From positions 62,001 through 126,000 of the forward strand of contig NZ_PRLE01000006.1 of the NCBI RefSeq assembly GCF_003287495.1: a DNA stretch of 64,000 nucleotides. Direction: 5' to 3'. The notes beneath the pieces were generated by a model that saw nothing but the letters and a program-made list of their open reading frames with translations, made no database searches and was not told where the DNA came from. Shown here piece by piece: positions 1 through 64,000 of this stretch; position 1 is the first letter of the stretch, and the number at the start of each line of letters is the position of its first letter. Source of the DNA: Faecalibacterium prausnitzii. GTDB taxonomy: Bacteria; Bacillota; Clostridia; Oscillospirales; Ruminococcaceae. The position numbers were made by a program, and so were the translations under genes.

Positions 1-57
1 TGCGCTGTATGGAGATGCATAGCTCTTTTATAATACCGCAAAGCGGGCGGAAAATCA

Positions 58-75
58 AGCCGGGGCGGCCCGGCT
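58..75 (-). terminator. Hairpin after the XRE regulator
   Basis: Seven-base stem AGCCGGG/CCCGGCT with a four-base loop directly after the regulator's stop codon. On the reverse strand it is followed only by a short T run (TGATTTT), so it is a weak terminator candidate. Confidence 0.45.
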
Positions 76-76
76 G

Positions 77-733
77 TTACCAGACGGGCTCCTCCAGGTC
101 TGCGGTAACGTCGGTCGATGGCTGGTCGTCCAGGCCCAGCATGGCCCGGTCAATGGCATAGCGGTTGCTGCCGTTCCGGACACTTTCGGCACTGGCGCGG
201 TAACAGGCCAGCAGGATGTCCATGTTGGGCTGCGGCCCATTCGGGTCGGTCAGGGCGCCAAGCTCCCGGGCCTCGTAGTAGTTCCCGATGATCTGGCCGC
301 AGATGCGCCGACGATCCCGCAGCGGGGTCTGCAGGTTGGCGATCCGCTGCTGGCGCATCCCGTAATAATCGCTGCCGTGGTCCGCAAACAGGATGTAGTA
401 TTCCTGCTCGACCTCCACGGGCGATGCCTGCCGACCATAGTAGTGCACCAGGGCGCTCCGGCGCTTGTCGTGGTTGAATTTGTTGATATCGGCCAGCCCA
501 TTGGGGAAGAGCTCCGGGTGGCGGATCCATTTGGAGTAAGGTTCCACCGCCACATGCAGGGCGTCGAAAATTTCCAGAAAATCTTCCATCGAAATTTTCA
601 TCTCACCGCTCTCCCATTTCTGTACGGTCCGCTTGTCGCGGCCAAGCCGCTCGGCCAGCTCCCGCTGCGAGACATCCGCGCTCTCCCGGGCATTTACCAG
701 CGATCTTGCAATTCGTCCTCGATATCCTGTCAT
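77..733 (-). CDS. XRE-family helix-turn-helix transcriptional regulator
   Basis: 218-residue protein. Residues about 5-60 form a Cro/C1-type helix-turn-helix (ARESADVSQRELAERLGR, then TVQKWESGEMKIS), so it should bind DNA as a dimer. The remaining 150 residues, rich in charged and tyrosine residues, match nothing I recognise and may be a sensing or oligomerisation domain. The reading frame is open for 18 more codons upstream, but I chose the ATG at 733 because GAGGAGGGG lies just before it. The gene stands alone on the reverse strand with no phage genes nearby, so it may be a stray accessory regulator. Targets cannot be inferred from the context. Confidence 0.8.
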   Translation of the reverse strand: MTGYRGRIARSLVNARESADVSQRELAERLGRDKRTVQKWESGEMKISMEDFLEIFDALHVAVEPYSKWIRHPELFPNGLADINKFNHDKRRSALVHYYGRQASPVEVEQEYYILFADHGSDYYGMRQQRIANLQTPLRDRRRICGQIIGNYYEARELGALTDPNGPQPNMDILLACYRASAESVRNGSNRYAIDRAMLGLDDQPSTDVTADLEEPVW

Positions 734-1071
734 GCTGCTCCCCTCCTCGATCACCGCGCAGAGTGGCGTGCTGTTTCCGCAATGCACGGCGGCACATTCT
801 GCACCGCCAAATTTCTCCGCGCCGATTGTTTACTCTGCACCTCTTCGTGTGCTACAATACCTTCGGAAATTTCCAATGAGATGCTTGTCTATCGAAAGAA
901 TACACGATTTTCCTTTTTCTGTCAATTTAATAGCGCTTTTCGGCGCATTTTTTCTGGCAAAGATTTCTTAGCCTGGGTTCTTTTGGATTATAGACCCGTC
1001 GTTTGGGGGATGCAGGCATCTTTCCTGCCATTAGGCCATTCGAATATTTTTCAGAAAGTTGGTGATCCGCC
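734..1071. other. Intergenic region, 338 bases
   Basis: Spacer between the reverse-strand XRE gene and the forward DUF6514-like gene. It should hold both promoters. A TACAAT hexamer near 852 could be a forward -10, but no well-spaced -35 accompanies it. It is more AT-rich after about 870. No RNA gene or clear repeat was seen. Confidence 0.4.
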
Positions 1072-1302
1072 GTGTTCGTTTACCGCTGCGTGATGGAGCG
1101 GCAAACCTGTCCTGAGATTGGATGGTATCAGAGTTTTGGCTTGGCAGTCTATTGCGCCCGCCCCGGTTCGCAGGTGCTTCTGACCACCCTGTTTGACATT
1201 TCTCTTGACCGCGCGTTCGTGGAGCGGCTTGCAGAAGACTGTACGAGATTTCAGCTCGACCCGGTCCATCTCATGGACGTTGCGGAAGACGCTCTTGCAT
1301 AG
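1072..1302 (+). CDS. Small DUF6514-like protein
   Basis: 76 residues. The C-terminal half, DISLDRAFVERLAEDC then LDPVHLMDVAEDALA, resembles the DUF6514 family of small Firmicute proteins, which show a 'DIS.DR..V..L......L.P.HL.DVVED' pattern. The function of that family is unknown to me. The start is a GTG at 1072, with an ATG at 1093 as alternative; the upstream ribosome site is weak and an in-frame stop lies at 1063. A terminator hairpin follows within 20 bases, which supports a real transcription unit. The family match is from memory. Confidence 0.6.
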   Translation: MFVYRCVMERQTCPEIGWYQSFGLAVYCARPGSQVLLTTLFDISLDRAFVERLAEDCTRFQLDPVHLMDVAEDALA

Positions 1303-1311
1303 AAAGAATCC

Positions 1312-1366
1312 AAAAAAGCACCAGCCTCCTGCATTCCTGCGCGGGAAACTGGTGCTCTTGTTTTTT
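1312..1366. terminator. Bidirectional terminator
   Basis: Stem AGCACCAG (1317-1324) pairs with CTGGTGCT (1349-1356), flanked by an A run on the left and TTGTTTTTT on the right. It therefore can end both the forward small gene and the reverse sugar transferase. Confidence 0.8.
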
Positions 1367-1381
1367 ATTTCTGGTTCCGGC

Positions 1382-2833
1382 TTATTCGGCGCCGCGGCCT
1401 GCAAAGACCACCCAGACCGTCTTTAACAGAATCTTGATATCCTGCCAGATGGTCCAGTTGTCAATGTACCTGGTATCCAGCTTGACGACCTCTTCAAAGT
1501 CCTCAATGTTGCTGCGGCCGCTCACCTGCCACAGGCCCGTGATGCCGGGCTTCATGGACAGGCGGCGCTTATGGTGGCTCTCGTACTGCTTGTACTCGTC
1601 CAGCGTGGGAGGCCGGGTGCCCACCAGGCTCATATCGCCCCGGAGGACATCGAAGAACTGGGGCAGCTCGTCGATACTGGTCTTGCGGATGAACTTGCCC
1701 ACCTTGGTGATGCGGGGATCGTCCTGCATCTTGAACATGAGGCCGTTCATTTCGTTCCGGGCCATCAGCTCTTTCTTCCGCTCCTCCGCGTCCACATACA
1801 TACTGCGGAGCTTGTGGATATAGAACACACGGCCGTTGCGGCCCACACGGCGCTGTTTGAAGACCAGCGGGCCGGGGCTTTCCAGCTTGAGGGGGATGGC
1901 CACGATGGCAATGATGGGGATGCTGAGGATGCAGCCCACCAGACTGCCCACAATGTCCAGCATCCGCTTGAGGGCCTGGTCGCGGAGTTTGAGCTCCACG
2001 GTGCCCATGGTGACCACATTGCCGCCGGCGCAGCGGCTCAGGCTGCGGCTCAGGCGGGCGGTGCTGGTCTCATCGCAGCAGACATCCTCGATGCGGTCCA
2101 GCAGGGGCAGACGGAAATGGACGGTCAATCCCATGCTCTCCATCTCTTTCAGATAAGGCACAAAGGAATCACCGCTGTCCATGGGGATGTCCACATACAC
2201 TTCATCCAGCGCGGCCTGCCGCAGCCAGTCCATAAAGGTATCGTAGTTGGCCTTGATGTCCACGCCCTCGATCTGGCCGCCGATCTGCTCTTCCGGGATC
2301 TCCAGCAGGGCAATGCCCGTCAGACGCTTGGACCAGTCCCGCTGCAGCTCCCGCACCATTTCCCCGGCATCTTCGCCGGTGGTCACAACGCCCACCAGGC
2401 TTTCCATGCTGTTTTTCTTCCGGGTGGTGGTCAGCAGCTTTTTGAGCACACTGTGGAACACCGTCATCAGCACCACGTTGATGACCGGCACTGCCACCAG
2501 AAAATACCGGGAGCTCAGCAGCGGGGCCTTGGTCAACAGCAGGCCCGCCGAGTTGATGAGGGTCAGGATCAGGTTAAATTTGACCGAGATCTTCAACTCC
2601 CGTTTCCATGGACGGGTGGTAATGTTCTCGCTCTGGTCAAAGGTCAGAAACGTCAGCAGATAGGCCAGCATCAGCAGGCAGAACGCCTGGATGAGGTCGG
2701 GCGCGGTGTAGTTTCCCACCTTGCCCAGCAGACTATCCACCACCAGCCAGCCCAGCGCTATGCTGAGGGCCAGCGAGAGGATGTCTGTTACAAAAGTGCA
2801 GACATACTGCAATTTTTCTCGCTTGGAAATCAC
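1382..2833 (-). CDS. Polyprenyl-phosphate sugar-1-phosphate transferase (WbaP/CpsE type)
   Basis: 483 residues. This membrane enzyme moves a sugar-1-phosphate from a nucleotide sugar to undecaprenyl phosphate, the first step of exopolysaccharide or capsule unit assembly. The N-terminal 120 residues hold about four hydrophobic segments, followed by a cytoplasmic CoA-binding-like region. Residues about 285-480 are the bacterial sugar transferase domain, with PGPLVFKQRRVGRNGRVF, HKLRSM, KTSIDELPQFFDVLRGDM, SLVGTRPP and KPGITGLWQVSGR. The start is GTG at 2833 behind AAGGAATGG. It stands alone, without glycosyltransferases or flippase genes next to it, so its polymer locus must lie elsewhere. The sugar donor cannot be told from sequence. 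Confidence 0.92.
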   Translation of the reverse strand: MISKREKLQYVCTFVTDILSLALSIALGWLVVDSLLGKVGNYTAPDLIQAFCLLMLAYLLTFLTFDQSENITTRPWKRELKISVKFNLILTLINSAGLLLTKAPLLSSRYFLVAVPVINVVLMTVFHSVLKKLLTTTRKKNSMESLVGVVTTGEDAGEMVRELQRDWSKRLTGIALLEIPEEQIGGQIEGVDIKANYDTFMDWLRQAALDEVYVDIPMDSGDSFVPYLKEMESMGLTVHFRLPLLDRIEDVCCDETSTARLSRSLSRCAGGNVVTMGTVELKLRDQALKRMLDIVGSLVGCILSIPIIAIVAIPLKLESPGPLVFKQRRVGRNGRVFYIHKLRSMYVDAEERKKELMARNEMNGLMFKMQDDPRITKVGKFIRKTSIDELPQFFDVLRGDMSLVGTRPPTLDEYKQYESHHKRRLSMKPGITGLWQVSGRSNIEDFEEVVKLDTRYIDNWTIWQDIKILLKTVWVVFAGRGAE

Positions 2834-2973
2834 GATTTTTCCATTCCTTCCTCGTTCACGATCATTTTCCCCAAAAAAGGGGACGATTCCTGTTTCCGCA
2901 AAAAGCCCTGTCCGCCAGGGCCAAAGAGGCGCTTTGCAGGCCTCTGCCGGGCTCTATGGTCCGTCAATGGTTG

Positions 2974-3002
2974 ATTTTATCACATTATCGAGAATGTTTC
3001 AA
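2974..3002 (-). promoter_or_regulatory. Promoter of the sugar transferase gene with palindrome in spacer
   Basis: Reverse-strand TTGAAA (2997-3002), 17-base spacer, TAAAAT (2974-2979). An imperfect inverted repeat, ACATTATCGAGAATGT (2982-2997), fills the spacer, so a repressor could bind between -35 and -10. Confidence 0.65.
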
Positions 3003-3031
3003 TCCCAAATTTTTTCTTTCAGGCTTTTCAG

Positions 3032-3060
3032 TTGACAAACTCACTGTTTTTGCGTATTAT
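3032..3060 (+). promoter_or_regulatory. Promoter of the metG T-box operon
   Basis: TTGACA (3032-3037), 17-base spacer, TATTAT (3055-3060), placing the start of transcription at the beginning of the T-box leader. Confidence 0.8.
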
Positions 3061-3065
3061 AGGTA

Positions 3066-3398
3066 GAAGATGCAAAGGGAAAGTTCTGCCCCTTTGCACC
3101 CAGACTGCAAATCGGCTTTGACGAGAAGAGTACACCCCGTCCGCACCTGACAGAAAGCCCGGAGGATGGAAGCGGGCAGGCCGCGCGGAGTGGAAGATGG
3201 TCTCTGAGCCGCGCGGGCGAAGGGGAGTTTTCTTCTCCAGCCTGCGACGGGTGCGCCCGTTACCGCGCCGCGCTGGTACATTATTTATATGCCAGCGCGC
3301 AAGGCTCTGCCTGCAAAGGCCGGGCGAACCAAGGTGGTACCACGAAAGCAATGCTCTCGTCCTTGGCCGGAGTTTCCGGCAAGGGACGGGAGCTTTTT
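3066..3398 (+). promoter_or_regulatory. T-box riboswitch, methionine type
   Basis: Leader of about 350 bases ahead of metG. The AGAGTA/GA-motif region lies near 3126 (GACGAGAAGAGTA). A candidate specifier codon ATG sits at 3197-3199, about 75 bases later. The T-box sequence AAGGTGGTACCACG is at 3331-3344, and its variable T would pair with an A discriminator, as in tRNA-Met. A strong terminator stem spans 3353-3393, followed by TTTTT. By family knowledge, uncharged tRNA stabilises the antiterminator and lets metG and the following genes be read. The specifier position is my reading and was not folded by software. Confidence 0.88.
3353..3398 (+). terminator. T-box terminator before metG
   Basis: GCTCTCGTCC... 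pairs with ...GGGACGGGAGC across a loop near 3370, followed by TTTTT. It is the regulated terminator of the T-box. Confidence 0.85.
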
Positions 3399-3429
3399 GT
3401 TGCCGCAACAGAAAGGAAGAAACAGACCC

Positions 3430-5433
3430 ATGAGTGAGCACAAAACATTCTACATTACCACTCCCATTTACTACCCCAGCGATAAGCTGCACATCGGCCA
3501 CAGCTACACCACCGTGGCCTGCGACGCGCTGGCCCGCTTCAAGCGGATGCAGGGCTATGACGTCATGTTCCTGACCGGAACCGACGAGCATGGCCAGAAG
3601 ATCCAGGACAAGGCAGCCGATGCAGGCGTCACTCCCAAGGAGTACGTCGATAAGATCGTTGCCACCGTCAAGGACCTGTGGAAGCTGATGGATGTCAGCT
3701 ACGACCGCTTCATCCGCACCACCGACGACTACCACATGGAGTCCTGCCAGAAGATCTTCACCAAGCTGTACGAGCAGGGCGATATCTACAAGGGCGAGTA
3801 CACCGGCCACTACTGCAAGCCCTGCGAGAGCTTCTGGACCGACAGCCAGCTGGTGGACGGCAAGTGCCCCGAGTGCGGCCGTGAGGTCTACGACGCCCAC
3901 GAGGAAGCTTACTTCTTCAAGACCGGCAAGTACGCTGACCGCCTGCTCAAGCTCTACGAGGAGAACCCCCAGTTCATCCAGCCCGAGAGCCGCAAGAACG
4001 AGATGATCGCGTTCATCAAGCAGGGCCTGCAGGACACCTGCGTTTCCCGTACCTCCGTCAAGTGGGGCATTCCCGTCCCGTTCGACCCCAAGCACACCAT
4101 GTATGTCTGGGTGGACGCCCTGAGCAACTATATTTCCGCCCTGGGCTATGGCAACGAGAAGTACCACGACTACGACAAGTTCTGGCCGGCAGACCTGCAC
4201 ATGGTGGGCAAGGAGATCCTGCGCTTCCACACCATCCTGTGGCCGGCCATGCTGATGGCTCTGGACCTGCCGCTGCCCAAGCGCGTGTTTGGCCATGGCT
4301 GGCTGCTGATGAACGGCGGCAAGATGTCCAAGTCCGTGGGCAACGTCGTGGACCCCGTGGTCCTGTGCGACCGCTACGGCGTGGATGCCATCCGCTATTT
4401 CCTGCTGCGTGAGATCCCGTTCGGCAACGACGGCACGTTCACCAACGAGGCCCTCATCAACCGCATCAACAGCGACCTGGCCAACGACCTGGGCAACCTG
4501 CTCAGCCGTACCGTGGCCATGTGTGAGAAGTACTTCGACGGCACCGTCCACCATGTGGCAGGCACCGAAGCCATTGACACCGAGCTGGAAACCATGGTCA
4601 ACGAGCTGGCCTCCAAGGTTTCTGCCGACATGGACAACCTGACCATTCCCCAGGCCCTGATGGAGATCTTCGCGGTCATTCAGCGCGCCAACAAGTACAT
4701 CGACGAGACCGCTCCCTGGGCTCTGGCCAAGGACGAGGCCAACAAAGCCCGTCTGGAGAGCGTGCTCTACCACCTGTGCGAGGCCCTGCGCGTGGCTGCC
4801 ATCCTGCTGAACGCTTACCTGCCCTCCACCGCTCCCAAGATGATGGAGCAGCTGGGCCTGGATGCTTCCGCCCTCGACCTGAGCAAGACCGTTTACGGCG
4901 TGCAGGAGACCTACACCGTCCACAAGGGCGACGCTCTGTTCCCCCGCATCGACGTGGCCAAGGAGATCGCTTATCTGAAAGAGCAGGACGAGAAGCGCAA
5001 GGCCGCTGCCGCTGCCGCCAACAAGGCCAAGGAAGAGGCCGCAAAGCCTGCCGCCCCCAAGGAGGACGCTGCTGAGAGCAGTGTGGACTTCACCCACGAG
5101 GAAGAGATCGACTTTGACACCTTCTGCAAGGTGGAGCTGCGCGTGGCTGAGGTGCGCGCCTGCGAGAACCTGAAAGAGAGCAAGAAGCTGCTCCACCTGA
5201 CCGTCTTCGATGGTGAGCGCGAGCGCTGCATCCTCTCCGGCATTGCCAAGTGGTTCAAGCCGGAAGACCTCATCGGCAAGAAGATCGGTATCGTGTGCAA
5301 CCTGGCACCCCGCCCCATGATGAAGGGCAAGTATGTCAGCGAGGGCATGATCTTCGCCGCGGACACCGCCGACGGCGGCTGCTCCATCGCATTCTACGGC
5401 GACGACACTCCGGTCGGCAGCCGCATCCACTGA
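3430..5433 (+). CDS. metG: Methionyl-tRNA synthetase
   Basis: 667 residues. It charges tRNA-Met in the cytoplasm using ATP. The class I signatures are HIGH at residues 21-24 and KMSKS at 298-302. Four cysteines at 129, 132, 146 and 149 form the zinc knuckle. A lysine/alanine-rich linker (about 515-560) leads to a C-terminal tRNA-binding (EMAP/Arc1p-like) domain from about residue 563, so this is the long dimeric form. The frame is open further upstream through the T-box leader, but the ATG at 3430 gives the family N-terminus FYITTPIYYPS and follows a GGAAG ribosome site. It is the first gene of an operon with the EamA transporter and TatD, controlled by the T-box in front. Confidence 0.98.
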   Translation: MSEHKTFYITTPIYYPSDKLHIGHSYTTVACDALARFKRMQGYDVMFLTGTDEHGQKIQDKAADAGVTPKEYVDKIVATVKDLWKLMDVSYDRFIRTTDDYHMESCQKIFTKLYEQGDIYKGEYTGHYCKPCESFWTDSQLVDGKCPECGREVYDAHEEAYFFKTGKYADRLLKLYEENPQFIQPESRKNEMIAFIKQGLQDTCVSRTSVKWGIPVPFDPKHTMYVWVDALSNYISALGYGNEKYHDYDKFWPADLHMVGKEILRFHTILWPAMLMALDLPLPKRVFGHGWLLMNGGKMSKSVGNVVDPVVLCDRYGVDAIRYFLLREIPFGNDGTFTNEALINRINSDLANDLGNLLSRTVAMCEKYFDGTVHHVAGTEAIDTELETMVNELASKVSADMDNLTIPQALMEIFAVIQRANKYIDETAPWALAKDEANKARLESVLYHLCEALRVAAILLNAYLPSTAPKMMEQLGLDASALDLSKTVYGVQETYTVHKGDALFPRIDVAKEIAYLKEQDEKRKAAAAAANKAKEEAAKPAAPKEDAAESSVDFTHEEEIDFDTFCKVELRVAEVRACENLKESKKLLHLTVFDGERERCILSGIAKWFKPEDLIGKKIGIVCNLAPRPMMKGKYVSEGMIFAADTADGGCSIAFYGDDTPVGSRIH

Positions 5434-5437
5434 GCGG

Positions 5438-6397
5438 ATGCCGAACATTGAAAATTCCCGCTCGGCCAAACTGGACGCCATCTTCGGGACGCCCCTCTTC
5501 GCGGTGCTGCTGGCCATCGGCTGCAATGTGCTGTGGGGTTCGGCGTTCCCGTTCATCAAGATGGGCTACCGCCTGTTTGCGATCGAGACCAGTGATACGG
5601 CCTCCATCCTCTGCTTTGCCGGGGTCCGGTTCATGCTGGGCAGCCTGCTGGTGCTGGCGGGAAGCCTGATCCTGGAGGGCAAACTCCCGCAGCCGCCCTG
5701 CGGCAAAGTCTTGGGCGAGTGCTGCGCCCTGGGCCTGTGGCAGACCACAGCCCAGTATGCGTTCTACTATATGGCCGTTGCCCTGCTGACGGGTGCCTTT
5801 GGCGGCATCCTCAACAGCACCCAGAGCTTTCTGGGCGTCATCTTCGCCCATTTCCTCTATGGCGATGCCGACCGGATGACACCGGCCAAAACGCTGGGCT
5901 GCGTGCTGGGCTTCGCCGGGGTGCTCATCGGCACTATCGGCAACCACGGCGGCGGAAGCGCCTGGGGCGTGTTCTGTATGCTGCTGGCCACGGTCATTTT
6001 TACCCTGTCCGGCCCGTGGAACAAGTCCGTGACGAAAAAGGCGGACAGCTTTGCGGTCTGCTTCCTCAACCTGTTCGTGGGCGGGCTGGCTCTGCTGCTG
6101 ATCGGTCTGGCACTGGGCGGCAGCCTCCACCCGCAGAGCGCTCTGGGCCTGCCGGTGCTGCTTTATCTGGCGTTCATCTGCGGCGCGGGCTATGTCATCT
6201 GGGCCCTGCTGATGAAGAATAACCCCGTCAGCCGCATTGCCATCTTCGGGTTCGTGAACCCGGTGGTCAATGTGCTGCTGAGTGCCCTGCTCAACGGCGA
6301 GCCGCTGTTCCGCTGGCAGTACCTCGGGGCGCTGGTCTTCGTCTGCGTGGGCATCTGGCTGGTGAACAAAGCCCCTGCCCAAAAGGGGGTGCGCTGA
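5438..6397 (+). CDS. EamA/DMT-family membrane transporter
   Basis: 319 residues with about ten hydrophobic segments arranged as two EamA halves, as in drug/metabolite transporters (for example AIGCNVLWGSAFPFIKMGY at the start of the first half and LAFICGAGYVIWALLMKN in the second). Members move small metabolites, often amino acids or nucleosides, usually outward; the substrate here is unknown. It begins four bases after the metG stop and its stop overlaps the next start by one base, so it is translated as part of the Met T-box operon. That context suggests, but does not prove, a link to methionine or a related compound. Confidence 0.88.
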   Translation: MPNIENSRSAKLDAIFGTPLFAVLLAIGCNVLWGSAFPFIKMGYRLFAIETSDTASILCFAGVRFMLGSLLVLAGSLILEGKLPQPPCGKVLGECCALGLWQTTAQYAFYYMAVALLTGAFGGILNSTQSFLGVIFAHFLYGDADRMTPAKTLGCVLGFAGVLIGTIGNHGGGSAWGVFCMLLATVIFTLSGPWNKSVTKKADSFAVCFLNLFVGGLALLLIGLALGGSLHPQSALGLPVLLYLAFICGAGYVIWALLMKNNPVSRIAIFGFVNPVVNVLLSALLNGEPLFRWQYLGALVFVCVGIWLVNKAPAQKGVR

Positions 6398-7209
6398 TGG
6401 GCCCTATTTTTGATACCCATGCGCATTACAGCGCCCATGCCTTTGACACCGACCGTTATGCCCTGCTGGACAGCCTGCCCGATCAGGGCGTGGTGGGCGT
6501 CTGCGAGCAGGCCACCCACTCGGGCGATGCCCCCAAAGTGCTGGAGCTGGCCCACCGCTACCCATGGGTGTATGCGGCCATCGGCATCCACCCGGAAAGC
6601 CTGCTGGCTGTGGAGGACTGCGGCGAGGAGGGCCCGGCCCCGACCATCTCCGTCTACGGCGGGGACTGGGCGGCGGAGATGAAAGCCCTTGCGCCCTACT
6701 ACGACGACCCCAAGGTGGTGGCCGTGGGCGAGTGCGGGCTGGACTACCACTGGCCCGTGCCCAAGGACGCCCAGCTGGCCCTGTTTGAGGCAGAGCTCCG
6801 GCTCAGCCTGGAGCTGGGCAAGCCCATCATCGTGCACGACCGCAGCGCCCACGCCGATGTCTACGCCCTGTTGAAAAAATACCAGCCCAGAGGCATCGTC
6901 CACTGTTATTCCGGCAGTGCGGACGACGCGGAATGGCTGGCAGAGCAGGGGCTGTACTTCGGCTTTGGCGGGGCCTGCACGTTCAAGGGTGCCAAGCGGG
7001 CGGCCAAGGCCATTGCGGCCCTGCCGCTGGAGCGGATCGTTCTGGAAACGGACTGTCCCTACATGGCCCCGGAGCCCGTGCGCGGCACCCGCTGCGACAG
7101 CTCCCTCATCCGCTATGTGGGCGAGTACATTGCGGCTGTAAAAGGCGTGGAGCCGGAAACCGTCTTCCGCGTGACTGCCGAAAACGCCAAGCGAGTCTAT
7201 CAGCTGTAA
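6397..7209 (+). CDS. tatD: TatD-family metal-dependent hydrolase
   Basis: 270 residues. TatD enzymes are TIM-barrel metallohydrolases with DNase activity. Metal-binding motifs visible are the N-terminal FDTHAHY, the internal GECGLDYHW, IVHDRSAHAD, VHCYSG and the C-terminal ETDCPYMAPEPVRG. The length is normal for the family. The start codon shares a base with the EamA stop (TGATG), so translation is coupled. Its place after metG is common in Firmicutes. The precise cellular substrate is not settled. Confidence 0.93.
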   Translation: MGPIFDTHAHYSAHAFDTDRYALLDSLPDQGVVGVCEQATHSGDAPKVLELAHRYPWVYAAIGIHPESLLAVEDCGEEGPAPTISVYGGDWAAEMKALAPYYDDPKVVAVGECGLDYHWPVPKDAQLALFEAELRLSLELGKPIIVHDRSAHADVYALLKKYQPRGIVHCYSGSADDAEWLAEQGLYFGFGGACTFKGAKRAAKAIAALPLERIVLETDCPYMAPEPVRGTRCDSSLIRYVGEYIAAVKGVEPETVFRVTAENAKRVYQL

Positions 7210-7210
7210 C

Positions 7211-7262
7211 GGCTTTGCCCTCTCAGGCGCTTACGCGCCAGCTCTCCCAATGGGAGAGCCAA
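7211..7262 (+). repeat. Interspersed palindromic repeat, copy A
   Basis: Starts right after the tatD stop. CCTCTCAGGCGC is followed by a small palindrome and then GGCTCTCCC-type halves around AATG, giving a hairpin. It shares the layout, and part of the sequence, of copies B (31706), C (54762) and D (59405). Confidence 0.6.
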
Positions 7263-7351
7263 GAGCGTCTTTATGAAAAGCAAAAGCTAATCTTTAGCTT
7301 CTGTATAAAACAAGAAAATTGATCCAAATTGTTTATAAGGAGACATCTATT

Positions 7352-7585
7352 ATGAAAGCTCGTATCCCCAAACATCGTGAGTTCATCATCAACTTCCCCG
7401 ACAGCATCCCCGAGGCAAAGGCCAACGAGGGCTGGGCAAAGCTGCAGCAGATCGTGGAGGACTACAAGAAAGCCCACAACGGCGCTTCTGTCTACGCTCC
7501 TACCTTTATTGAGGACTGCGAGGCTGACGTCAAGAAGCTGCAGGAAGAGTATGGCTTCGAGTACACCGTTGAGTACGTTCAGTAA
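7352..7585 (+). CDS. Small conserved-looking protein, function unknown
   Basis: 77 residues, acidic and soluble, with no signal peptide or membrane segment (starts MKARIPKHREFIINFPDSIP). I do not recognise a family. A good AAGGAG site lies nine bases before the ATG at 7352, and a strong terminator follows the stop, so it looks like a genuine single-gene unit. The ORF also opens upstream in frame, but that extension lacks a ribosome site. Codon use matches well-expressed neighbours. Confidence 0.7.
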   Translation: MKARIPKHREFIINFPDSIPEAKANEGWAKLQQIVEDYKKAHNGASVYAPTFIEDCEADVKKLQEEYGFEYTVEYVQ

Positions 7586-7604
7586 TTTTTAAAAGCGTTT
7601 CTAC

Positions 7605-7644
7605 AAAAAGGGGGCTGTTCCCGGATGGGAACAGCCCCCTTTTT
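7605..7644. terminator. Bidirectional terminator between small gene and trpZ
   Basis: Perfect stem GGGGGCTGTTCCC (7610-7622) / GGGAACAGCCCCC (7627-7639), with an A run on the left and TTTTT on the right. It works in both directions. Confidence 0.9.
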
Positions 7645-8480
7645 CATTGTCTGATTTCATGATTCGCTTCCACCTTGCTCAGCAGGATGCGGTCATTGTC
7701 CAGCGCCTTACCGGCGTTCTCGCGGAACTTCTCCAGCAGATCGTCCACGGTCATCTTGCCGCGGGCCTCGCCCTTGACGTCAAAGACGATCCGGCCTGCA
7801 TCCATCATGAGGGTGCGGTTGCCCAGCTCCAGCGCCTGATGCATGTTGTGGGTGACCATGAGGCAGGTGATCTTTTTCTCCGCCACGATGCTCTTGGTCA
7901 GCTCCAGCACTTTCTCGGCGGTGGCCGGGTCCAGGGCAGCGGTGTGCTCGTCCAGCAGGAGGAGCTTGGGGGTGACGAGCGTTGCCATCAGCAGAGTCAG
8001 CGCCTGCCGCTGGCCGCCGGAAAGCAGGCCCACAGGCTGCTTCATCCGGTCTTCCAGCCCCATGTGGAGCAGGGCCAGCTTCTCACGGAAGATCTCTTTG
8101 TCCTTGCGGGAGATGCGGGAGAAGATGGCGTGGGGCGCGGTGCCTGCCCGCAGGTAAGCCAGCGCCAGATTTTCTTCAATGGTCATATTGGGGGCCGTGC
8201 CCTTGAGCGGGTCCTGGAACAGGTGGCCGATGACCTTGCTGCGCTGGTACTCCGGCGCAAACGTGATGTTCTCCCCGCCCAGAGAAATGCTGCCTTCATC
8301 CGCAATGAAGCCGCCGGTGATGGCGTTGAAGAGGGTGGATTTGCCGGCGCCGTTGGAGCCCACGATGGTGGCGAAATCACCCGCTTCCATCGTAAGACTG
8401 ACGCCGTTCAGAGCCACTTTTTCATTGACGGTGCCGGGGTTGAACGTCTTGTGGAGGTTTTGCAGTTCCAGCATTTCCAT
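7644..8480 (-). CDS. trpZ: ABC transporter ATPase, predicted tryptophan importer
   Basis: 278 residues. It is an ATP-binding subunit with Walker A GSNGAGKST, signature LLSGGQRQALTLLM and Walker B LLLLDEHTAALDP. It belongs to the COG1101 type that partners COG2984 and COG4120 proteins. The ATG at 8480 was chosen over an upstream frame opening because AGGAGG lies nine bases before it; the trpY stop is one base away. It is the last gene of the trpXYZ set, which sits behind a T-box with a Trp specifier. The tryptophan assignment rests on that T-box and on published trpXYZ predictions in Firmicutes, not on binding residues. Confidence 0.87.
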   Translation of the reverse strand: MEMLELQNLHKTFNPGTVNEKVALNGVSLTMEAGDFATIVGSNGAGKSTLFNAITGGFIADEGSISLGGENITFAPEYQRSKVIGHLFQDPLKGTAPNMTIEENLALAYLRAGTAPHAIFSRISRKDKEIFREKLALLHMGLEDRMKQPVGLLSGGQRQALTLLMATLVTPKLLLLDEHTAALDPATAEKVLELTKSIVAEKKITCLMVTHNMHQALELGNRTLMMDAGRIVFDVKGEARGKMTVDDLLEKFRENAGKALDNDRILLSKVEANHEIRQ

Positions 8481-8481
8481 C

Positions 8482-9408
8482 TCAGACCGCCTCCTTTTTC
8501 TGTGCCGCATGTTTCCGCTTTTCAAAGGCGAAGTGTGCCTGGATGGCGGGCATCGAGATGGCCACGGCCACGATGATGGCGGAGACCAGCTTCATGGCCG
8601 CTGCCGGGACATTGAACCGCAGCGCCACCGCCACGATAAAGCGGTACAGGCAGCTGCCGAAGACGACGCCCAGCACCCGGCGCAGCATGGTGCGCTTGCC
8701 CACCAGCGTTTCGCCGATGATGAGGGAGGCCAGTGCAATGGTGACCATGCCGGTGCCCACGTTGATGTCGCAGCTCTTCTGGTACTGGGCCAGCAGGCCG
8801 CCGGAGAGGGCGGTCAGGGCACCGGAGATGCACAGGCCCACCGTGATGGTGAATGCAGGGTTGATGCTGGACGCCCGCACCATGGCGGCGTTGTCACCGG
8901 TGGCCCGGATGGAAAGGCCAAGCCGGGTACCCAGGAAGCCGATCATTGCCGCGCCAGCCAGCGCGATGACCGCTGCAGCCAGCACCAGCTTATACCAGCC
9001 GCCTGTAAAGACCAGCGCGCTCTTGGCGATGGAGAAGACCGTGTCCGTCTTGACCAGCGACAGGGTGGAGGAGAACCCCATGACCGCCAGGTTGATGGTG
9101 TACAGGCCGGTGTTGACGATGATGCCCGCCATGATGCTCTCCACACCGAGGCGGGTCTGCAAAAAGGCTGTCACGAAACCGGAGCACACGCCCGCCGCCA
9201 TGGCCGCCAGCAACGCCAGGAACGGGTGCCCTGTCAGCGCCACCTGACACGCCACGGCGCAGCCCAGGGTAAAGCAGCCGTCGGTGGACAGGTCCGCAAT
9301 GTTCAGGATGGAATAGCTCAGAAACAGCGCCAGCGCCACCAGGGCGTAAATGCAGCCCAGCTCCAGCGCGGTCTGAATGACATTGAGCGAAAAGATACTC
9401 GCCAGCAT
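8482..9408 (-). CDS. trpY: ABC transporter permease, predicted tryptophan importer
   Basis: 308 residues, nearly all hydrophobic, with eight or more membrane segments. It resembles the branched-chain-type permease family (BPD_transp_2, COG4120). The N-terminus (LGCIYALVALALFLSYSILN, then ADLSTDG) is typical. The start follows AAAGGAG. It lies between the solute-binding lipoprotein and the ATPase and is tightly spaced with both, so it forms the channel of the same importer. Confidence 0.87.
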   Translation of the reverse strand: MLASIFSLNVIQTALELGCIYALVALALFLSYSILNIADLSTDGCFTLGCAVACQVALTGHPFLALLAAMAAGVCSGFVTAFLQTRLGVESIMAGIIVNTGLYTINLAVMGFSSTLSLVKTDTVFSIAKSALVFTGGWYKLVLAAAVIALAGAAMIGFLGTRLGLSIRATGDNAAMVRASSINPAFTITVGLCISGALTALSGGLLAQYQKSCDINVGTGMVTIALASLIIGETLVGKRTMLRRVLGVVFGSCLYRFIVAVALRFNVPAAAMKLVSAIIVAVAISMPAIQAHFAFEKRKHAAQKKEAV

Positions 9409-9433
9409 GTGTGTGCTCCTTTAAAAGATGTTT

Positions 9434-10534
9434 TTAGAAATTCTCTGCCGTCTCCACTTCCACGACCTCGGTGCAGTAGGGCTTGAACGCCTCTTTCACG
9501 GTGTCGAGGGAGAGGCCGAGGGCGGCGCAGGTCTCGGTGTTGATGGTGGCAATGCCGTTGTCAAAGGTCTGGAACGGCAGGTCAGCGGGGGTCTTGCCAT
9601 CGCAGAGCAGCTCCACCACCATATCGGCGGTGGCCTCACCCAGCTGGACGTAATCGACGCCATAGCCCACGAACGCGCCGTTCAGCGCGAAGCTGTCGGC
9701 ACCGGTATAGTGCTGGACGCCTGCCTCGGCAAAGGTCTCATAGATGGAGAGCTCCGCGGTCATCACGGTGTTGTCCGTGGGGGTGAAGACGGCCTTGACG
9801 CCGGAAGCAATGAGGGCCTCGGCAGCCATCTGGACCTCGGCGGTGGTGGTGCCGTTCTTTTCAATGTACTTGATGCCCTTTTCGTCGCAGAATGCCTTGG
9901 CGTCGGCAATGGCCTGGGTGGAGGCATCCTGGCTCAGGTCGTACAGCAGGCCGATGGTGTCGATGTCCGGGTTGACGGCCAGGATCAGGTTCATAATGGC
10001 GTCCGTGTTCAGGGCATCGGAGGTACCGGTGATGTTGGGCTCGGTGTCAAAGCCGGCTGCGGCCGGGTCGGTAACGGCGGAGTAGACCACCGGGATATCG
10101 GTGTCTTCCACAGCGGCCAGCATGGTGGCGGCGGTGGGGGTGGCAACGGCCACGATGACATCCACGCCATCGGCCACGAGGTCGGCACCGATCTGGTTCA
10201 GGTTGGTCTGATCGGCCTGTGCGTTGGCGTAGTAATCGGCGTAATCAAAGGTGACACCTTTCTCCTTGGCCACTTCGTCCAGGCGGCTCTCCACCGACGC
10301 AACGATCTGGTTCAGGGAAGCATGATCCACGTAGTTGACGATGCCCACTTTAAAGGTCTGGCCTGCGGCGGCCTCGCTGGCAGCGGCAGAAGATGCCACA
10401 CTGGAAGCAGCGGCACTGGAAGCGGTGCTGCTTGCGGACGAGCCGCAGCCCGTCAGGCCCAGTGCGGAGACAACAGCGGCAGCGGAAGCTGCTTTCAGGA
10501 AGCTGCGGCGAGAGATCCTATTCATGGTTTTCAT
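9434..10534 (-). CDS. trpX: ABC transporter substrate-binding lipoprotein, predicted tryptophan importer
   Basis: 366 residues of the ABC_sub_bind family (PF04392-like). The N-terminus carries SRRSFLK followed by a hydrophobic stretch and the lipobox LTGC, so it should be a lipid-anchored protein, and the twin arginines suggest Tat export. A low-complexity Ser/Ala linker follows the cysteine. The mature part has the periplasmic-binding fold layout (TFKVGIVNYVDHASLNQIVA, VIVAVATPTAATMLAAVED). It heads the trpXYZ operon. Expression should rise when tRNA-Trp is uncharged, through the T-box upstream. The start has AAAGGAG eight bases away. Confidence 0.88.
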   Translation of the reverse strand: MKTMNRISRRSFLKAASAAAVVSALGLTGCGSSASSTASSAAASSVASSAAASEAAAGQTFKVGIVNYVDHASLNQIVASVESRLDEVAKEKGVTFDYADYYANAQADQTNLNQIGADLVADGVDVIVAVATPTAATMLAAVEDTDIPVVYSAVTDPAAAGFDTEPNITGTSDALNTDAIMNLILAVNPDIDTIGLLYDLSQDASTQAIADAKAFCDEKGIKYIEKNGTTTAEVQMAAEALIASGVKAVFTPTDNTVMTAELSIYETFAEAGVQHYTGADSFALNGAFVGYGVDYVQLGEATADMVVELLCDGKTPADLPFQTFDNGIATINTETCAALGLSLDTVKEAFKPYCTEVVEVETAENF

Positions 10535-10576
10535 AGCGGTACTCCTTTCCCTGGAGCGGGCGGCCCAAATGATAAA

Positions 10577-10605
10577 TAAAAACCCGCTCCACTTGCGGAA
10601 CGGGG
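10577..10605 (-). terminator. Second terminator hairpin in the trpX leader
   Basis: Reverse-strand CCCCGTTCC / GGAGCGGGT stem with a short loop, followed by TTTTTATTT. It lies downstream of the T-box terminator and 43 bases before the trpX start, giving tandem terminators. Confidence 0.7.
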
Positions 10606-10606
10606 T

Positions 10607-10908
10607 AAAAGAAAACGACCCCGTCCCTGTGTGTTATCCACAAGGACAGGATCGGTAAAATTCGATTCTGCGGTGCCACCTTGCTTGCCCTGCTCATTTC
10701 CCAGATTGGAAACGGCAAGAGCCCCTCAACGGAGAGCCAACACTCCCCTGCCCTGTAACGGAGGCTTCCGTCCCAAGCTACTGCGGCATTTCTGCCTTTT
10801 TGCCCGGCCCTCGGCGGCCCACGAATCTCTGCCCCGCTCTCGCCCGTTTTCACTGTCCGGGCTCACTGCAGACGCGCTGTGCAGGTTCTCTTCCGCCTCA
10901 TTGGTTTG
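10607..10908 (-). promoter_or_regulatory. T-box riboswitch, tryptophan type
   Basis: Reverse-strand leader of trpX. Stem I begins with GGAAGAGAA near 10893. A candidate specifier TGG is at 10819-10821, about 75 bases on. The T-box AAGGTGGCACCGCAG is at 10668-10682, and its variable C would pair with a G discriminator, as in tRNA-Trp. The terminator stem is CCTGTCCTTGTG (10639-10650) with the GGGACGGGG side at 10619-10631, followed by GTTTTCTTTT. Specifier and discriminator agree on tryptophan. The fold was not computed. Confidence 0.88.
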
Positions 10909-10913
10909 ATTGC

Positions 10914-10941
10914 ATTATACACTTTATCTGCGTAAAGTCAA
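10914..10941 (-). promoter_or_regulatory. Promoter of the trpXYZ leader
   Basis: Reverse-strand TTGACT (10936-10941), 16-base spacer, TATAAT (10914-10919). Confidence 0.8.
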
Positions 10942-10994
10942 GAGGGAAATTTTCTTTTTTGCAAAAATTTGTCCACAGAATTTTTCACGTTTCC

Positions 10995-11801
10995 TCATTC
11001 AAGATTGAGCTTATTTTTCATCAGCCAACAGGTGAGGATGAAATACACCGCGCCAAACACCGCCGTGATGGCAAACGAAGCCGCAAAGAAGATCAACGTG
11101 CTGTGGTTCGCCGCCTCGCTCACGATGGTGTCACCGGCAGAGCCCATGAGGATGCGGACAAAGCCGCCTGCATTCAGCAGGTTTTCCACCCGGCCCTGTC
11201 CCCAGCTCATCAAAAAGAACGCGCCCACGCTGGCCACGCCGTTGTGGGCCCGGAACAGATGGCCCACCATGCAGGCGGCATAGATGCACAGCATCGTGCA
11301 GAGCATCCGGGCATAGCACAGGAGGGCCGTCCAGAGCAGGATCGCCAGCAGATCTCCCTCAAAGCTCGTCCGCAGGGCTGCCCAATCATCCCAAAGATTG
11401 CTGAAGTCCAGCTGGGTGAAGTCCGCTCCCACACAGAACATGACGACGAGGGAAACCACACCCACCACGGCGCTGGCCAGCAGCCAGACCGCGCTGGAGA
11501 TCAGCTTGGAACCCACCAGCTGGGCCTCCGTCACGGGCAGGGTGTGCATCAGGTAGCCCTCCCGGCCCAGCAGATTTTTGGTAAAGCGCTGGATCACCGT
11601 GACAATGGTGACGATGACGAGCGCCATGACCAGCAGGCTGTAGATCGTCACGCCAATTTCAAAGATATGGCTCTGGGCAGCGGCTCTATCCCCCCGTAAC
11701 GAGAAGCCGATGAGACCTGCCGCGGCCAGCAGGGCCAGATAGATGCCGCCGTAGGTACGGGCCGTGGCCCGGAACTCATACTTCAGTAAATTTTTCAGCA
11801 T
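10995..11801 (-). CDS. ABC-2 type transporter permease
   Basis: 268 residues with about six hydrophobic segments and an N-terminal MLKNLLKYEFRATARTY, typical of ABC-2 exporters. It should form the membrane part of the exporter whose ATPase is encoded just upstream; the two reading frames overlap by seven bases (ATGCTGA). Together with the GntR gene the set resembles ytrA-type loci that export cationic peptides or respond to cell-wall stress. The substrate is not known. Confidence 0.85.
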   Translation of the reverse strand: MLKNLLKYEFRATARTYGGIYLALLAAAGLIGFSLRGDRAAAQSHIFEIGVTIYSLLVMALVIVTIVTVIQRFTKNLLGREGYLMHTLPVTEAQLVGSKLISSAVWLLASAVVGVVSLVVMFCVGADFTQLDFSNLWDDWAALRTSFEGDLLAILLWTALLCYARMLCTMLCIYAACMVGHLFRAHNGVASVGAFFLMSWGQGRVENLLNAGGFVRILMGSAGDTIVSEAANHSTLIFFAASFAITAVFGAVYFILTCWLMKNKLNLE

Positions 11802-12493
11802 TTGAATCCCTCCCGGAAATACTCATCCACACTCATGCCTTCCGTCTCCCGGATCTCATCCACGGTGCGGTGGGCAAAGATCTTTCCCTCTTTCAGGAAG
11901 ATGGCCTCGTCCAGCACCGGCTCAATGTCCCCGATCAGGTGAGTGGAGATGACCACGGTGGCGTCCTCGCTGTAGTTGGAGAGAATGGTGTGCAGGATGT
12001 AATCCCGCGCCGCCGGGTCCACACCGCCAATGGGTTCGTCCAGCAAATAGAGCTTTGCCGCGCGGCTCATGGCCAGGATCAGCTGCACTTTTTCCTTGTT
12101 ACCCTTGGAGAGGGTCTTGAGTGGGGCCTTGGGGTCCAGCTCCAACTTGGCCAGCATCTCGCCCGCCCTGGCGGGATCAAAATCGGCGTAGAAATCGTGG
12201 AACATTTCCACCAGCTGCTCCACACGCATCCAGTCCGGCAGCCAGGCGGCGTCCGGCAGGTAAGAAACGATCTCTTTCGTGGCCGGGCCGGGCACACTGC
12301 CCGCAATGGTAATGCTGCCCTCCGTAGGCTGCAGCAGACCGTTGGCCAGCTTCATCAGGGTAGTCTTTCCGCTGCCGTTGGGCCCCAGCAGGCCGATGAT
12401 CTTTCCCGGCTCCAGGTGCAGGTCCACATGATCCAGCGCCCGTTTTTTGCCGTAGGCCTTGCTCAGGCCGGTGCAGTTCAAAAGCTCAGTCAT
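11795..12493 (-). CDS. ABC transporter ATPase (ABC-2 exporter)
   Basis: 232 residues, short ATPase with Walker A GPNGSGKTT, signature LSKGNKEKVQL (a degenerate form of LSGGQ) and Walker B KLYLLDEPIGGVDP. The ATG at 12493 has GGAGG thirteen to nine bases upstream. It overlaps the GntR stop by eight bases and the permease start by seven, so the three genes are one translationally coupled operon. The role is exporter energy supply, likely in a stress-induced unit. Confidence 0.9.
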   Translation of the reverse strand: MTELLNCTGLSKAYGKKRALDHVDLHLEPGKIIGLLGPNGSGKTTLMKLANGLLQPTEGSITIAGSVPGPATKEIVSYLPDAAWLPDWMRVEQLVEMFHDFYADFDPARAGEMLAKLELDPKAPLKTLSKGNKEKVQLILAMSRAAKLYLLDEPIGGVDPAARDYILHTILSNYSEDATVVISTHLIGDIEPVLDEAIFLKEGKIFAHRTVDEIRETEGMSVDEYFREGFKC

Positions 12494-12866
12494 GGTTTGT
12501 TTCCTCCTTCTCATTCCAGCGCTCCAGCAGGACGGCAGCCTGTTCCGGGCCGTAGCCAATGCCGCGCATCTTCTCCAGAAATTCGGCGGTCAGGTTCCGG
12601 GCCGCCTCGGCACGCAATTGTTCGATCAACGCTCTATCCTCCGTCACATAACGGCCCGCGGTGCGCTCGGTGCGCACCAGGCCCTCGTTCTCCAGCTGGG
12701 CAAGCGCCCGCTGCATGGTGTTGGGGTTGACCCCGGCGGCGGCGGCAAGGTCGCGCACCGAGTCCAGATGCCCGCCGGGTGGGTAAATACCTGCTAAAAT
12801 TTTTGCCTTGAGCCGTTCCACCAGCTGAGCATAAATGGGGCGGCTGGAGTCAAACTGTTCGGCCAT
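12486..12866 (-). CDS. GntR-family repressor, YtrA subfamily
   Basis: 126 residues. Residues about 5-75 are the winged helix of the GntR family (PIYAQLVERLKAKILAGIY, then LDSVRDLAAAAGVNPNTMQRAL), followed by a short C-terminal helical dimer segment. This small size is typical of YtrA-type regulators, which lack a large effector domain and control adjacent ABC exporters. It is the first gene of the operon and its own promoter carries a perfect inverted repeat at the start of transcription, so autoregulation is likely. The start follows AAGGAG. Confidence 0.92.
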   Translation of the reverse strand: MAEQFDSSRPIYAQLVERLKAKILAGIYPPGGHLDSVRDLAAAAGVNPNTMQRALAQLENEGLVRTERTAGRYVTEDRALIEQLRAEAARNLTAEFLEKMRGIGYGPEQAAVLLERWNEKEETNHD

Positions 12867-12887
12867 GGGATCATCTCCTTGTGTTGC

Positions 12888-12907
12888 TGTATTAAGCGTC
12901 TAATACA
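12888..12907 (-). promoter_or_regulatory. Likely GntR operator
   Basis: Perfect inverted repeat TGTATTA-N6-TAATACA lying right after the -10 box, over the expected transcription start. The spacing fits a YtrA-type dimer. Confidence 0.82.
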
Positions 12908-12935
12908 ATAATACTCATTTTTCAAGCTGTGTCAA
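12908..12935 (-). promoter_or_regulatory. Promoter of the GntR-ABC operon
   Basis: Reverse-strand TTGACA (12930-12935), 16-base spacer, TATTAT (12908-12913). The operator touches the -10. Confidence 0.85.
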
Positions 12936-12967
12936 GAGCACAATACAATTTTAAGCAAAAATTTTAA

Positions 12968-13010
12968 GCAAAAATAAAGGCAGAAGCCTTTGGGGAAAGC
13001 TTCTGCCTGG
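12968..13010 (-). terminator. Terminator after the membrane-anchored protein gene
   Basis: AGGCAGAAG (from 12978) pairs with CTTCTGCCT (to 13008); on the reverse strand TTATTTTT follows. Confidence 0.85.
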
Positions 13011-13037
13011 ATCAAACTCGATTCTTTTCCTTATGAC

Positions 13038-13982
13038 TTACGCCGCCGCGCTGGCGCTGCCTGCATCTGCCTCAGCACTGTCCGCACCGGCCTCCCCGGA
13101 AGCCGCCTCGTTTCCCGAAGCAGCGTCTGCTTCCACACTCTGAGCGGCAGGCTCCTCCGCGGCGCTGGCGCTGTCGGCCACGGCGGACGCGGAATCCGCC
13201 GTGCTGGCCAGAATGGCGTCCTGCACTTCATGCTCCTCCATCTGCGCCGAGGCGCTGGCCGGGGAGCTCTCGGCGGAGGACTCCGGCTTCGTCTCGCTGT
13301 CGGTCAGGCCGGTGAGATACCAGCTGCCGCTCTGGCGGGTGAAGAGATAATCCATATACTTGGTGGGCGTGTCAGACGAGGCGTTCAGGATGCTGTCGTC
13401 CGCGCTCTGGGTGGGGATGTAGCCCACCGTGACGTGGAGCTTGCCGCCCTTTTTGAAGAGCTTTGTCACGGTGGCGCGGTAGCTGCCCACGCTGCCCGTG
13501 ACCGGGATCTTGTAGCACTGGGTGGTCTCGTCGAACTCGATGGTCATGTCGTCCATCTCAAAGCTCTTGTGGGTCATCTTGAAGCTGGGGCCCACCAGCT
13601 TTGCCAGGTAGGCGTCCACATCCACCGAGGGGATCAGCAACTGCTCGGTATCCGGGTCGGTGTTGTAGTGGTCAAAATTGCCCTGGGTCTCCTGGATGTT
13701 ATACACACAGCCCCAGACAGCCGCCTCCCGCAGGGTCAGGTCGTCGATATTTTCAATGCCGTCAAAGGGGAGCGGGTCAAACAGGACAAGGCCCTCCAGC
13801 TTATCTTCATATTCTTCTTTCTGGGCCGTATCGTCAAACAGCTTTGCCACGGCACGCACGCCGGAGCGCAGCACCGTCACCGCGCCGATCAGCACCAGTA
13901 CCGCCACCAGCAGCCCAAGGGCCTGCCGGGCACGGCGGCGGTGCAGCCGGGCGTGCTCTTCCGGGGTCATATAATTTTTCAT
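13038..13982 (-). CDS. Membrane-anchored extracytoplasmic protein, unknown function
   Basis: 314 residues. A short basic N-terminus (ARLHRRRARQ) precedes one membrane segment (ALGLLVAVLVLIGAVTVL), so the rest should face outside. The middle 190 residues are soluble with a repeated beta-like pattern (SVGSYRATVTKLFKKGGKLH, VTVGYIPTQSADDS) and no motif I can name. From about residue 225 the tail turns into Ser/Ala/Glu-rich low-complexity sequence (many SAS and ASA units), probably a disordered linker or wall-spanning tail. The ATG at 13982 follows GGAGA; upstream extension lacks a ribosome site. A terminator follows the gene. Function unknown. Confidence 0.72.
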   Translation of the reverse strand: MKNYMTPEEHARLHRRRARQALGLLVAVLVLIGAVTVLRSGVRAVAKLFDDTAQKEEYEDKLEGLVLFDPLPFDGIENIDDLTLREAAVWGCVYNIQETQGNFDHYNTDPDTEQLLIPSVDVDAYLAKLVGPSFKMTHKSFEMDDMTIEFDETTQCYKIPVTGSVGSYRATVTKLFKKGGKLHVTVGYIPTQSADDSILNASSDTPTKYMDYLFTRQSGSWYLTGLTDSETKPESSAESSPASASAQMEEHEVQDAILASTADSASAVADSASAAEEPAAQSVEADAASGNEAASGEAGADSAEADAGSASAAA

Positions 13983-14086
13983 AGGGTATCGTCTCCAAGA
14001 ATGTAAGTTTTCTGCACTCCACAGTATACCACAATCTGCCCGCAGGTGCAAAACCCGGGCCGTGGATTTTTTGTGAAAGCGCGTGG

Positions 14087-14428
14087 TTATTCCCAGGTCT
14101 TCCAGACATCGGGCTGGTAGCCCACGGTGGCCTTACGCCCGTCGCGCACAATGGGCGTGAGCAGCAGCTGCTGATTTTCAAACAGCTTATCCTCTTTCTG
14201 CCAGTCGATGAGAGCGTCCAGCAGCGCCAGCGTCTGCTTGTCTTTCGCGTTGGGGTTCACCATCTTTTCCCAGCCGCCCAGGGCCCGGGCCACATTGTCA
14301 AACTCGCCCCGGCTCATGCCTTTTTCTTTCAGGTCGATCATCTGGAACTTGATGCCCCGCTCCTTGAAGTACCGCTGGGCTTTTTTGGTATCAAAGCACT
14401 TGGTGGTGCCGAAGATCTGAATGTTCAT
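14087..14428 (-). CDS. ArsC/Spx-family thioredoxin-fold protein
   Basis: 113 residues, full length for the ArsC family. It begins MNIQIFGTTKCFDTKKAQRY, with the active-site cysteine at residue 11 in a C-x2-T context and no second cysteine nearby, so it is closer to the ArsC-like/YffB branch than to CXXC Spx. FNNVA-type helix and LLLTPIVRDGRKATVG match the family C-terminus. Whether it reduces arsenate or acts as a regulator cannot be told. It stands alone with a forward ferredoxin gene divergent from it. Confidence 0.85.
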   Translation of the reverse strand: MNIQIFGTTKCFDTKKAQRYFKERGIKFQMIDLKEKGMSRGEFDNVARALGGWEKMVNPNAKDKQTLALLDALIDWQKEDKLFENQQLLLTPIVRDGRKATVGYQPDVWKTWE

Positions 14429-14541
14429 GGTTTGTCCTCCTGTCGTCCGTAAAAGTTATTGTACCACACCGCGCACAAAAAGCCCAGCATATTTCCCTGC
14501 GAAACGGGGAAAATAAAGCCATCCAAAGGAGGATTGGTTTT

Positions 14542-14733
14542 ATGAGAGCATTCGTAGACCCTGACCTGTGCATCGGCTGCACCCAGTGCGCGGGCATCTG
14601 CCCCGCCGTGTTCACGATGGAGGGCACACTGGCCGTGGCGCTGGTGGGCGAGATCCCCGGCGAGGAAGTGCCCGCCGCCGTGGATGCCGCCCAGGCCTGC
14701 CCCGTCAGCGCCATCCGCATGGAGGAGAGCTGA
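14542..14733 (+). CDS. Ferredoxin with one [4Fe-4S] cluster
   Basis: 63 residues. Cysteines at 10, 13, 16 (CIGCTQC) and 20 before a proline, plus a distal ACP near residue 53, match small mono-cluster ferredoxins of the Thermotoga/Desulfovibrio type. It carries electrons at low potential in the cytoplasm of anaerobes. A good AAAGGAGG-like site (CCAAAGGAGGATTGG) precedes the ATG. Single-gene unit with its own terminator. Confidence 0.92.
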   Translation: MRAFVDPDLCIGCTQCAGICPAVFTMEGTLAVALVGEIPGEEVPAAVDAAQACPVSAIRMEES

Positions 14734-14743
14734 GTCTTCTCCC

Positions 14744-14783
14744 AAAATCACCGGGAAGCAATTGCCTCCCGGTGATTTTCTTT
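14744..14783 (+). terminator. Terminator after ferredoxin
   Basis: AAAATCACCGGGA pairs with TCCCGGTGATTTT around AGCAATTGCC, followed by a short T-rich tail. Confidence 0.85.
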
Positions 14784-14841
14784 GGGCGGGTTTTGTGCTA
14801 TACTATAAGGTGTGAAAATTTGGAATGGAGGATAAGAAACG

Positions 14842-17409
14842 ATGCGTTTACTGGTCATTGACGGCAACAGCATTGCCAACCGTGCGTTTTTTGGCATCAA
14901 GCTGCTGACCACCAAGGACGGCCGCTATACCAACGCCATTTATGGCTTTTTGAATATCCTGCTCTCCCTGCTCAAGGAGTGCGACCCCGACGAGGTGGCC
15001 GTGGCGTTCGACCTGCGGGCCCCCACGTTCCGCCACAAGATGTATGACGGCTACAAGGCCACCCGCCACGGGATGCCCGAAGAGCTGGCCCAGCAGATGC
15101 CGGTGCTGAAAGAGCTTCTGGCCGACCTGGGCTACCGCGCCGTGACGGCCGAGGGCTGGGAGGCCGACGACATTCTGGGCACCCTGGCTGCTGCCTGCGA
15201 CGCCCGCAAGGACGACTGCTACCTGGCCACCGGAGACCGCGACAGCCTGCAGCTGGTGAGCGAGAGCACCACCGTACTGCTGGCCGCCACCGCCATGGGC
15301 CGGAGCAAGACCATCCCCATGGATGTGGACGCCATCCACGAGAAATACGGCATTGAGCCCAAACAGCTCATCGAGGTGAAGAGCCTGATGGGCGACACCT
15401 CCGATAACATCCCCGGCGTGCGGGGCATCGGGGAAAAAACAGCCCTGAACCTGGTGCAGAAATTCGGCACGCTGGAAAATGTTTACGCCCACATCGACGA
15501 CCCCGTCATCAAGCCCAAGCAGCGGGAGCATCTCTTGGAGTGCAAGGCAGATGCCGAGCTGAGCCATGTGTTGGGCACCATCCGCACCGACGCCCCCATT
15601 GAGACGGCTGAGGGTGCCTATAAAGTGGGCGAGGGCAACAAGGCCGAGGCCGTGCGGCTGCTGCAGGAGCTGGAGATCCACTCCCTCATCCCCCGGTTCG
15701 GGCTGGACAACGTGGCTCCGGCCACGGCCCCCGAGGAAGTGCCCACGGAAGAAGCCGAGATCGGCATTCTGCCCCTGACCCCCGCCGGGCATTATCTGGT
15801 GGCCGCCCGCCCCGCCGTGATGGGCAAACAGGGCGCCAAAAATGTCATCGTCCAGCCGGAGGCCTGGTACGCCGTGCAGGACAGGACCGTTTACCCCCTG
15901 AGCGACGACGAGCTGGTCCGCCTGCTGGATGACCCCGCCGTGACGCTGGACGTCTTCTACTCCGCCCCCCTCTACGCCAAGGCCATGGCGGCCGGTGGCT
16001 GGGGCAGCAGCATCGTCTGGGACGGCAAGCTGGCCGCCTATCTGCTGGACGCCTCGGCCTCCAAGTATCAGATCTCGGAGCTGGCCGTGAGCTACCGCGC
16101 CAAGGCAGCGTTCACCTGCGAGGAGTGGCCGGATGCCGGATCCCTGGCGGATCTGTTTGCCAGGATGAAAGCCGAGATCACGGCCTGCGGCGAGGACGAC
16201 CTGTACCATGACATCGAGTTCCCGCTGGCCCAGGTGCTGGCCGATATGACCCGCACCGGCATTCTGGTGGACAAAGGCGGCATTGAGGAGTTTGGCGTCC
16301 GGATGCGCACCGAGCTGGCCCAGGTGCTGGGCCGCATCCAGATGGAGACCGGCAGCACCAGTTTCAACCCCAACAGCCCAAAGCAGCTGGGCGAGATGCT
16401 CTTTGATACCCTGGGCCTGCCCCACGGCAAAAAGACCCAGCGTGGCTGGTCCACGGACGCCGAGACGCTGGAAGCACTGCGGGATTACCCGCTGGTGGAA
16501 GACATTTTACAATACCGTGCCTACCAGAAGCTGAACTCCACCTATGTGGAGGGTCTGCTGAAAGTCATCGGCGAGGATGGCCGCATCCACACCCGGTTCA
16601 ACCAGACCGAGGCCCGCACCGGCCGCCTCTCCTCCGATAACCCCAACCTGCAGAACATCCCCATCCGCACCGAGCTGGGCAGCCAGCTGCGGGCCTACTT
16701 TATTGCAAAGCCGGGCTGCGTGCTGGTGGACGCCGATTACAGCCAGATCGAGCTGCGTATCCTGGCCCATGTCACCGGCGACGAGCACATGCAGAACGCG
16801 TTCCGCAGCGGGGAGGATATCCACCGCAGCACCGCCGCCAAAATTTACGGCATCCCCCAGAGCGAGGTAACGCCCCGGCTGCGCTCCTCCGCCAAGGCCA
16901 TCAACTTTGGCATCATGTACGGCAAGGGGGCCTACAGCCTTTCCAAGGACATCGGTGTCTCGGTGAAAGAGGCTGACGCGTTCCTCAAAAACTATCTGGC
17001 CGCGTTTCCCAAAGTGGACGGCTACATGGAAAAGACCATTGCCGACGCCAAGGACTGCGGCTATGTTTCCACCCTGTTCGGCCGCCGCCGCGCCCTGCCG
17101 GAGCTGAGCAGCTCCAACCGGAACATCCGGGCCAGCGGCGAGCGGATGGCCCGCAACACCCCCATCCAGGGCACCGCTGCCGACGTCATCAAGCTGGCCA
17201 TGGTGCGGGTCTGGCGGCGGCTGCGGGACGAAAAAATGGAGAGCCGCCTCATCCTGACCGTCCACGATGAGCTCATCGTGGAAGCGCCGGAGGCCGAGGC
17301 GGCCAAGGCAGCCTCCATCCTGCGGGAAGAGATGGAGGGCTGTGTACACTATGCTGTGCCCCTGAGCACCGAGGTGCATGAGGGCAAAAACTGGCTGGAG
17401 GCCCATTAA
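14842..17409 (+). CDS. polA: DNA polymerase I
   Basis: 855 residues. Repair and Okazaki-fragment polymerase. Residues 1-290 are the 5'-3' exonuclease (IDGNSIANRAFF, EADDILGTLA, TGDRDSLQLV, KSLMGDTSDNIPGV). The next 200 residues occupy the place of the 3'-5' exonuclease but lack the DEDD acidic motifs, so proofreading is probably absent, as in Bacillus PolA. The polymerase domain has motif A VDADYSQIELR (630-637), motif B RSSAKAINFGIMYGKGAY and motif C VHDEL (H808-D809-E810). It is followed six bases later by tsaD. A -10-like TATACT lies near 14799. Confidence 0.98.
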   Translation: MRLLVIDGNSIANRAFFGIKLLTTKDGRYTNAIYGFLNILLSLLKECDPDEVAVAFDLRAPTFRHKMYDGYKATRHGMPEELAQQMPVLKELLADLGYRAVTAEGWEADDILGTLAAACDARKDDCYLATGDRDSLQLVSESTTVLLAATAMGRSKTIPMDVDAIHEKYGIEPKQLIEVKSLMGDTSDNIPGVRGIGEKTALNLVQKFGTLENVYAHIDDPVIKPKQREHLLECKADAELSHVLGTIRTDAPIETAEGAYKVGEGNKAEAVRLLQELEIHSLIPRFGLDNVAPATAPEEVPTEEAEIGILPLTPAGHYLVAARPAVMGKQGAKNVIVQPEAWYAVQDRTVYPLSDDELVRLLDDPAVTLDVFYSAPLYAKAMAAGGWGSSIVWDGKLAAYLLDASASKYQISELAVSYRAKAAFTCEEWPDAGSLADLFARMKAEITACGEDDLYHDIEFPLAQVLADMTRTGILVDKGGIEEFGVRMRTELAQVLGRIQMETGSTSFNPNSPKQLGEMLFDTLGLPHGKKTQRGWSTDAETLEALRDYPLVEDILQYRAYQKLNSTYVEGLLKVIGEDGRIHTRFNQTEARTGRLSSDNPNLQNIPIRTELGSQLRAYFIAKPGCVLVDADYSQIELRILAHVTGDEHMQNAFRSGEDIHRSTAAKIYGIPQSEVTPRLRSSAKAINFGIMYGKGAYSLSKDIGVSVKEADAFLKNYLAAFPKVDGYMEKTIADAKDCGYVSTLFGRRRALPELSSSNRNIRASGERMARNTPIQGTAADVIKLAMVRVWRRLRDEKMESRLILTVHDELIVEAPEAEAAKAASILREEMEGCVHYAVPLSTEVHEGKNWLEAH

Positions 17410-17415
17410 ACTGTT

Positions 17416-18423
17416 ATGATCGTATTAGGAATCGAATCCACCTGCGACGAGACCGCCGCATCCCTCGTGGAGGACGGGCGGCATCTGCTGAGCAACGTCA
17501 TCTCCACCAGTGTGAAAGAACAGGCGCTCTACGGCGGCGTTGTGCCCGAGATCGCCAGCCGCCGCCACTGCGAGTTCATCAGCGCCACCGTCAAAAAGGC
17601 CCTGCTGGACGCCGGTAAGACCATCGACGACGTGGACGCTGTGGCCGTCACCTTTGCACCCGGCCTCATCGGCGCGGTGCTGGTGGGCGTCAACTTTGCC
17701 AAGGGGCTGGCCTACTCGGCGGGCAAACCGCTGGTGCCCGTGCATCACCTGCGGGGGCACATTGCAGCCCTTTACCTCACCCACCCGGAGCTCAAGCCGC
17801 CGTTCCTCTGCCTCGTGGCCTCCGGCGGCCACAGCCACATTGTGGAAGTGCTGGACTACACCCACTACCACATTCTGGGCCACACTGTGGACGACGCGGC
17901 CGGCGAAGCCTTTGACAAGGTGGCCCGGACGCTGGGCCTGCCCTACCCCGGCGGCCCCAGCGTGGCCAACGCCGCCAAGACCGGCAACCCCAAAGCCTAC
18001 CGCCTGCCCGTGCCCCATGTGGAGGGCAAATACAACGTGAGCTTCTCCGGCCTCAAAACCGCCGTGCTGAACGAAGTGAATCAGGCCCAGATGAAAGGCA
18101 CGGAGGTCCATGTGCCCGACCTGGCCGCCAGCTTTCAGGAGCGCATTGCAGGCATTCTGGCCGAAAAGCTGCTGCTGGCCGCGGCCGACACCGGAGCCAA
18201 GCAGGTCTGTCTGGCGGGCGGCGTGGCTGCCAACGGACGGCTGCGCCAGCTGGTGAACGATGGGGCCCAGAAGCTGGGTGCTAAGGTCTACCTGCCGGAG
18301 CTCAAGTTCTGCGGGGACAACGGTGCCATGATCGCCGCTCAAGGATATTACCAGTACATGGCCGGGCACACCGCCGGGCTGGAGCTCAACGGCCTGCCCA
18401 CCCTGCCCATTGATTACGAATAA
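17416..18423 (+). CDS. tsaD: tRNA threonylcarbamoyladenosine transferase TsaD
   Basis: 335 residues. TsaD transfers the threonylcarbamoyl group to A37 of ANN-reading tRNAs, together with TsaB, TsaE and TsaC, which are not in this window. The ASKHA/ASHA fold is seen in LGIESTCDETAASLV, the metal site HHLRGHIAALY (H111 and H115), SGGHSHIV and the C-terminal LAGGVAANGRLRQ and KFCGDNGAMIA. Length is normal. It starts six bases after the polA stop, so the two are co-transcribed, and a strong terminator follows. Confidence 0.97.
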   Translation: MIVLGIESTCDETAASLVEDGRHLLSNVISTSVKEQALYGGVVPEIASRRHCEFISATVKKALLDAGKTIDDVDAVAVTFAPGLIGAVLVGVNFAKGLAYSAGKPLVPVHHLRGHIAALYLTHPELKPPFLCLVASGGHSHIVEVLDYTHYHILGHTVDDAAGEAFDKVARTLGLPYPGGPSVANAAKTGNPKAYRLPVPHVEGKYNVSFSGLKTAVLNEVNQAQMKGTEVHVPDLAASFQERIAGILAEKLLLAAADTGAKQVCLAGGVAANGRLRQLVNDGAQKLGAKVYLPELKFCGDNGAMIAAQGYYQYMAGHTAGLELNGLPTLPIDYE

Positions 18424-18445
18424 GACGAATAAGCAGATACGCAAA

Positions 18446-18476
18446 AACGAGGAGCCGCAAGGCTCCTCGTTTTTTA
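18446..18476 (+). terminator. Terminator after tsaD
   Basis: ACGAGGAGCC / GGCTCCTCGT with a GCAA tetraloop, then TTTTTT. Confidence 0.93.
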
Positions 18477-18483
18477 TGCTCTG

Positions 18484-19320
18484 TTACTGGATGTCTTTGC
18501 CAAAGTAGAGGCCCACTTCTCCGATCTTCTTTTTGCGGAGGAGGAAGAAAGTGGGGATGAGATAGACCAGCACGGAAAGCAGCATGGTGGAATCGTAGCT
18601 GCTCACGGCAGTGGACATATTCTCGGTGCCATACAGGCCGCCCGCCAGCAGAGAGGCGGCGTCCTGCGCTCCATGCAGGAAAACCAGCACCCACAGGTTG
18701 CCCGTGCGGAAGTAGATGGCCGCAAACAGCACGCCCAGCGAGCCCGCAAACACGCACTGCATCAGCACGCCAAAGGGAGCGCTGGACAGGATGTTGGTCA
18801 GGTGCGCCCCGCCGAAAAAAAGCCCGGACAGCAGGCAGGCTTTCCAGATGCCCGCACGGCTGGTGCCAAAGTGCTCCAGCAGGGTCTGGGCGATGACGCC
18901 CCGGAAGAGAAATTCCTCCGCCACGCCCACCGTGAACATCCCGATGAAATACCACGCGATCTGCCAGCCGGTGCGCAGGGGCCGGTCGGTCGGCATCCCG
19001 AACAGCAGCTTGCCGTAGAGGGTGTAGCAGATCATGGCAAAGGGGAACATGCCCACCAGGATGCCATTGAAAAAGCCGCTGCCCCGGCGGCGGAGCAGCC
19101 CCAGATTGTCGGTCTTCTTTAAAAAGAACACGGCCACCAGCGCTCCCAGCAGCTCCTGAATGGCGCTGAGGAAATAATCGTCCACCCGGGTCAAGTCCAC
19201 TCCCAGTAGGGCCAGCAGCAGGACCAGCAGCACCGGCACCACCATCAGCACGGCAAGGAACACCACTTCCGTCAGCAGGCAGTACCCCACCGGGTGCGCC
19301 CTGCGCAAGCGTTTCAACAT
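18484..19320 (-). CDS. CPBP-family intramembrane metalloprotease
   Basis: 278 residues with about seven to eight membrane segments. The three CPBP (Abi/CAAX-protease) motifs are present: AEEFLFRG (E135, E136, R140), FFGGAHLTN (histidine) and the later HGAQD. Such proteins cleave within membranes or act in bacteriocin self-immunity; the substrate is unknown. The ATG at 19320 has GGGAGG eight bases upstream and is preferred over a TTG six bases further up. No bacteriocin genes are seen nearby. Confidence 0.9.
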   Translation of the reverse strand: MLKRLRRAHPVGYCLLTEVVFLAVLMVVPVLLVLLLALLGVDLTRVDDYFLSAIQELLGALVAVFFLKKTDNLGLLRRRGSGFFNGILVGMFPFAMICYTLYGKLLFGMPTDRPLRTGWQIAWYFIGMFTVGVAEEFLFRGVIAQTLLEHFGTSRAGIWKACLLSGLFFGGAHLTNILSSAPFGVLMQCVFAGSLGVLFAAIYFRTGNLWVLVFLHGAQDAASLLAGGLYGTENMSTAVSSYDSTMLLSVLVYLIPTFFLLRKKKIGEVGLYFGKDIQ

Positions 19321-19425
19321 CAGCAAAACCTCCCGTTCATTCGTGGCTCTATTCTAACATACTTTTCCATCCGGCGCAAATTTCCACACCCGGAAAACGG
19401 GCTGCGAAAAAATCCGAAAAAATGG

Positions 19426-19454
19426 TTGACAACCACCGGGCAATATAGTATAAT
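19426..19454 (+). promoter_or_regulatory. Consensus promoter of the tRNA-Gln/tRNA-Pro unit
   Basis: Perfect TTGACA (19426-19431), 17-base spacer, perfect TATAAT (19449-19454), as expected for a strong stable-RNA promoter. Confidence 0.93.
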
Positions 19455-19498
19455 ATCCCTTGTCAGCGGCGGACACCGCTCCTGACAAAACCGAATAT

Positions 19499-19572
19499 TG
19501 GGGATTTGCATAGTGGTAGTGCGGTAGACTCTGACTCTACTTGTGGGAGTTCGATTCTCTCATCCCCAACCA
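19499..19572 (+). tRNA. tRNA-Gln (anticodon CTG)
   Basis: Cloverleaf read by eye: acceptor TGGGGAT/ATCCCCA, D stem GCAT/GTGC, anticodon stem GTAGA/TCTAC with loop CTCTGAC (anticodon CTG), T stem GGGAG/CTCTC around TTCGATT. The 3' CCA is encoded. Confidence 0.93.
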
Positions 19573-19600
19573 AACCGCAGTCAATTGGCTGCGGTATTTT

Positions 19601-19673
19601 CGGGGCATAGCGCAGTTGGTAGCGCGCCTCGTTCGGGACGAGGAGGCCGTGGGTTCAAATCCCGCTGCTCCGA
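19601..19673 (+). tRNA. tRNA-Pro (anticodon CGG)
   Basis: Acceptor CGGGGCA/TGCTCCG (one GU pair), D arm GCGC..GCGC, anticodon stem CCTCG/CGAGG with loop TTCGGGA (anticodon CGG), T stem GTGGG/CCCGC with TTCAAAT. CCA is not encoded. Transcribed with tRNA-Gln. Confidence 0.93.
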
Positions 19674-19676
19674 CTG

Positions 19677-19716
19677 AAAAAACACGTTGATTCTTCGTGA
19701 GTCAACGTGTTTTTTG
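19677..19716 (+). terminator. Terminator of the tRNA unit
   Basis: AACACGTTGA pairs with TCAACGTGTT, with A and T runs on the two sides (TTTTTTG after). Confidence 0.9.
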
Positions 19717-19726
19717 TTTTCCTCTA

Positions 19727-19755
19727 TTGACACCCGCCTCATTGGGGAATATTCT
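19727..19755 (+). promoter_or_regulatory. Promoter of the phosphofructokinase gene
   Basis: TTGACA (19727-19732), 17-base spacer, TATTCT (19750-19755). Confidence 0.75.
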
Positions 19756-19815
19756 TATAGTAGCATTTGTGCCCCGCCCGCGCGGGTAAAATTGAGGAAA
19801 CGAGGGATTTGCAGA

Positions 19816-20895
19816 ATGAAAAAACGTGTTGGTATCCTGACCTCCGGCGGCGACTGCCCGGGCCTGAACGCCACCATCCGCGGCGTTGCCAAGGCGCTGT
19901 ATGCCCGCATGGGCGAAAATGTCCAGATCGTGGGCATTCTCAACGGCTATCACGGCCTCATCACCGGGGAATACAAGGAGATGACTCAGGACGATTTCCG
20001 GGGCATCCTGACGCTGGGCGGCACCATTCTGGGCACCAAGCGCACCCCCTTTAAGATGATGCGGGTGGTGGAAGACGACAACATTGATAAAGTGGCCGCC
20101 ATGAAGCGTACCTATAAGGAAGCCGGCCTCGACTGCCTGCTCTGCCTGGGCGGTAACGGCACCCACAAAACGGCCAATCTCCTCTCCCAGGAGGGGCTCA
20201 ACATCATCGGCCTGCCCAAAACCATCGACAACGACATCTACGGCACCGACGTAACGTTCGGCTTCCACACCGCTGTGGACATCGCCACCGACGTCATCGA
20301 CCGCATCCACACCACGGCAGGCAGCCACAGCCGCGTGATGTGCATTGAGATCATGGGCAACAAGGCAGGCTGGCTGACCCTCTACTCCGGCATTGCAGGC
20401 GGTGCGGACATCATCCTCATCCCCGAGAAACCCTACGACATCGACCGGGTCTGCGACGCCGTGGAGCGCCGGGCAAAGCGGGGCTCCAACTTCTCCATCC
20501 TGGCCGTGGCCGAGGGCGCTTACAATTGCGAGGAAGCCAAGATGAAGCGGAAAGAGTGGATGGCAAAGCGGCTGGCAGCCGGGACCGGCACCACCGCCAC
20601 CAACCGCATCGCCGCCGCCATTGAGAAAAAGACCGGCATGGAGACCCGTGTCTGCATCCCGGGCCACATGCAGCGCGGCGGCAGCCCCAGCGCCTATGAC
20701 CGTGTGTTGGCCACCGAGTTTGGCAGTTATGCCGCCAAGCTGGTGGAGATCGAGCGGTACGGCGTGACCGTGGCCATGCTCAACGGCCATGTCACCGAGA
20801 ACCGTCTTGCCGATATTGCCGGCAAGACCCGCAACGTGCCCGATAACTGCGAGCTGCTCACCGTGGCCCGCCGCATGGGCATCAGCATGGGCTGA
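19816..20895 (+). CDS. pfkA: 6-phosphofructokinase, mixed ATP/PPi-type sequence
   Basis: 359 residues. It phosphorylates fructose-6-phosphate in glycolysis. Family signatures are LTSGGDCPGLNATIRG, LGGNGTHKTANLL, PKTIDND and HMQRGGSPSA. Relative to E. coli PfkA, the position equal to G104 is glycine (G115, ATP-like) while the position equal to G124 is lysine (K135, as in PPi and actinomycete-type enzymes), and the preceding aspartate 103 is replaced by asparagine (N114). So the phosphoryl donor cannot be called with certainty. The start ATG at 19816 gives the family N-terminus; the frame is open far upstream without a better site. Confidence 0.93.
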   Translation: MKKRVGILTSGGDCPGLNATIRGVAKALYARMGENVQIVGILNGYHGLITGEYKEMTQDDFRGILTLGGTILGTKRTPFKMMRVVEDDNIDKVAAMKRTYKEAGLDCLLCLGGNGTHKTANLLSQEGLNIIGLPKTIDNDIYGTDVTFGFHTAVDIATDVIDRIHTTAGSHSRVMCIEIMGNKAGWLTLYSGIAGGADIILIPEKPYDIDRVCDAVERRAKRGSNFSILAVAEGAYNCEEAKMKRKEWMAKRLAAGTGTTATNRIAAAIEKKTGMETRVCIPGHMQRGGSPSAYDRVLATEFGSYAAKLVEIERYGVTVAMLNGHVTENRLADIAGKTRNVPDNCELLTVARRMGISMG

Positions 20896-20930
20896 ACGCC
20901 TCTCCCCTGCTGTCATTTTTTCTGATACGG

Positions 20931-20970
20931 AAGCCCCCGCCGGAAAACAAACTCCGGCGGGGGCTTTTTG
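20931..20970 (+). terminator. Terminator after phosphofructokinase
   Basis: AAGCCCCCGCCGGA / TCCGGCGGGGGCTT stem followed by TTTTG. Confidence 0.92.
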
Positions 20971-21049
20971 CGTGCAAAACGGGCAGGGCAGGCGTTCCGC
21001 TGTTCGGACGGCTCATTTTGCTCTTTTGTAGATCGAAACGCATCCGTGC

Positions 21050-22000
21050 TCAGCGAGGCAGCTCCTCCACCACCGGTTCTGCCGGGGGCGGCGTCAGGGT
21101 GGAGTGCTCCACCACAAACTTTGCCGCCCGGTTGGCGGCCATGCCCTGCCGCAGCTTCCGGGCGTCGTTGGCGGGGAACGTCTTCTCCCCCTGCTTTTTC
21201 ACGTCCCAAGCGGCCAGCGCAGTGGCCACCTCGGCCTCGGTGGGCCAGAGGTGTTCTTTCCCTGCTACCAGCAGCAGGCCCAGCCGGCTGCGGAGCTTCC
21301 GCTCGGCGTCTGCATGGAGCTGCTGGCGGAACTCCTCCACGGTCTGGCCCTGCACTTTTAAGTATTGGTCAAAATTGATGTTGTTGGCCTGCATCCGCAG
21401 GTTGAACTGCCGCTGCTCGGCAAAGTAGTTGCCGGCCACCAATTGCTTGGGCAGCGGGCCCTTGACCTCATTGCCCAGTTGGGCCACCAGCTCCCGCTCG
21501 GCCAGCATTTTGCCCTGCTCACAGCGCTTGGCGTACAGCTCCCGGGTCACCCGCTCCCGCAGGGCCTGCTTGCCTGCGGCATCGGCGGCACGATCCTCAT
21601 CGCCATGGAAACGGTTGATCTCCAATTCAATGGTCAGCTCCCGCAGAGGCCGGGGCTGGATGGGCTGCACAAAGCCGGTGTACCGGCCCAGCTCCAGCGG
21701 CGGCACGCAGAAGAACTGCGCCCCGGCCCGGAATCCCTCGGCCCGGTTGACGGCCAGCAGTTCAAAGTCCGGGTCCGTGACCGGGAGGAGCTTGTGGTTT
21801 TCCACCAGTTCCGCGTACAACGGGGAAAATCCCGTTAAAATGGCCCGGTTGACGGCCGCCGCCATCAAATCTTCCTCGTCGGCGGGCGGGTTCTCCCCCG
21901 CCTGCTCGGCCGCAATGGCCTCTTCCAGCTCCTGAGCCGATGCCGTAAACACCACCCGGCAGTCGCCGGGCTCGGCCATTCCAAAGTGTTCCAGTTTCAT
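21050..22000 (-). CDS. Trigger-factor-like chaperone without PPIase domain
   Basis: 316 residues. Residues 1-105 follow the Trigger_N layout (RVVFTASAQELEEAI, DLMAAAVNRAI, LVENHKLLPVTDPDFELL, then PPLELGRYTGF), but the ribosome-docking GFRxGK loop is missing and no FKBP domain follows. The rest matches the trigger factor C-terminal arms (LPKQLVAGNYFAEQRQFNLR, NFDQYLKVQGQTVEEFRQQL, KLRSRLGLLLVAGKE). It therefore looks like a trimmed trigger factor (normal length about 430) that holds client proteins without binding the ribosome in the usual way. AAGGAGG precedes the ATG. It follows the DUF3592-like gene by 12 bases. The homology is by eye. Confidence 0.75.
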   Translation of the reverse strand: MKLEHFGMAEPGDCRVVFTASAQELEEAIAAEQAGENPPADEEDLMAAAVNRAILTGFSPLYAELVENHKLLPVTDPDFELLAVNRAEGFRAGAQFFCVPPLELGRYTGFVQPIQPRPLRELTIELEINRFHGDEDRAADAAGKQALRERVTRELYAKRCEQGKMLAERELVAQLGNEVKGPLPKQLVAGNYFAEQRQFNLRMQANNINFDQYLKVQGQTVEEFRQQLHADAERKLRSRLGLLLVAGKEHLWPTEAEVATALAAWDVKKQGEKTFPANDARKLRQGMAANRAAKFVVEHSTLTPPPAEPVVEELPR

Positions 22001-22012
22001 GGTGTATCCTCC

Positions 22013-22390
22013 TTACAGCCGCGCAAAGCCAGCCATCAGCACCAGCAGCACCACGCCCAGCACGGCGTACAGCACCTCGGCCCCCAGCACGGCCTTGTCG
22101 CCCTCGACATACATCTTTTCCAGATCGTCGGGATCATAATATAAGGTAACGGTCTCGCCCTCGGCAAAGCCCTTGCCTTTGGCGGCTTTGGGGTAATGCA
22201 GCCGGTGGCTGCCGCCTGCCGTCTCAAACTCCAGCACATAGGCCGCGCCGTGCCGGCTCTGGGCCAGCCCCGCCACCCGGGCGGAAACTTTCTGCCCTTT
22301 GGTGCAGAGTTTATGCCGCTGGGCCCGGCTGCGCAGCGCCATGTAGAACATGAGCACCGCACCCAGAATAAAGATGATGAAGTTGAACAT
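22013..22390 (-). CDS. DUF3592-like membrane protein
   Basis: 125 residues with one membrane segment at each end (FNFIIFILGAVLMFYMAL and AEVLYAVLGVVLLVLMAG) and a soluble beta-rich centre (GQKVSARVAGLAQ, GETVTLYYDPDDLEKMYVEG). The 'V.L.YDP.dp' pattern fits the DUF3592 family, whose function is unknown. The ATG at 22390 follows GAGGGA. It is the first gene of a two-gene unit with the trigger-factor-like protein. Confidence 0.72.
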   Translation of the reverse strand: MFNFIIFILGAVLMFYMALRSRAQRHKLCTKGQKVSARVAGLAQSRHGAAYVLEFETAGGSHRLHYPKAAKGKGFAEGETVTLYYDPDDLEKMYVEGDKAVLGAEVLYAVLGVVLLVLMAGFARL

Positions 22391-22551
22391 TCCGGATTCC
22401 CTCGTTCTTTGTTTTTTGGCCCGCCGGAGCCTGCGCTCACACGGGCAGCCTCTATTGTACCATACTTTGCGCAAAATTTCGCCCCGAAAGTGCCCTCCGA
22501 CGTGCAAAAATTTCGCCCGGAAATTTTGTCAGAAAAAATCGAAAAGAATGC

Positions 22552-22579
22552 TTGACATTTCCGGAATCCATGGTATAAT
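22552..22579 (+). promoter_or_regulatory. Promoter of tRNA-Leu
   Basis: TTGACA (22552-22557), 16-base spacer, TATAAT (22574-22579). Confidence 0.92.
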
Positions 22580-22624
22580 TATCAACGTTCCGAGCCGAAC
22601 GGCTCACGGACAAAAACAAAATAA

Positions 22625-22708
22625 GCGGATATGGCGGAATTGGCAGACGCGTTAGATTCAGGTTCTAATCGGGGCAACTCGGTGGAGGTTCAAGTCCTCT
22701 TATCCGCA
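22625..22708 (+). tRNA. tRNA-Leu (anticodon CAG)
   Basis: 84 bases with a long variable arm. Acceptor GCGGATA/TATCCGC, anticodon stem TTAGA/TCTAA with loop TTCAGGT (anticodon CAG), variable arm around CGGGGCAACTCGG, T loop TTCAAGT. CCA is not encoded. The last 19 bases plus two are repeated in inverted form three times downstream. Confidence 0.94.
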
Positions 22709-22711
22709 CTT

Positions 22712-22745
22712 GAAAAACTCAGCACAATGTGCTGAGTTTTTCTTT
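22712..22745 (+). terminator. Terminator of tRNA-Leu
   Basis: AAAAACTCAGCACA / TGTGCTGAGTTTTT stem with T run. Confidence 0.9.
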
Positions 22746-23192
22746 TTGTGCGGATAAGAGGACTTGAACAGCACGGCCACGCCGCAGGCGGGGCAACCAA
22801 CAGCCCAGTGGGCTGTTGGTTAGTGCGCGGTTCCTAGAGATTTAGGAATGTCTAACAAGAGGACTACCGTGAAGTGCGGATAAGAGGACTTGAAAGGGCG
22901 ACGGTGCGCAGCACCGGAACCAAAGCCCCAGTGGAGCTTTGGTTAGCCCGTGGTTGGTGGAGTCCAGGAACGTCTACCGGGAGGACTGCCGTGAAGTGCG
23001 GATAAGAGGACTTGCAGCGGAGCTGACCGCCGCCAGTGGCGGAAACAGGGAAGCGAGGCTGGGGCCACGCTCCGATTTTTCAAAGCCCGCTCTAGGGCTG
23101 TAGAAAAATCGGCAAGCGCAACCCGGGACAGCACGGCCACGCCGCAGGCGGCTTAAGGAGCTATTTTGCAACTGCCCCTTTTCTTTATGAAC
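22746..23192. other. Non-coding repeat-rich region between tRNA-Leu and purA
   Basis: About 450 bases with no credible gene. Besides the three tRNA-derived boxes it holds a 24-base segment (starting ACAGCACGGCCACG) present identically at 22768-22791 and 23128-23151, and a hairpin CCGATTTTT..AAAAATCGG near 23070-23112. It could be a remnant of mobile DNA or a non-coding RNA locus. Confidence 0.7.
22748..23014. repeat. Tandem ~124-base repeat carrying inverted tRNA-Leu 3' ends
   Basis: Three boxes, GTGCGGATAAGAGGACTTG, at 22748, 22874 and 22996 (periods 126 and 122). The box is the exact reverse complement of the T-loop and acceptor 3' side of the tRNA-Leu just upstream (22689-22709). The two complete units also share a central hairpin (AACCAAC..GTTGGTT at about 22793-22821 and AACCAAAG..CTTTGGTT at about 22918-22944) and an end segment ending AGGACTNCCGTGAA. 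The third box begins a different sequence. No protein reading frame is convincing here. Confidence 0.85.
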
Positions 23193-23193
23193 C

Positions 23194-23235
23194 AAAAAGC
23201 GCGGGAGCTCCTTTCTGGAGACTCCCGCGTTTTTC
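23194..23235 (-). terminator. Terminator after purA
   Basis: CGCGGGAG (23200-23207) pairs with CTCCCGCG (23222-23229); A and T runs flank it on both sides, so it can act in either direction. Confidence 0.85.
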
Positions 23236-23266
23236 GGTTCCTGTGCTCTGCGTGAAGCTTTTGGCT

Positions 23267-24568
23267 TTACAGCCACTCGCCTTTCAGCACGAATTTTTCG
23301 CGCTCGGCACCCGTGGAGACGAACTGGATCTCGTGGCCCAGCTCTTTTTCCAAAAACTCCACATAGGCCTTTGCTTCCTTGGGCAGCTCCTCCCAGCTCT
23401 GGCAGCCGGAGATGTCCTGGTTCCAGCCGGGCAGCATGGTGACAACAGGCTCCACACAGTCCAGGTCGGACAGGGTATCGAAGCGGGGGACTTCTACCCC
23501 GTCCAGCTTGTAGCCGGTGATGACCGGGATCTCTTTCATGCTGCTCAGCACGTCCAGCTTGGTAAGGGCGATCTTATCCGCGCCCTGGCAGGCCAGACCA
23601 TAGCGGCTGGCCACACAGTCAAAGGGGCCCACCCGGCGGGGACGGCCGGTAGCGGCACCATACTCTCCGCCAGCCTTGCGCAGCTGTTCGTTCCAGTCTT
23701 CCCCCATGGCGTTCTCAGCCGCAAAGGGGCCTGCGCCCACGCAGGTGGAGTAGGCTTTCAGCACGCCCACCACATGGTCCAGCTTGCAGTTGGGGATGCC
23801 TGCCCCCAGCGGCGCGTAAGCCGCCAGCGTGTTGGAGCTGGATGTGAACGGGAAGATGCCGTAATCAATATCCCGCATGGCGCCCAGCTGGGCCTCCAGC
23901 ACGATCCGCTTGCCGCTGTCGTGGGCCTGCTGTAAAAACGCGCCCACATCGCAGATGTAGGGGGCAAACTTTGCGGCCTGCTCCTCACACCAGTGGAACA
24001 GCGCGTCGTAGGACATTTTTTCCTGATGATAGCAGCCTGCCAGCTCCATGTTCTTGGAGTCCAGGATCATGTGCAGGCGGTTCTGGGTGCGCTCCTCGTC
24101 CAGGTGGAGCAGGTCGCCCAAACGCAGGGTCTTTTTGCGGTATTTGTCGCTGTACGCATAGGCAATGCCCCGCCGGGTAGAACCAAAGGCCGTGCCATTC
24201 TTGGCCAGACGGTCTTCCTCCAGCCCATCCTGTACTTTGTGCCAGGGCATGGAGATGGTGGCCTTATCCGAAAGTTTGAGGTTCTTGGGGCTGATCTCCA
24301 CACCCCGCTCCTCGATCGCGGCCATTTCACCCGCCAGATGGTCCAGGTCTACCACCATGCCGGTGCCCAGCACACAGGTCACCTCCGGGTGGAGGATGCC
24401 CGAGGGCAGCAGGTTCAGGATGAACTTGCCTTTCTCGGTGACAACGGTATGTCCGGCGTTATTGCCGCCCTGATAGCGGGCGACGATATCAGCGTTTTCA
24501 GCCAGCAGGTCGATGACGCGGCCCTTGCCCTCATCGCCCCAGTTGATGCCAGTAACTGCGGTAAGCAT
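23267..24568 (-). CDS. purA: Adenylosuccinate synthetase
   Basis: 433 residues. It joins IMP and aspartate using GTP, the first committed step to AMP. The N-terminal GTP loop region reads GINWGDEGKGRVIDLL (usually GxQWGDEGKG; asparagine here at the Q position), followed by ARYQGGNNAGHTVV, then STRRGIAYAY, RIVLEAQLGAMRDIDYG, TSSSNT and TGRPRRVGPFD. Length is normal. AAGGAGAG precedes the ATG at a rather long distance. Single-gene unit, divergent from the LysR gene. Confidence 0.97.
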   Translation of the reverse strand: MLTAVTGINWGDEGKGRVIDLLAENADIVARYQGGNNAGHTVVTEKGKFILNLLPSGILHPEVTCVLGTGMVVDLDHLAGEMAAIEERGVEISPKNLKLSDKATISMPWHKVQDGLEEDRLAKNGTAFGSTRRGIAYAYSDKYRKKTLRLGDLLHLDEERTQNRLHMILDSKNMELAGCYHQEKMSYDALFHWCEEQAAKFAPYICDVGAFLQQAHDSGKRIVLEAQLGAMRDIDYGIFPFTSSSNTLAAYAPLGAGIPNCKLDHVVGVLKAYSTCVGAGPFAAENAMGEDWNEQLRKAGGEYGAATGRPRRVGPFDCVASRYGLACQGADKIALTKLDVLSSMKEIPVITGYKLDGVEVPRFDTLSDLDCVEPVVTMLPGWNQDISGCQSWEELPKEAKAYVEFLEKELGHEIQFVSTGAEREKFVLKGEWL

Positions 24569-24728
24569 ACGATGCTTCGCTCTCCTTTTTATCTGTTTCC
24601 GGCACAGGGTCGGAATTTCAGCTTGATTTTTGGGTGCGGTATGATTATACTAGCAGGCAGAGAATGTGTAAAACGTATCTTGTACATAGCTGCAATGCAA
24701 TTTGCGTATAGCAGAGGAGGGGTTCCCC

Positions 24729-25628
24729 ATGTATGTGGATTGGGAATACTACAAAATCTTTTACTATGTAGCAAAATATCAGAATTTCACCAAGGCGGCC
24801 CGTGTGCTGGGCAACAACCAGCCCAACATCACCCACTCCATGAACCGGCTGGAAAGTCAGCTCAACTGCGTGCTCTTCATCCGCTCCAACCGGGGCGTCA
24901 CCCTGACGCCAGAGGGGGAGCTGCTCTACTCCCGTATTGCCTCGGCGGCAGTGCAGATCCAGGACGCGGAGGAAGAGCTGAGTGCCAGTGCCACCCTGGA
25001 GCATGGGGCCATCAGCATCAGCGCCACGGAAACGGCCCTGAACATCTATCTCTCTGAAAAGCTGCGGGCGTTCCACACCGAGTACCCCGGCATCCGGCTG
25101 CGCATCTCAAACCACTCCACCCCGCAGGCCGTGCAGGCCGTGAAAAACGGTGAGGTGGATTTTGCGGTCATTTCGACCCCGGCGGAGATCGAGTCCGGCT
25201 TGAAAATGGTGGAGCTGAAACCGTTTTACGAGGTGCTGGTGGGCGGCAAGACGTTCACCGCATTGGCAAGCCAGAACCTGACTTTGAAAGAATTGGCCAA
25301 TTATCCCCTCATCTCCCTGAGTGACGAGAGCATGACCCGGAGCTTTTACCGGCAGTTCTTCCTGGAGCATGACGCGTTGCTGAAGCCCGACACCGAGGCC
25401 GCCACCACCGACCAGATGCTCACGCTGGTCAAAAGCGAGCTGGGCCTCGCCTTTGTGCCGGAACCCATGGCCAAAGATCCGTTGGAACGCGGCGAGATCG
25501 TCCAGCTGCATCTGCAGGAGATCATCCCCACCCGTTCCATCTGCCTCGTCTACGACCATCACCGCCCGCTGAATACGGCGGCCCGGAAGTTCCAGCAACT
25601 GCTGACGGCTTCCGACCATAAATGCTGA
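24729..25628 (+). CDS. LysR-family transcriptional regulator
   Basis: 299 residues. N-terminal winged helix at about 8-66 (YYVAKYQNFTKAARVLGN, NITHSMNRLESQLNCVLF) and a C-terminal substrate-binding domain from about 90 (AISISATETALNIYLSEKLR). Such proteins act as effector-dependent activators. The ATG at 24729 follows GAGGAGGGG. It is divergent from purA (160-base gap) and convergent with threonine ammonia-lyase. Effector and targets are not evident. Confidence 0.92.
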   Translation: MYVDWEYYKIFYYVAKYQNFTKAARVLGNNQPNITHSMNRLESQLNCVLFIRSNRGVTLTPEGELLYSRIASAAVQIQDAEEELSASATLEHGAISISATETALNIYLSEKLRAFHTEYPGIRLRISNHSTPQAVQAVKNGEVDFAVISTPAEIESGLKMVELKPFYEVLVGGKTFTALASQNLTLKELANYPLISLSDESMTRSFYRQFFLEHDALLKPDTEAATTDQMLTLVKSELGLAFVPEPMAKDPLERGEIVQLHLQEIIPTRSICLVYDHHRPLNTAARKFQQLLTASDHKC

Positions 25629-25675
25629 AAACAGCCTGGCTCCCTGCTGTGATACAGGGAGCCAGGCTGTTTTGA
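25628..25675. terminator. Bidirectional terminator
   Basis: AAAACAGCCTGGCTCCCTG pairs with CAGGGAGCCAGGCTGTTTT, overlapping the end of the LysR gene. It can also end threonine ammonia-lyase. Confidence 0.92.
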
Positions 25676-25701
25676 TCCTTTTTCCTTTTTTGGTTTTGTC
25701 G

Positions 25702-26907
25702 TTATACTCGCTCGGCCACCAGCTGGAATCCTTCTTTGGTGAGCTCCGTACGAATCTGCTCGATCTGTGCGTGGTCACGCGTCTCAAGAGCCAGCTTGAG
25801 GAAGCAGCTGGAGATGGGCATGTTAGGGTCGGAACCGTCGTGGAGGACGGACACCACGTTGCTGCCGCAGCGGGAAACGATGGCGGCCACCTTTTCCAGC
25901 TGGCCAGGCTTGTCCTCCAGGGCGATGGTCAGGTTGGCCTTGCGGCCACTCATGACCAGACCACGGGTGATGACACGGTTGAGGATGTTCACGTCAATGT
26001 TGCCGCCCGAGATGAGGCAGACCACCTTTTTGCCCTCAATGGGCAGCTTGTGGAACAGGGCAGCAGCCACCGGCACCGCGCCGGCACCCTCGGCCACCAG
26101 CTTCTGGTTTTCCATCAGGGAGAGGATGGCAGCAGCGGTCTCGTCCTCGGTCACCGTGACGATATCGTCCACATACTCCTCGCAGATCTGGTAAGTCAGC
26201 TCGCCGGGAGTCTTGACCTGAATGCCGTCTGCAAAGGTGGAGGCTGCATTCAGGGTCTGATACTTGTGCTCGTGCAGGGAGCGGTACATGCCGGGGGCAC
26301 CCTCGGCCTGCACGCCGTAGACCTTGACGTCCGGTTTGAGGCTCTTGATGGCAAAAGCCACGCCCGAGATCAGGCCGCCTCCGCCCACCGGGACAATGAC
26401 AGCGTCCACATCCGGCAGCTGGTCGAGGATCTCCAGGCCAATGGTGCCCTGGCCCGCAATGACCAGCTCATCGTCATAGGGGTGGATAAAGGTCATGCCC
26501 GTCTCCGCCTGCAGCTCCACAGCCTTGTCGTGGGCGTCGTCATAGGTGCCGGGCACGAGGCAGACCTCAGCGCCCAGATTCTTGGTGTTTTCCACTTTCA
26601 TGATGGGGGCACCATCCGGCATACAGACAATGCTCTTGATGCCGCGGCGGGTGGCTGCCAGCGCCACGCCCTGGGCGTGGTTGCCCGCCGAGCAGGCAAT
26701 CACGCCTTTTTCGCCCTCTTCCTTGGAGAGCTGGCTGATTTTATAGTAGGCACCGCGCACCTTGAAGCTGCCCGTAGCCTGCAGGTTTTCGGTTTTGAGG
26801 TAGAGCTGGCAGTCTTTCGACAGCTTGGGTGCCTCGATGAGGTCGGTCTTGCGTGCAACGTCCTTCAGAACAAAGGCGGCGTGGTAGATCTTATCCAGAG
26901 TCAGCAT
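25702..26907 (-). CDS. ilvA: Threonine ammonia-lyase (catabolic-size, ACT-like tail)
   Basis: 401 residues. PLP enzyme that deaminates threonine to 2-oxobutanoate, feeding isoleucine synthesis or propionate metabolism. The PLP lysine lies in TGSFKVRGAYYKI; SAGNHAQGVALAA and the glycine loop VPVGGGGLISG bind cofactor phosphate. Residues about 325-401 are one ACT-like domain (LTIALEDKPGQLEKVAAIVS), which may bind an effector. The length fits the TdcB/IlvA2 type rather than the 510-residue E. coli IlvA. It stands alone, upstream of the convergent LysR gene, near the leu operon on the same strand. Confidence 0.93.
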   Translation of the reverse strand: MLTLDKIYHAAFVLKDVARKTDLIEAPKLSKDCQLYLKTENLQATGSFKVRGAYYKISQLSKEEGEKGVIACSAGNHAQGVALAATRRGIKSIVCMPDGAPIMKVENTKNLGAEVCLVPGTYDDAHDKAVELQAETGMTFIHPYDDELVIAGQGTIGLEILDQLPDVDAVIVPVGGGGLISGVAFAIKSLKPDVKVYGVQAEGAPGMYRSLHEHKYQTLNAASTFADGIQVKTPGELTYQICEEYVDDIVTVTEDETAAAILSLMENQKLVAEGAGAVPVAAALFHKLPIEGKKVVCLISGGNIDVNILNRVITRGLVMSGRKANLTIALEDKPGQLEKVAAIVSRCGSNVVSVLHDGSDPNMPISSCFLKLALETRDHAQIEQIRTELTKEGFQLVAERV

Positions 26908-27018
26908 GACAACTACTTCCTATCCTGTTTTTGTAAATTTTCGTGTGACAGGAAATAGTATAGAATACCAAAATTGTTTTGTCAAATGAAGATATTTCAC
27001 AGTTTGACGCGGCAACAG

Positions 27019-27068
27019 GAAAAGAGTCAACACCGCCGGGGGGCCCCGATGATGCTGACTCTTTTCTG
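27019..27068 (-). terminator. Terminator of the leu operon
   Basis: AAAAGAGTCA and TGACTCTTTT form a stem around a GC-rich loop, just after leuB. Confidence 0.8.
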
Positions 27069-27078
27069 CTTTCCCTTT

Positions 27079-28152
27079 TTAAATTTCTGCAAGAATGGCG
27101 TCGCCCATGGCGGTGCAGCCCAGGCAGGTGCAGCCATCGCTCATGTTGTCGGCGGTGCGCAGGCCCTTGTCCAACACCTTGCTAACGGCGTTCTCAATGG
27201 CCTCGGCCTCTTCGGCCATGCCAAAGGAGTAGCGCAGCATCATAGCGGCAGACAGGATGCAGGCGGTTGGGTTGACGATATCCTTTCCCGCGATGTCCGG
27301 GGCAGAACCGTGAATGGGCTCATACAGGCCGCGGGTACCCTCGCCCAGAGAGGAGGAGGGGATCATTCCGATGGAGCCGGTGATCATGGAAGCCTCATCC
27401 GAAAGGATGTCGCCGAACATGTTCTCGGTGACGATGACGTCAAACTGAGCCGGGTTCTTAACGATCTGCATGGCGCAGTTGTCCACGAACATCTCGCTGT
27501 ACTCCACTTCCGGGTACTCCGCCTGCAGGCGGTGCATGACAGAGCGCCAGAGGCGGCTGGTGTCCAGTACATTGGCCTTATCCACGCAGCAAAGCTTCTT
27601 ATTGCGCTTTTGGGCCGTCTCAAAGCCGATGCGGCCGATCCGCTCGATCTCGTGCTCGGAGTAGGGCATCGAATCGACGGCCTGCTTCTCGCCATTTGCC
27701 AGCGTCTCGGTCTTGTGCTCGCCGAAGTACACGCCGCCGATCAGCTCCCGGACGATGATGAAATCAATGCCCTGTGCCACGATCTCGGGCTTGAGGGGGC
27801 TGGCGGGAGCCAGCTGGGGCCAGATCTTGGCGGGGCGGAGGTTGGAGTAGAGGCCCATGCCGGCACGGAGGCGGAGCAGGCCTTTCTCGGGGCGCTGATC
27901 GCCGGGCATCCCCTCCCACTTGGGGCCGCCCACCGCACCCAGCAGGACGCTGTCGGCGGCCAGGCACTTGTCCAGCTCGTGCCGGGGCAGCGGGTCGCCG
28001 TACTTGTCAATGGCCTCGCCGCCCATGGCAGCGTCGGTATAGTGGAATGTATGGCCATACTTTTCGGCCACCTGATCGAGAACGCGGAGGGTCTGCTTCA
28101 CGATCTCCGGGCTGGAGCAGTCGCCCCAGATGACGGCAATATTTTTCTCCAT
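27079..28152 (-). CDS. leuB: 3-isopropylmalate dehydrogenase
   Basis: 357 residues. NAD-dependent oxidation and decarboxylation of 3-isopropylmalate in leucine synthesis. Seen: LLGAVGGPKW, RAGMGLYSNLRPAK, RELIGGVYFGEHK, VDKANVLDTSRLWR, DNCAMQIVKNP and ENMFGDILSDEAS, which hold the catalytic Lys and metal aspartates, plus the NAD loop EPIHGSAPDIAGK. The usual N-terminal GDGIGPE is replaced by GDCSSPE, an oddity of the loop. Last gene of leuACDB. A 51-base gap separates it from leuD. Confidence 0.96.
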   Translation of the reverse strand: MEKNIAVIWGDCSSPEIVKQTLRVLDQVAEKYGHTFHYTDAAMGGEAIDKYGDPLPRHELDKCLAADSVLLGAVGGPKWEGMPGDQRPEKGLLRLRAGMGLYSNLRPAKIWPQLAPASPLKPEIVAQGIDFIIVRELIGGVYFGEHKTETLANGEKQAVDSMPYSEHEIERIGRIGFETAQKRNKKLCCVDKANVLDTSRLWRSVMHRLQAEYPEVEYSEMFVDNCAMQIVKNPAQFDVIVTENMFGDILSDEASMITGSIGMIPSSSLGEGTRGLYEPIHGSAPDIAGKDIVNPTACILSAAMMLRYSFGMAEEAEAIENAVSKVLDKGLRTADNMSDGCTCLGCTAMGDAILAEI

Positions 28153-28203
28153 TCGTCTGTTACCTCTTTCATAGGTTCTACTTCGTGCAACCTCGAAGCA
28201 CCT

Positions 28204-28689
28204 TTACTTCTTCGTCAGCGACTTCATCAGGCCGCCATCGGCGATGATCTTCTGGATGAACGGCGGGAACGGCTCGGCCTGGAAGACCTTGCCGGTGGTC
28301 ACATCGGTGATGACACCGGTGTCAAAATCCACGGTCACATTGTCCCCTGCATGGATGGCGTCCACGGCCTCCGGGCACTCCATGATGGGCAGGCCGATGT
28401 TGATGCTGTTGCGGTAGAAGATGCGGGCAAAGCTCTTGGCGATGACGACGGAAATACCCGCCGTCTTGATGGCCAGCGGGGCATGCTCGCGGGAGGAGCC
28501 GCAGCCAAAGTTCCAGCCGCCGACCATGATGTCGCCGTCTTTCACGTTGTGGATGAACTCTTTGTCGATGTCCTCCATGCAGTGGGTGGCCAGCTCCTGG
28601 GCATTGGGGGTGTTCAGGTAGCGGGCAGGGATGATGACGTCCGTATCGACGTTATCGGGGTATTTGAAAACAGAACCGTTTGCATTCAT
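28204..28689 (-). CDS. leuD: 3-isopropylmalate dehydratase small subunit
   Basis: 161 residues. Forms the isomerase with LeuC. The substrate-loop motif [17 protein letters not shown] and the swivel-domain signature [19 protein letters not shown] are present. The length and N-terminus ([18 protein letters not shown]) fit the short archaeal/clostridial LeuD. It lies 19 bases after leuC. Confidence 0.96.
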
Positions 28690-28708
28690 GGCAGTTACTC
28701 TCCTTTCG

Positions 28709-29968
28709 TCAGACCGTGCGGGGGTCGGTGATGCAGCCCGTCAGAGCGCTGGCAGCAGCGGTGGCGGGAGAGGCCAGGTAGACCTCGCTCTTCACATGGC
28801 CCATGCGGCCCACGAAGTTGCGGTTGGTGGTGGAAACGCAGCGCTCACCCTCGGCCAGGATGCCCATGTAACCGCCCAGGCAGGGGCCGCAGGTGGGGGT
28901 GGACACGATGCAGCCTGCATCAATGAACGCCGTGGTCCAGCCGCGGAGGATGCACTCTTTGTAAACATCCATGGTGGCGGGGATGATGATGCCGCGCACA
29001 CCTTTGGCAATGTGCTTGCCCTTGAGGATGTTATAAGCGGCCTCCATATCCTCCAGACGGCCATTGGTGCAGCTGCCGATGACCACCTGATCGATCTTGA
29101 TGTCCTTGCCCTCGCTGGCAACGTGGGTATTCTCGGGCAGGTGGGGGTAGCTGACAGTAGGCTCCAGCGTGTCGAGGTCGATCTCAATGGTCTTCTCGTA
29201 CTCGGCATCGGGGTCTGCCTCATAGAAGACCGGCTCCCGCTGGCTGCGTCCCTTGAGGTAAGCCTTGGTCACCTCGTCCACGGGGAAGATGCCGTTCTTG
29301 GCACCGGCCTCAATGGCCATGTTGCAGATGCTCAGGCGGTCGTCCATGGTCAGGGCGGCCACACCCGGGCCGGTGAACTCCATGGACTGATACAGGGCAC
29401 CGTCCACACCGATCATGCCGATGATGTGGAGGATGAGGTCCTTGCCGCAGACGCGGGGACCGAACTTGCCCTTGAGGACGAACTTGATGGCGGAGGGCAC
29501 CTTGAACCATGCCATGCCGGTGGCCATACCGGCGGCCATATCGGTGGAGCCCACACCGGTGGAGAACGCACCCAGTGCACCGTAGGTGCAGGTGTGGCTG
29601 TCGGCGCCGATGACGCAGTCACCCGCCGTCACGATGCCTTTTTCGGGCAGGAGGGCGTGCTCCACGCCCATCTGGCCCACATCGTAGAAATTGAGGATAT
29701 CGTACTGATTGGCAAACTCGCGGCATTGCTTGGACTGCTGCGCGCTCTTGATGTCCTTGTTGGGGACAAAGTGATCCAGCACGATGGCGATGTGCTCTTT
29801 GTCGAACACGCTGTGGAACCCGGCCTTTTCAAACTCGTTGACAGCAACGGGAGTGGTGATATCATTGCCCAGCACGATGTCGAGCTTGGCGTTGATGAGC
29901 TGGCCTGCCTTGACCTCGGCAAGACCTGCGTGAGCGGCCAGAATTTTCTGCGTCAGGGTCATTCCCAT
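28709..29968 (-). CDS. leuC: 3-isopropylmalate dehydratase large subunit
   Basis: 419 residues. Aconitase-family [4Fe-4S] enzyme converting 2- to 3-isopropylmalate with LeuD. Cluster cysteines are in [25 protein letters not shown] and [10 protein letters not shown]. The length is that of the short HacA/LeuC2 class. It begins 38 bases after leuA. Confidence 0.97.
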
Positions 29969-30006
29969 GATACTCTCTCCTTTTATCTTTAGGGTCTATC
30001 GTTCAC

Positions 30007-31659
30007 TTACTTGCTGTTGATGGCACTGACCAGTGCCTTGATGCCCGCCACGATAATGTCGGTATCGGTGCCAGCGCCCCAGGTGACGGTGTTGTCGCCC
30101 CACATCAGGCCGACATAGGAAGCAGCGCGGGAGGTAGAGCCCTCATCCAGGCTGTGCTCGGAGTAGGTCTCCAGATGGAAGTCCATGCCGGTGGCGCTCT
30201 GGATGGCGTTTGCCACGGCGTCCAGACGGCCATTGCCCACCGAGGTGATGACCTTGCGCTGGCCGTTGAGGTCCAGCGTGACGGTGGCGGTAATGCCGTT
30301 GACCTGTGCGAAGTGGGCTTCCACCACAGACAGCGGCTTGACCCGGTTGAGGTAGTTCTCCTCGAAGATGTGGAGCACCTCGCCTGCACTCAGCTCCTTG
30401 TGGCTGTGGTCGGACACGCTCTTGACCTTGTAGCCCAGAGCCTCGCGCATCTTGGGGGGCAGGTTGTAGCCGTAGTTCTGCTCCAGCACAAAGCCGATGC
30501 CGCCCTTGCCGCTCTGGCTGTTGATCCGGATGACGTCGGCGTCATAGGTACGGCCGATATCGTGGGGGTCGATGGGGATATAGGGGCAGGTCCAGCGGTG
30601 CTCGCCGCGCTCTTTGCGGTAAGCCATGCCCTTGGCGATGGCGTCCTGGTGGCTGCCGGAAAACGCCGCAAACACCAGCTGACCGGCGTAGGGGGTTCGC
30701 TCATAAATATGCATCCGGGTCATGCGCTCATAAGTGTCGCAGATCTCCGGCATGTTGGAGAAGTCCAGCTTGGGGTCCACACCATGGCTGTACAGGTTCA
30801 TGGCCAGGGTCACGGCATCCACGTTGCCGGTGCGCTCGCCATTGCCGAACAGGCAGCACTCCACGCGCTGGGCACCTGCCAGCACCGCCAGCTCGGCGCA
30901 GGCCACGCCGGTACCGCGGTCATTGTGGGGGTGGGTGGAGATGATGACGCTGTCGCGGTGAGAGAGGTGTTTATCGCAATACTCGATCTGATTTGCGTAA
31001 ACATGGGGCATGCTCATCTCAACGGTGACGGGCAGGTTGATGATCATGGGGCGGTCGGGCGTGGGCTCCATGATGTCCAGCACGGCGTTGCAGACCTCCA
31101 CAGCGTAATCCACCTCGGTGCCGGTGAAGCTCTCAGGGCTGTACTCGAAGAGGAAGTTGCCCTCGTACTCCTGGCTGAGCTGCTTGACCAGCTTGGCACC
31201 GTCGGTGGCGATCTTCTTGATCTCCTCCTTGCTCTTGTGGAACACCTGCTCCCGCTGCGCCACGGAGGTGGAATTATAGAAGTGGATAACGGCCCGGGGG
31301 GCACCCTTGACAGCCTCAAAGGTCTTGCGGATGATGTGGTCGCGGCACTGGGTCAGCACCTGCACCGTGACATCCTCGGGGATCATGTTCTTCTCGATCA
31401 GGGTCCGCAGGAACTCATACTCGGTATCGCTGGCAGCGGGGAAGCCGACTTCGATCTCTTTAAAACCGATCTTGACCAGCATCTGGAAGAACTCCAGCTT
31501 TTCCTCCAGGCTCATGGGCACGATCAACGCCTGGTTGCCGTCGCGCAGGTCCACGCTGCACCAGGCCGGTGCCTTTTCAATGTGGTCTTTCTTGACCCAG
31601 CTGTCATATCCGGCAGGGACCGGGTAATAACCCGGTGCGTACTTGGTAGCGTCCATCAT
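30007..31659 (-). CDS. leuA: 2-isopropylmalate synthase, long (actinobacterial-like) class
   Basis: 550 residues. It condenses acetyl-CoA with 2-oxoisovalerate, the entry step of leucine synthesis. The catalytic barrel shows WCSVDLRDGNQALIVPM, EVGFPAASDTE, STHPHNDRGTGVA and ECCLFGNGERTGNVD. The C-terminal about 120 residues form the leucine-binding regulatory domain (NGITATVTLDLNGQRKVIT), so feedback inhibition is expected. The ATG pair at 31659 has AGGAGG eight bases upstream; the open frame further up runs into repeat sequence and is rejected. First gene of leuACDB, behind a leucine T-box. Confidence 0.96.
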   Translation of the reverse strand: MMDATKYAPGYYPVPAGYDSWVKKDHIEKAPAWCSVDLRDGNQALIVPMSLEEKLEFFQMLVKIGFKEIEVGFPAASDTEYEFLRTLIEKNMIPEDVTVQVLTQCRDHIIRKTFEAVKGAPRAVIHFYNSTSVAQREQVFHKSKEEIKKIATDGAKLVKQLSQEYEGNFLFEYSPESFTGTEVDYAVEVCNAVLDIMEPTPDRPMIINLPVTVEMSMPHVYANQIEYCDKHLSHRDSVIISTHPHNDRGTGVACAELAVLAGAQRVECCLFGNGERTGNVDAVTLAMNLYSHGVDPKLDFSNMPEICDTYERMTRMHIYERTPYAGQLVFAAFSGSHQDAIAKGMAYRKERGEHRWTCPYIPIDPHDIGRTYDADVIRINSQSGKGGIGFVLEQNYGYNLPPKMREALGYKVKSVSDHSHKELSAGEVLHIFEENYLNRVKPLSVVEAHFAQVNGITATVTLDLNGQRKVITSVGNGRLDAVANAIQSATGMDFHLETYSEHSLDEGSTSRAASYVGLMWGDNTVTWGAGTDTDIIVAGIKALVSAINSK

Positions 31660-31705
31660 GTTTTTGTCCTCCTGATCTTTTTGACACACTCTTTTTATTT
31701 CCAAC

Positions 31706-31767
31706 AAAACCTCTCCGTCCGCGCTCTGGCACGTCCAGCTCCCCGATCAGGGGAGCCAACGAGAGGA
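31706..31767 (-). repeat. Interspersed palindromic repeat, copy B, in the leuA leader
   Basis: CCTCTCCGTCC, GCGCTCTGGCACGTCCAGCT and the palindrome CTCCCCGATCAGGGGAG lie between the T-box terminator and the leuA ribosome site. The 19-base GCGCTCTGGCACGTCCAGC is identical in copy D (59405). Confidence 0.8.
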
Positions 31768-31770
31768 AAC

Positions 31771-32082
31771 GAAAAGGCTCCCGCCTCTCAAAGGACGAAG
31801 CCCTTGAGAGACGAGAGCCTGTAAATTCTGTTACAGGGCACCCGTGGTACCACTCTCTTTGCCGTGTTGCACAACACAGCCACTCGACACGATCGGCTTT
31901 TTGGGGCGAATCGCTGCCCGCGTAACGGTGGGCATCCGTCAGGGCCTACTGTCTGCTTCAGCCCTGCCGCTCAGGGGCCAGTAACCGAGACCCTCCGCAC
32001 TGCCTTGCACCGCCCGGCAGCTCTCTGCACGCAGAAGAAAATCGTTTTTTCCCCGTCAACGCATTTGCGCTTGATTCAAAGT
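31771..32082 (-). promoter_or_regulatory. T-box riboswitch, leucine type
   Basis: Reverse-strand leader of leuA. A candidate specifier CTC is at 31987-31989 (GGGTCTCGGTT). The T-box AGAGTGGTACCACGGG is at 31841-31856, its variable T pairing with the A discriminator of tRNA-Leu. The terminator stem CTCTCGTCTCTCAAGGG / CCTTTGAGAGGCGGGAG spans 31777-31818, followed by CCTTTT. Uncharged tRNA-Leu should switch on leuACDB. The tRNA-Leu in this window (anticodon CAG) is not the CTC reader (GAG). Confidence 0.9.
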
Positions 32083-32088
32083 GAGCTT

Positions 32089-32117
32089 AGTTTAACATCC
32101 TTTCCGGGGTCTGTCAA
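32089..32117 (-). promoter_or_regulatory. Promoter of leuACDB
   Basis: Reverse-strand TTGACA (32112-32117), 17-base spacer, TAAACT (32089-32094). Confidence 0.8.
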
Positions 32118-32290
32118 GCAGTTTGCTTCATAGCCAAGATGAAACAAATTCACAAATCATGCGGCACAATTTTGCAGAATTGATTTATGAAGTTTCTGCT
32201 AAGTTTTTGGAAACATGCCCTCAAACCCCTGTCACCTTGATTGGGGCTGTGCTATGATATTTACAGATCCAAACCGAGGGAGGAATCAAG

Positions 32291-34153
32291 ATGAAAGAAG
32301 TCAAGACACCCAAAAAGCCATTGGCCATCTACTACGCCATCGTGCTGGTGATCCTGCTGGTCCTCAACTTTGTCGTCGTGCCGTGGGCAAGTGAGCGGCA
32401 GATCAAAGAAGTGGACTACGGCACTTTCATGTCCATGACAGAAGAGAAAAACATCGGCCGGGTGGACATTGAATCCAACCAGATCTTATTTACCGATAAA
32501 GAGAACACGCAGGTGTATAAGACCGGCCTTATGAGTGACCCCAACCTGACCGAGCGCCTGTACGACGCCGGGGCCCAGTTCTCCAGCGAGATCGTGGAGC
32601 AGGCCTCTCCCCTGCTGAGCTTCCTCGCCAGCTTCGTGCTGCCCATCGTCATCTTTGTGGCACTGGGCAACTACATGAACAAAAAGCTGATGGATAAGGC
32701 GGGCGGCGGCCCGGGCTCCATGATGTTTGGCGGCATGGGCAAATCCAACGCCAAGGTCTACGTCCAATCCACCCACGGCATCCGCTTTGCCGATGTGGCG
32801 GGCGAGGACGAAGCCAAGGAGAACCTGCAGGAGATCGTGGATTACCTGCACGACCCCAGCAAGTATAAGGAGATCGGCGCTTCCATGCCCAAGGGCATCC
32901 TGCTGGTGGGCCCTCCGGGCACCGGCAAGACCATGCTGGCCAAGGCTGTGGCCGGCGAATCCAACGTGCCGTTCTTCTCCATGTCCGGCTCCGAGTTCGT
33001 GGAAATGTTCGTGGGCATGGGCGCTTCCAAAGTCCGTGACCTGTTCAAGCAGGCCAAGGAGAAAGCCCCCTGCATCGTCTTCATTGATGAGATCGACGCC
33101 ATTGGCCAGAAGCGCAACAGCGGCCAGTACGGCGGCAACGACGAGCGGGAGCAGACCCTGAACCAGCTGCTGACCGAGATGGATGGCTTTGAGAACAACA
33201 ACGGCGTCATCATTCTGGCCGCCACCAACCGCCCGGAGTCGCTGGACCCGGCCCTCACCCGCCCCGGCCGCTTTGACCGCCGGGTGCCCGTGGAGCTGCC
33301 CGACCTCAAGGGCCGCGAGGAGATCCTGAAAGTCCACGCCAAAAAGATCGCACTGGCCCCGGGCGTGGATTTCAACACTGTGGCCCGGATGGCCTCCGGC
33401 GCTTCCGGCGCGGAGCTGGCCAACATCGTCAACGAAGCTGCCCTGCGGGCGGTCCGCGCGGGCCGCAAGAGCGTGACCGAGGCCGACCTGGAAGAGAGCA
33501 TCGAGGTGGTCATTGCCGGCTATCAGAAGAAGAATTCCATCCTCACCGACCACGAAAAGTGCATCGTGGCTTACCACGAGATCGGCCATGCCCTGGTGGC
33601 AGCCCTGCAGAACCACTCCGCCCCGGTGCAGAAGATCACCATTATCCCCCGCACCTCGGGTGCGCTGGGCTACACCATGCAGGTGGATGAGGGCAACCAT
33701 TATCTCATGAGCAAAGAGGAGCTGGAAAACAAGATCGCCACCCTCACCGGCGGCCGCGCTGCCGAGGAAGTGGTCTTCGGTTCCGTCACCACCGGTGCTT
33801 CCAACGATATCGAGCAGGCCACCAAGCTGGCCCGTGCCATGATCACCCGCTACGGCATGAGCAAGGACTTTGACATGGTAGCTCTGGAGACCGTTACCAA
33901 TCAGTATCTGGGCGGCGATTCCTCGCTGGCCTGCTCGGCCCAGACCCAGCGGGAGATCGACCAGAAAGTGGTGGAGCTGGTCAAGGCAGAACACGCCAAG
34001 GCGATCCAGATTCTGACCGACAACCGAGCCAAGCTGGATGAGCTGGCAAAGTACCTCTACGAAAAAGAGACCATCACCGGCGAGGAGTTCATGAACATCC
34101 TCAACCGGGAGGACGAATCCGCTGCTCCCGCCGAAGAAAAAATAAAAGAATAA
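32291..34153 (+). CDS. ftsH: ATP-dependent zinc metalloprotease FtsH
   Basis: 620 residues. Membrane-anchored AAA+ protease that degrades damaged membrane proteins and short-lived regulators. Two membrane segments (about 12-33 and 110-130) frame a small outside domain. The AAA module has Walker A GPPGTGKT (207-214), Walker [12 protein letters not shown] and the second region of homology RPGRFDRR. The zinc site HEIGH is at residues 429-433, with the distal aspartate in the [12 protein letters not shown] region. GGGAGG precedes the start. It has its own promoter region, divergent from the leu operon. Confidence 0.97.
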
Positions 34154-34303
34154 TTTTCCGCAATAATCTCACCGCCTGATTCGTATTCAGTACAGACGGG
34201 GCGATTTTGGGATGCCTTTGCAGCACCAAAAAGCGCAGTCCCCCAACTCCGCTTTCAACGCCCCACTCACTGCTACTTGAAACAAAAACAGGAGGAAATT
34301 CCT

Positions 34304-34936
34304 ATGAGACTGCTGAACAAGAAGTTTGCCCGCAAGACCGCTGCCGCCGCCCTGGTGCTGGCCACCGCCGCCACCCTGGCTACCGGTGCTTTCGCAGCTG
34401 AGGACGATGGTGTCGTCGCCGGTTACATGCCCCCGCAGGAAGTCATGGTACAGGACGATATTGCCCTCCACAGCGCGGATGTCGCTGTGGGCGAGGTGGA
34501 CCCCAACTACGGCGGCTATGCTGCCCCGGAGGGCAACCCCATTCAGGGCAACATCATGCTGATCTCTGCCGGTGACCTGGACACTCCCCTGCCCTCGGAC
34601 ACGCAGGTGGAAAAGGCGCAGGCCCACTACACCGTCAAGGGCCTGCTGGGCAAGCAGGTGCTCTACACCGCCCGGCAGGAGGGCAGTGTGCTGACGCTGG
34701 ACTTTCCCGAGAATGTGGCCACGTTCCGCGCCACCATCCTGGACATGCAGACCCTGATGAACAATGGTGTGAGCACCGTGGTGCTGCAGACCAACAAGAC
34801 CTCCACCACCCTCAACCTGACCCTGCTGTGCGATGGCTACAGCGCCAATGACAAGGTGGTGCTCCGCCACATCGGTTCCCGCGCCTGTCTCACCGTCAAG
34901 GGCCGCAGCCGCCGCGACCTCCTCATCGGCCGCTGA
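34304..34936 (+). CDS. Secreted protein of unknown function
   Basis: 210 residues with a clear Sec signal peptide (basic KKFARK, hydrophobic AAAALVLATAATLATG, cleavage after AFA). The mature protein is soluble and beta-rich (HYTVKGLLGKQVLYTARQEG, STVVLQTNKTSTTLNLTLLC) and matches no family I know. AGGAGG precedes the ATG at 34304. A strong terminator follows. It lies 150 bases after ftsH and may have its own promoter. Confidence 0.72.
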   Translation: MRLLNKKFARKTAAAALVLATAATLATGAFAAEDDGVVAGYMPPQEVMVQDDIALHSADVAVGEVDPNYGGYAAPEGNPIQGNIMLISAGDLDTPLPSDTQVEKAQAHYTVKGLLGKQVLYTARQEGSVLTLDFPENVATFRATILDMQTLMNNGVSTVVLQTNKTSTTLNLTLLCDGYSANDKVVLRHIGSRACLTVKGRSRRDLLIGR

Positions 34937-34961
34937 GTCCATTTGATTTTGTATTAAGAGA

Positions 34962-35006
34962 GAGAACCCCCTCCGCAGGTTTGCCCTGTGGAGGGGGTTC
35001 TTTGTC
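34962..35006 (+). terminator. Terminator after the secreted protein gene
   Basis: AGAACCCCCTCCGCAGG pairs with CCTGTGGAGGGGGTTCT (one GU), followed by TTG. Confidence 0.85.
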
Positions 35007-35099
35007 GTGATGATATCAGGAGAACCAAAGGATCTGGTTTTCCCCTCTTGCGGTGCCAAAAATTGTTCCCTGTTTCGGCCACTGGCCGCGGTCACAATT

Positions 35100-35966
35100 T
35101 TAGCCTTTCACTCCTCCCAAAGCCACACCGCGGACGATGAACTTGGAGAGCAGCAGGTAGACGATGATGACGGGCAGGATGGCGATGGCCACCATCATAT
35201 ACACCTTGCCCATATCAAACTTGAGGAAATCAGCACTGCGGAGCTGTGCAATGAGGATGGGCAGGGTCTTTTTATCGGCGCTGTCCAGCACCAGAGCGGG
35301 GATGAAGTAGTTGTTCCAGCTGGCCACGAACGAGAAGATGGCCTGCACTGCCAGAGCGGGCTTCATGATGGGGAGCACGATCTTGTTAAACGTGTAGAAC
35401 TCGCCCGCGCCGTCCATGCGGGCGGCTTCCACGATCTCCATGGGGAGGCTGGCGTCCAGATACTGCTTCATGAAGAAGAAGACTGCCGGGGCCGCAATGC
35501 TGGGCACGATCAGCGGAATGAAGCTGTTCTTCAACCCCATCTTGGTGATGAGCTGGAGGAAGCCCAGCGCCGACACCTGCGTCGGCATGGTCATGATGAG
35601 CAGGATGATGGCGAACGCCGCTTTCTTGAATTTGAAGTTGTAGGCGTAGATGCCGTAGGCCGTCAGAGCCGAAAAGTAGACGCTGAAAGCCGCCGAGCAG
35701 GCCGAAACGATGAGGCTGTTGCGAATACCCGTCAACACCGGGATGTTGGCATCGGCCAGCACGTTTTTAAAGTTCGTCACCAACGATTTGCCCGGCAGCA
35801 GGGAGAAGCCTTTCTGGATCTCGAAGTGGGTACGGGTGGAGTTGATGACCAGAATGTAGAAGAAGAACAGGCACAGGAAGCTGAAGAAGACTAATACCAG
35901 GTAGCACCACGCGCGGCGTGCCGCAAGGGTGGCTTTTTCGGATTCATTCCGTGGAGTGTGTGCCAT
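35100..35966 (-). CDS. Carbohydrate ABC transporter permease (MalG type)
   Basis: 288 residues, six membrane segments, with the EAA loop EAARMDGAGEFYTFNKIVLP that docks on the ATPase. CUT1-family inner-membrane permease for oligosaccharides. The ATG at 35966 has AGGAGG nine bases upstream and lies two bases after the MalF-type stop. It is the last gene of the LacI-regulated uptake operon. The ATPase of the complex is not encoded here. Confidence 0.93.
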   Translation of the reverse strand: MAHTPRNESEKATLAARRAWCYLVLVFFSFLCLFFFYILVINSTRTHFEIQKGFSLLPGKSLVTNFKNVLADANIPVLTGIRNSLIVSACSAAFSVYFSALTAYGIYAYNFKFKKAAFAIILLIMTMPTQVSALGFLQLITKMGLKNSFIPLIVPSIAAPAVFFFMKQYLDASLPMEIVEAARMDGAGEFYTFNKIVLPIMKPALAVQAIFSFVASWNNYFIPALVLDSADKKTLPILIAQLRSADFLKFDMGKVYMMVAIAILPVIIVYLLLSKFIVRGVALGGVKG

Positions 35967-35968
35967 AT

Positions 35969-36943
35969 TCACTTTCCTCCTTTCGCTGCCTTTTGGGCTT
36001 GCTTGAGCTGTTTGCGCTGGGCTTTGGTCAGACCGTCATCCTCCTTGGTGAGGGAGAAATAGACCACCACGCAGAGCACCGCGCAGACGAGGAACAGCAC
36101 CACCGAGACGGCACCGGCCATGCCATAGTTCTTGCTGAACAGATGGTTGTTCAGGTACATGATCATGGTGGTGGAAGTGCGGTCCGGGCCGCCCTTGCCG
36201 TTGGTCAGGATCTGCGGCACGTCAAACATCTGCAGACCGCCGATCATCGAGGTGATCATCACATACACGAGGATGGGCCGGATGAGGGGAATCGTGATCT
36301 TCCAGAACATCTGGTTCGGGGTGCAGCCATCCAGCTCGGCTGCCTCATACAGGGTGGGGTCCACACCCATGATGGCGGCCATCAGCATGATGGTGGTGTT
36401 GCCGAACCACATCAGGAAGTTCATCAGGCCGATGAGCGCCCGGTTGCCCCAGACCGTGTTCAGGAAACTGATGGGCTCCGAGATGGTGCCCATGCTCATC
36501 AGCACCGCGTTGACCGGGCCGTTGTCTGAGAACAGCGCGAAGAACAGCATGGCGAATGCCGAAGCCATGATCAGGTTGGGCATGTAGATGACCGTCTTGA
36601 AGAACGTCTGGCCTTTCAGCTTGAGGCGCAGGTCGGTGAACCAGGCTGCCAGCAGCAGCGAAACGGCGATCTGCGGGATAAAGCCGATGATCCACAGCAG
36701 GATGGTGTTGCCAAAGTACTTGGGAAGATCGGTGGTAAACAGGGTGATGTAGTTTTTCAGGCCCACAAAGCTGGGGCCGATGATCTTCAGGCCGCTGCGG
36801 TAATACTCAAAAAAGCTGTAATAAATGGTGGAGCCCAGGGGGATCAGCTGAAAGACCGCGAAGATGATGAAAAACGGTGCAATGAAGATGTAGCCCCACT
36901 TCGCGTAGCTGATCGACCCTTTCTTTTTTGTTTTTTCTCCCAT
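35969..36943 (-). CDS. Carbohydrate ABC transporter permease (MalF type)
   Basis: 324 residues with six main membrane segments and the EAA loop YEAAELDGCTPNQMFWKITI. It pairs with the MalG-type permease next to it. The Lys-rich ends (GEKTKKKG and KAQRKQLKQAQKAAKGGK) are cytoplasmic. The ATG at 36943 follows AGGAGGG; the longer open frame is rejected since it runs through a terminator hairpin. Confidence 0.93.
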   Translation of the reverse strand: MGEKTKKKGSISYAKWGYIFIAPFFIIFAVFQLIPLGSTIYYSFFEYYRSGLKIIGPSFVGLKNYITLFTTDLPKYFGNTILLWIIGFIPQIAVSLLLAAWFTDLRLKLKGQTFFKTVIYMPNLIMASAFAMLFFALFSDNGPVNAVLMSMGTISEPISFLNTVWGNRALIGLMNFLMWFGNTTIMLMAAIMGVDPTLYEAAELDGCTPNQMFWKITIPLIRPILVYVMITSMIGGLQMFDVPQILTNGKGGPDRTSTTMIMYLNNHLFSKNYGMAGAVSVVLFLVCAVLCVVVYFSLTKEDDGLTKAQRKQLKQAQKAAKGGK

Positions 36944-36973
36944 GAGACTGCCCTCCTGACGATGGTTACAGGC

Positions 36974-37003
36974 AAAAAGGGGCGGGCGCTCTGCCCGCCC
37001 CCT
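36974..37003 (-). terminator. Intra-operon terminator or attenuator
   Basis: Reverse-strand GGGGCGGGC / GCCCGCCCC hairpin followed by TTTTT, between the binding-protein gene and the permeases. It likely lowers permease expression relative to the abundant binding protein. Confidence 0.8.
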
Positions 37004-37037
37004 CGATTCAGTTTTGCCTGCCGAAGTCGTGCGTTGG

Positions 37038-38483
37038 TTATGCCGGCCAGACCACATCGGTCAACTCGGGGTACTTCTCCTTGATGGCGGTCTCAAAGTT
37101 TGCCTTTGCGGTGTCCTCATCCACGTTGCCGGTGAAGTAATCCTTGAATGCATTCTGGAAGCTCTCGTTCAGGCCCTGGTCATACGGGCCGGCGTTGGAC
37201 ATATCGATCTTCTTGGCTGCCTCAGCAAACAGGGCAATATGGTTCTGGCCGCCCAGGAACGCGGAGCTGTAATCGCTGGCCGCGATCTCTTCCATGGCCT
37301 TTTCGTTGTTGGTGTAGTCCTGGGTATCCATGGTGATCTGCTTCATGATGGCTTCGTCGCAGGTCAGCTTCTGCATGACGTCCTTGATGGTCTCAATGTT
37401 ATCGCTGCCGGCCGCGCCGCAGATCCAGGTGCCGCCCCAGTAGTAGGGCTGAGGGCCTTCGCACACAGCGTAATCGCCGTAGATGCCGTTGCCCACTTCT
37501 TCCTTGCCGCCCTCGGCCACAGGGGTCTCCAGAGAGTTGCCCAGCAGGGTGAAGTTGATGCCCCAGGTGGAGTAGAAGAAGCCGAAGACCTTACCGGTGG
37601 GGCCCTGGTCGGCTGCCCACTGGCTGTCCCACAGGCTGGACTTGTTGTTGTAGCCCTTATCGGTGTACTCCTTGGTCTGGTCCACCCACTTCATGATGTT
37701 GGGGTCTACCTTGACGGTGGTGCCGTCCACCCAGGGAGCTGCCACGTTGTTGGAGAACGTACGGTAAGCATCGTCAAAACCGGAGAGCATCTTGTAGCCC
37801 TTGGCAGCAGCCTGTGCGGCCACATCGTTGAACTTATCCCAGTCGGACAGGTAGGTCTGCACTTCGGTGGGGTCATCGGTGCCCAGCACATCCTTGGCAA
37901 TGCTGCGGCGGTATGCAAACAAGCCCGGGGTCGCCTGCCAGGTGGTGCCGCGCTGGCTGCCATCGACGGTGACGATGTCCTTGGTGTACTGGTACTGGCC
38001 GGCCAGGTCAGAGTCGGTCAGGCCGATGTCTGCCTTGACGTCCAGAACATAATCGGAATCCACATACTTCAGGGCGTAGTCAGCCTCGATCAGGAAGATG
38101 TCGATCTTATCGTCATCGGCAGCGGAATCCTGGCTCAGCAGGGCCTCATCCAGCTTGTTCTGGTAGTTGTTGTTCTCGTTGGCGTTGATGGTCCACTTGA
38201 CGACGGTGCCGTCGTTCAGGGTGGTGGTGGACTTATCGGCCGCGATCTCCTTGACCTCGGGGTAATAATCGTTGAAACGGCTCTGGAACTCATCGTTCCA
38301 GCACCAGATGTTCAGGACCTTGCCGCCGGCGGCAGGAGCCTCGGAAGCAGCCGCGGAAGAAGCGGGAGCAGCACTGGAAGCGGGAGCCGTGCTGGAAGAA
38401 GAACCGCCACATGCAGTCAGGGCAGCCGAAATGGTAACAGCGCCGGAAGCGAGCAGGAAATTACGACGAGAGATCTTTTTCAT
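37038..38483 (-). CDS. Carbohydrate ABC transporter substrate-binding lipoprotein
   Basis: 481 residues. Signal MKKISRRNFLLASG, hydrophobic core and lipobox LTACGG, then a Ser/Ala/Pro linker, so it is a lipid-anchored surface protein with a twin-arginine motif. The mature part is an extracellular solute-binding protein of the CUT1 group (VLNIWCWNDEFQSRFNDYYP near its start). Many aromatic residues (WQATPGLFAYRR, YYWGGTWICGAAG) fit sugar stacking. Being next to cellobiose phosphorylase, the ligand is probably cellobiose or a cellodextrin; this is inference from context. Confidence 0.92.
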   Translation of the reverse strand: MKKISRRNFLLASGAVTISAALTACGGSSSSTAPASSAAPASSAAASEAPAAGGKVLNIWCWNDEFQSRFNDYYPEVKEIAADKSTTTLNDGTVVKWTINANENNNYQNKLDEALLSQDSAADDDKIDIFLIEADYALKYVDSDYVLDVKADIGLTDSDLAGQYQYTKDIVTVDGSQRGTTWQATPGLFAYRRSIAKDVLGTDDPTEVQTYLSDWDKFNDVAAQAAAKGYKMLSGFDDAYRTFSNNVAAPWVDGTTVKVDPNIMKWVDQTKEYTDKGYNNKSSLWDSQWAADQGPTGKVFGFFYSTWGINFTLLGNSLETPVAEGGKEEVGNGIYGDYAVCEGPQPYYWGGTWICGAAGSDNIETIKDVMQKLTCDEAIMKQITMDTQDYTNNEKAMEEIAASDYSSAFLGGQNHIALFAEAAKKIDMSNAGPYDQGLNESFQNAFKDYFTGNVDEDTAKANFETAIKEKYPELTDVVWPA

Positions 38484-38579
38484 AAGAGTAAACCTCCTTC
38501 AACGGTTTCTTATGGTTTGGATTCCATTTTCTGAGATTTTTTCAAAGCTTCGGAACGCCCAAAGCTTACAGGGACAACG

Positions 38580-39587
38580 TTAAATGTGTTTGACGGAGCG
38601 GCCTGTCAGCAGTTTGCCGGTCACCAGCACCTGTTCCGCCAGGGTGATGCGGGGATGCTCGACCATCTGGATCAGCTTGTCGGCTGCCGTCCGGCCCAGC
38701 ATGGTGGTGTCCTGCTGGTAGGTCACCAGCTCGGGCTTGACCACCCGCGAGAGGTAGATGCCATCGTAGCCCATCACCGAGATATCGTCCGGGATGCTCA
38801 GCCCCGCCTCCGCAATGGCGTTGTAGCCGCCCAGCGCGGAGAAATCATCGGGGAAGAGGATGCAGGTGGGCCGCTGCGGAAGCGACAGCAGGAATTTTGT
38901 CTCCTCCGCACAGCGGTCCGCGTCGTGGTAAACGCCCTCCCGCACATAAGCATCCGGGATCTCGAGCCCCAGCTCGGCGCAGGTCTTGTAAAAACCGGCC
39001 AGGCGGTTCTCGGTCACGGCGGTCCGTTCGCCGTGGATGAACGCGATCCTCCGGTGGCCATTGGCGTAAGCGCAGCGCACCAGTGCCTGTAAACCGTTTA
39101 CGTTATCGGAAAGGATCGCCATCCGGTTGTTGAACACATGATCGATGGTGACCACAGGGACATCGCTGTTGACCAGCTCCACCACCTGGGGGTCGTAGAA
39201 GTCCACACAGGCGATCACCACGCCGTCCACACCGCGGTAATGGCAGTGCTCCAGGTAGGTCATCGTTTTGCCGCCCAGGTTGCGGTTGATAAAAGTGATA
39301 TCGTAGCCCAGCCGCTCCACCCGGACTTTGAAACTGTCCAGCACGGCGGAGAAATATTCGTGGCCCAGGCCGCTCTGGCGTTCGTCCACAAACAGAACGC
39401 CGAGGTTATAAGTACGGTTGGTCTTCATGGAGCGGGCCGCCATGTTGGGCACATAGCCCAGCCGCTCGGCTGCTTCACGGACGCGGGCCCGGGTGGCATC
39501 GGAGATATCGTGCTGGCCGTTGAGCGCCTTGCTCACGGTGGCGACCGAGACTCCGCACTCCCGTGCCAGATCTTTCAGGGATGACAT
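38580..39587 (-). CDS. LacI-family transcriptional repressor
   Basis: 335 residues. N-terminal helix-turn-helix and hinge (LKDLARECGVSVATVSKALN, RLGYVPNMAARSMKTNRT) and a C-terminal sugar-binding periplasmic-like domain. It probably represses both the uptake operon downstream and the divergent cellobiose phosphorylase until a sugar binds. The ATG at 39587 follows AGGAGG. Matching operator-like sequences lie at 39641 and 40108 on the two sides of the intergenic region. Confidence 0.93.
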   Translation of the reverse strand: MSSLKDLARECGVSVATVSKALNGQHDISDATRARVREAAERLGYVPNMAARSMKTNRTYNLGVLFVDERQSGLGHEYFSAVLDSFKVRVERLGYDITFINRNLGGKTMTYLEHCHYRGVDGVVIACVDFYDPQVVELVNSDVPVVTIDHVFNNRMAILSDNVNGLQALVRCAYANGHRRIAFIHGERTAVTENRLAGFYKTCAELGLEIPDAYVREGVYHDADRCAEETKFLLSLPQRPTCILFPDDFSALGGYNAIAEAGLSIPDDISVMGYDGIYLSRVVKPELVTYQQDTTMLGRTAADKLIQMVEHPRITLAEQVLVTGKLLTGRSVKHI

Positions 39588-39640
39588 TTGGGTCGTCCTC
39601 CTCCCGAGGAACTTTTTCAAGGTTCGGCTTTGCAGGAAGC

Positions 39641-39656
39641 CTAAATCGTTTTCGTA
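39641..39656. promoter_or_regulatory. LacI-type operator candidate 1
   Basis: CTAAATCGTTTTCGTA, with the central CG typical of LacI operators. It lies 54 bases before the lacI start, suggesting self-control. Confidence 0.6.
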
Positions 39657-40048
39657 ACCTCATAATAGCGCAATTCAGCCTAAAAATCAAGAATCAAAGC
39701 AAAACTTTTAGTATCATTTACCTCTTTTCAGCAGTTTGCGTGATTTACAGCTCTCGGAATTGTGCATCCCGTTCCATTTTCGGTCAGTTTCGTTCATTTC
39801 CGAACATTTTTTCGTTCTTGTTTTCGTTCCGGAGGGCGGTTTCTAATATTACTTATAAAATGGGTTTTCGGCTTGCGTGGTTTCCCGGCCAGGCAGCACT
39901 TTTCTTGCGTAAAATTTTTGTGTTTCGGTTGAGCATCCTGCTTGGTTTGATCAAATTTGCTACAACTTCGTCATTTATTACAAAATCGTTACAGCTGCAT
40001 TCTGTGCCGCTTCCCGGTCCGCCGCTGTTGTATATTTCATAAAGCCTC

Positions 40049-40077
40049 TTGCATTTTGCGTCTGATTCGACTATGCT
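40049..40077 (+). promoter_or_regulatory. Promoter of cellobiose phosphorylase
   Basis: TTGCAT (40049-40054), 17-base spacer, TATGCT (40072-40077). Operator-like sequences lie just downstream. Confidence 0.6.
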
Positions 40078-40085
40078 TAGGGCGA

Positions 40086-40122
40086 AGAGAACGTTTCTCC
40101 CGGCGTTCTAAATCGTTTTCGC
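40086..40122. promoter_or_regulatory. LacI-type operator candidate 2
   Basis: GAGAACGTTTCTC followed by CTAAATCGTTTTCG (40108-40121), downstream of the promoter, where bound repressor would block transcription. The 14-base core equals that at 39641. Confidence 0.6.
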
Positions 40123-40184
40123 AAATGTGAGCCTTTCACCCCTTGTTCTATTTATGGACTGCCTTTCAAAAGGAGGAATCGTCT

Positions 40185-42620
40185 ATGAAGTTTGGTCACT
40201 TTGATGATGAACGCCGGGAGTATGTCATTGATACCCCAAAGACCCCGCTGCCCTGGATCAACTACCTGGGCAGTGAGGACTTTTTCAGCCTGATCTCCAA
40301 CACGGCGGGCGGCTACAGCTTTTACCGGGATGCCCGGCTCCGCCGCATCACCCGCTACCGCTACAACAACTCCCCGCAGGATATGGACGGCCACCGCATC
40401 TATATCAACGATGGCGGTACTGTCTGGAACCCCGGCTGGCAGCCCGCCAAGACGGCGCTGGATCACTACACCTGCCGCCACGGCCTGGGCTACTCCATTT
40501 TTGAGGGCGAGAAAAACGGCATTGCTGCCACGCAGGAAGTCTTCGTCCCCCGGGGCGACGCCTGTGAGATCGACCGCTTGACTCTGGAAAATAAGACGGC
40601 CGCCCCCCGCACGCTGGATGTGTTCAGCTATGTGGAGTTTTGCCTGTGGGATGCCATGGACGACAGCTCCAACTTCCAGCGCAACTTCTCCACCGGTGAA
40701 GTAGAGGTAGAGGGCAGCGCCATTTATCATAAGACCGAATACCGGGAGCGCCGCGACCACTATGCCGTGTTCTGGGCCAACACCCCCGTCACCAGCTTTG
40801 ACACCAGCCGGGACGCGTTCTGCGGTGTCTACGGCGGCCCCGCCGCCCCGGAGGCCGTGCTGGCCGGGCATTGCTCCAACAGCATGGCCCACGGCTGGGC
40901 CCCGGTGGGTGCCCACCATTTCCACATCACCCTGGCTGCCGGTGAAAAAAAGAGCATCATCTTTGGCCTGGGCTACATCGAAAACCCGCAGGAGGAGAAA
41001 TTTGTTGCTCCCGGCATCATCAACAAGACCCGCGCCCGGGCCATGATGGCCCGCTACGCCACCGATGCCCAGGTGGATGAGGCCCGCCGGGTGTTGACCG
41101 ATTATTGGACAGATCTGCTCTCCGGCTGGCAGCTGGACTCCGGCGAGGAGAAGCTGGACCGGATGGTCAGCATCTGGAACCAGTACCAGTGCATGGTCAC
41201 GTTCAACATGAGCCGCAGCGCCAGCTATTACGAGAGCGGCATTGGCCGCGGCATGGGCTTCCGGGACAGCTGCCAGGACCTGCTTGGCTTTGTGCACATG
41301 ATCCCCACCCGTGCCCGGGGCCGTATCCTGGACATTGCCGCCACCCAGTTTGAGGACGGCAGCGCCTACCACCAGTACCAGCCCCTGACCAAAAAGGGCA
41401 ACCGGGACGTGGGCTCCGGCTTCAACGATGACCCGCTCTGGCTCATTGCCGGCACCGCCGCTTATCTGCGTGAGACGGGCGACTGGAGCGTTCTGGATGA
41501 GTCCGTGGCCTTTGACAATGACGAAAGCAAGGCGCAGCCCCTGATGGAGCACCTGCGCCGCAGTTTCCAGTACACCTGCACCCATCTTGGCCCCCACGGC
41601 CTGCCCCTCATCGGCCGGGCCGACTGGAACGACTGCCTCAACCTGAACTGCTTCTCGGAGCACCCGGGCGAGAGCTTCCAGATCACCGGCCCCAGCGAGG
41701 GCCCCGTGGCCGAGAGCGTCTTCATCGCTGGTATGTTCGTCAAGTACGGCAAAGAGTATGCTGACCTGTGCGGCCACCGCGGCCTTGCCGACGAGGCCGC
41801 CGCTGCACGGGAGTCCATCGCGCGGGTGGAGCAGGCCGCCCTGACCGCCGGCTGGGACGGCGAATGGTTCCGCCGCGCTTACGATGCCTTTGGCCAGCCT
41901 GTGGGCAGCAAGGAGTGCGACGAGGGCCAGATCTTTATTGAGCCGCAGGGCATGTGCGTCATGGCCGGCATCGGCAAGGAGACCGGACAGGCCGCGCAGG
42001 CTTTGAAGAGCGTGGAGGAGCGGTTGGACACCAAGTACGGTGTCCTGCTGCTGCAGCCCGCCTACACCACCTACCGCCTCAACCTGGGCGAAATTTCCAG
42101 CTATCCTCCGGGATACAAAGAAAACGCCGGCATCTTCTGCCACAACAACCCCTGGATCAGCTGCGCTGAGGCGGTGCTGGGCCACGGCGACCGGGCCTTT
42201 GAGGTTTACCGCAAGACCTGTCCCGCCTACATCGAGGACATTTCGGAAATTCATCGCACGGAGCCCTATGTCTACAGCCAGATGGTGGCCGGGAAAGACG
42301 CCCCCACCTTTGGCGAGGCGAAGAACAGCTGGCTGACCGGCACGGCCGCCTGGACGTTCTTCAATGTGAGCCAGTATCTCCTTGGCATCCAACCCACGCT
42401 GGACGGCCTCAAGATCGACCCCTGCATCCCCCACACCCTCAAGGGTTATACCGTCACCCGCCGCTACCGGGGTGCCACCTACCACATCCGGGTGGAGAAC
42501 CCGAGCGCGGTCCAGAAAGGCGTCGCCGCCGTGGTCTATGACGGCAAACCGCTGGAAAGCAATCGTTTGCCCATTGCCTCTCCCGGCACCACGGTGGAAG
42601 TAACCGTGACCATGGGCTGA
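40185..42620 (+). CDS. cbpA: Cellobiose phosphorylase (GH94)
   Basis: 811 residues. It splits cellobiose with phosphate to glucose-1-phosphate and glucose, saving ATP. The sequence follows clostridial cellobiose phosphorylase along its whole length from memory: [115 protein letters not shown] and [13 protein letters not shown]. The general acid aspartate is in the RADWNDC stretch (D480, D483). The ATG at 40185 follows AGGAGG. It is divergent from lacI and the uptake operon. The enzyme is cytoplasmic (no signal). Confidence 0.95.
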
Positions 42621-42642
42621 GCATCTTTCCCCTTTAGACGCG

Positions 42643-42680
42643 GAAATCCCCCGACAGCTGTCGGGGGATTTTTCGGTTCT
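42643..42680. terminator. Terminator after cellobiose phosphorylase
   Basis: AAATCCCCCGACAG / CTGTCGGGGGATTT perfect palindrome followed by TTT; may serve the reverse GGDEF gene too. Confidence 0.9.
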
Positions 42681-42695
42681 GATTCTTTCTTCCCA

Positions 42696-44268
42696 TTATG
42701 CCTCGCGGCTGGCTTTCATCCGCTTTTTATCCGCATACATGGCGTCATCCGCCTGCCGGAACACCTGTGCGGGAATCGGGTCAGGCTGGTCCTCGCTCCA
42801 GGCAAGGCCCAGCGCTGCCGAGACGGGGAACTCGCTCCCCGCGTCCGCCGCCGCGATCTCTTCCCGGATGCGGTCGGCGCAGGCCAGCAAAGCTTCCCGG
42901 CTCCCATTCAGGCTGACCACAAACTCATCACCGCCAATGCGGTAGCAGTTTCCTTTTTCTGCCGCCGCCCGCTGCAGGCACTGCGCCACCCGGTTGATGA
43001 GGGCGTCGCCTTTGGGGTGGCCGAGGGTGTCGTTCACCTTTTTCAGGTCGTTCACATCCACCATGATGTAGCCAAACGGAGCGGCAGACTGTTTGGTCTC
43101 CTGAGTCTCCCGGACAAAGGCAGCCCGGTTGCCAAGGCCCGTCAGCACATCCCGATACGCCAGTTTTGCGTACACGGCCATGTTGGCGTTCTCATTGATT
43201 TGTTCCAGAACGCGCTGCCCGGCCGTCTCAGCCAGCAGCAGGATGAACCCGAAGATGCCCAGCATATACACCGGGGAATATGGAAGTGAGCTGTCCAGAT
43301 AGTAAATTGTGATCGCCAAAATGCTGCATACGGCAAACAGCACATATCCGGCCATGACACGGCCCAGCGCCTTGTTTTTGCCACGGCGCATCTCCCGGAA
43401 CCCGTGGTGCAAAATCAGGGCGATGGTCACCGTCATGAGCAGATGTTCCGCCATGACCAGCACATTCAGGTAAGGCAGGCTCAAGATAAAGTTTGCCATC
43501 AGGAGCAGCAGCAGCCCGGAATAGAACGCCTGCAGGATTTCCAGCATCCGCCGTTTTTCGGGCAGAACTCCTATGGTAAACTGCAACAGCGGCAGGTGGA
43601 GCGCGTAGAACGAAAGATAGGAGATCAGCCCCACCAAACCCGCTTTCTGGCTTACCAGCAGCAGAATTTTAGAATCGGTCAGCACCCAGACCCCGGCCAG
43701 CAGGATGTAGGCGCCCAGACTGCAAACGCTGCCGTATAAATTGCCGAAATGCTGGCGCTGCATACAGTAGGCTGCCAGCAGGCAGGCAATGCCCAGTACC
43801 AGCGCAAAACCGCTGAACAGCACGGCATACAGGTTCTCCCGCAGGATCATCCACTGGATGCCGCTCCGGCTGCCAAAATACACCTGGGATTGCAGGACGG
43901 CACTCTCTGCATCACTGCCGGGAGCGCAGTCCAGGAAGCGCACTGTCAGCTCCTGCCCCGGCGGCAGCCGGAACAGATGGAACGCGCCGTTCCGCTCACT
44001 GGAAGCCGTATAAACGACATTCCCGTCCACAAGGACCTGATACTTCTGCCATGCGGAGCGGAGGAGGATGGTAGGTTCGTCCCTCGCCGCGTCCATGGGG
44101 GCAGGAGAACTCCATGGCGTCCGCGGTACGGGCCCAGCTGCCTGCGGCAGGCTCCGCACCGCCCCAGTTGATCTTTTCCGGCGCGGTCTCGCCCACTGCA
44201 CTGGAATAGATGGCAATGGCCATCCCAATGAGCAGCAGCGCCCACAGAAATCTTCGGAACTGTTTCAT
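42696..44268 (-). CDS. GGDEF-domain membrane protein, split by an N-terminal frameshift
   Basis: Probable diguanylate cyclase that makes cyclic di-GMP. The start at 44268 (MKQFRRFLWALLLIGMAIAI, a signal anchor) is in one frame, and the body (DEPTILLRSAW onwards) is in another. They meet at a run of five C (reverse strand, 44097-44101); removing one C joins them into about 523 residues. The body has an extracellular beta domain, about seven membrane segments and a C-terminal GGDEF domain with an intact CYRIGGDEFVV; the usual RxxD inhibitory site is not obvious. The layout is like 7TMR-DISM receptors. It lies 12 bases after the dnaK-like stop. Without the fix, an inner ATG at 44096 gives a 466-residue product lacking the signal anchor. 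Confidence 0.75.
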
Positions 44269-44280
44269 ATCTTCTCTGTT

Positions 44281-46107
44281 TTATACACTGCCCGCGGTGT
44301 CATTGCCGGAGGCGTCTTGCTCAGTCTGGCTGGTGTAGAGCACCATCAGGTGGTTGGCACTGGCTTCCAGCTGGCTCTTGGCCTGCCGGAGCGCCGCCTC
44401 TTCGGTCTCATTCATCTTTTCGGGCTTATCTTTCCGCAGGCAGCGGCGGAGGTTGGCCAGGTCCGCTTTGACCCGGTTCTTCTCGTCCTTATCCAGCTCT
44501 TTCTTGCACTTGGAAAGGGCCTCGTCTACCTTATAGGCCAGCACCTCGGCCTGGTTGTGCAGGTCCAGCCGCTCTTTCCGGCGGCTGTCCTCCGCCTCGT
44601 AAGCGGCGGCATCGGCCATGGCGCGCTGGATCTCGTTTTCCGAGAGGTTGGTGCTGCCCGTGATGGTGATGTTCTGCTCCCGGCCAGTGCCCAGGTCTTT
44701 CGCCGAGACCTTGACCACGCCGTTGACATCGATGTCGAACGTGACCTCGATCTGAGGCTTGGAGGAGAAGCCGGCCCGGATGCCGGTGAGTTTGAATTTG
44801 CCCAGCGATTTGTTGTCCCGTGCAAAGTGGCGCTCGCCCTGCAGCACGTTGATCTCCACACTGGTCTGCATGGGGCGGGCCGTGGTAAAGATCTGGCTCT
44901 TGCGGGTGGGGATCATGCTGTTGCGGGTGATGAGGGGGGTGGCCACGCCGCCCAGCGTCTCAATGGAGAGGGTCAGCGGGGTCACGTCCATCAGCACAAG
45001 GCCCTGAGCCGCCGCGCCGGTGGCACCGGCCAGCTTGCCGCCGCCCTGCAGCAGGCCGCCCTGTACGGCGGCACCCATGGCAACGCACTCATCCGGATTG
45101 AGGCTGTGGCTGGGCTCCTTGCCCAGCAGCTCTTTCACCTGCCGCTCCACGGCGGGCATCCGGGTGCTGCCGCCCACCAGAAGCACTTTGCCCAGCTGGC
45201 TGGCGGAGATGCCGGCGTCCCGCAGGGCGTTCTGCACCGGCTGGACGGTGCGGGAGAGCAGGTCTCCCGTCATCATCTCAAACTGAGGCCGGGTGATGGA
45301 GATGTCCAGATGATGGGGCCCGTCCTTGCCCACCGCGATGAACGGCAGGTTGAGCTGGGCCGCCGGGGCGCTGGAAAGCTCTTTTTTGGCCTTTTCGGCC
45401 TCTTCTTTCAACCGGCCCATGGCGGCAGGGTCCCGGGTCAGGTCGATGCGGTCGGATTTCTTGAACTCGGCCACGGCGTATTCCACAATGCGCTCGTCAA
45501 AGTCGTCGCCGCCCAGGTGGGTGTCGCCGCCGGTGGCCAGCACCGTGAACGTGCCGTCTTCAATCTCAATGATGGAGACGTCAAACGTGCCGCCGCCCAG
45601 GTCGTAGACGAGGATTTTCTGGGGCGCTTCGTTGTCCAGGCCGTAAGCCACAGCCGCCGCCGTGGGCTCGTTGATGATGCGCAGGACGTTCAGGCCCGCG
45701 ATGCGGCCGGCGTCCTGGGTGGCCTTGCGCTGGCTGTCGTCAAAGTAGGCGGGCACCGTGATGACGGCTTCCGTCACCGGCTCGCCCAGATAGCTCTCGG
45801 CGTCCCGGCGGATCTTGGTCAGGATCATGGCGCTGATCTCCTGCGGAGTCAGGTCCTTGCCGTCGATGTGCACCCGGTAATCGGAGCCCATGTGGCGCTT
45901 GATGCTGGAGATGGTGCGCCCGGAGTTGGTGGCGATCTGGCGCTTGGCCGCGCCGCCCACCAGCCGCTCGCCATCCTTGGTAAAGGCTACCACGCTGGGA
46001 GTGGTCCGCTCGCCCTCCGCGTTGGCAATGACAACGGGCTTGCCGCCCTCGACCACTGCCACACAGGAGTTGGTGGTACCCAGGTCAATTCCGATCACTT
46101 TGCTCAT
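44281..46107 (-). CDS. dnaK: Hsp70/DnaK-family chaperone, probably a paralogue
   Basis: 608 residues. ATPase domain with [37 protein letters not shown] and [13 protein letters not shown]; substrate domain with [15 protein letters not shown] and [12 protein letters not shown]. The ATP-driven folding cycle is expected. No grpE, dnaJ or hrcA is adjacent and no CIRCE operator is visible before it. The C-terminus ([14 protein letters not shown]) lacks the acidic DnaK tail, so this may be a second, specialised copy. It follows the SseB/Sel1 gene and precedes the GGDEF gene on the same strand. Confidence 0.9.
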
Positions 46108-46207
46108 TTTCGTCGTCCTCTCTGCTTTTGCAGCGCGTGTATTTTTCCATGTTTATCTTACCGGTTCCGTATGACAATTTCTTAGAGCAAATGTAAAGAA
46201 ACTGTGT

Positions 46208-47272
46208 TTACCGCTTTTCGTCGCCCAGCAGCCTGCGGATGGCGTCTTCCGTCTCCTGCAGCCACTGCTCCGCGGCGGAGTCTCCCTCGCCCAGCCGAAT
46301 TTTGAACCCCTGCTTTGCCTCGGCCATCTCGGCCAGCGCCCGGGGCCGGGAGAGGTACTGTGTCTCGTATTGGGCCATCCGGAGCCGCACCTGCGGCATG
46401 TAGGCGATATCCGGCGTGGGGCGGGCCGCCGTCTGCGCCTGCCGGTAATACCGGAGCGCCGCCCCCGGCCCCTTGCCAGAGGCCATGCAGTCGTCGCCCA
46501 GGGCGATCATGGCCAGCACATCCCCGGCCTCGGCGGCCTTTTTCCACATCCGGCGGGCCTGCACCGCGCTGCGGCGGACGCCCTTGCCCTCATACAGCAG
46601 CTCTCCCAGCATGGAAAGTGCTTCGGCTCGGCCCTGTTCGGCTGCCTGCTCGTAGTAGTGGAGCGCGTCGGCCCACTGCCCGGCCAGAGCAGCCTGGCTG
46701 CCCTTGTGCAGCTCTTCCTCGCCGGGCTCATCGGTGTCCCGGCTGGCGTGGAGCAGGCCGTTGAGCAGGCTGGCATCCAGCGTGGCCGAGGTCGTCCACG
46801 GGTCCAGCACGATCCCGTCCATCTCCTTGCTGTCCAGCACTTTCTGCATGGCGTCCACCAGCAGCAGCTCCGCCATGGGACGGGCCGCCGTGCCTTGGTC
46901 GGCCTCCGCCGTTTTCACGGAGGTGAAGATGGGCAGGTAGTTTTTGCCTTTCTGGGTGCGCAGGGTCCACAGGGGCAGGTCCCGCGCTTTTTCCGCCGGG
47001 ACCGGGTGTTCTGCCCAGGAGGCGCCCCCTTTCTCCGAGTCCGGCGCGGCCTGCAGCGGCACCAGAACCCGGGTATCCAGCTCCAGCGCGTAATTCAGCG
47101 CGTTCATCAGTGTCCAGAAGCTCTCCTCGTTCTGGGCCTTATACAGTGCCGTCACCGCCTGTTCCACAGCCGGGCAGCCTGTGCCCAGCGGGCCATACTC
47201 CGGCGCGCCATGCTGCCGGGCCGCACTGCCCGCCGGGCGGAACCGCAGCCGCGCCCCGTTTTCGTTTGCCAT
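46208..47272 (-). CDS. SseB-domain and Sel1/TPR-repeat protein
   Basis: 354 residues. Residues about 30-170 resemble the SseB N-terminal domain (ALYKAQNEESFWTLMNALNY, LPIFTSVKTAEADQG, GIVLDPW). Residues about 190-290 are Sel1/TPR-like helical repeats (HYYEQAAEQGRAEALSMLGE, then LLYEGKGVRR, ARRMWKKAAEAGDVLAMIAL, RYYRQAQTAAR). These usually bind other proteins. It lies 100 bases before the dnaK-like gene, so it may be a client or co-factor scaffold of that chaperone; this is inference. The ATG at 47272 is chosen, although the ribosome site is weak and a TTG at 47293 is possible. Confidence 0.75.
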   Translation of the reverse strand: MANENGARLRFRPAGSAARQHGAPEYGPLGTGCPAVEQAVTALYKAQNEESFWTLMNALNYALELDTRVLVPLQAAPDSEKGGASWAEHPVPAEKARDLPLWTLRTQKGKNYLPIFTSVKTAEADQGTAARPMAELLLVDAMQKVLDSKEMDGIVLDPWTTSATLDASLLNGLLHASRDTDEPGEEELHKGSQAALAGQWADALHYYEQAAEQGRAEALSMLGELLYEGKGVRRSAVQARRMWKKAAEAGDVLAMIALGDDCMASGKGPGAALRYYRQAQTAARPTPDIAYMPQVRLRMAQYETQYLSRPRALAEMAEAKQGFKIRLGEGDSAAEQWLQETEDAIRRLLGDEKR

Positions 47273-47303
47273 TGCTCTCACCGTTCTTCCCAAATAAAAT
47301 CAT

Positions 47304-47332
47304 TTTATAGTATAGCAGGGTTTATTTGTCAA
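47304..47332 (-). promoter_or_regulatory. Promoter of the SseB/Sel1-dnaK unit
   Basis: Reverse-strand TTGACA (47327-47332), 17-base spacer, TATAAA (47304-47309). Confidence 0.75.
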
Positions 47333-47412
47333 ATCCATAGCAATTTTATAATATGCGCGTTATAATAAGGAATGTTTCCTCCAAAATCTCATCCAAAAAG
47401 GAGCGTATCGCC

Positions 47413-49152
47413 TTGAACAAAATGCTAAACTATCTGAACGGCTACAAGCGCGAATGCGTGCTTGCGCCGCTGTTCAAGATGCTGGAAGCCTCCTTTGACC
47501 TGTTTGTCCCGCTGGTTATGGCAGACATCGTCAATGTGGGCATTGCAGCGCACGACTTCCATTATATTCTTATGCGGTGCGGTATTTTGCTGCTGCTGGC
47601 CATCATCGGCCTCGCCTGCAGCCTTACCGCCCAGTACTTCTCGGCCAAGGCCTCGGTGGGTTACTCCACCGCCCTGCGCCATGCGCTGTTCGCGCATATC
47701 CAGACCCTGAGCTTTACCGAGATGGATACCCTGGGCACCAGCACCCTCATCACCCGGATGACCAGCGACCTGAACCAGGTGCAGAGCGGCCTGAACCTCT
47801 TCCTCCGCCTGTTCCTCCGCAGCCCGTTTGTGGTGTTTGGTGCCATGATCATGGCGTTCACCGTCAATGTGCGGGCCGCGCTGATCTTTGTGGTGGCCAT
47901 CCCACTGTTGAGCGTGGTGGTCTTTGGTGTTATGGTGGTCACCCGCCCGCTGTACAAGACCGTGCAGACCCGGCTGGACCGGGTGCTGGGCCTGACCCGT
48001 GAGAACCTGACGGGCGCGCGCGTCGTCCGCGCCTTTGATAAGGAGCAGACCGAGGTGAACCGCTTTGAGGACGCCAACGCCCTGCTGACCAAAATGCAGC
48101 TCCATGTGGGCCACATCTCCGCCCTGATGAACCCGCTGACCTATGTCATCATCAACCTGGCCATCGTGGCGCTGCTGTATGTGGGCAGTGTGCAGATCCA
48201 TGTGGGCGACATGGCCTCCGGCGACGTCATCGCACTGGTGAACTACATGAACCAGATCCTTGTGGAGCTTGTCAAGCTGGCCAACCTCATCGTGCAGGTG
48301 AGCAAGGCACTGGCCTGCGCGGGCCGTGTGCAGGCCGTGCTGGCCACCAAGCCCGGGATGCAGTTCCCGCAAGAGGTACCGGGTGAGGTGCCCGCCGAGA
48401 AGCAGAACGACGCCGTCCGGTTCGACCATGTGGGCCTGACCTATGCGGGGGCCGGTGCACCCAGCCTGACCGACATCAGCTTCACGGCGGAAAAGGGCCA
48501 GACCATCGGCGTCATCGGTGGCACGGGCAGCGGCAAATCCAGCCTCGTCAGCCTCATCCCCCGCTTTTACGATGCCACCGAGGGCAGCGTGGAGATCTTT
48601 GGCCACCCGGTGCAGAATTACCCCCGCGAGGAGCTGCGCGGCAAGGTGAGCGTCGTCATGCAGAAGGCCCAGCTCTTTGGCGGCACCATCCGCTCCAACC
48701 TGCTGTGGGGCAATCAAAACGCCTCGGATGCAGACCTTTGGGCCGCGCTGGAAACGGCGCAGGCCGCCGAGTTCGTCCACTCGAAGCCCCTTGGGCTGGA
48801 CGAGCCCGTGGAGCAGGGCGGCCGCAACCTGTCCGGCGGCCAGAAGCAGCGCCTGACCATCGCCCGCGCGCTGGTCAGCAAGCCGGATATCCTGATTTTG
48901 GACGACAGTGCCAGCGCCCTGGACTACGCCACGGATGCCGCCCTGCGCAAGGCACTGGCCGCCCTGCCCGGCAGCATGACCGTCTTCATCGTCAGCCAGC
49001 GCGCCGCCAGCCTGCAGCACGCTGATCAGATCCTGGTGCTGGACGACGGCCATCTGGCAGGCCTTGGCACCCATGCCGAGCTGCTGGCCTCCTGCCCTGT
49101 GTATGAAGAGATCTACGCCAGCCAGTTCAAGAAAGGAGATGCGCGGCAATGA
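47413..49152 (+). CDS. ABC exporter half-transporter, subunit 1
   Basis: 579 residues. Six membrane segments (ABC transporter type 1 domain, about 15-310) followed by an ATPase domain with Walker A GGTGSGKSS, signature NLSGGQKQRLTIARALV and Walker B ILILDDSASALDY. In this Walker B the usual glutamate after the aspartate is an aspartate, as in the degenerate site of heterodimeric exporters. The TTG at 47413 is nine bases after AAGGAG; the next ATG at 47422 is too far. The stop overlaps the second subunit's start by four bases. Exports drugs or lipids by analogy with MdlA/BmrC; the substrate is unknown. Confidence 0.92.
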   Translation: MNKMLNYLNGYKRECVLAPLFKMLEASFDLFVPLVMADIVNVGIAAHDFHYILMRCGILLLLAIIGLACSLTAQYFSAKASVGYSTALRHALFAHIQTLSFTEMDTLGTSTLITRMTSDLNQVQSGLNLFLRLFLRSPFVVFGAMIMAFTVNVRAALIFVVAIPLLSVVVFGVMVVTRPLYKTVQTRLDRVLGLTRENLTGARVVRAFDKEQTEVNRFEDANALLTKMQLHVGHISALMNPLTYVIINLAIVALLYVGSVQIHVGDMASGDVIALVNYMNQILVELVKLANLIVQVSKALACAGRVQAVLATKPGMQFPQEVPGEVPAEKQNDAVRFDHVGLTYAGAGAPSLTDISFTAEKGQTIGVIGGTGSGKSSLVSLIPRFYDATEGSVEIFGHPVQNYPREELRGKVSVVMQKAQLFGGTIRSNLLWGNQNASDADLWAALETAQAAEFVHSKPLGLDEPVEQGGRNLSGGQKQRLTIARALVSKPDILILDDSASALDYATDAALRKALAALPGSMTVFIVSQRAASLQHADQILVLDDGHLAGLGTHAELLASCPVYEEIYASQFKKGDARQ

Positions 49153-50924
49153 GTGCAAAAGCAAAAAGTAAGCTGACCCCGGAACAGCGCAATGCCACGC
49201 TGCGCCGTGTCCTGCATAAGATCAAACCCTACAGCCTGTTTGTGGTGTGCAGCCTGGTAGTGGCCGCCGTGAGCGTGGCCGCCCAGCTGTATATCCCCAT
49301 CCTCTGCGGCAATGCCATCGACTTTATGCTGGGCAAGGGCAGCGTGAACCTTTCCGCCGTCCTGAACATCGTCGTGGAGATCCTCGTGGTGGCCGTGGCC
49401 GCCGCCTTTGCGCAGTGGCTGCTCAGTGTCTGCAACAACCGCATCACGTTCTCCGTCAGCCGCGACCTCCGCAACGAGGCCATGCGCAAGATCCAGACCC
49501 TGCCCCTCTCCTACCTCGACAGCCACCCCTCCGGCGACATCGTCAGCCGGATGGTAGCCGATGTGGACACCTTTGCCGACGGCCTGCTCATGGGCTTCAC
49601 CCAGCTGTTCTCGGGCGTGCTGACCATTCTGGGCACCCTGCTGTTCATGCTGTCCCAGAACGTGCCCATCACGCTGGTGGTGGTCTGTGTCACCCCGTTG
49701 AGCCTCGTCGTGGCAAGTTTCCTCGCCAAGCGCAGCTACAAGTATTTCCAGGGCCAGAGCACCGTCCGCGGTGAGCAGACCGCTCTGGTCAACGAGATGA
49801 TCGAGGGCCAGAAAGTGGTACAGGCCTTTGGCCACGAGGCCGAGAGCCTGGAAGCCTTTGACGAAGTGAACGGTCGTTTACAGGACGTGAGCCTCAAGGC
49901 CATCTTCTTCTCCAGCATGACCAACCCCGCCACCCGCTTTGTCAACAACATCGTCTACGCCGGCGTGGGCCTGGTGGGTGCCATCTACGCCGTGGCAGGC
50001 GGCATCACCATCGGCCAGCTGAGCATCTTCCTCAGCTACGCCAACCAGTACACCAAGCCGTTCAACGAGATCTCCGGCGTCGTCACCGAGCTGCAGAACG
50101 CCCTGGCCTGCGCGGCCCGTGTGTTTGAGCTGCTGGATGCAGACGACCAGATCCCCGAGGCCGAAAACGCTGCCGCGCTCCAGCCGGACGGCCATGTGGT
50201 GCTGCACGATGTCTCGTTCCGCTACCTGCCGGACCGCCCCCTCATCGAGGGGCTGAACCTGGACGTCAAGCCCGGCCAGCGCATTGCCATCGTGGGCCCC
50301 ACCGGCTGCGGCAAGACCACCCTCATCAACCTGCTCATGCGGTTCTATGATGTCAACGGTGGCTCCATCACCGTCTCCGGCACCGACATCCGGGATGTGA
50401 CCCGTGCCTCCCTGCGGGGCAGCTACGGCATGGTACTGCAGGACACCTGGCTCCGGGCCGGTACCGTGCGGGAGAACATCGCTTACGGCAAGCCCGACGC
50501 CACCGACGAAGAGATCATCGCCGCGGCCAAGGCTGCCCATGCCGACAGCTTTATCCGCCGCCTGCCGGAGGGCTACAACACGGTCATCGCCGAGGACGGC
50601 GGCAACATCAGCCAGGGCCAGAAGCAGCTGCTCTGCATCGCCCGTGTCATGCTCTGCCTGCCCCCCATGCTGATTCTGGACGAGGCCACCTCCTCCATTG
50701 ATACCCGTACCGAGGTGCGCATCCAGGCCGCCTTTGCCCGGATGATGCGGGGCCGCACCAGTTTCATCGTGGCCCACCGCCTCTCCACCATCCGCGAGGC
50801 CGATGTCATCCTTGTGATGAAAGACGGCCACATCGTGGAGCAGGGCAATCACGACGAGCTGCTGGCTCAGGGCGGCTTTTACGCCACCCTGTACAACAGC
50901 CAGTTCGAGGGCGTGGAGACCTGA
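49149..50924 (+). CDS. ABC exporter half-transporter, subunit 2
   Basis: 591 residues. N-terminal six-segment membrane domain and ATPase domain with Walker A GPTGCGKTT, signature NISQGQKQLLCIARVM (serine-glutamine variant) and Walker B MLILDEATSSIDTRTE with the catalytic glutamate. It complements subunit 1, whose Walker B lacks that glutamate, so the pair is a heterodimeric BmrCD/MdlAB-type exporter. A ribosome site AAAGGAG lies inside the end of subunit 1. Confidence 0.94.
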   Translation: MSAKAKSKLTPEQRNATLRRVLHKIKPYSLFVVCSLVVAAVSVAAQLYIPILCGNAIDFMLGKGSVNLSAVLNIVVEILVVAVAAAFAQWLLSVCNNRITFSVSRDLRNEAMRKIQTLPLSYLDSHPSGDIVSRMVADVDTFADGLLMGFTQLFSGVLTILGTLLFMLSQNVPITLVVVCVTPLSLVVASFLAKRSYKYFQGQSTVRGEQTALVNEMIEGQKVVQAFGHEAESLEAFDEVNGRLQDVSLKAIFFSSMTNPATRFVNNIVYAGVGLVGAIYAVAGGITIGQLSIFLSYANQYTKPFNEISGVVTELQNALACAARVFELLDADDQIPEAENAAALQPDGHVVLHDVSFRYLPDRPLIEGLNLDVKPGQRIAIVGPTGCGKTTLINLLMRFYDVNGGSITVSGTDIRDVTRASLRGSYGMVLQDTWLRAGTVRENIAYGKPDATDEEIIAAAKAAHADSFIRRLPEGYNTVIAEDGGNISQGQKQLLCIARVMLCLPPMLILDEATSSIDTRTEVRIQAAFARMMRGRTSFIVAHRLSTIREADVILVMKDGHIVEQGNHDELLAQGGFYATLYNSQFEGVET

Positions 50925-50941
50925 GCCTGAAATCACCGGTC

Positions 50942-50981
50942 CAAAGAGCATGTCTTCCAAAAAGAGGACATGCTCTTTTCT
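50942..50981 (+). terminator. Terminator after the ABC exporter
   Basis: AAAGAGCATGTC / GACATGCTCTTT stem followed by TCTTT. Confidence 0.85.
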
Positions 50982-51027
50982 TTATGCTATAATAAAGGCA
51001 ATCTCTTACAAAAAGGCGGTGCATCCC

Positions 51028-52179
51028 ATGCGCTTTCTTCACCTCTCGGACCTCCACCTCGGCAAGCGGGTCTGTGAGTTTTCCATGCTGGACGACCAGC
51101 GCTATATCCTCGAGCAGATTCTGTCGCTGCTGGACACCCACCCCGTGGACGCCGTGCTGCTGGCGGGCGACCTTTACGATAAGCCCGTGCCCCCCGCCGA
51201 GGCCGTCCGCCTGCTGGACTGGTTCCTCACCGCGCTGGCCGAGCGGAAGCTTCCGGTGTTCGCCATCAGCGGCAACCACGATTCCGCCGACCGCATCGCG
51301 TTTGGCTCCCACCTGCTGGCGGAGAGCCGGGTATACATGAGCCCGGTGTTCACCGGGGCCCCGGAGCCCATCCCCCTCGCCGACGAATACGGCCCGGTGG
51401 ACATCTACCTGCTCCCGTTTTTGAAGCCTGCCACCGTCCGGCATGTCTGGCCGGAGGAACCCGCTGAAAGTACCCAGAGCTACTCCGACGCGCTGGGCTG
51501 TGTCCTGCGCCGCTGCAAACGGGACCCGGCTCACCGCAGCCTGCTGGTGGCCCACCAGTTCGTGGCCGGGGCCGCTGTCTGCGAGAGCGAGGAGCCCTCG
51601 GTGGGCGGGCTGGACAGTGTGGACGTTTCCCTGTTCGAGGGCTTTGATTATGTGGCCCTGGGCCACCTCCACAGCCCTCAGAACGTGGGGCGGGACACCG
51701 TGCGCTACTGCGGCACGCCCCTCAAGTATTCCTTCTCCGAGGCAGGGCAGCAAAAGAGTGTCACCTTTGTGGAGCTGGGCCCCAAGGGCAGCGTCTCCAT
51801 CACCACGGAACCCCTCACCCCGCTGCACGACCTGCGGGAGCTGCGGGGCAGCTACATGGAGCTGACGGACCGCCGGGCCTACGAGGGCACCGCCACGGAC
51901 GATTACCTCCACATCACCCTGACCGATGAGCAGGATCTCCCGGACGCGCTGGCCCGGCTGCGGGTCCTCTATCCCAATCTCATGCGACTGGATTACGACA
52001 ACCGCCGCACCCGGGAACAGCAGACCGTGGAGGGCCCGGCCCGGGCCGAGCAGCAGACCCCGCTGGAACACTTTGCAGCTTTTTATCAATTGCAGAATAA
52101 CCAGCCCCTGAGCGAGGAGCAGGCCGCATTCTGCCAGCAGCTCATTGAATCCATCTGGAAAGGAGAGGACGACGCATGA
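51028..52179 (+). CDS. sbcD: Exonuclease SbcD
   Basis: 383 residues. Mre11-like metallophosphoesterase, the nuclease of the SbcCD complex that cuts hairpins and blocked DNA ends. Metal-site motifs are LHLSDLHLGK, LLAGDLYDKP, ISGNHDSADR, LLVAHQF and LGHLHSPQ. The ATG at 51028 gives the family N-terminus MRFLHLSDLH. The stop overlaps the sbcC start by four bases (ATGA). Confidence 0.97.
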   Translation: MRFLHLSDLHLGKRVCEFSMLDDQRYILEQILSLLDTHPVDAVLLAGDLYDKPVPPAEAVRLLDWFLTALAERKLPVFAISGNHDSADRIAFGSHLLAESRVYMSPVFTGAPEPIPLADEYGPVDIYLLPFLKPATVRHVWPEEPAESTQSYSDALGCVLRRCKRDPAHRSLLVAHQFVAGAAVCESEEPSVGGLDSVDVSLFEGFDYVALGHLHSPQNVGRDTVRYCGTPLKYSFSEAGQQKSVTFVELGPKGSVSITTEPLTPLHDLRELRGSYMELTDRRAYEGTATDDYLHITLTDEQDLPDALARLRVLYPNLMRLDYDNRRTREQQTVEGPARAEQQTPLEHFAAFYQLQNNQPLSEEQAAFCQQLIESIWKGEDDA

Positions 52180-54641
52180 GGCCTTTGAAACTGACCCTTT
52201 CGGCCTTTGGGCCCTATGCCGCCGAGACCACTCTCCCGCTGGAGCAGCTGGGCCGGGGTGGCCTGTACCTCGTCACGGGGGACACCGGGGCGGGCAAGAC
52301 CACCCTCTTTGACGCCATCACCTACGCCCTCTACGACCACTCCAGCGGCGGCGTGCGAGAGGGGGCCATGCTCCGCAGTAAATACGCCGACCCCAAAACA
52401 CCCACCTTTGTGGAGCTGGAATTTGAGGTGAACGGCCAGCGGTATACCGTGCGGCGGAACCCGGAATATCTCCGCCCCAAGGCCCGGGGCGAGGGTTTTA
52501 CCACCGAGAAAGCGGACGCCACCCTCACCTATGCCGATGGCCGCCCGCCCGTTACGAAAGCCAAAGAGGTGACAGCCGCCGTCATCGACATCATCGGGCT
52601 GGATTACAGCCAGTTCTCGCAGATCGCCATGATCGCGCAGGGGCAGTTCACCCGGCTGCTGAATGCCTCTACCGAGGAGCGGAGCCGCATTTTCCGCAAA
52701 CTGTTCCGCACCCAGCGGTACCAGAAATTGCAGGAAGCGCTGCAGGCGGAGGCTTCCACTCTCACGGCCCAGCGCGCGGCTCAGAAAGTGCGGATCGGAC
52801 AGATCTTATCCGGCGTCTCATATCCGCCCGAGGACCCGGACGCCGAAGCATTGGACGCCCTGCGCCAGCCGGAAGCACAGCTCTTACCGGACGCCGTACT
52901 GGCCCTGTTGGACGATCTGCTGGCCCGGCAGGAGACGGAGCTGACCCGGCTTGCCGCCCAGCGGGCCGAAAAAGAAGCGGCTCTGGACGCCCTGCAGCAG
53001 ACCCTTGGCCGGGCCCAGCAGGCACAGAAACTGCAGCAGGAGCTGGCCGCCAAACGGGCTAAAGCGCAGGAAACAGCTCTCTTAGAGGCCGCCCGGGCCG
53101 CGGCACGCCGCAAAACGCTGGACGAGCTGACCACCCGCCTGGCCGAAACCGAAACGGCACTGGCCGGGCTGGCCGACACGGATACCCGCCGGGTGGAGCT
53201 GGAAGCCGACGCCTCCCGTCTTGCTCAGCGCGGGGAAACGCTCCGCAAACTGGAACAGAGCCTCACCGACTGTCAGCGCCGCGCTGCCGCCGCCAAGACG
53301 GCACAGGAGCAGTACCGGCAGGCAGCCGCCCGCCAGACCGAGACACACACCGCCCGGGATGGGCTGGAACGGGCGTTTCTGGACGCACAGGCGGGCCTGC
53401 TGGCCCAGACGCTGGAAGAGGGCACGCCCTGCCCGGTCTGCGGCAGCACCCACCACCCGGCCAAAGCCCTGCTCCCCCGCACGGCCCCCACACAGACGCA
53501 GGTAAACGCGGCCAAGCGCGCCGCCACTGAGGCAGACGCCGCCGCGCAGGAGGCCAGTGCTGCCGCCCGCGCCGCCCTGACCCGGGAGCAGGAGGGCCGC
53601 GCCCGCCTGCGGCAGGACGCCGAGGCCCTGTTGCCGGAGCGGTTCACCTCTCCGGAGGGGCCGGTGCCGCTGACGGTGGGCCTGCTCAAGACCGCATTAG
53701 CCGAGGAGCATACCGCCCTGCACCGGGCACTGGACGCTCTGCACACACAGCAGACTGAAAATGCTGCCCAGACGAAACGCCGCACCCAGCTGGAAGCCCA
53801 GCGCAAGCAATTGGCCGACCAGCGCGCTGCATTGGAAGTGCAGGCGGCGCAGGCCCAGCAAGCGGCGGCCGCTGCCGAGGCCACCGTCCGCACACTGGAG
53901 GCCCAGCAGACTTCTGAAAACACGCTGCCCCCGCAGGAGCTGGCAGCATTGCAGGCCCGGCAAACGGAGCTGCAGACCGCCCGCAGCCAGCTGACCGCCG
54001 CCGAAAAGGCCCTCAACGCCCGGCTGGTGCCCAACCGGAACGCAGCCGCCCAGTACCGCCAGCACTCGGCCCGGCTCACGGCGCTGGAACACCGCTGGCA
54101 GTGGGTCAGCGCCCTCTCCGCCACGGCGGGCGGCACCCTGAGCAGCAAACAGAAGATCCGGCTGGAAGCCTACATTCAGATGAACTACCTCGACCGCATC
54201 CTCGTCCACGCCAACACCCGCCTGATGCAGATGACGGCGGGCCAGTACGAGCTGGAACGGATCGGGGCCGAGAACCAGCGCAGCCAGTCCGGCCTCGACC
54301 TCGGCGTCATCGACCACTACAACGGCACCCGCCGCAGCGTGAAGACCCTTTCCGGCGGCGAGAGCTTCAAGGCCTCTCTGGCGCTGGCCCTGGGCCTTTC
54401 AGACGAGGTGCAGAGCGCCGCTGGCGGCATCCGGCTGGACACCCTTTTCCTCGACGAGGGCTTTGGCTCCCTGGATGAGGACTCGCTGGAACAGGCGATC
54501 CGGGTGCTGGCAGGCCTGACCGAGGGTGACCGGCTGGTGGGCATCATCTCCCATGTAGGAGCTCTCAAGGATCGCGTTGACCATCAGGTGGTCGTCCGCA
54601 AGGCCCGCAGCGGCGGGAGCACGGTAGAGCTCATCGTATAA
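52176..54641 (+). CDS. sbcC: Exonuclease SbcC
   Basis: 821 residues, shorter than the about 1050 of E. coli. Rad50/SMC-like ATPase partner of SbcD. Walker A GDTGAGKTTLFDAI near the N-terminus, a long Ala/Gln-rich coiled coil with the zinc hook CPVC (C419, C422), then the signature LSGGESFKASLALALG and Walker B DTLFLDEGFGSLDE near the end. Coiled-coil arms are short, which explains the size. Translation is coupled to sbcD. Confidence 0.96.
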   Translation: MRPLKLTLSAFGPYAAETTLPLEQLGRGGLYLVTGDTGAGKTTLFDAITYALYDHSSGGVREGAMLRSKYADPKTPTFVELEFEVNGQRYTVRRNPEYLRPKARGEGFTTEKADATLTYADGRPPVTKAKEVTAAVIDIIGLDYSQFSQIAMIAQGQFTRLLNASTEERSRIFRKLFRTQRYQKLQEALQAEASTLTAQRAAQKVRIGQILSGVSYPPEDPDAEALDALRQPEAQLLPDAVLALLDDLLARQETELTRLAAQRAEKEAALDALQQTLGRAQQAQKLQQELAAKRAKAQETALLEAARAAARRKTLDELTTRLAETETALAGLADTDTRRVELEADASRLAQRGETLRKLEQSLTDCQRRAAAAKTAQEQYRQAAARQTETHTARDGLERAFLDAQAGLLAQTLEEGTPCPVCGSTHHPAKALLPRTAPTQTQVNAAKRAATEADAAAQEASAAARAALTREQEGRARLRQDAEALLPERFTSPEGPVPLTVGLLKTALAEEHTALHRALDALHTQQTENAAQTKRRTQLEAQRKQLADQRAALEVQAAQAQQAAAAAEATVRTLEAQQTSENTLPPQELAALQARQTELQTARSQLTAAEKALNARLVPNRNAAAQYRQHSARLTALEHRWQWVSALSATAGGTLSSKQKIRLEAYIQMNYLDRILVHANTRLMQMTAGQYELERIGAENQRSQSGLDLGVIDHYNGTRRSVKTLSGGESFKASLALALGLSDEVQSAAGGIRLDTLFLDEGFGSLDEDSLEQAIRVLAGLTEGDRLVGIISHVGALKDRVDHQVVVRKARSGGSTVELIV

Positions 54642-54647
54642 TCGCGG

Positions 54648-54681
54648 CACCTCTGCGCAAACTATGCGCGGAGGTGTTTTT
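54648..54681 (+). terminator. Terminator of sbcDC that covers the next gene's ribosome site
   Basis: CACCTCTGCGC (54648-54658) pairs with GCGCGGAGGTG (54666-54676), then TTTTT and directly the ATG of the next gene. The GGAGGTG in the stem is also the only ribosome site for that ATG. Confidence 0.8.
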
Positions 54682-55029
54682 ATGTCGAAGCACAAGCATT
54701 CCGTTGGAAACACGTCGAGCAAGGTGAGCCCGCCGCTGGGGCATCTGCCTGATTTTGAAATAAAACCTCTCCGTCCGCGCTCTGGCGCGGACAGCTCCCC
54801 TGCCAAGGGAAGTTCCATCGAGGTAACGGACGGCACCCCTGCCGCCTGCTACCAGAAAAACGCTGAGGATTATTTACAAGGCGATGTTTCCACCAGCGTG
54901 ATGGCCCAGTACGGCCAGCAGCTGTTCGGCACGGCCCAGCACACTCACTCCGCCCACCCGGCCCCGGATGAGGACGAGAGCGGCGTGGAAGCACTGGTGG
55001 AGTGGCGGGAGGACGCCCCCTACGGCTAA
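54682..55029 (+). CDS. Small hypothetical protein containing a repeat-derived segment
   Basis: 115 residues, hydrophilic, His/Ser/Asp-rich (SKHKHSVGNTSS at the start; TAQHTHSAHPAPDEDESG near the end). I know no family. Residues 27-43 (KPLRPRSGADSSPAKG) are encoded by copy C of the interspersed repeat, so the repeat has been taken into the frame. The middle SVMAQYGQQLFG could be a helix. The start sits right after a terminator hairpin that hides its ribosome site, so expression is doubtful. Real gene status is moderately likely. Confidence 0.5.
   Translation: MSKHKHSVGNTSSKVSPPLGHLPDFEIKPLRPRSGADSSPAKGSSIEVTDGTPAACYQKNAEDYLQGDVSTSVMAQYGQQLFGTAQHTHSAHPAPDEDESGVEALVEWREDAPYG
54762..54812 (+). 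repeat. Interspersed palindromic repeat, copy C, inside a reading frame
   Basis: AAAACCTCTCCGTCCGCGCT, then CTGGCGCGGACAGCTCCCC, as in copy B but with the first stem made perfect (TCCGCGC..GCGCGGA). Confidence 0.75.
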
Positions 55030-55067
55030 GTTCTGAAACAATTTTCAAATTATTTTTAATTTAGTAG

Positions 55068-55096
55068 TTGAAATCTTCGGCCGCTTCTTTTATTAT
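55068..55096 (+). promoter_or_regulatory. Promoter of the PC4-like gene
   Basis: TTGAAA (55068-55073), 17-base spacer, TATTAT (55091-55096). Confidence 0.75.
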
Positions 55097-55131
55097 GGTA
55101 GCAAACAAAGACAAAGGCAGGTAATGTTACC

Positions 55132-55353
55132 ATGGCAGAAATCAAATACGAAGTGGTCCAGAAGCTGGCAGTCCTCTCCCAGCGGCCCCGCGGCTGGGAG
55201 CGCCAGCTCAACCTCATCAGCTGGAACGACGGCGAGCCCAAGTATGATATCCGTGACTGGTCCCCGGACGGCACCCGGATGGGCAAGGGCATTTCCCTGA
55301 GCCACGACGAGCTGGCCATCCTCAAGGGCATCCTGGACGATATGGAGCTGTAA
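55132..55353 (+). CDS. YdbC-like protein with PC4 fold
   Basis: 73 residues. Matches the short bacterial PC4/YdbC family (single-stranded DNA-binding, transcription coactivator p15 fold): VVQKLAVLSQRPRGWERQLN, LISWNDGEPKYDIRDWSPDG, MGKGISLSHDELAILKGIL. Such proteins bind single-stranded nucleic acids as dimers; a cellular role in bacteria is not well defined. It is followed one base later by the HD hydrolase gene, so the two are co-transcribed. Confidence 0.88.
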   Translation: MAEIKYEVVQKLAVLSQRPRGWERQLNLISWNDGEPKYDIRDWSPDGTRMGKGISLSHDELAILKGILDDMEL

Positions 55354-55354
55354 G

Positions 55355-55936
55355 ATGGGCGACCGCGAGGAGTTTTTGCAGATCTTCCAGCAGCATGTCA
55401 CCCGCCCCGGCAGCGAGAAGCTGCTGGACTGGCTGGACAGCAAGACCGATTTCTTCTCGGCTCCGGCCTCCACCCGGTTCCACGGGGCCTGTGAGGGCGG
55501 GCTGTGTATGCACAGCCTCAACGTCTATCACGCCCTCCATGACACCTTCTTCACCGAGGGCGACAGCGAGGAGAGCTTTGCCATCTGCGCCTTGCTGCAC
55601 GACCTGTGCAAGGCCAACTACTACAAGCGCGGCACCCGCAACGTGAAAAATGACGTGACCGGCCAGTGGGAAAAAGTGCCCTCCTACAGCGTGGAGGATC
55701 TGTTCCCTTACGGCCACGGCGAGAAGAGCGTTTTCCTCATTGAGCGGTTCATGAAACTGAAAGTGGAGGAAGCGGTGGCCATCCGCTGGCACATGGGCGG
55801 CTTTGACGACGCGGCCCGGGGCGGCTGCTTTGCCATCTCGGAGGCCTACGATAAATACCCTCTGGCCGTCAAGCTCCACATTGCTGACCTGGAAGCAACG
55901 TACCTCATGGAGCACCGCACCAGCGCGGTAAAATAA
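55355..55936 (+). CDS. HD-superfamily hydrolase
   Basis: 193 residues. The HD metal site is seen as CMHSLNVYHAL, ALLHDLCKANYY and later RWHMGGFDD with further histidines (YGHGEKS). HD enzymes hydrolyse phosphate esters of nucleotides; the substrate here is unknown. No RelA/SpoT or cyclic-dinucleotide signature is present. It starts one base after the PC4-like stop and a terminator follows. Confidence 0.87.
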   Translation: MGDREEFLQIFQQHVTRPGSEKLLDWLDSKTDFFSAPASTRFHGACEGGLCMHSLNVYHALHDTFFTEGDSEESFAICALLHDLCKANYYKRGTRNVKNDVTGQWEKVPSYSVEDLFPYGHGEKSVFLIERFMKLKVEEAVAIRWHMGGFDDAARGGCFAISEAYDKYPLAVKLHIADLEATYLMEHRTSAVK

Positions 55937-55937
55937 G

Positions 55938-55992
55938 CATCAAAAAAGACCGATGCACTGTCGTGAGACAAATGCATCGGTCTTTTTCTTTT
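55938..55992. terminator. Bidirectional terminator
   Basis: AAAAAGACCGATGCA pairs with TGCATCGGTCTTTTT, between the HD gene and the reverse coiled-coil gene. Confidence 0.92.
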
Positions 55993-55995
55993 TTG

Positions 55996-56619
55996 TTAAG
56001 TTCCCATCAGCTGTTCCAGCTGGGAGATGATGTCCACCGAGAGGTGATCCAGCTTGGTCTTGGGCTCCCATTCCGGGGTGCCCGTGTCCAGCAGGGTCTC
56101 GATCTCGCCGGTAAGCGGTCCCTGAGCCACCCCGGCATCCCGCGCGGGGGCCGGGAAATGGATGACCGGGAGCTCCGGCTTTTCCAGCACCGGAACGGTG
56201 GGCTGAGGCGTCGGCTCCGGCAGGGTCTCGCCCGCCCGGGCCTGCTCACACAGCGCCTGTAACTCGGCGTTCTCCCGGCGCAGGTCCAGCATGGCACGCT
56301 CGTAGGCAAACAGGCGAGTCTCATACCGGCGGATCTCCGCATTGGCCTCCGCCAGTTTCCGGCGCAGCAGCTCTGTTTCAGAAGCCGCAGGCGCAGACTG
56401 CCCCCCGGACACCGGAACAGCGGTCTGCATCGTCCGCCCCGGCAGGATCGATCCCGGCTGGTTCTGGGTAGCCATGGCTTCCTCCACTTCCTGCAGTCTG
56501 CGCTGCGCGCGGCGGTGCTCGGACGCAGTTTCGGCACAAAGACGCTCAATGCAGCGCAGTACGCTGTTTTTGCGGCTGCTCAACCATGCGGTGGGCAGCG
56601 TTCCGTCCCTGAGTACCAT
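55996..56619 (-). CDS. Coiled-coil protein of unknown function downstream of ftsZ
   Basis: 207 residues. A basic N-terminus, then a coiled coil over about residues 85-135 (ELLRRKLAEANAEIRRYETR, DLRRENAELQALCEQAR), a Pro/Thr-rich linker and an acidic C-terminus (KLDHLSVDIISQLEQLMGT). No family recognised. It begins 76 bases after the ftsZ stop on the same strand, so a role in division is possible but only by position. The ATG at 56619 has AGGAGG six bases away. Confidence 0.7.
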   Translation of the reverse strand: MVLRDGTLPTAWLSSRKNSVLRCIERLCAETASEHRRAQRRLQEVEEAMATQNQPGSILPGRTMQTAVPVSGGQSAPAASETELLRRKLAEANAEIRRYETRLFAYERAMLDLRRENAELQALCEQARAGETLPEPTPQPTVPVLEKPELPVIHFPAPARDAGVAQGPLTGEIETLLDTGTPEWEPKTKLDHLSVDIISQLEQLMGT

Positions 56620-56695
56620 CCAATGCCTCCTTCCGCTCACGCGCAAGAGACACGCCCCCTCCCGGGCGCTCTGTTGTTCTGAATGAAGATCCCGC

Positions 56696-57859
56696 TTACT
56701 TGCGCTTGTTCAGGATGGCCAGCAGCTCATCGTAATAACGGTTGTCGCTGCTCTCCTCTTCCACCTTGGCGGTGTTGGCAGCAGGCTGCTGCTTTGCGGC
56801 ATTGTTGGCGGCTGCCACGTCAGAGCTGAAGACAGCCGACGGAGTGGAAGCTGCCGCACCGGCTGCATTGCTCAGGCTGGCACGCAGAGCATCGGGCACC
56901 TTGTTGTCAAAACCGGTGGCGACCACGGTCACGCGCATCTCATCGGAGAGGTTCTCATCAAACGCGGTACCCCAGATGATGTTTGCATCGGGATGCGCGC
57001 TCTGGGTGATGAGGCCCGCGGCGGTCTCGACATCCTCCAGGCCGATGTCCGGGCTGGAAGTGATGTTGATGATCACGCCGTGTGCACCAGCAATGCTGGT
57101 CTCCAGCAGCGGAGAGGAGATCGCAGCCTTGGCGGCGTTCTCTGCTTTCCCGGCACCCTTGGCACTGCCCACGCCCATGTGTGCGTAGCCTGCGTCTTTC
57201 ATGATGGAGCGCACGTCGGCGAAGTCCAGGTTGATGAACGCGGGCACATTGATCAGGGCGGAGATGGACTCCACGCCCTGGCGCAGCACGTTATCCGCAG
57301 CCTGGAAAGCGTTCATCAGGGTGATCTTCTCCTGGCTGATCATCTTCAGGCGCTCATTGGGGATCACGATCAGGCTGTCCACATGCATCAGCAGGTTTGC
57401 AATGCCCTGCTCGGCCAGGCCCATCTTCCGCTTGCCCTCAAAAGAGAACGGCTTGGTCACGATGCCAACGGTCAGGATGCCCAGGTCATGGGCGACCTCG
57501 GCCACAACAGGGGCCGCGCCCGTGCCGGTGCCGCCGCCCATACCGGCAGTGATAAAGACCATCTGAGAGCCCTTGAGCGCGTTTGCGATCTCGTCCTTGC
57601 TCTCCTCGGCGGCGCGCTGGCCGATCTCAGGGTCGGCACCCGCGCCGCGGCCCTTGGTGAGCTTGGAACCCAGCTGCACCTTGGTGGCAGCATGGTTCTT
57701 GGCCAGTGCCTGCTGGTCGGTGTTCATCGCGATGAATTCAACCCCCTGCAGGCCGTCGCTGACCATCCGGTTGACCGCGTTTCCGCCGCCGCCACCGACG
57801 CCAATTACCTTAATCGTCGTAACGTTTTCGTCCATTTCTTCGTCGAGCATCAATGCCAT
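56696..57859 (-). CDS. ftsZ: Cell division protein FtsZ
   Basis: 387 residues. Tubulin-like GTPase forming the division ring. GTP loop GGGTGTG at residues 108-114, KVIGVGGGGGNAVNRM at the N-terminus, and T7 loop NLDFADVRSIM. The C-terminal linker is Ala/Asn-rich and the last residues DNRYYDELLAILNKRK form the tail peptide for FtsA/SepF-type partners. I chose the ATG at 57859 since GGAGG lies eight bases before it; that GGAGG is inside an alternative start at 57874. Confidence 0.98.
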   Translation of the reverse strand: MALMLDEEMDENVTTIKVIGVGGGGGNAVNRMVSDGLQGVEFIAMNTDQQALAKNHAATKVQLGSKLTKGRGAGADPEIGQRAAEESKDEIANALKGSQMVFITAGMGGGTGTGAAPVVAEVAHDLGILTVGIVTKPFSFEGKRKMGLAEQGIANLLMHVDSLIVIPNERLKMISQEKITLMNAFQAADNVLRQGVESISALINVPAFINLDFADVRSIMKDAGYAHMGVGSAKGAGKAENAAKAAISSPLLETSIAGAHGVIINITSSPDIGLEDVETAAGLITQSAHPDANIIWGTAFDENLSDEMRVTVVATGFDNKVPDALRASLSNAAGAAASTPSAVFSSDVAAANNAAKQQPAANTAKVEEESSDNRYYDELLAILNKRK

Positions 57860-57943
57860 AACTTTGTCCTCCATCGGATTTTATCGTACACCCGCCGTGT
57901 ACAAGGGCAGGATTATCTCATATTACTGCTACTATATAACAGT

Positions 57944-57972
57944 ATCGTATCATCTTTTGGCTCCGATTGCAA
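57944..57972 (-). promoter_or_regulatory. Promoter of ftsZ
   Basis: Reverse-strand TTGCAA (57967-57972), 17-base spacer, TACGAT (57944-57949). Confidence 0.65.
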
Positions 57973-58012
57973 GACAAATTTGGGTTTTGGGGGGTGTTTT
58001 TTTCACCGGGGG

Positions 58013-59290
58013 TCACGCGGGCTTCGTTTCTCGGTAAATTCGTGCCCCAAGAGAGGCCAAAATCTCTGTAAAATCCGCATATCCACGGTCGAGATACGCA
58101 ACCCCGCCGATTTGGCTCCTGCCCTGTGCCGCCAGGGCTGCCAGCACCAGTGCGGCCCCGCCCCGCAGGTCGGGTGCAGAAAGGCGTGTACCCCGCAGTG
58201 CACCACCCGGCCGGATGTGCAGCACCCGGCCCGCCGTATTTACCCGCCCGCCCAAGGCCGCAAAGCCCTCCGCGCAGGCAAACCGCCGCTCAAAGATCAC
58301 ATCCTCAATACTGCTTTCGCCCTCCGCACAGAGCATGGCGGCCGCCAGCGGCGGGGCAGCATCGGTGGCCAATGCCGGATATACTCCGGTGAACACCCGG
58401 CCCGCACCATACAGCCGCCCAAACCGGGCCACCTGCACGCTCTCCCCGCCGCGCTCCACCCGGCAGCCCATTTGTGCCAGAATTTCCAGCACCGGGGCAT
58501 AGAGCTCCGGGCTGCATCCGGTCAGTTCCACCCGGCCTCCGGCGGCGGCCGCCGCACAGGCCAGCGTGGAGGCAAAAATACGGTCCGGCAGGGGCGAAAA
58601 CACGCACCCGCCCAGCGCCCTCCGCCCCTCAATGATGAGCGTGGAGCTTCCCGCCCCCTCCACACTGCCGCCGCACCGGTTGAGGAAATCGGCCAGGTCT
58701 GCGACCTCCGGCTCCCGCGCAGCTCCCCGCAGCACGGTGCGGCCCCGGGCGCAGGCCGCCGCCAGCAAAAGCGTCTCCGTGGCCCCCACACTGGGGAACC
58801 GCAGGGTGATTTCTGCCCCATGCAGGCCGGAGGGAGCCAGCAGCACCAGCCGCCCCGGCCCGGCGTCCAGCTCCTGCACCCCCATCCGCGCCAGACCCGT
58901 CAGGTGCAGGTCAATGGGGCGGGAGCCGATCCTGCACCCGCCGGGCAGCACGGTCTCCGCCCGGCCAAGCCGTGCCAGCAGCGGCGCGCAGAAGAGAATG
59001 GAAGCCCGCATTTGTGCCGCTGTTTGCCCCGGCAGGGTGCTCTGGACCGGGCTGCCGGAGAGCGCCACATCGCTGCCCTGCCACTGGGCCGTGCAGCCCG
59101 CGCCCCGCAGCAGCGCAAGGCTGCACTCCACGTCCGAGAGCCTTGGCACGCCCCGCAGCCGGACCGGCCGCTGGCAGAGCAGCGCGGCCGCCAGAAGCGG
59201 CAGTACGCTGTTTTTTGCTGCCGGGATGCGGACCGTTCCGTTCAAAGGCCACCCACCCGTTACCACGATCTGTTCCGCGCTCTGTGCCAT
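58013..59290 (-). CDS. murA: UDP-N-acetylglucosamine 1-carboxyvinyltransferase
   Basis: 425 residues. First committed step of peptidoglycan synthesis: adds enolpyruvate from PEP to UDP-GlcNAc; target of fosfomycin, which binds the active cysteine. The cysteine is C119 in LPGGCRIGSRPIDLH, the substrate KN pair is in IPAAKNSVLP, and LDRGYADF-type C-terminus is present (VAYLDRGYADFTEILASLGA). Length is normal. Start uncertain between ATG 59290 and ATG 59305; neither has a strong ribosome site. It sits between ftsW and ftsZ, all on the reverse strand. Confidence 0.94.
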   Translation of the reverse strand: MAQSAEQIVVTGGWPLNGTVRIPAAKNSVLPLLAAALLCQRPVRLRGVPRLSDVECSLALLRGAGCTAQWQGSDVALSGSPVQSTLPGQTAAQMRASILFCAPLLARLGRAETVLPGGCRIGSRPIDLHLTGLARMGVQELDAGPGRLVLLAPSGLHGAEITLRFPSVGATETLLLAAACARGRTVLRGAAREPEVADLADFLNRCGGSVEGAGSSTLIIEGRRALGGCVFSPLPDRIFASTLACAAAAAGGRVELTGCSPELYAPVLEILAQMGCRVERGGESVQVARFGRLYGAGRVFTGVYPALATDAAPPLAAAMLCAEGESSIEDVIFERRFACAEGFAALGGRVNTAGRVLHIRPGGALRGTRLSAPDLRGGAALVLAALAAQGRSQIGGVAYLDRGYADFTEILASLGARIYRETKPA

Positions 59291-59404
59291 ATACGCAGCC
59301 CCCATTCCGCAAAAGATACCACAGGCTATGCAAAGGGAGCGCGGAATGTCAATCCGTCTGATTCCACAAGAGTTTGGTGCGTCATTTGTTCCAGTTTATT
59401 TAAA

Positions 59405-59516
59405 ATTCAACCTCTCAGGCCGCGCTCTGGCACGTCCAGCCGTCCTCCCTCTGTCGCTAACGCGACATCTCCCTCCGGCCGGAGGGAGTCTATCCTATCA
59501 GGGGAGCCAAACAGAG
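59405..59516 (-). repeat. Interspersed repeat copy D with a second repeat nested inside
   Basis: CCTCTCAGGCC and GCGCTCTGGCACGTCCAGC begin a copy like B, which is interrupted by an unrelated palindromic unit (CTCCCTCTGTCGC, GCGACATCTCCCTCCGGCC, GGAGGGAG) at about 59440-59492, after which the end CTATCAGGGGAGCC resumes. It lies between ftsW and murA. Confidence 0.75.
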
Positions 59517-59522
59517 GAATTT

Positions 59523-60677
59523 TCACGTTTCCCCTCTTGAGACGGAAAGCACCACCCCCATCTCGCCCAGCAGCATCATGAGGCTGGTGCCGCCGGAGGA
59601 AAAAAACGGCAGGCTGATGCCTGTGTTGGGGATGGTGTTGGTTACAACGGCCATGTTCAGCACGGCCTGCAGGGCCACCTGCACCGTGAAGCCGACCACC
59701 AGCAGTGCCCCGAAACGATCGGGCGCATGGGCCGCCAGCGTGATTCCCCGCCAGAGCAGCAGCACGAACAGCCCCACCACGGCGCAGGCCCCCACAAAGC
59801 CCAGCTCCTCGCAAACGATGGAAAAAATAAAATCGTTCTGGGGCTCTGGCACGAACAGATGTTTCTGGCGGCTGTTGCCCAGGCCCAGCCCGGCAGCCCC
59901 GCCGGAGCCGATGGCATACAGGCTCTGGATGGTCTGGTGGCCGTCGCCCAGCGGGTCAGCAAAAGGGTCCAGCCAGGAATTGAGCCGGTCGGCGGCGTAG
60001 GGCACAAGGTCGGGCATGATGACCACTGCCGCCCCGATGGCGGCCACCCCGCTCACGCCTGCCAGCACGAACCACTTGAGCCCGGTACCGCCCACAAACA
60101 TCAGCACGGCTCCAATGCCCAGGATCAGCAGGGTGCCCGAAAGGTGCGGCTCCAGCAGCATCAGCGCCGCCACCACCCCCAGCACCAGCGCAAAGGGAAG
60201 CACGCCCACGGAGAAGCGTTTCATCTGGTCGTGGTTGAGGGAAATGACATGGCTGAACACCAGCACCACCGCGAATTTGGCAATTTCGCTGGGCTGCAGC
60301 GTGCCCAGCCCGGGCAGCACCAGCCAGCGCTTGCAGCCGTTGTACTCCGGCATAAAGAGCACGGCCACCAGCAAAACGAGGGAGAGAGCCAGCAGCGGCC
60401 AGGCCAGCTTATGGAAAAGATGATAATCCACCCGGCTGGCCAGCCACAGGCCCACCAACCCCAGCGCCGCGTATAGCAGCTGCGGGCGCAGGTAGGCCCA
60501 GGCATCCCCCCGGCGGTAGAGAGCCACCGCACTGGAGGCAGAGGCCAGCATCACCAGCCCAAAGCCCACCAGCGTGAGCACCAGTACCAGAAAAGGCAGG
60601 TCCAGGGCAGGCAGCTGCCGCAGAGGCAGGCGGAGCCTGTGGCGGGGCGTGGGGCGTATCGTTTCATTGTGCAGCAT
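59523..60677 (-). CDS. ftsW: Peptidoglycan glycosyltransferase FtsW
   Basis: 384 residues, about ten membrane segments. SEDS-family enzyme that polymerises septal peptidoglycan with its partner class B PBP. Family motifs: GFGLVMLASASS near the start, KRWLVLPGLGTLQPSEIAKF, YQ-region QNDFIFSIVCEELGFVGA and the C-terminal TGISLPFFSSGGTSLM. The ATG at 60677 follows GGGAGG; a much longer open frame upstream is an antisense artefact of the PBP gene. Divergent from the PBP gene. Confidence 0.95.
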   Translation of the reverse strand: MLHNETIRPTPRHRLRLPLRQLPALDLPFLVLVLTLVGFGLVMLASASSAVALYRRGDAWAYLRPQLLYAALGLVGLWLASRVDYHLFHKLAWPLLALSLVLLVAVLFMPEYNGCKRWLVLPGLGTLQPSEIAKFAVVLVFSHVISLNHDQMKRFSVGVLPFALVLGVVAALMLLEPHLSGTLLILGIGAVLMFVGGTGLKWFVLAGVSGVAAIGAAVVIMPDLVPYAADRLNSWLDPFADPLGDGHQTIQSLYAIGSGGAAGLGLGNSRQKHLFVPEPQNDFIFSIVCEELGFVGACAVVGLFVLLLWRGITLAAHAPDRFGALLVVGFTVQVALQAVLNMAVVTNTIPNTGISLPFFSSGGTSLMMLLGEMGVVLSVSRGET

Positions 60678-60767
60678 CGGCAGTTCCTCCCGGGTACTTA
60701 TTGTACGCAGGAATGGCGAATAATAGTCACTCTGCCCCGCATAGAGTGGCAGGAGGAGGTGGTGTTC

Positions 60768-62639
60768 ATGTCCGGTCCGCGCACCCTGCCCGAGCGGGCA
60801 TTCCGCCAGCGGGCACGGCTGGTGGCCGTGCTGTTCTGTGCCGTGGCCGCCGGGCTGGCGTTCCGTCTGTTCTGGCTGCAATTGCGCGCCTCTGATTGGT
60901 ACACTCAGCGGGCGCTGGGCCAGCAATTGCGGGATACCGTCGTCCCGGCGGACCGGGGCCGTATCTATAGTGCGGACGGCGTTTTGCTGGCCGCCAACAG
61001 CAGCTGCTGGACCCTGCGGGCCTCGCCCCGGGAGATGCCGGAGGAAAAACTCGGCCTTGCCGCCCAGGGCCTTGCGAAAATATTGGAGCTGGACGAAGCC
61101 GCCCTGCTGGAAAAATTCAGCCAGCGGCGCTCCAACGACTGCCTGCTCCGCTACCGGGTGGACCGTTCCATGGCCGACCGGGTGCGGGATTTCTGCGAGG
61201 AGAACGGCATCACCGGCATCCGGATCAATCAGGACTCCAGGCGCTGGTACCCGCAGGGGGAGTTTCTGGCCTCGGTGCTGGGTTTCACCAATGTGGACAA
61301 CGCCGGTGTCTCGGGGCTGGAGCTGGAATACGACGATCTGCTCACCGGGGAAAACGGCGTGGTGCTCACCGCCGTCAACGCCTGGGGCTACACGCTGGAA
61401 CAAAGCTATGAGACCGAGCGCTTCCCCACCGAGGGGGACGGCCTGCGGCTGACCATCGACACCAACATCCAACATTACCTAGAGAACGCGCTGGGCTATG
61501 CCGTCCGGGAGCATCACGTCGCGGCCCGGGCCGTAGGCATCGTGATGGACGTGAACACCGGGGCCGTGCTGGCCATGTCCACCACCCCCTCCTACGACCC
61601 CAACCAGCCCCGCGTGCTGGCCGACAAGGCCGCCCGGAGCATGGTGGACGCCCTGACCGGCGACGAGCGCAAGGCAGCTTTGCAGCTGGCCCAGCAGACC
61701 CAGTGGCGGAACAAGGCCGTCAGCGATTTATACGAGCCGGGCAGCGTCTTCAAGCTCATCACCTGCGCAGCAGCGCTGGACGCCGGGGCCATCTCCAAAA
61801 GCTCCAGCTTTTACTGCGGGGAGTTCATCTCGGTAGCAGGCACCCGGTTCCACTGCGCCAACCACAAGCGCCACGGGGCCCAGACCGTGACCCAGGCACT
61901 GGAAAACTCCTGCAACCAGAGCTTCATCCAGATCGGGGCAAGGCTGGGCAAAGAGGCGTTCTGTGATTATTTTGCAGCCTTTGGCCTGCGGGAGCCCACC
62001 GGCATCGACCTGCCCGCCGAGCCGAAAAAGAGCCTCTACTACACCGCTGACCGGATGGGCCCGGTGGAGCTGGCCTCCTGCGCGTTCGGGCAGAGCAGCA
62101 AGATCTCCTACCTGGAAATGGCATCGGCGGTCTGTGCCGTGGTCAACGGCGGGAAGCTGCTGCAGCCCCGGGTGGTGGATGCCATTTTAGGGCCGGAGGG
62201 CGAGGTCATAGAGACCCTCTCCCCCGTCTGCAAACGGCAGGTGCTCAAGCCCGAGACCAGCCAGATCATGCGGGAGATGATGGAGGCGGTCGTCCTCTAC
62301 GGCGGCGGGCGGAACGCGCGGATCGCGGGCTACCGGGTGGGCGGCAAGAGCGGCACCAGCCAGAAGCTGGACAGCGCCGACGAAAAGGCCCGCATTGCCA
62401 GCTTTGTGGCCGTGGCCCCCATCGACGACCCGCGGTTCCTCTGCCTGGTCTGCCTGGATGAGCCCCACAGCTGGACGACGGCAGGCGGCAGCCTCTCGGC
62501 TCCCGTCTGCGCCGAGGTTCTGGAACAGACGCTGGTATCCAAAGGCATCCCCCGCGCCGCCGTCCCGGAGCAGCCAGCCCCCACGGCGGAGACTGCCGCC
62601 GACCTGCCTGAAGATGGCGACAGTTTTGACGGGGCCTGA
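60768..62639 (+). CDS. Class B penicillin-binding protein (FtsI/SpoVD-like transpeptidase)
   Basis: 623 residues. Single membrane anchor (LVAVLFCAVAAGLAFRLFWL), a PBP dimerisation domain (VVPADRGRIYSADGVLLAAN) and a transpeptidase domain with the three active motifs: SVFK (S326-K329), SCN (381-383) and KSGT (527-530). It cross-links septal peptidoglycan in a complex with FtsW, which is encoded divergently next to it. There is no C-terminal PASTA domain, unlike many SpoVD proteins. AGGAGGAGGT precedes the ATG at 60768. Confidence 0.94.
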   Translation: MSGPRTLPERAFRQRARLVAVLFCAVAAGLAFRLFWLQLRASDWYTQRALGQQLRDTVVPADRGRIYSADGVLLAANSSCWTLRASPREMPEEKLGLAAQGLAKILELDEAALLEKFSQRRSNDCLLRYRVDRSMADRVRDFCEENGITGIRINQDSRRWYPQGEFLASVLGFTNVDNAGVSGLELEYDDLLTGENGVVLTAVNAWGYTLEQSYETERFPTEGDGLRLTIDTNIQHYLENALGYAVREHHVAARAVGIVMDVNTGAVLAMSTTPSYDPNQPRVLADKAARSMVDALTGDERKAALQLAQQTQWRNKAVSDLYEPGSVFKLITCAAALDAGAISKSSSFYCGEFISVAGTRFHCANHKRHGAQTVTQALENSCNQSFIQIGARLGKEAFCDYFAAFGLREPTGIDLPAEPKKSLYYTADRMGPVELASCAFGQSSKISYLEMASAVCAVVNGGKLLQPRVVDAILGPEGEVIETLSPVCKRQVLKPETSQIMREMMEAVVLYGGGRNARIAGYRVGGKSGTSQKLDSADEKARIASFVAVAPIDDPRFLCLVCLDEPHSWTTAGGSLSAPVCAEVLEQTLVSKGIPRAAVPEQPAPTAETAADLPEDGDSFDGA

Positions 62640-62705
62640 ATCAGGGCAAAAAGAAAAGACCGCCGAAGCGGTCCTGCGGATAGGATAACATGTGCTGCTG
62701 GATTT

Positions 62706-63299
62706 TCAGCTCTGCTGCGGCTGCTCGCGGAACGTGATCTCGCCGGTCTTGCTGTCCATGGCATCCACGATGGCAAGGCTCTCCAGCTGGTAGCCCTTGC
62801 TGCGGATGAGCTCGCCGCCCTGCTGGAAACCTTTTTCCACGGCAATGCCGATGCCCTCCACGGTGGCACCGGCCTCCTGTGCCAGCTCCAGCAGGCCCAT
62901 CAGGGCACAGCCGTTGGCCAGGAAATCGTCAATGATGAGGACATGGTCCTCCGGGGTGAGGAACTTTTTGGAGACGATGACGTTGTAGATCTTCTTGTGG
63001 GTAAAAGACTGGATCTTGGTCTCGTAGTTATCGTAATCCAGGTTGATGCTCATGGACTTTTTGGCAAACACCACCGGCACGTTGAACTCGCTGGCCACCA
63101 CGGCGGCAATGCCAATGCCGCTGGCCTCGATGGTGAGCACCTTGTTGATGGGCTTGCCATCAAACAGGCGCTTCCACTCCCGGGCCATCTCCTTGAACAG
63201 TGGGATGTCCATCTGGTGGTTGATGAAACTGTCTACCTTGAGCACATTGCCCTCGCGGACAATGCCGTCCTTGCGGATGCGATCTTCCAGCATTTTCAT
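62706..63299 (-). CDS. xpt: Xanthine phosphoribosyltransferase
   Basis: 197 residues. Salvages xanthine to XMP using PRPP. The PRPP loop is [18 protein letters not shown]; the N-terminal [31 protein letters not shown] and IEASGIGIA match Xpt. Normal length. GGGAGG lies about 17 bases before the ATG. Single-gene unit with its own promoter and no purine riboswitch. Confidence 0.96.
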
Positions 63300-63319
63300 A
63301 ACTCTGCACGTTCCTCCCA

Positions 63320-63350
63320 GTGACTCTCAAATTTTTCCTGTGACTCTCAA
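63320..63350 (-). repeat. Direct repeat in the xpt leader
   Basis: GTGACTCTCAA occurs twice (63320-63330 and 63340-63350), 20 bases apart, between the xpt promoter and its ribosome site. It may be a regulatory site. Confidence 0.6.
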
Positions 63351-63364
63351 TTTTTATTTTACCA

Positions 63365-63393
63365 AGTATACCGGAACCACCCGGGGTTTGCAA
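63365..63393 (-). promoter_or_regulatory. Promoter of xpt
   Basis: Reverse-strand TTGCAA (63388-63393), 17-base spacer, TATACT (63365-63370). Confidence 0.7.
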
Positions 63394-63630
63394 GGTGTTT
63401 TATACCCAAATTTGACAAAAAAGCGCTTGGAATTTCAGTCTTAGCTCCAAAGAGTATGACTTTGATTGTTCTTTTGCGTCCGGGGGCGATTTTTCCGGCC
63501 TGCGGGCTTGTTTTCTGGAAAAATTCGAGTATACTGGAAGCAATCAGCCGGGGGATTCTGTGCTGCCCCGGCCAACAGGGTGCGGCTGTTTTGCAACGAA
63601 CCAGCCGCTGGGGAGAAGGAGTGGACCCGT

Positions 63631-64000
63631 ATGAAAACAGGATTGATCATGGAAGGCGGTGCCATGCGGGGCATGTTCACGGCGGGCGTGCTGGACGTTC
63701 TGATGGAGAACGGCCTTGTGACCGACGGTGCGATCGGCGTGTCGGCCGGCGCGGTGTTTGGCTGCAACTACAAATCACACCAGATCGGCCGCGTCATCCG
63801 CTACAACACCGAGTACTGCAACGATAAGCGCTACGCCAGCTTTAAAAATCTGGTCAAAACGGGCAACCTGTACAGTGAGCAGTTCTGCTACCACGAGGTG
63901 CCCGAAAAGCTGGATCCGTTCAACGAGGCGGCCTTTGCCGCCTCCCCCATGGATTTCTTTGTGGTCTGCACCGATGTGAAAACGGGCGAGCCCATCTATC
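63631..64000 (+). CDS. Patatin-like phospholipase, 3' end cut by the window
   Basis: The first 123 codons are present. LIMEGGAMRGMFTAGVLDVL is the oxyanion-hole glycine motif and GVSAGAVFG holds the catalytic serine (GxSxG type), as in bacterial patatin/RssA and YjjU-like lipases that hydrolyse acyl esters of lipids. The second catalytic residue (Asp in DGG/DGA) would lie beyond the window. AAGGAG precedes the ATG. A forward gene, divergent from xpt. Confidence 0.9.
   Translation, partial: MKTGLIMEGGAMRGMFTAGVLDVLMENGLVTDGAIGVSAGAVFGCNYKSHQIGRVIRYNTEYCNDKRYASFKNLVKTGNLYSEQFCYHEVPEKLDPFNEAAFAASPMDFFVVCTDVKTGEPIY

Follow-up and report, generated by a model that had tools for sequence, protein, structure and literature searches.

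A cut-down, additional trigger factor (TF) is encoded beside a membrane-protein gene in Faecalibacterium prausnitzii, an arrangement suggesting that a chaperone of the ribosome was turned to use at the membrane. The gene lies within the window, the whole stretch of 64,000 nucleotides that was analysed. Its interest is in the domain cut combined with a strict pairing with the membrane-protein gene, in a genus of gut commensals of which one genome holds five TF-related proteins. These are labeled TF1-TF5 in this analysis, and the gene in the window is TF4. The parts of TF4 and of its surroundings are as follows.

21050-22000, minus strand: TF4 coding sequence, a PPIase-less TF paralogue of 316 aa with an ATG start
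21689-22000, minus strand: N-domain (residues 1-104), the ribosome-binding-domain fold of TF without the docking loop, from VIA-align
21860-21913, minus strand: short acidic loop region (residues 30-47) replacing the docking loop, from comparison of charge and length
21569-21610, minus strand: putative excision scar of 14 residues (131-144), against 116 in TF2 that include the FKBP domain, from the alignment
21107-21568, minus strand: C-terminal arm (chaperone) domain (residues 145-298), from the Trigger_C match and the model helices
21074-21106, minus strand: Pro-rich C-terminal tail HSTLTPPPAEP (residues 299-309), from column conservation
22007-22012, minus strand: Shine-Dalgarno-like GGAGGA of TF4, inside the 12-nt gap after the partner stop codon
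22013-22390, minus strand: upstream partner gene for a DUF3592-like membrane protein of 125 aa, from Pfam, hydropathy, model and co-occurrence

Domain content and predicted fold of TF4

In Pfam searches, Trigger_C matches residues 146-263 of TF4 with an E-value of 7.3e-15 and 55.8 bits, above the cut-off of 22.7, and it is found in all 21 TF4 orthologues at E<=1 (best 6.9e-17). Trigger_N gives a weak match to residues 58-111 (13.7 bits, below the cut-off of 22.2), and the whole protein scores 53.6 bits against TIGR00115, the NCBIfam equivalog model for tig, far under its cut-off of 180.2. At the same E<=1, FKBP models match none of the 21 orthologues, no parvulin (rotamase) domain is matched in TF4 or its orthologues, and no SecB domain is matched in the TF4 protein or anywhere in its own genome. 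By hydropathy, TF4 has no membrane segment, and a signal-peptide-like stretch is absent from the 21 orthologues, the highest 17-residue Kyte-Doolittle mean being 1.32.

A PDB sequence search with TF4 alone as the query returned no TF and only weak unrelated matches, which was resolved by the fold search. The AlphaFold2 model made from 21 sequences (mean pLDDT 93.5, pTM 0.85) has residues 2-20 as N-domain strands and helices at 141-178, 185-205, 210-217, 221-248, 255-263 and 276-298, and Foldseek matches it best to structures of TF: 1w26_A (E 1.3e-7), followed by 2vrh_A, 3gty_X and 7zgi_A. Superposition of the whole chain is loose: the three best Foldseek matches have rmsd of 11.0-12.8 A and TMq of 0.46-0.49, and the three best VIA-align matches have rmsd of 7.6-9.8 A. 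The VIA-align match to 3gty_X covers 281 residues at 8.4 A with a Z of 12.3, where values below about 13 can reflect a common arrangement in mostly helical models. Residues 1-103 of the model align with the isolated N-domain 1oms_B at Z 10.0 and rmsd 2.5 A over 98 residues. In the model, therefore, the N-domain match is firmer than the whole-chain match, and the large whole-chain rmsd indicates that the orientation of the domains differs or is uncertain in TF4.

Trigger factor proper (tig; TIGR00115; Trigger_N, FKBP_C and Trigger_C) thus shares its N-domain fold and C-terminal arm domain with TF4, but TF4 has an acidic loop, no docking motif, no PPIase and a score under the equivalog cut-off. 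The same N and C layout is known from E. coli TFdeltaPPIase constructs, but these are engineered and their docking loop is intact. Two other kinds of protein resemble the arms. Mycoplasma MPN555 (1zxj_C) aligns with residues 97-308 of the model at Z 5.8, below a secure Z, with the N-domain outside the alignment. The likeness to SurA/PEB4-type periplasmic chaperones is weak and within the range of unrelated proteins (3rgc_B, Z 5.2; 1m5y_A, Z 4.6), and unlike them TF4 has no signal-peptide-like N-terminus or parvulin domain.

Loss of the docking loop and of the FKBP domain

In all 22 canonical TFs from the loci retrieved for comparison, the loop region is 37 residues long with a net charge of +5 to +7, and it contains GxRxG in each. 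The loop region of 15 TF2s also has 37 residues, with a net charge of -4 to +2, and that of TF4 has 13-22 residues with a net charge of -6 to -2 in 21/21 orthologues; the motif is found in 0/15 and 0/21, respectively. Judging from these regions, TF2 seems to have a degraded form of ribosome docking, and TF4 seems to have lost it. Since motif and loop are absent and the loop charge is reversed, TF4 is probably not docked on ribosomes in the manner of TF.

In the alignment, residues 152-267 of TF2, which include its FKBP match (164-244), correspond to only 14 residues in TF4, and this indicates that the FKBP domain is lost by a clean excision. A hairpin formed by a retained last FKBP strand was considered and dropped, because the kept piece aligns with the pre-FKBP helix and is a helix in the model. 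The preliminary description had proposed a TF-like protein lacking the docking loop and the FKBP domain. This is borne out by the Trigger_C match above the cut-off, the TF-like N and C folds, and the absence of FKBP matches and of GxRxG from all 21 orthologues; both the TF arm fold and the Trigger_C profile match, on which that description had staked its reading, are present in TF4.

Paralogues and origin of TF4

Five genes encode Trigger_C proteins in the genome carrying the window (G000; 2.68 Mb, 19 contigs). Pfam confirms the layouts of the four other than TF4, with FKBP in tig, TF2, TF3 and TF5. A full-length tig elsewhere in the genome, which the preliminary description had advised looking for, was found (C8) as the canonical copy with GFRKGK; this copy, not TF4, precedes clpP- and clpX-like genes (clp names read from sequence). 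TF2 (C13; L002:703-1998, plus strand) is a full-length paralogue with the degenerate docking motif GFAKGEAD and a loop charge near zero. Two such copies are present in genome G020, and no match above 38% identity was found outside the genus in a 197-genome family draw. TF3 (C14; L003:1036-2019, plus strand) consists of FKBP and Trigger_C without the N-domain and has no lipobox; relatives 55-78% identical are present in seven other Faecalibacterium genomes, counted among those whose regions were retrieved. TF5 (C18; L005:1435-2688, minus strand) is an FKBP and Trigger_C protein with a lipobox, and similar proteins are the usual form of a second Trigger_C copy in the 20 family proteins examined. 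These 20 secondary proteins are a selection among the matches listed, one of them being the TF3 of G020; all of them keep FKBP_C, and the layout of N and C only occurs in none. A lipobox is found by pattern in 10/20, and seven more have, by eye, a hydrophobic start ending in Cys. Also among the 20, the TF3 of G020 is without a lipobox-like start, and the displayed N-terminus of L110 and L120 is not the true one.

A tree was built from 307 shared columns of 40 rows: 11 of the 21 TF4, 13 TF2, 7 tig from the genus and 9 further TFs from the family. One of its branches, supported at 100/100, has TF4 and TF2 together on the same side, and TF2 as a single group is less sure (90/63). In this tree, whose branches are long, the AU test rejects placing TF4 with the tig of the genus (p-AU 0.0002); the alternative clade for that test was picked after the first tree. 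By this phylogeny TF4 is a paralogue of the TF2 line, and descent from the canonical genus tig is ruled out by the p-AU value. A quick tree of all five paralogues, with long branches, was not relied on.

Distribution and selection

Of the 31 genus genomes, 21 carry a full-length TF4 at 62-100% identity, its own genome counted. Orthologues at seven named loci (F. longum, F. hattorii, F. prausnitzii and others) are 70-76% identical, and two of the seven share TF4 coordinates with the genus genomes G027 and G029. In a family draw of 297 genomes, five of them from the genus, full-length TF4 was found in four of those five only and in none of the 292 non-genus genomes (E<=1e-15); the other matches listed are to the C-domain of proteins whose open frames have at least 440 residues. 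In a class draw of 391 genomes it was found in its own genome and in none of the 390 others (E<=1e-12). Both draws are samples of the family and the class, and within the genomes drawn TF4 is so far known only from Faecalibacterium. Because six of the ten genus genomes lacking TF4 are less than 90% complete, some absences of TF4 and its partner may be assembly gaps. G020, however, is 99% complete and has no TF4, so that the genus can do without it.

The dN/dS analysis covered 15 of the 21 TF4 genes and 11 partner genes. For the 12 closest TF4 pairs the ratio is 0.058-0.165, and its median over all 105 pairs is 0.235, which is not especially low; an open frame with a purine-rich Shine-Dalgarno-like sequence ahead of the ATG is present in 21/21 orthologues. 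By these ratios TF4 is under purifying selection. A pseudogene reading was ruled out by dN/dS and conservation.

Conservation along TF4 is high in the linker, in the YFAEQR-bearing helix and in the C-terminal tail. Among 16 segments compared, the tail HSTLTPPPAEP (299-309) is the best conserved, with a mean column conservation of 0.92; 14 others lie at 0.64-0.88, and the final 7 residues at 0.41. Residues S300, T301, L302, P305 and P306 are invariant. In the alignment, TF2 terminates shortly past HSTI, without the Pro-rich part. The tail is a candidate binding peptide.

The adjoining membrane-protein gene

The partner gene lies directly upstream of TF4 and ends 12 nt ahead of it; the gap is 12-16 nt across 20 loci and its own locus. 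Every one of the 21 genomes with TF4 has a partner orthologue (E<=1.9e-32) adjoining it. The ten genus genomes without TF4 yielded none; one of them, G019, gave a weak partner-like match (E 0.008). The neighbourhood was compared over about 5.6-6 kb per side (0.9 kb upstream at L042), with antisense frames left out. No flanking ORF is common to the window and the seven named loci; the most widespread one occurs in 5/8 and not in the window, and none of the ORFs flanking the pair in the window is shared with the seven named loci. TF4 and its partner are a fixed tandem gene pair with varying outer neighbours, although neighbouring genes can be gained or lost together in a single event.

By hydropathy and the model (pLDDT 83.1), the partner consists of a transmembrane helix, a five-strand beta domain and a second transmembrane helix. 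DUF3592 is matched in 18/18 partner members at E<=1 (best 3.3e-8), and the partner in the window scores 22.8 bits, under the cut-off of 25.3. A fold search of the partner gave no significant match (best E 0.09), and a search of the open-access literature for DUF3592 found one paper naming it, whose title points to an unrelated subject. Only seven relatives, all distant (E 1.9e-7 to 1e-5), were found outside the genus in a family draw of 197 genomes. In 18/18 partners examined, the first hydrophobic segment is followed by 5-7 K/R against 0-2 D/E; the alignment is without L023, L024 and L026, whose partners seem to start at TTG. These basic residues suggest, by the positive-inside rule only, that the beta domain faces the cytosol, on the side of TF4.

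TF4 among other truncated or duplicated trigger factors

Additional TF copies are uncommon. In the survey of Wan et al., as far as its main text goes, 97.44% of TF-bearing genomes are single-copy and 390 are multi-copy, and Clostridia make up 209 of the 238 multi-copy genomes of Firmicutes (Wan et al., 2024; PMC11559001). One motif-bearing copy is kept in 367/390 of these, with several in 23 genomes, and surplus copies were proposed to persist mainly after ribosome docking is lost (PMC11559001). The extra copies of Myxococcus keep PPIase and C-domain with a different or absent N-domain, and they do not co-sediment with ribosomes; by the same text they are active in refolding GAPDH yet fail to stop it from aggregating (PMC11559001). 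TF4 resembles such N-degenerate TFs in being an extra, motif-less copy beside one motif-bearing TF and differs from those of Myxococcus in that the N fold is kept and the PPIase lost (PMC11559001). TF4 offers a natural test of the docking-loss idea by another route, in which loop and isomerase are cut and N-domain and arms are kept. The main text of that paper does not name Faecalibacterium (PMC11559001), and no paper on the TF paralogues of Faecalibacterium was found in the open-access literature. Another truncated TF, Tig2 of plant chloroplasts, is described as an N-domain alone that associates with ribosomes and has a new role, in ribosome biogenesis (Ries et al., 2025; PMC11731035). Tig2 is thus only the ribosome-binding domain (PMC11731035). 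TF4 is cut differently, being composed of an N-domain without the loop and a C-domain.

Possible function of TF4

TF4 is putatively a cytosolic, ribosome-independent holdase that works with, and is perhaps docked on, its DUF3592-like partner, a reading whose chances we judge to be about even. A paralogue of the TF2 line, it has lost the docking loop, with a short acidic stretch in its stead, and the FKBP domain, and has kept the N fold and the arms. It would remain in the cytosol, because it has no signal-peptide-like N-terminus, and off the tunnel exit, and its arms would hold unfolded or membrane-bound proteins post-translationally. With less certainty, the two genes may be co-transcribed, the cytosol-facing beta domain of the partner may dock TF4 at the membrane, perhaps via the tail HSTLTPPPAEP, and ribosome docking may have been exchanged for membrane docking. 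The Myxococcus homologues, which are reported in the main text not to prevent aggregation of GAPDH, speak against a simple holdase reading (PMC11559001), although this caution is limited in that their N-domain is different or absent and TF4 retains the N fold. With its fixed membrane-protein neighbour, TF4 raises the question of how TF arms are used once they have left the ribosome.

A more specific form of this proposal is a two-component, membrane-docked TF, in which the DUF3592-like receptor binds the Pro-rich tail and TF4 serves as a holdase for membrane or secreted clients in a commensal without SecB; it is possible but doubtful. A role in export like that of SurA or PrsA, which the preliminary description had entertained, is unlikely, as the N-terminus is formed by N-domain strands, lacks signal-like hydropathy and is joined to no parvulin domain. 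TF5, the separate lipobox protein with FKBP and Trigger_C in the same genome, fits an extracytoplasmic role better than TF4, for which a membrane link exists through the neighbouring partner gene, on which the preliminary description is silent.

Other functions have to be weighed against the membrane-associated holdase. It is unlikely that TF4 is a soluble post-translational chaperone or assembly factor and the membrane gene merely co-transcribed and independent: hydropathy gives no membrane segment for TF4 and the N-degenerate TFs of Myxococcus refold GAPDH off ribosomes, according to the text of that study (PMC11559001), but the partner is present in 21/21 against 0/10 genomes, at a narrow spacing and among changing outer neighbours. 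We consider it quite unlikely that TF4 is no general holdase at all but a specific assembly chaperone, or a cytosolic subunit, of the DUF3592-like protein. The strict pairing would agree with this, and the conserved linker, YFAEQR-bearing helix and C-tail could mean a fixed rather than promiscuous interface; the chaperone arm domain of TF is nevertheless retained. A link to the ribosome by another surface, for instance in biogenesis of the large subunit, has its precedent in the N-domain-only Tig2 of plants (PMC11731035) and would be in keeping with the retained N-domain fold. It is improbable, however, since Tig2 is reported to associate with ribosomes (PMC11731035), and TF4 has no motif and a reversed loop charge in 21/21 orthologues. 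A decaying, functionless duplicate or an annotation artefact, for which the failure to find TF4 in 10/31 genus genomes might speak, is practically dismissed by the low dN/dS of the closest pairs and by the open frame, ATG and Shine-Dalgarno-like sequence in every orthologue.

Other features near the gene pair

A tRNA-Leu(CAG) gene at 22625-22709 (plus strand) is divergent from the TF4 gene pair and is preceded by a sigma-70-type promoter match of 12/12 (TTGACA-16-TATAAT) at 22552-22579 (plus strand). On the same strand of the window, tRNA-Gln(CTG) and tRNA-Pro(CGG) are located at 19499-19674, just upstream of a phosphofructokinase-like gene (name read from sequence).
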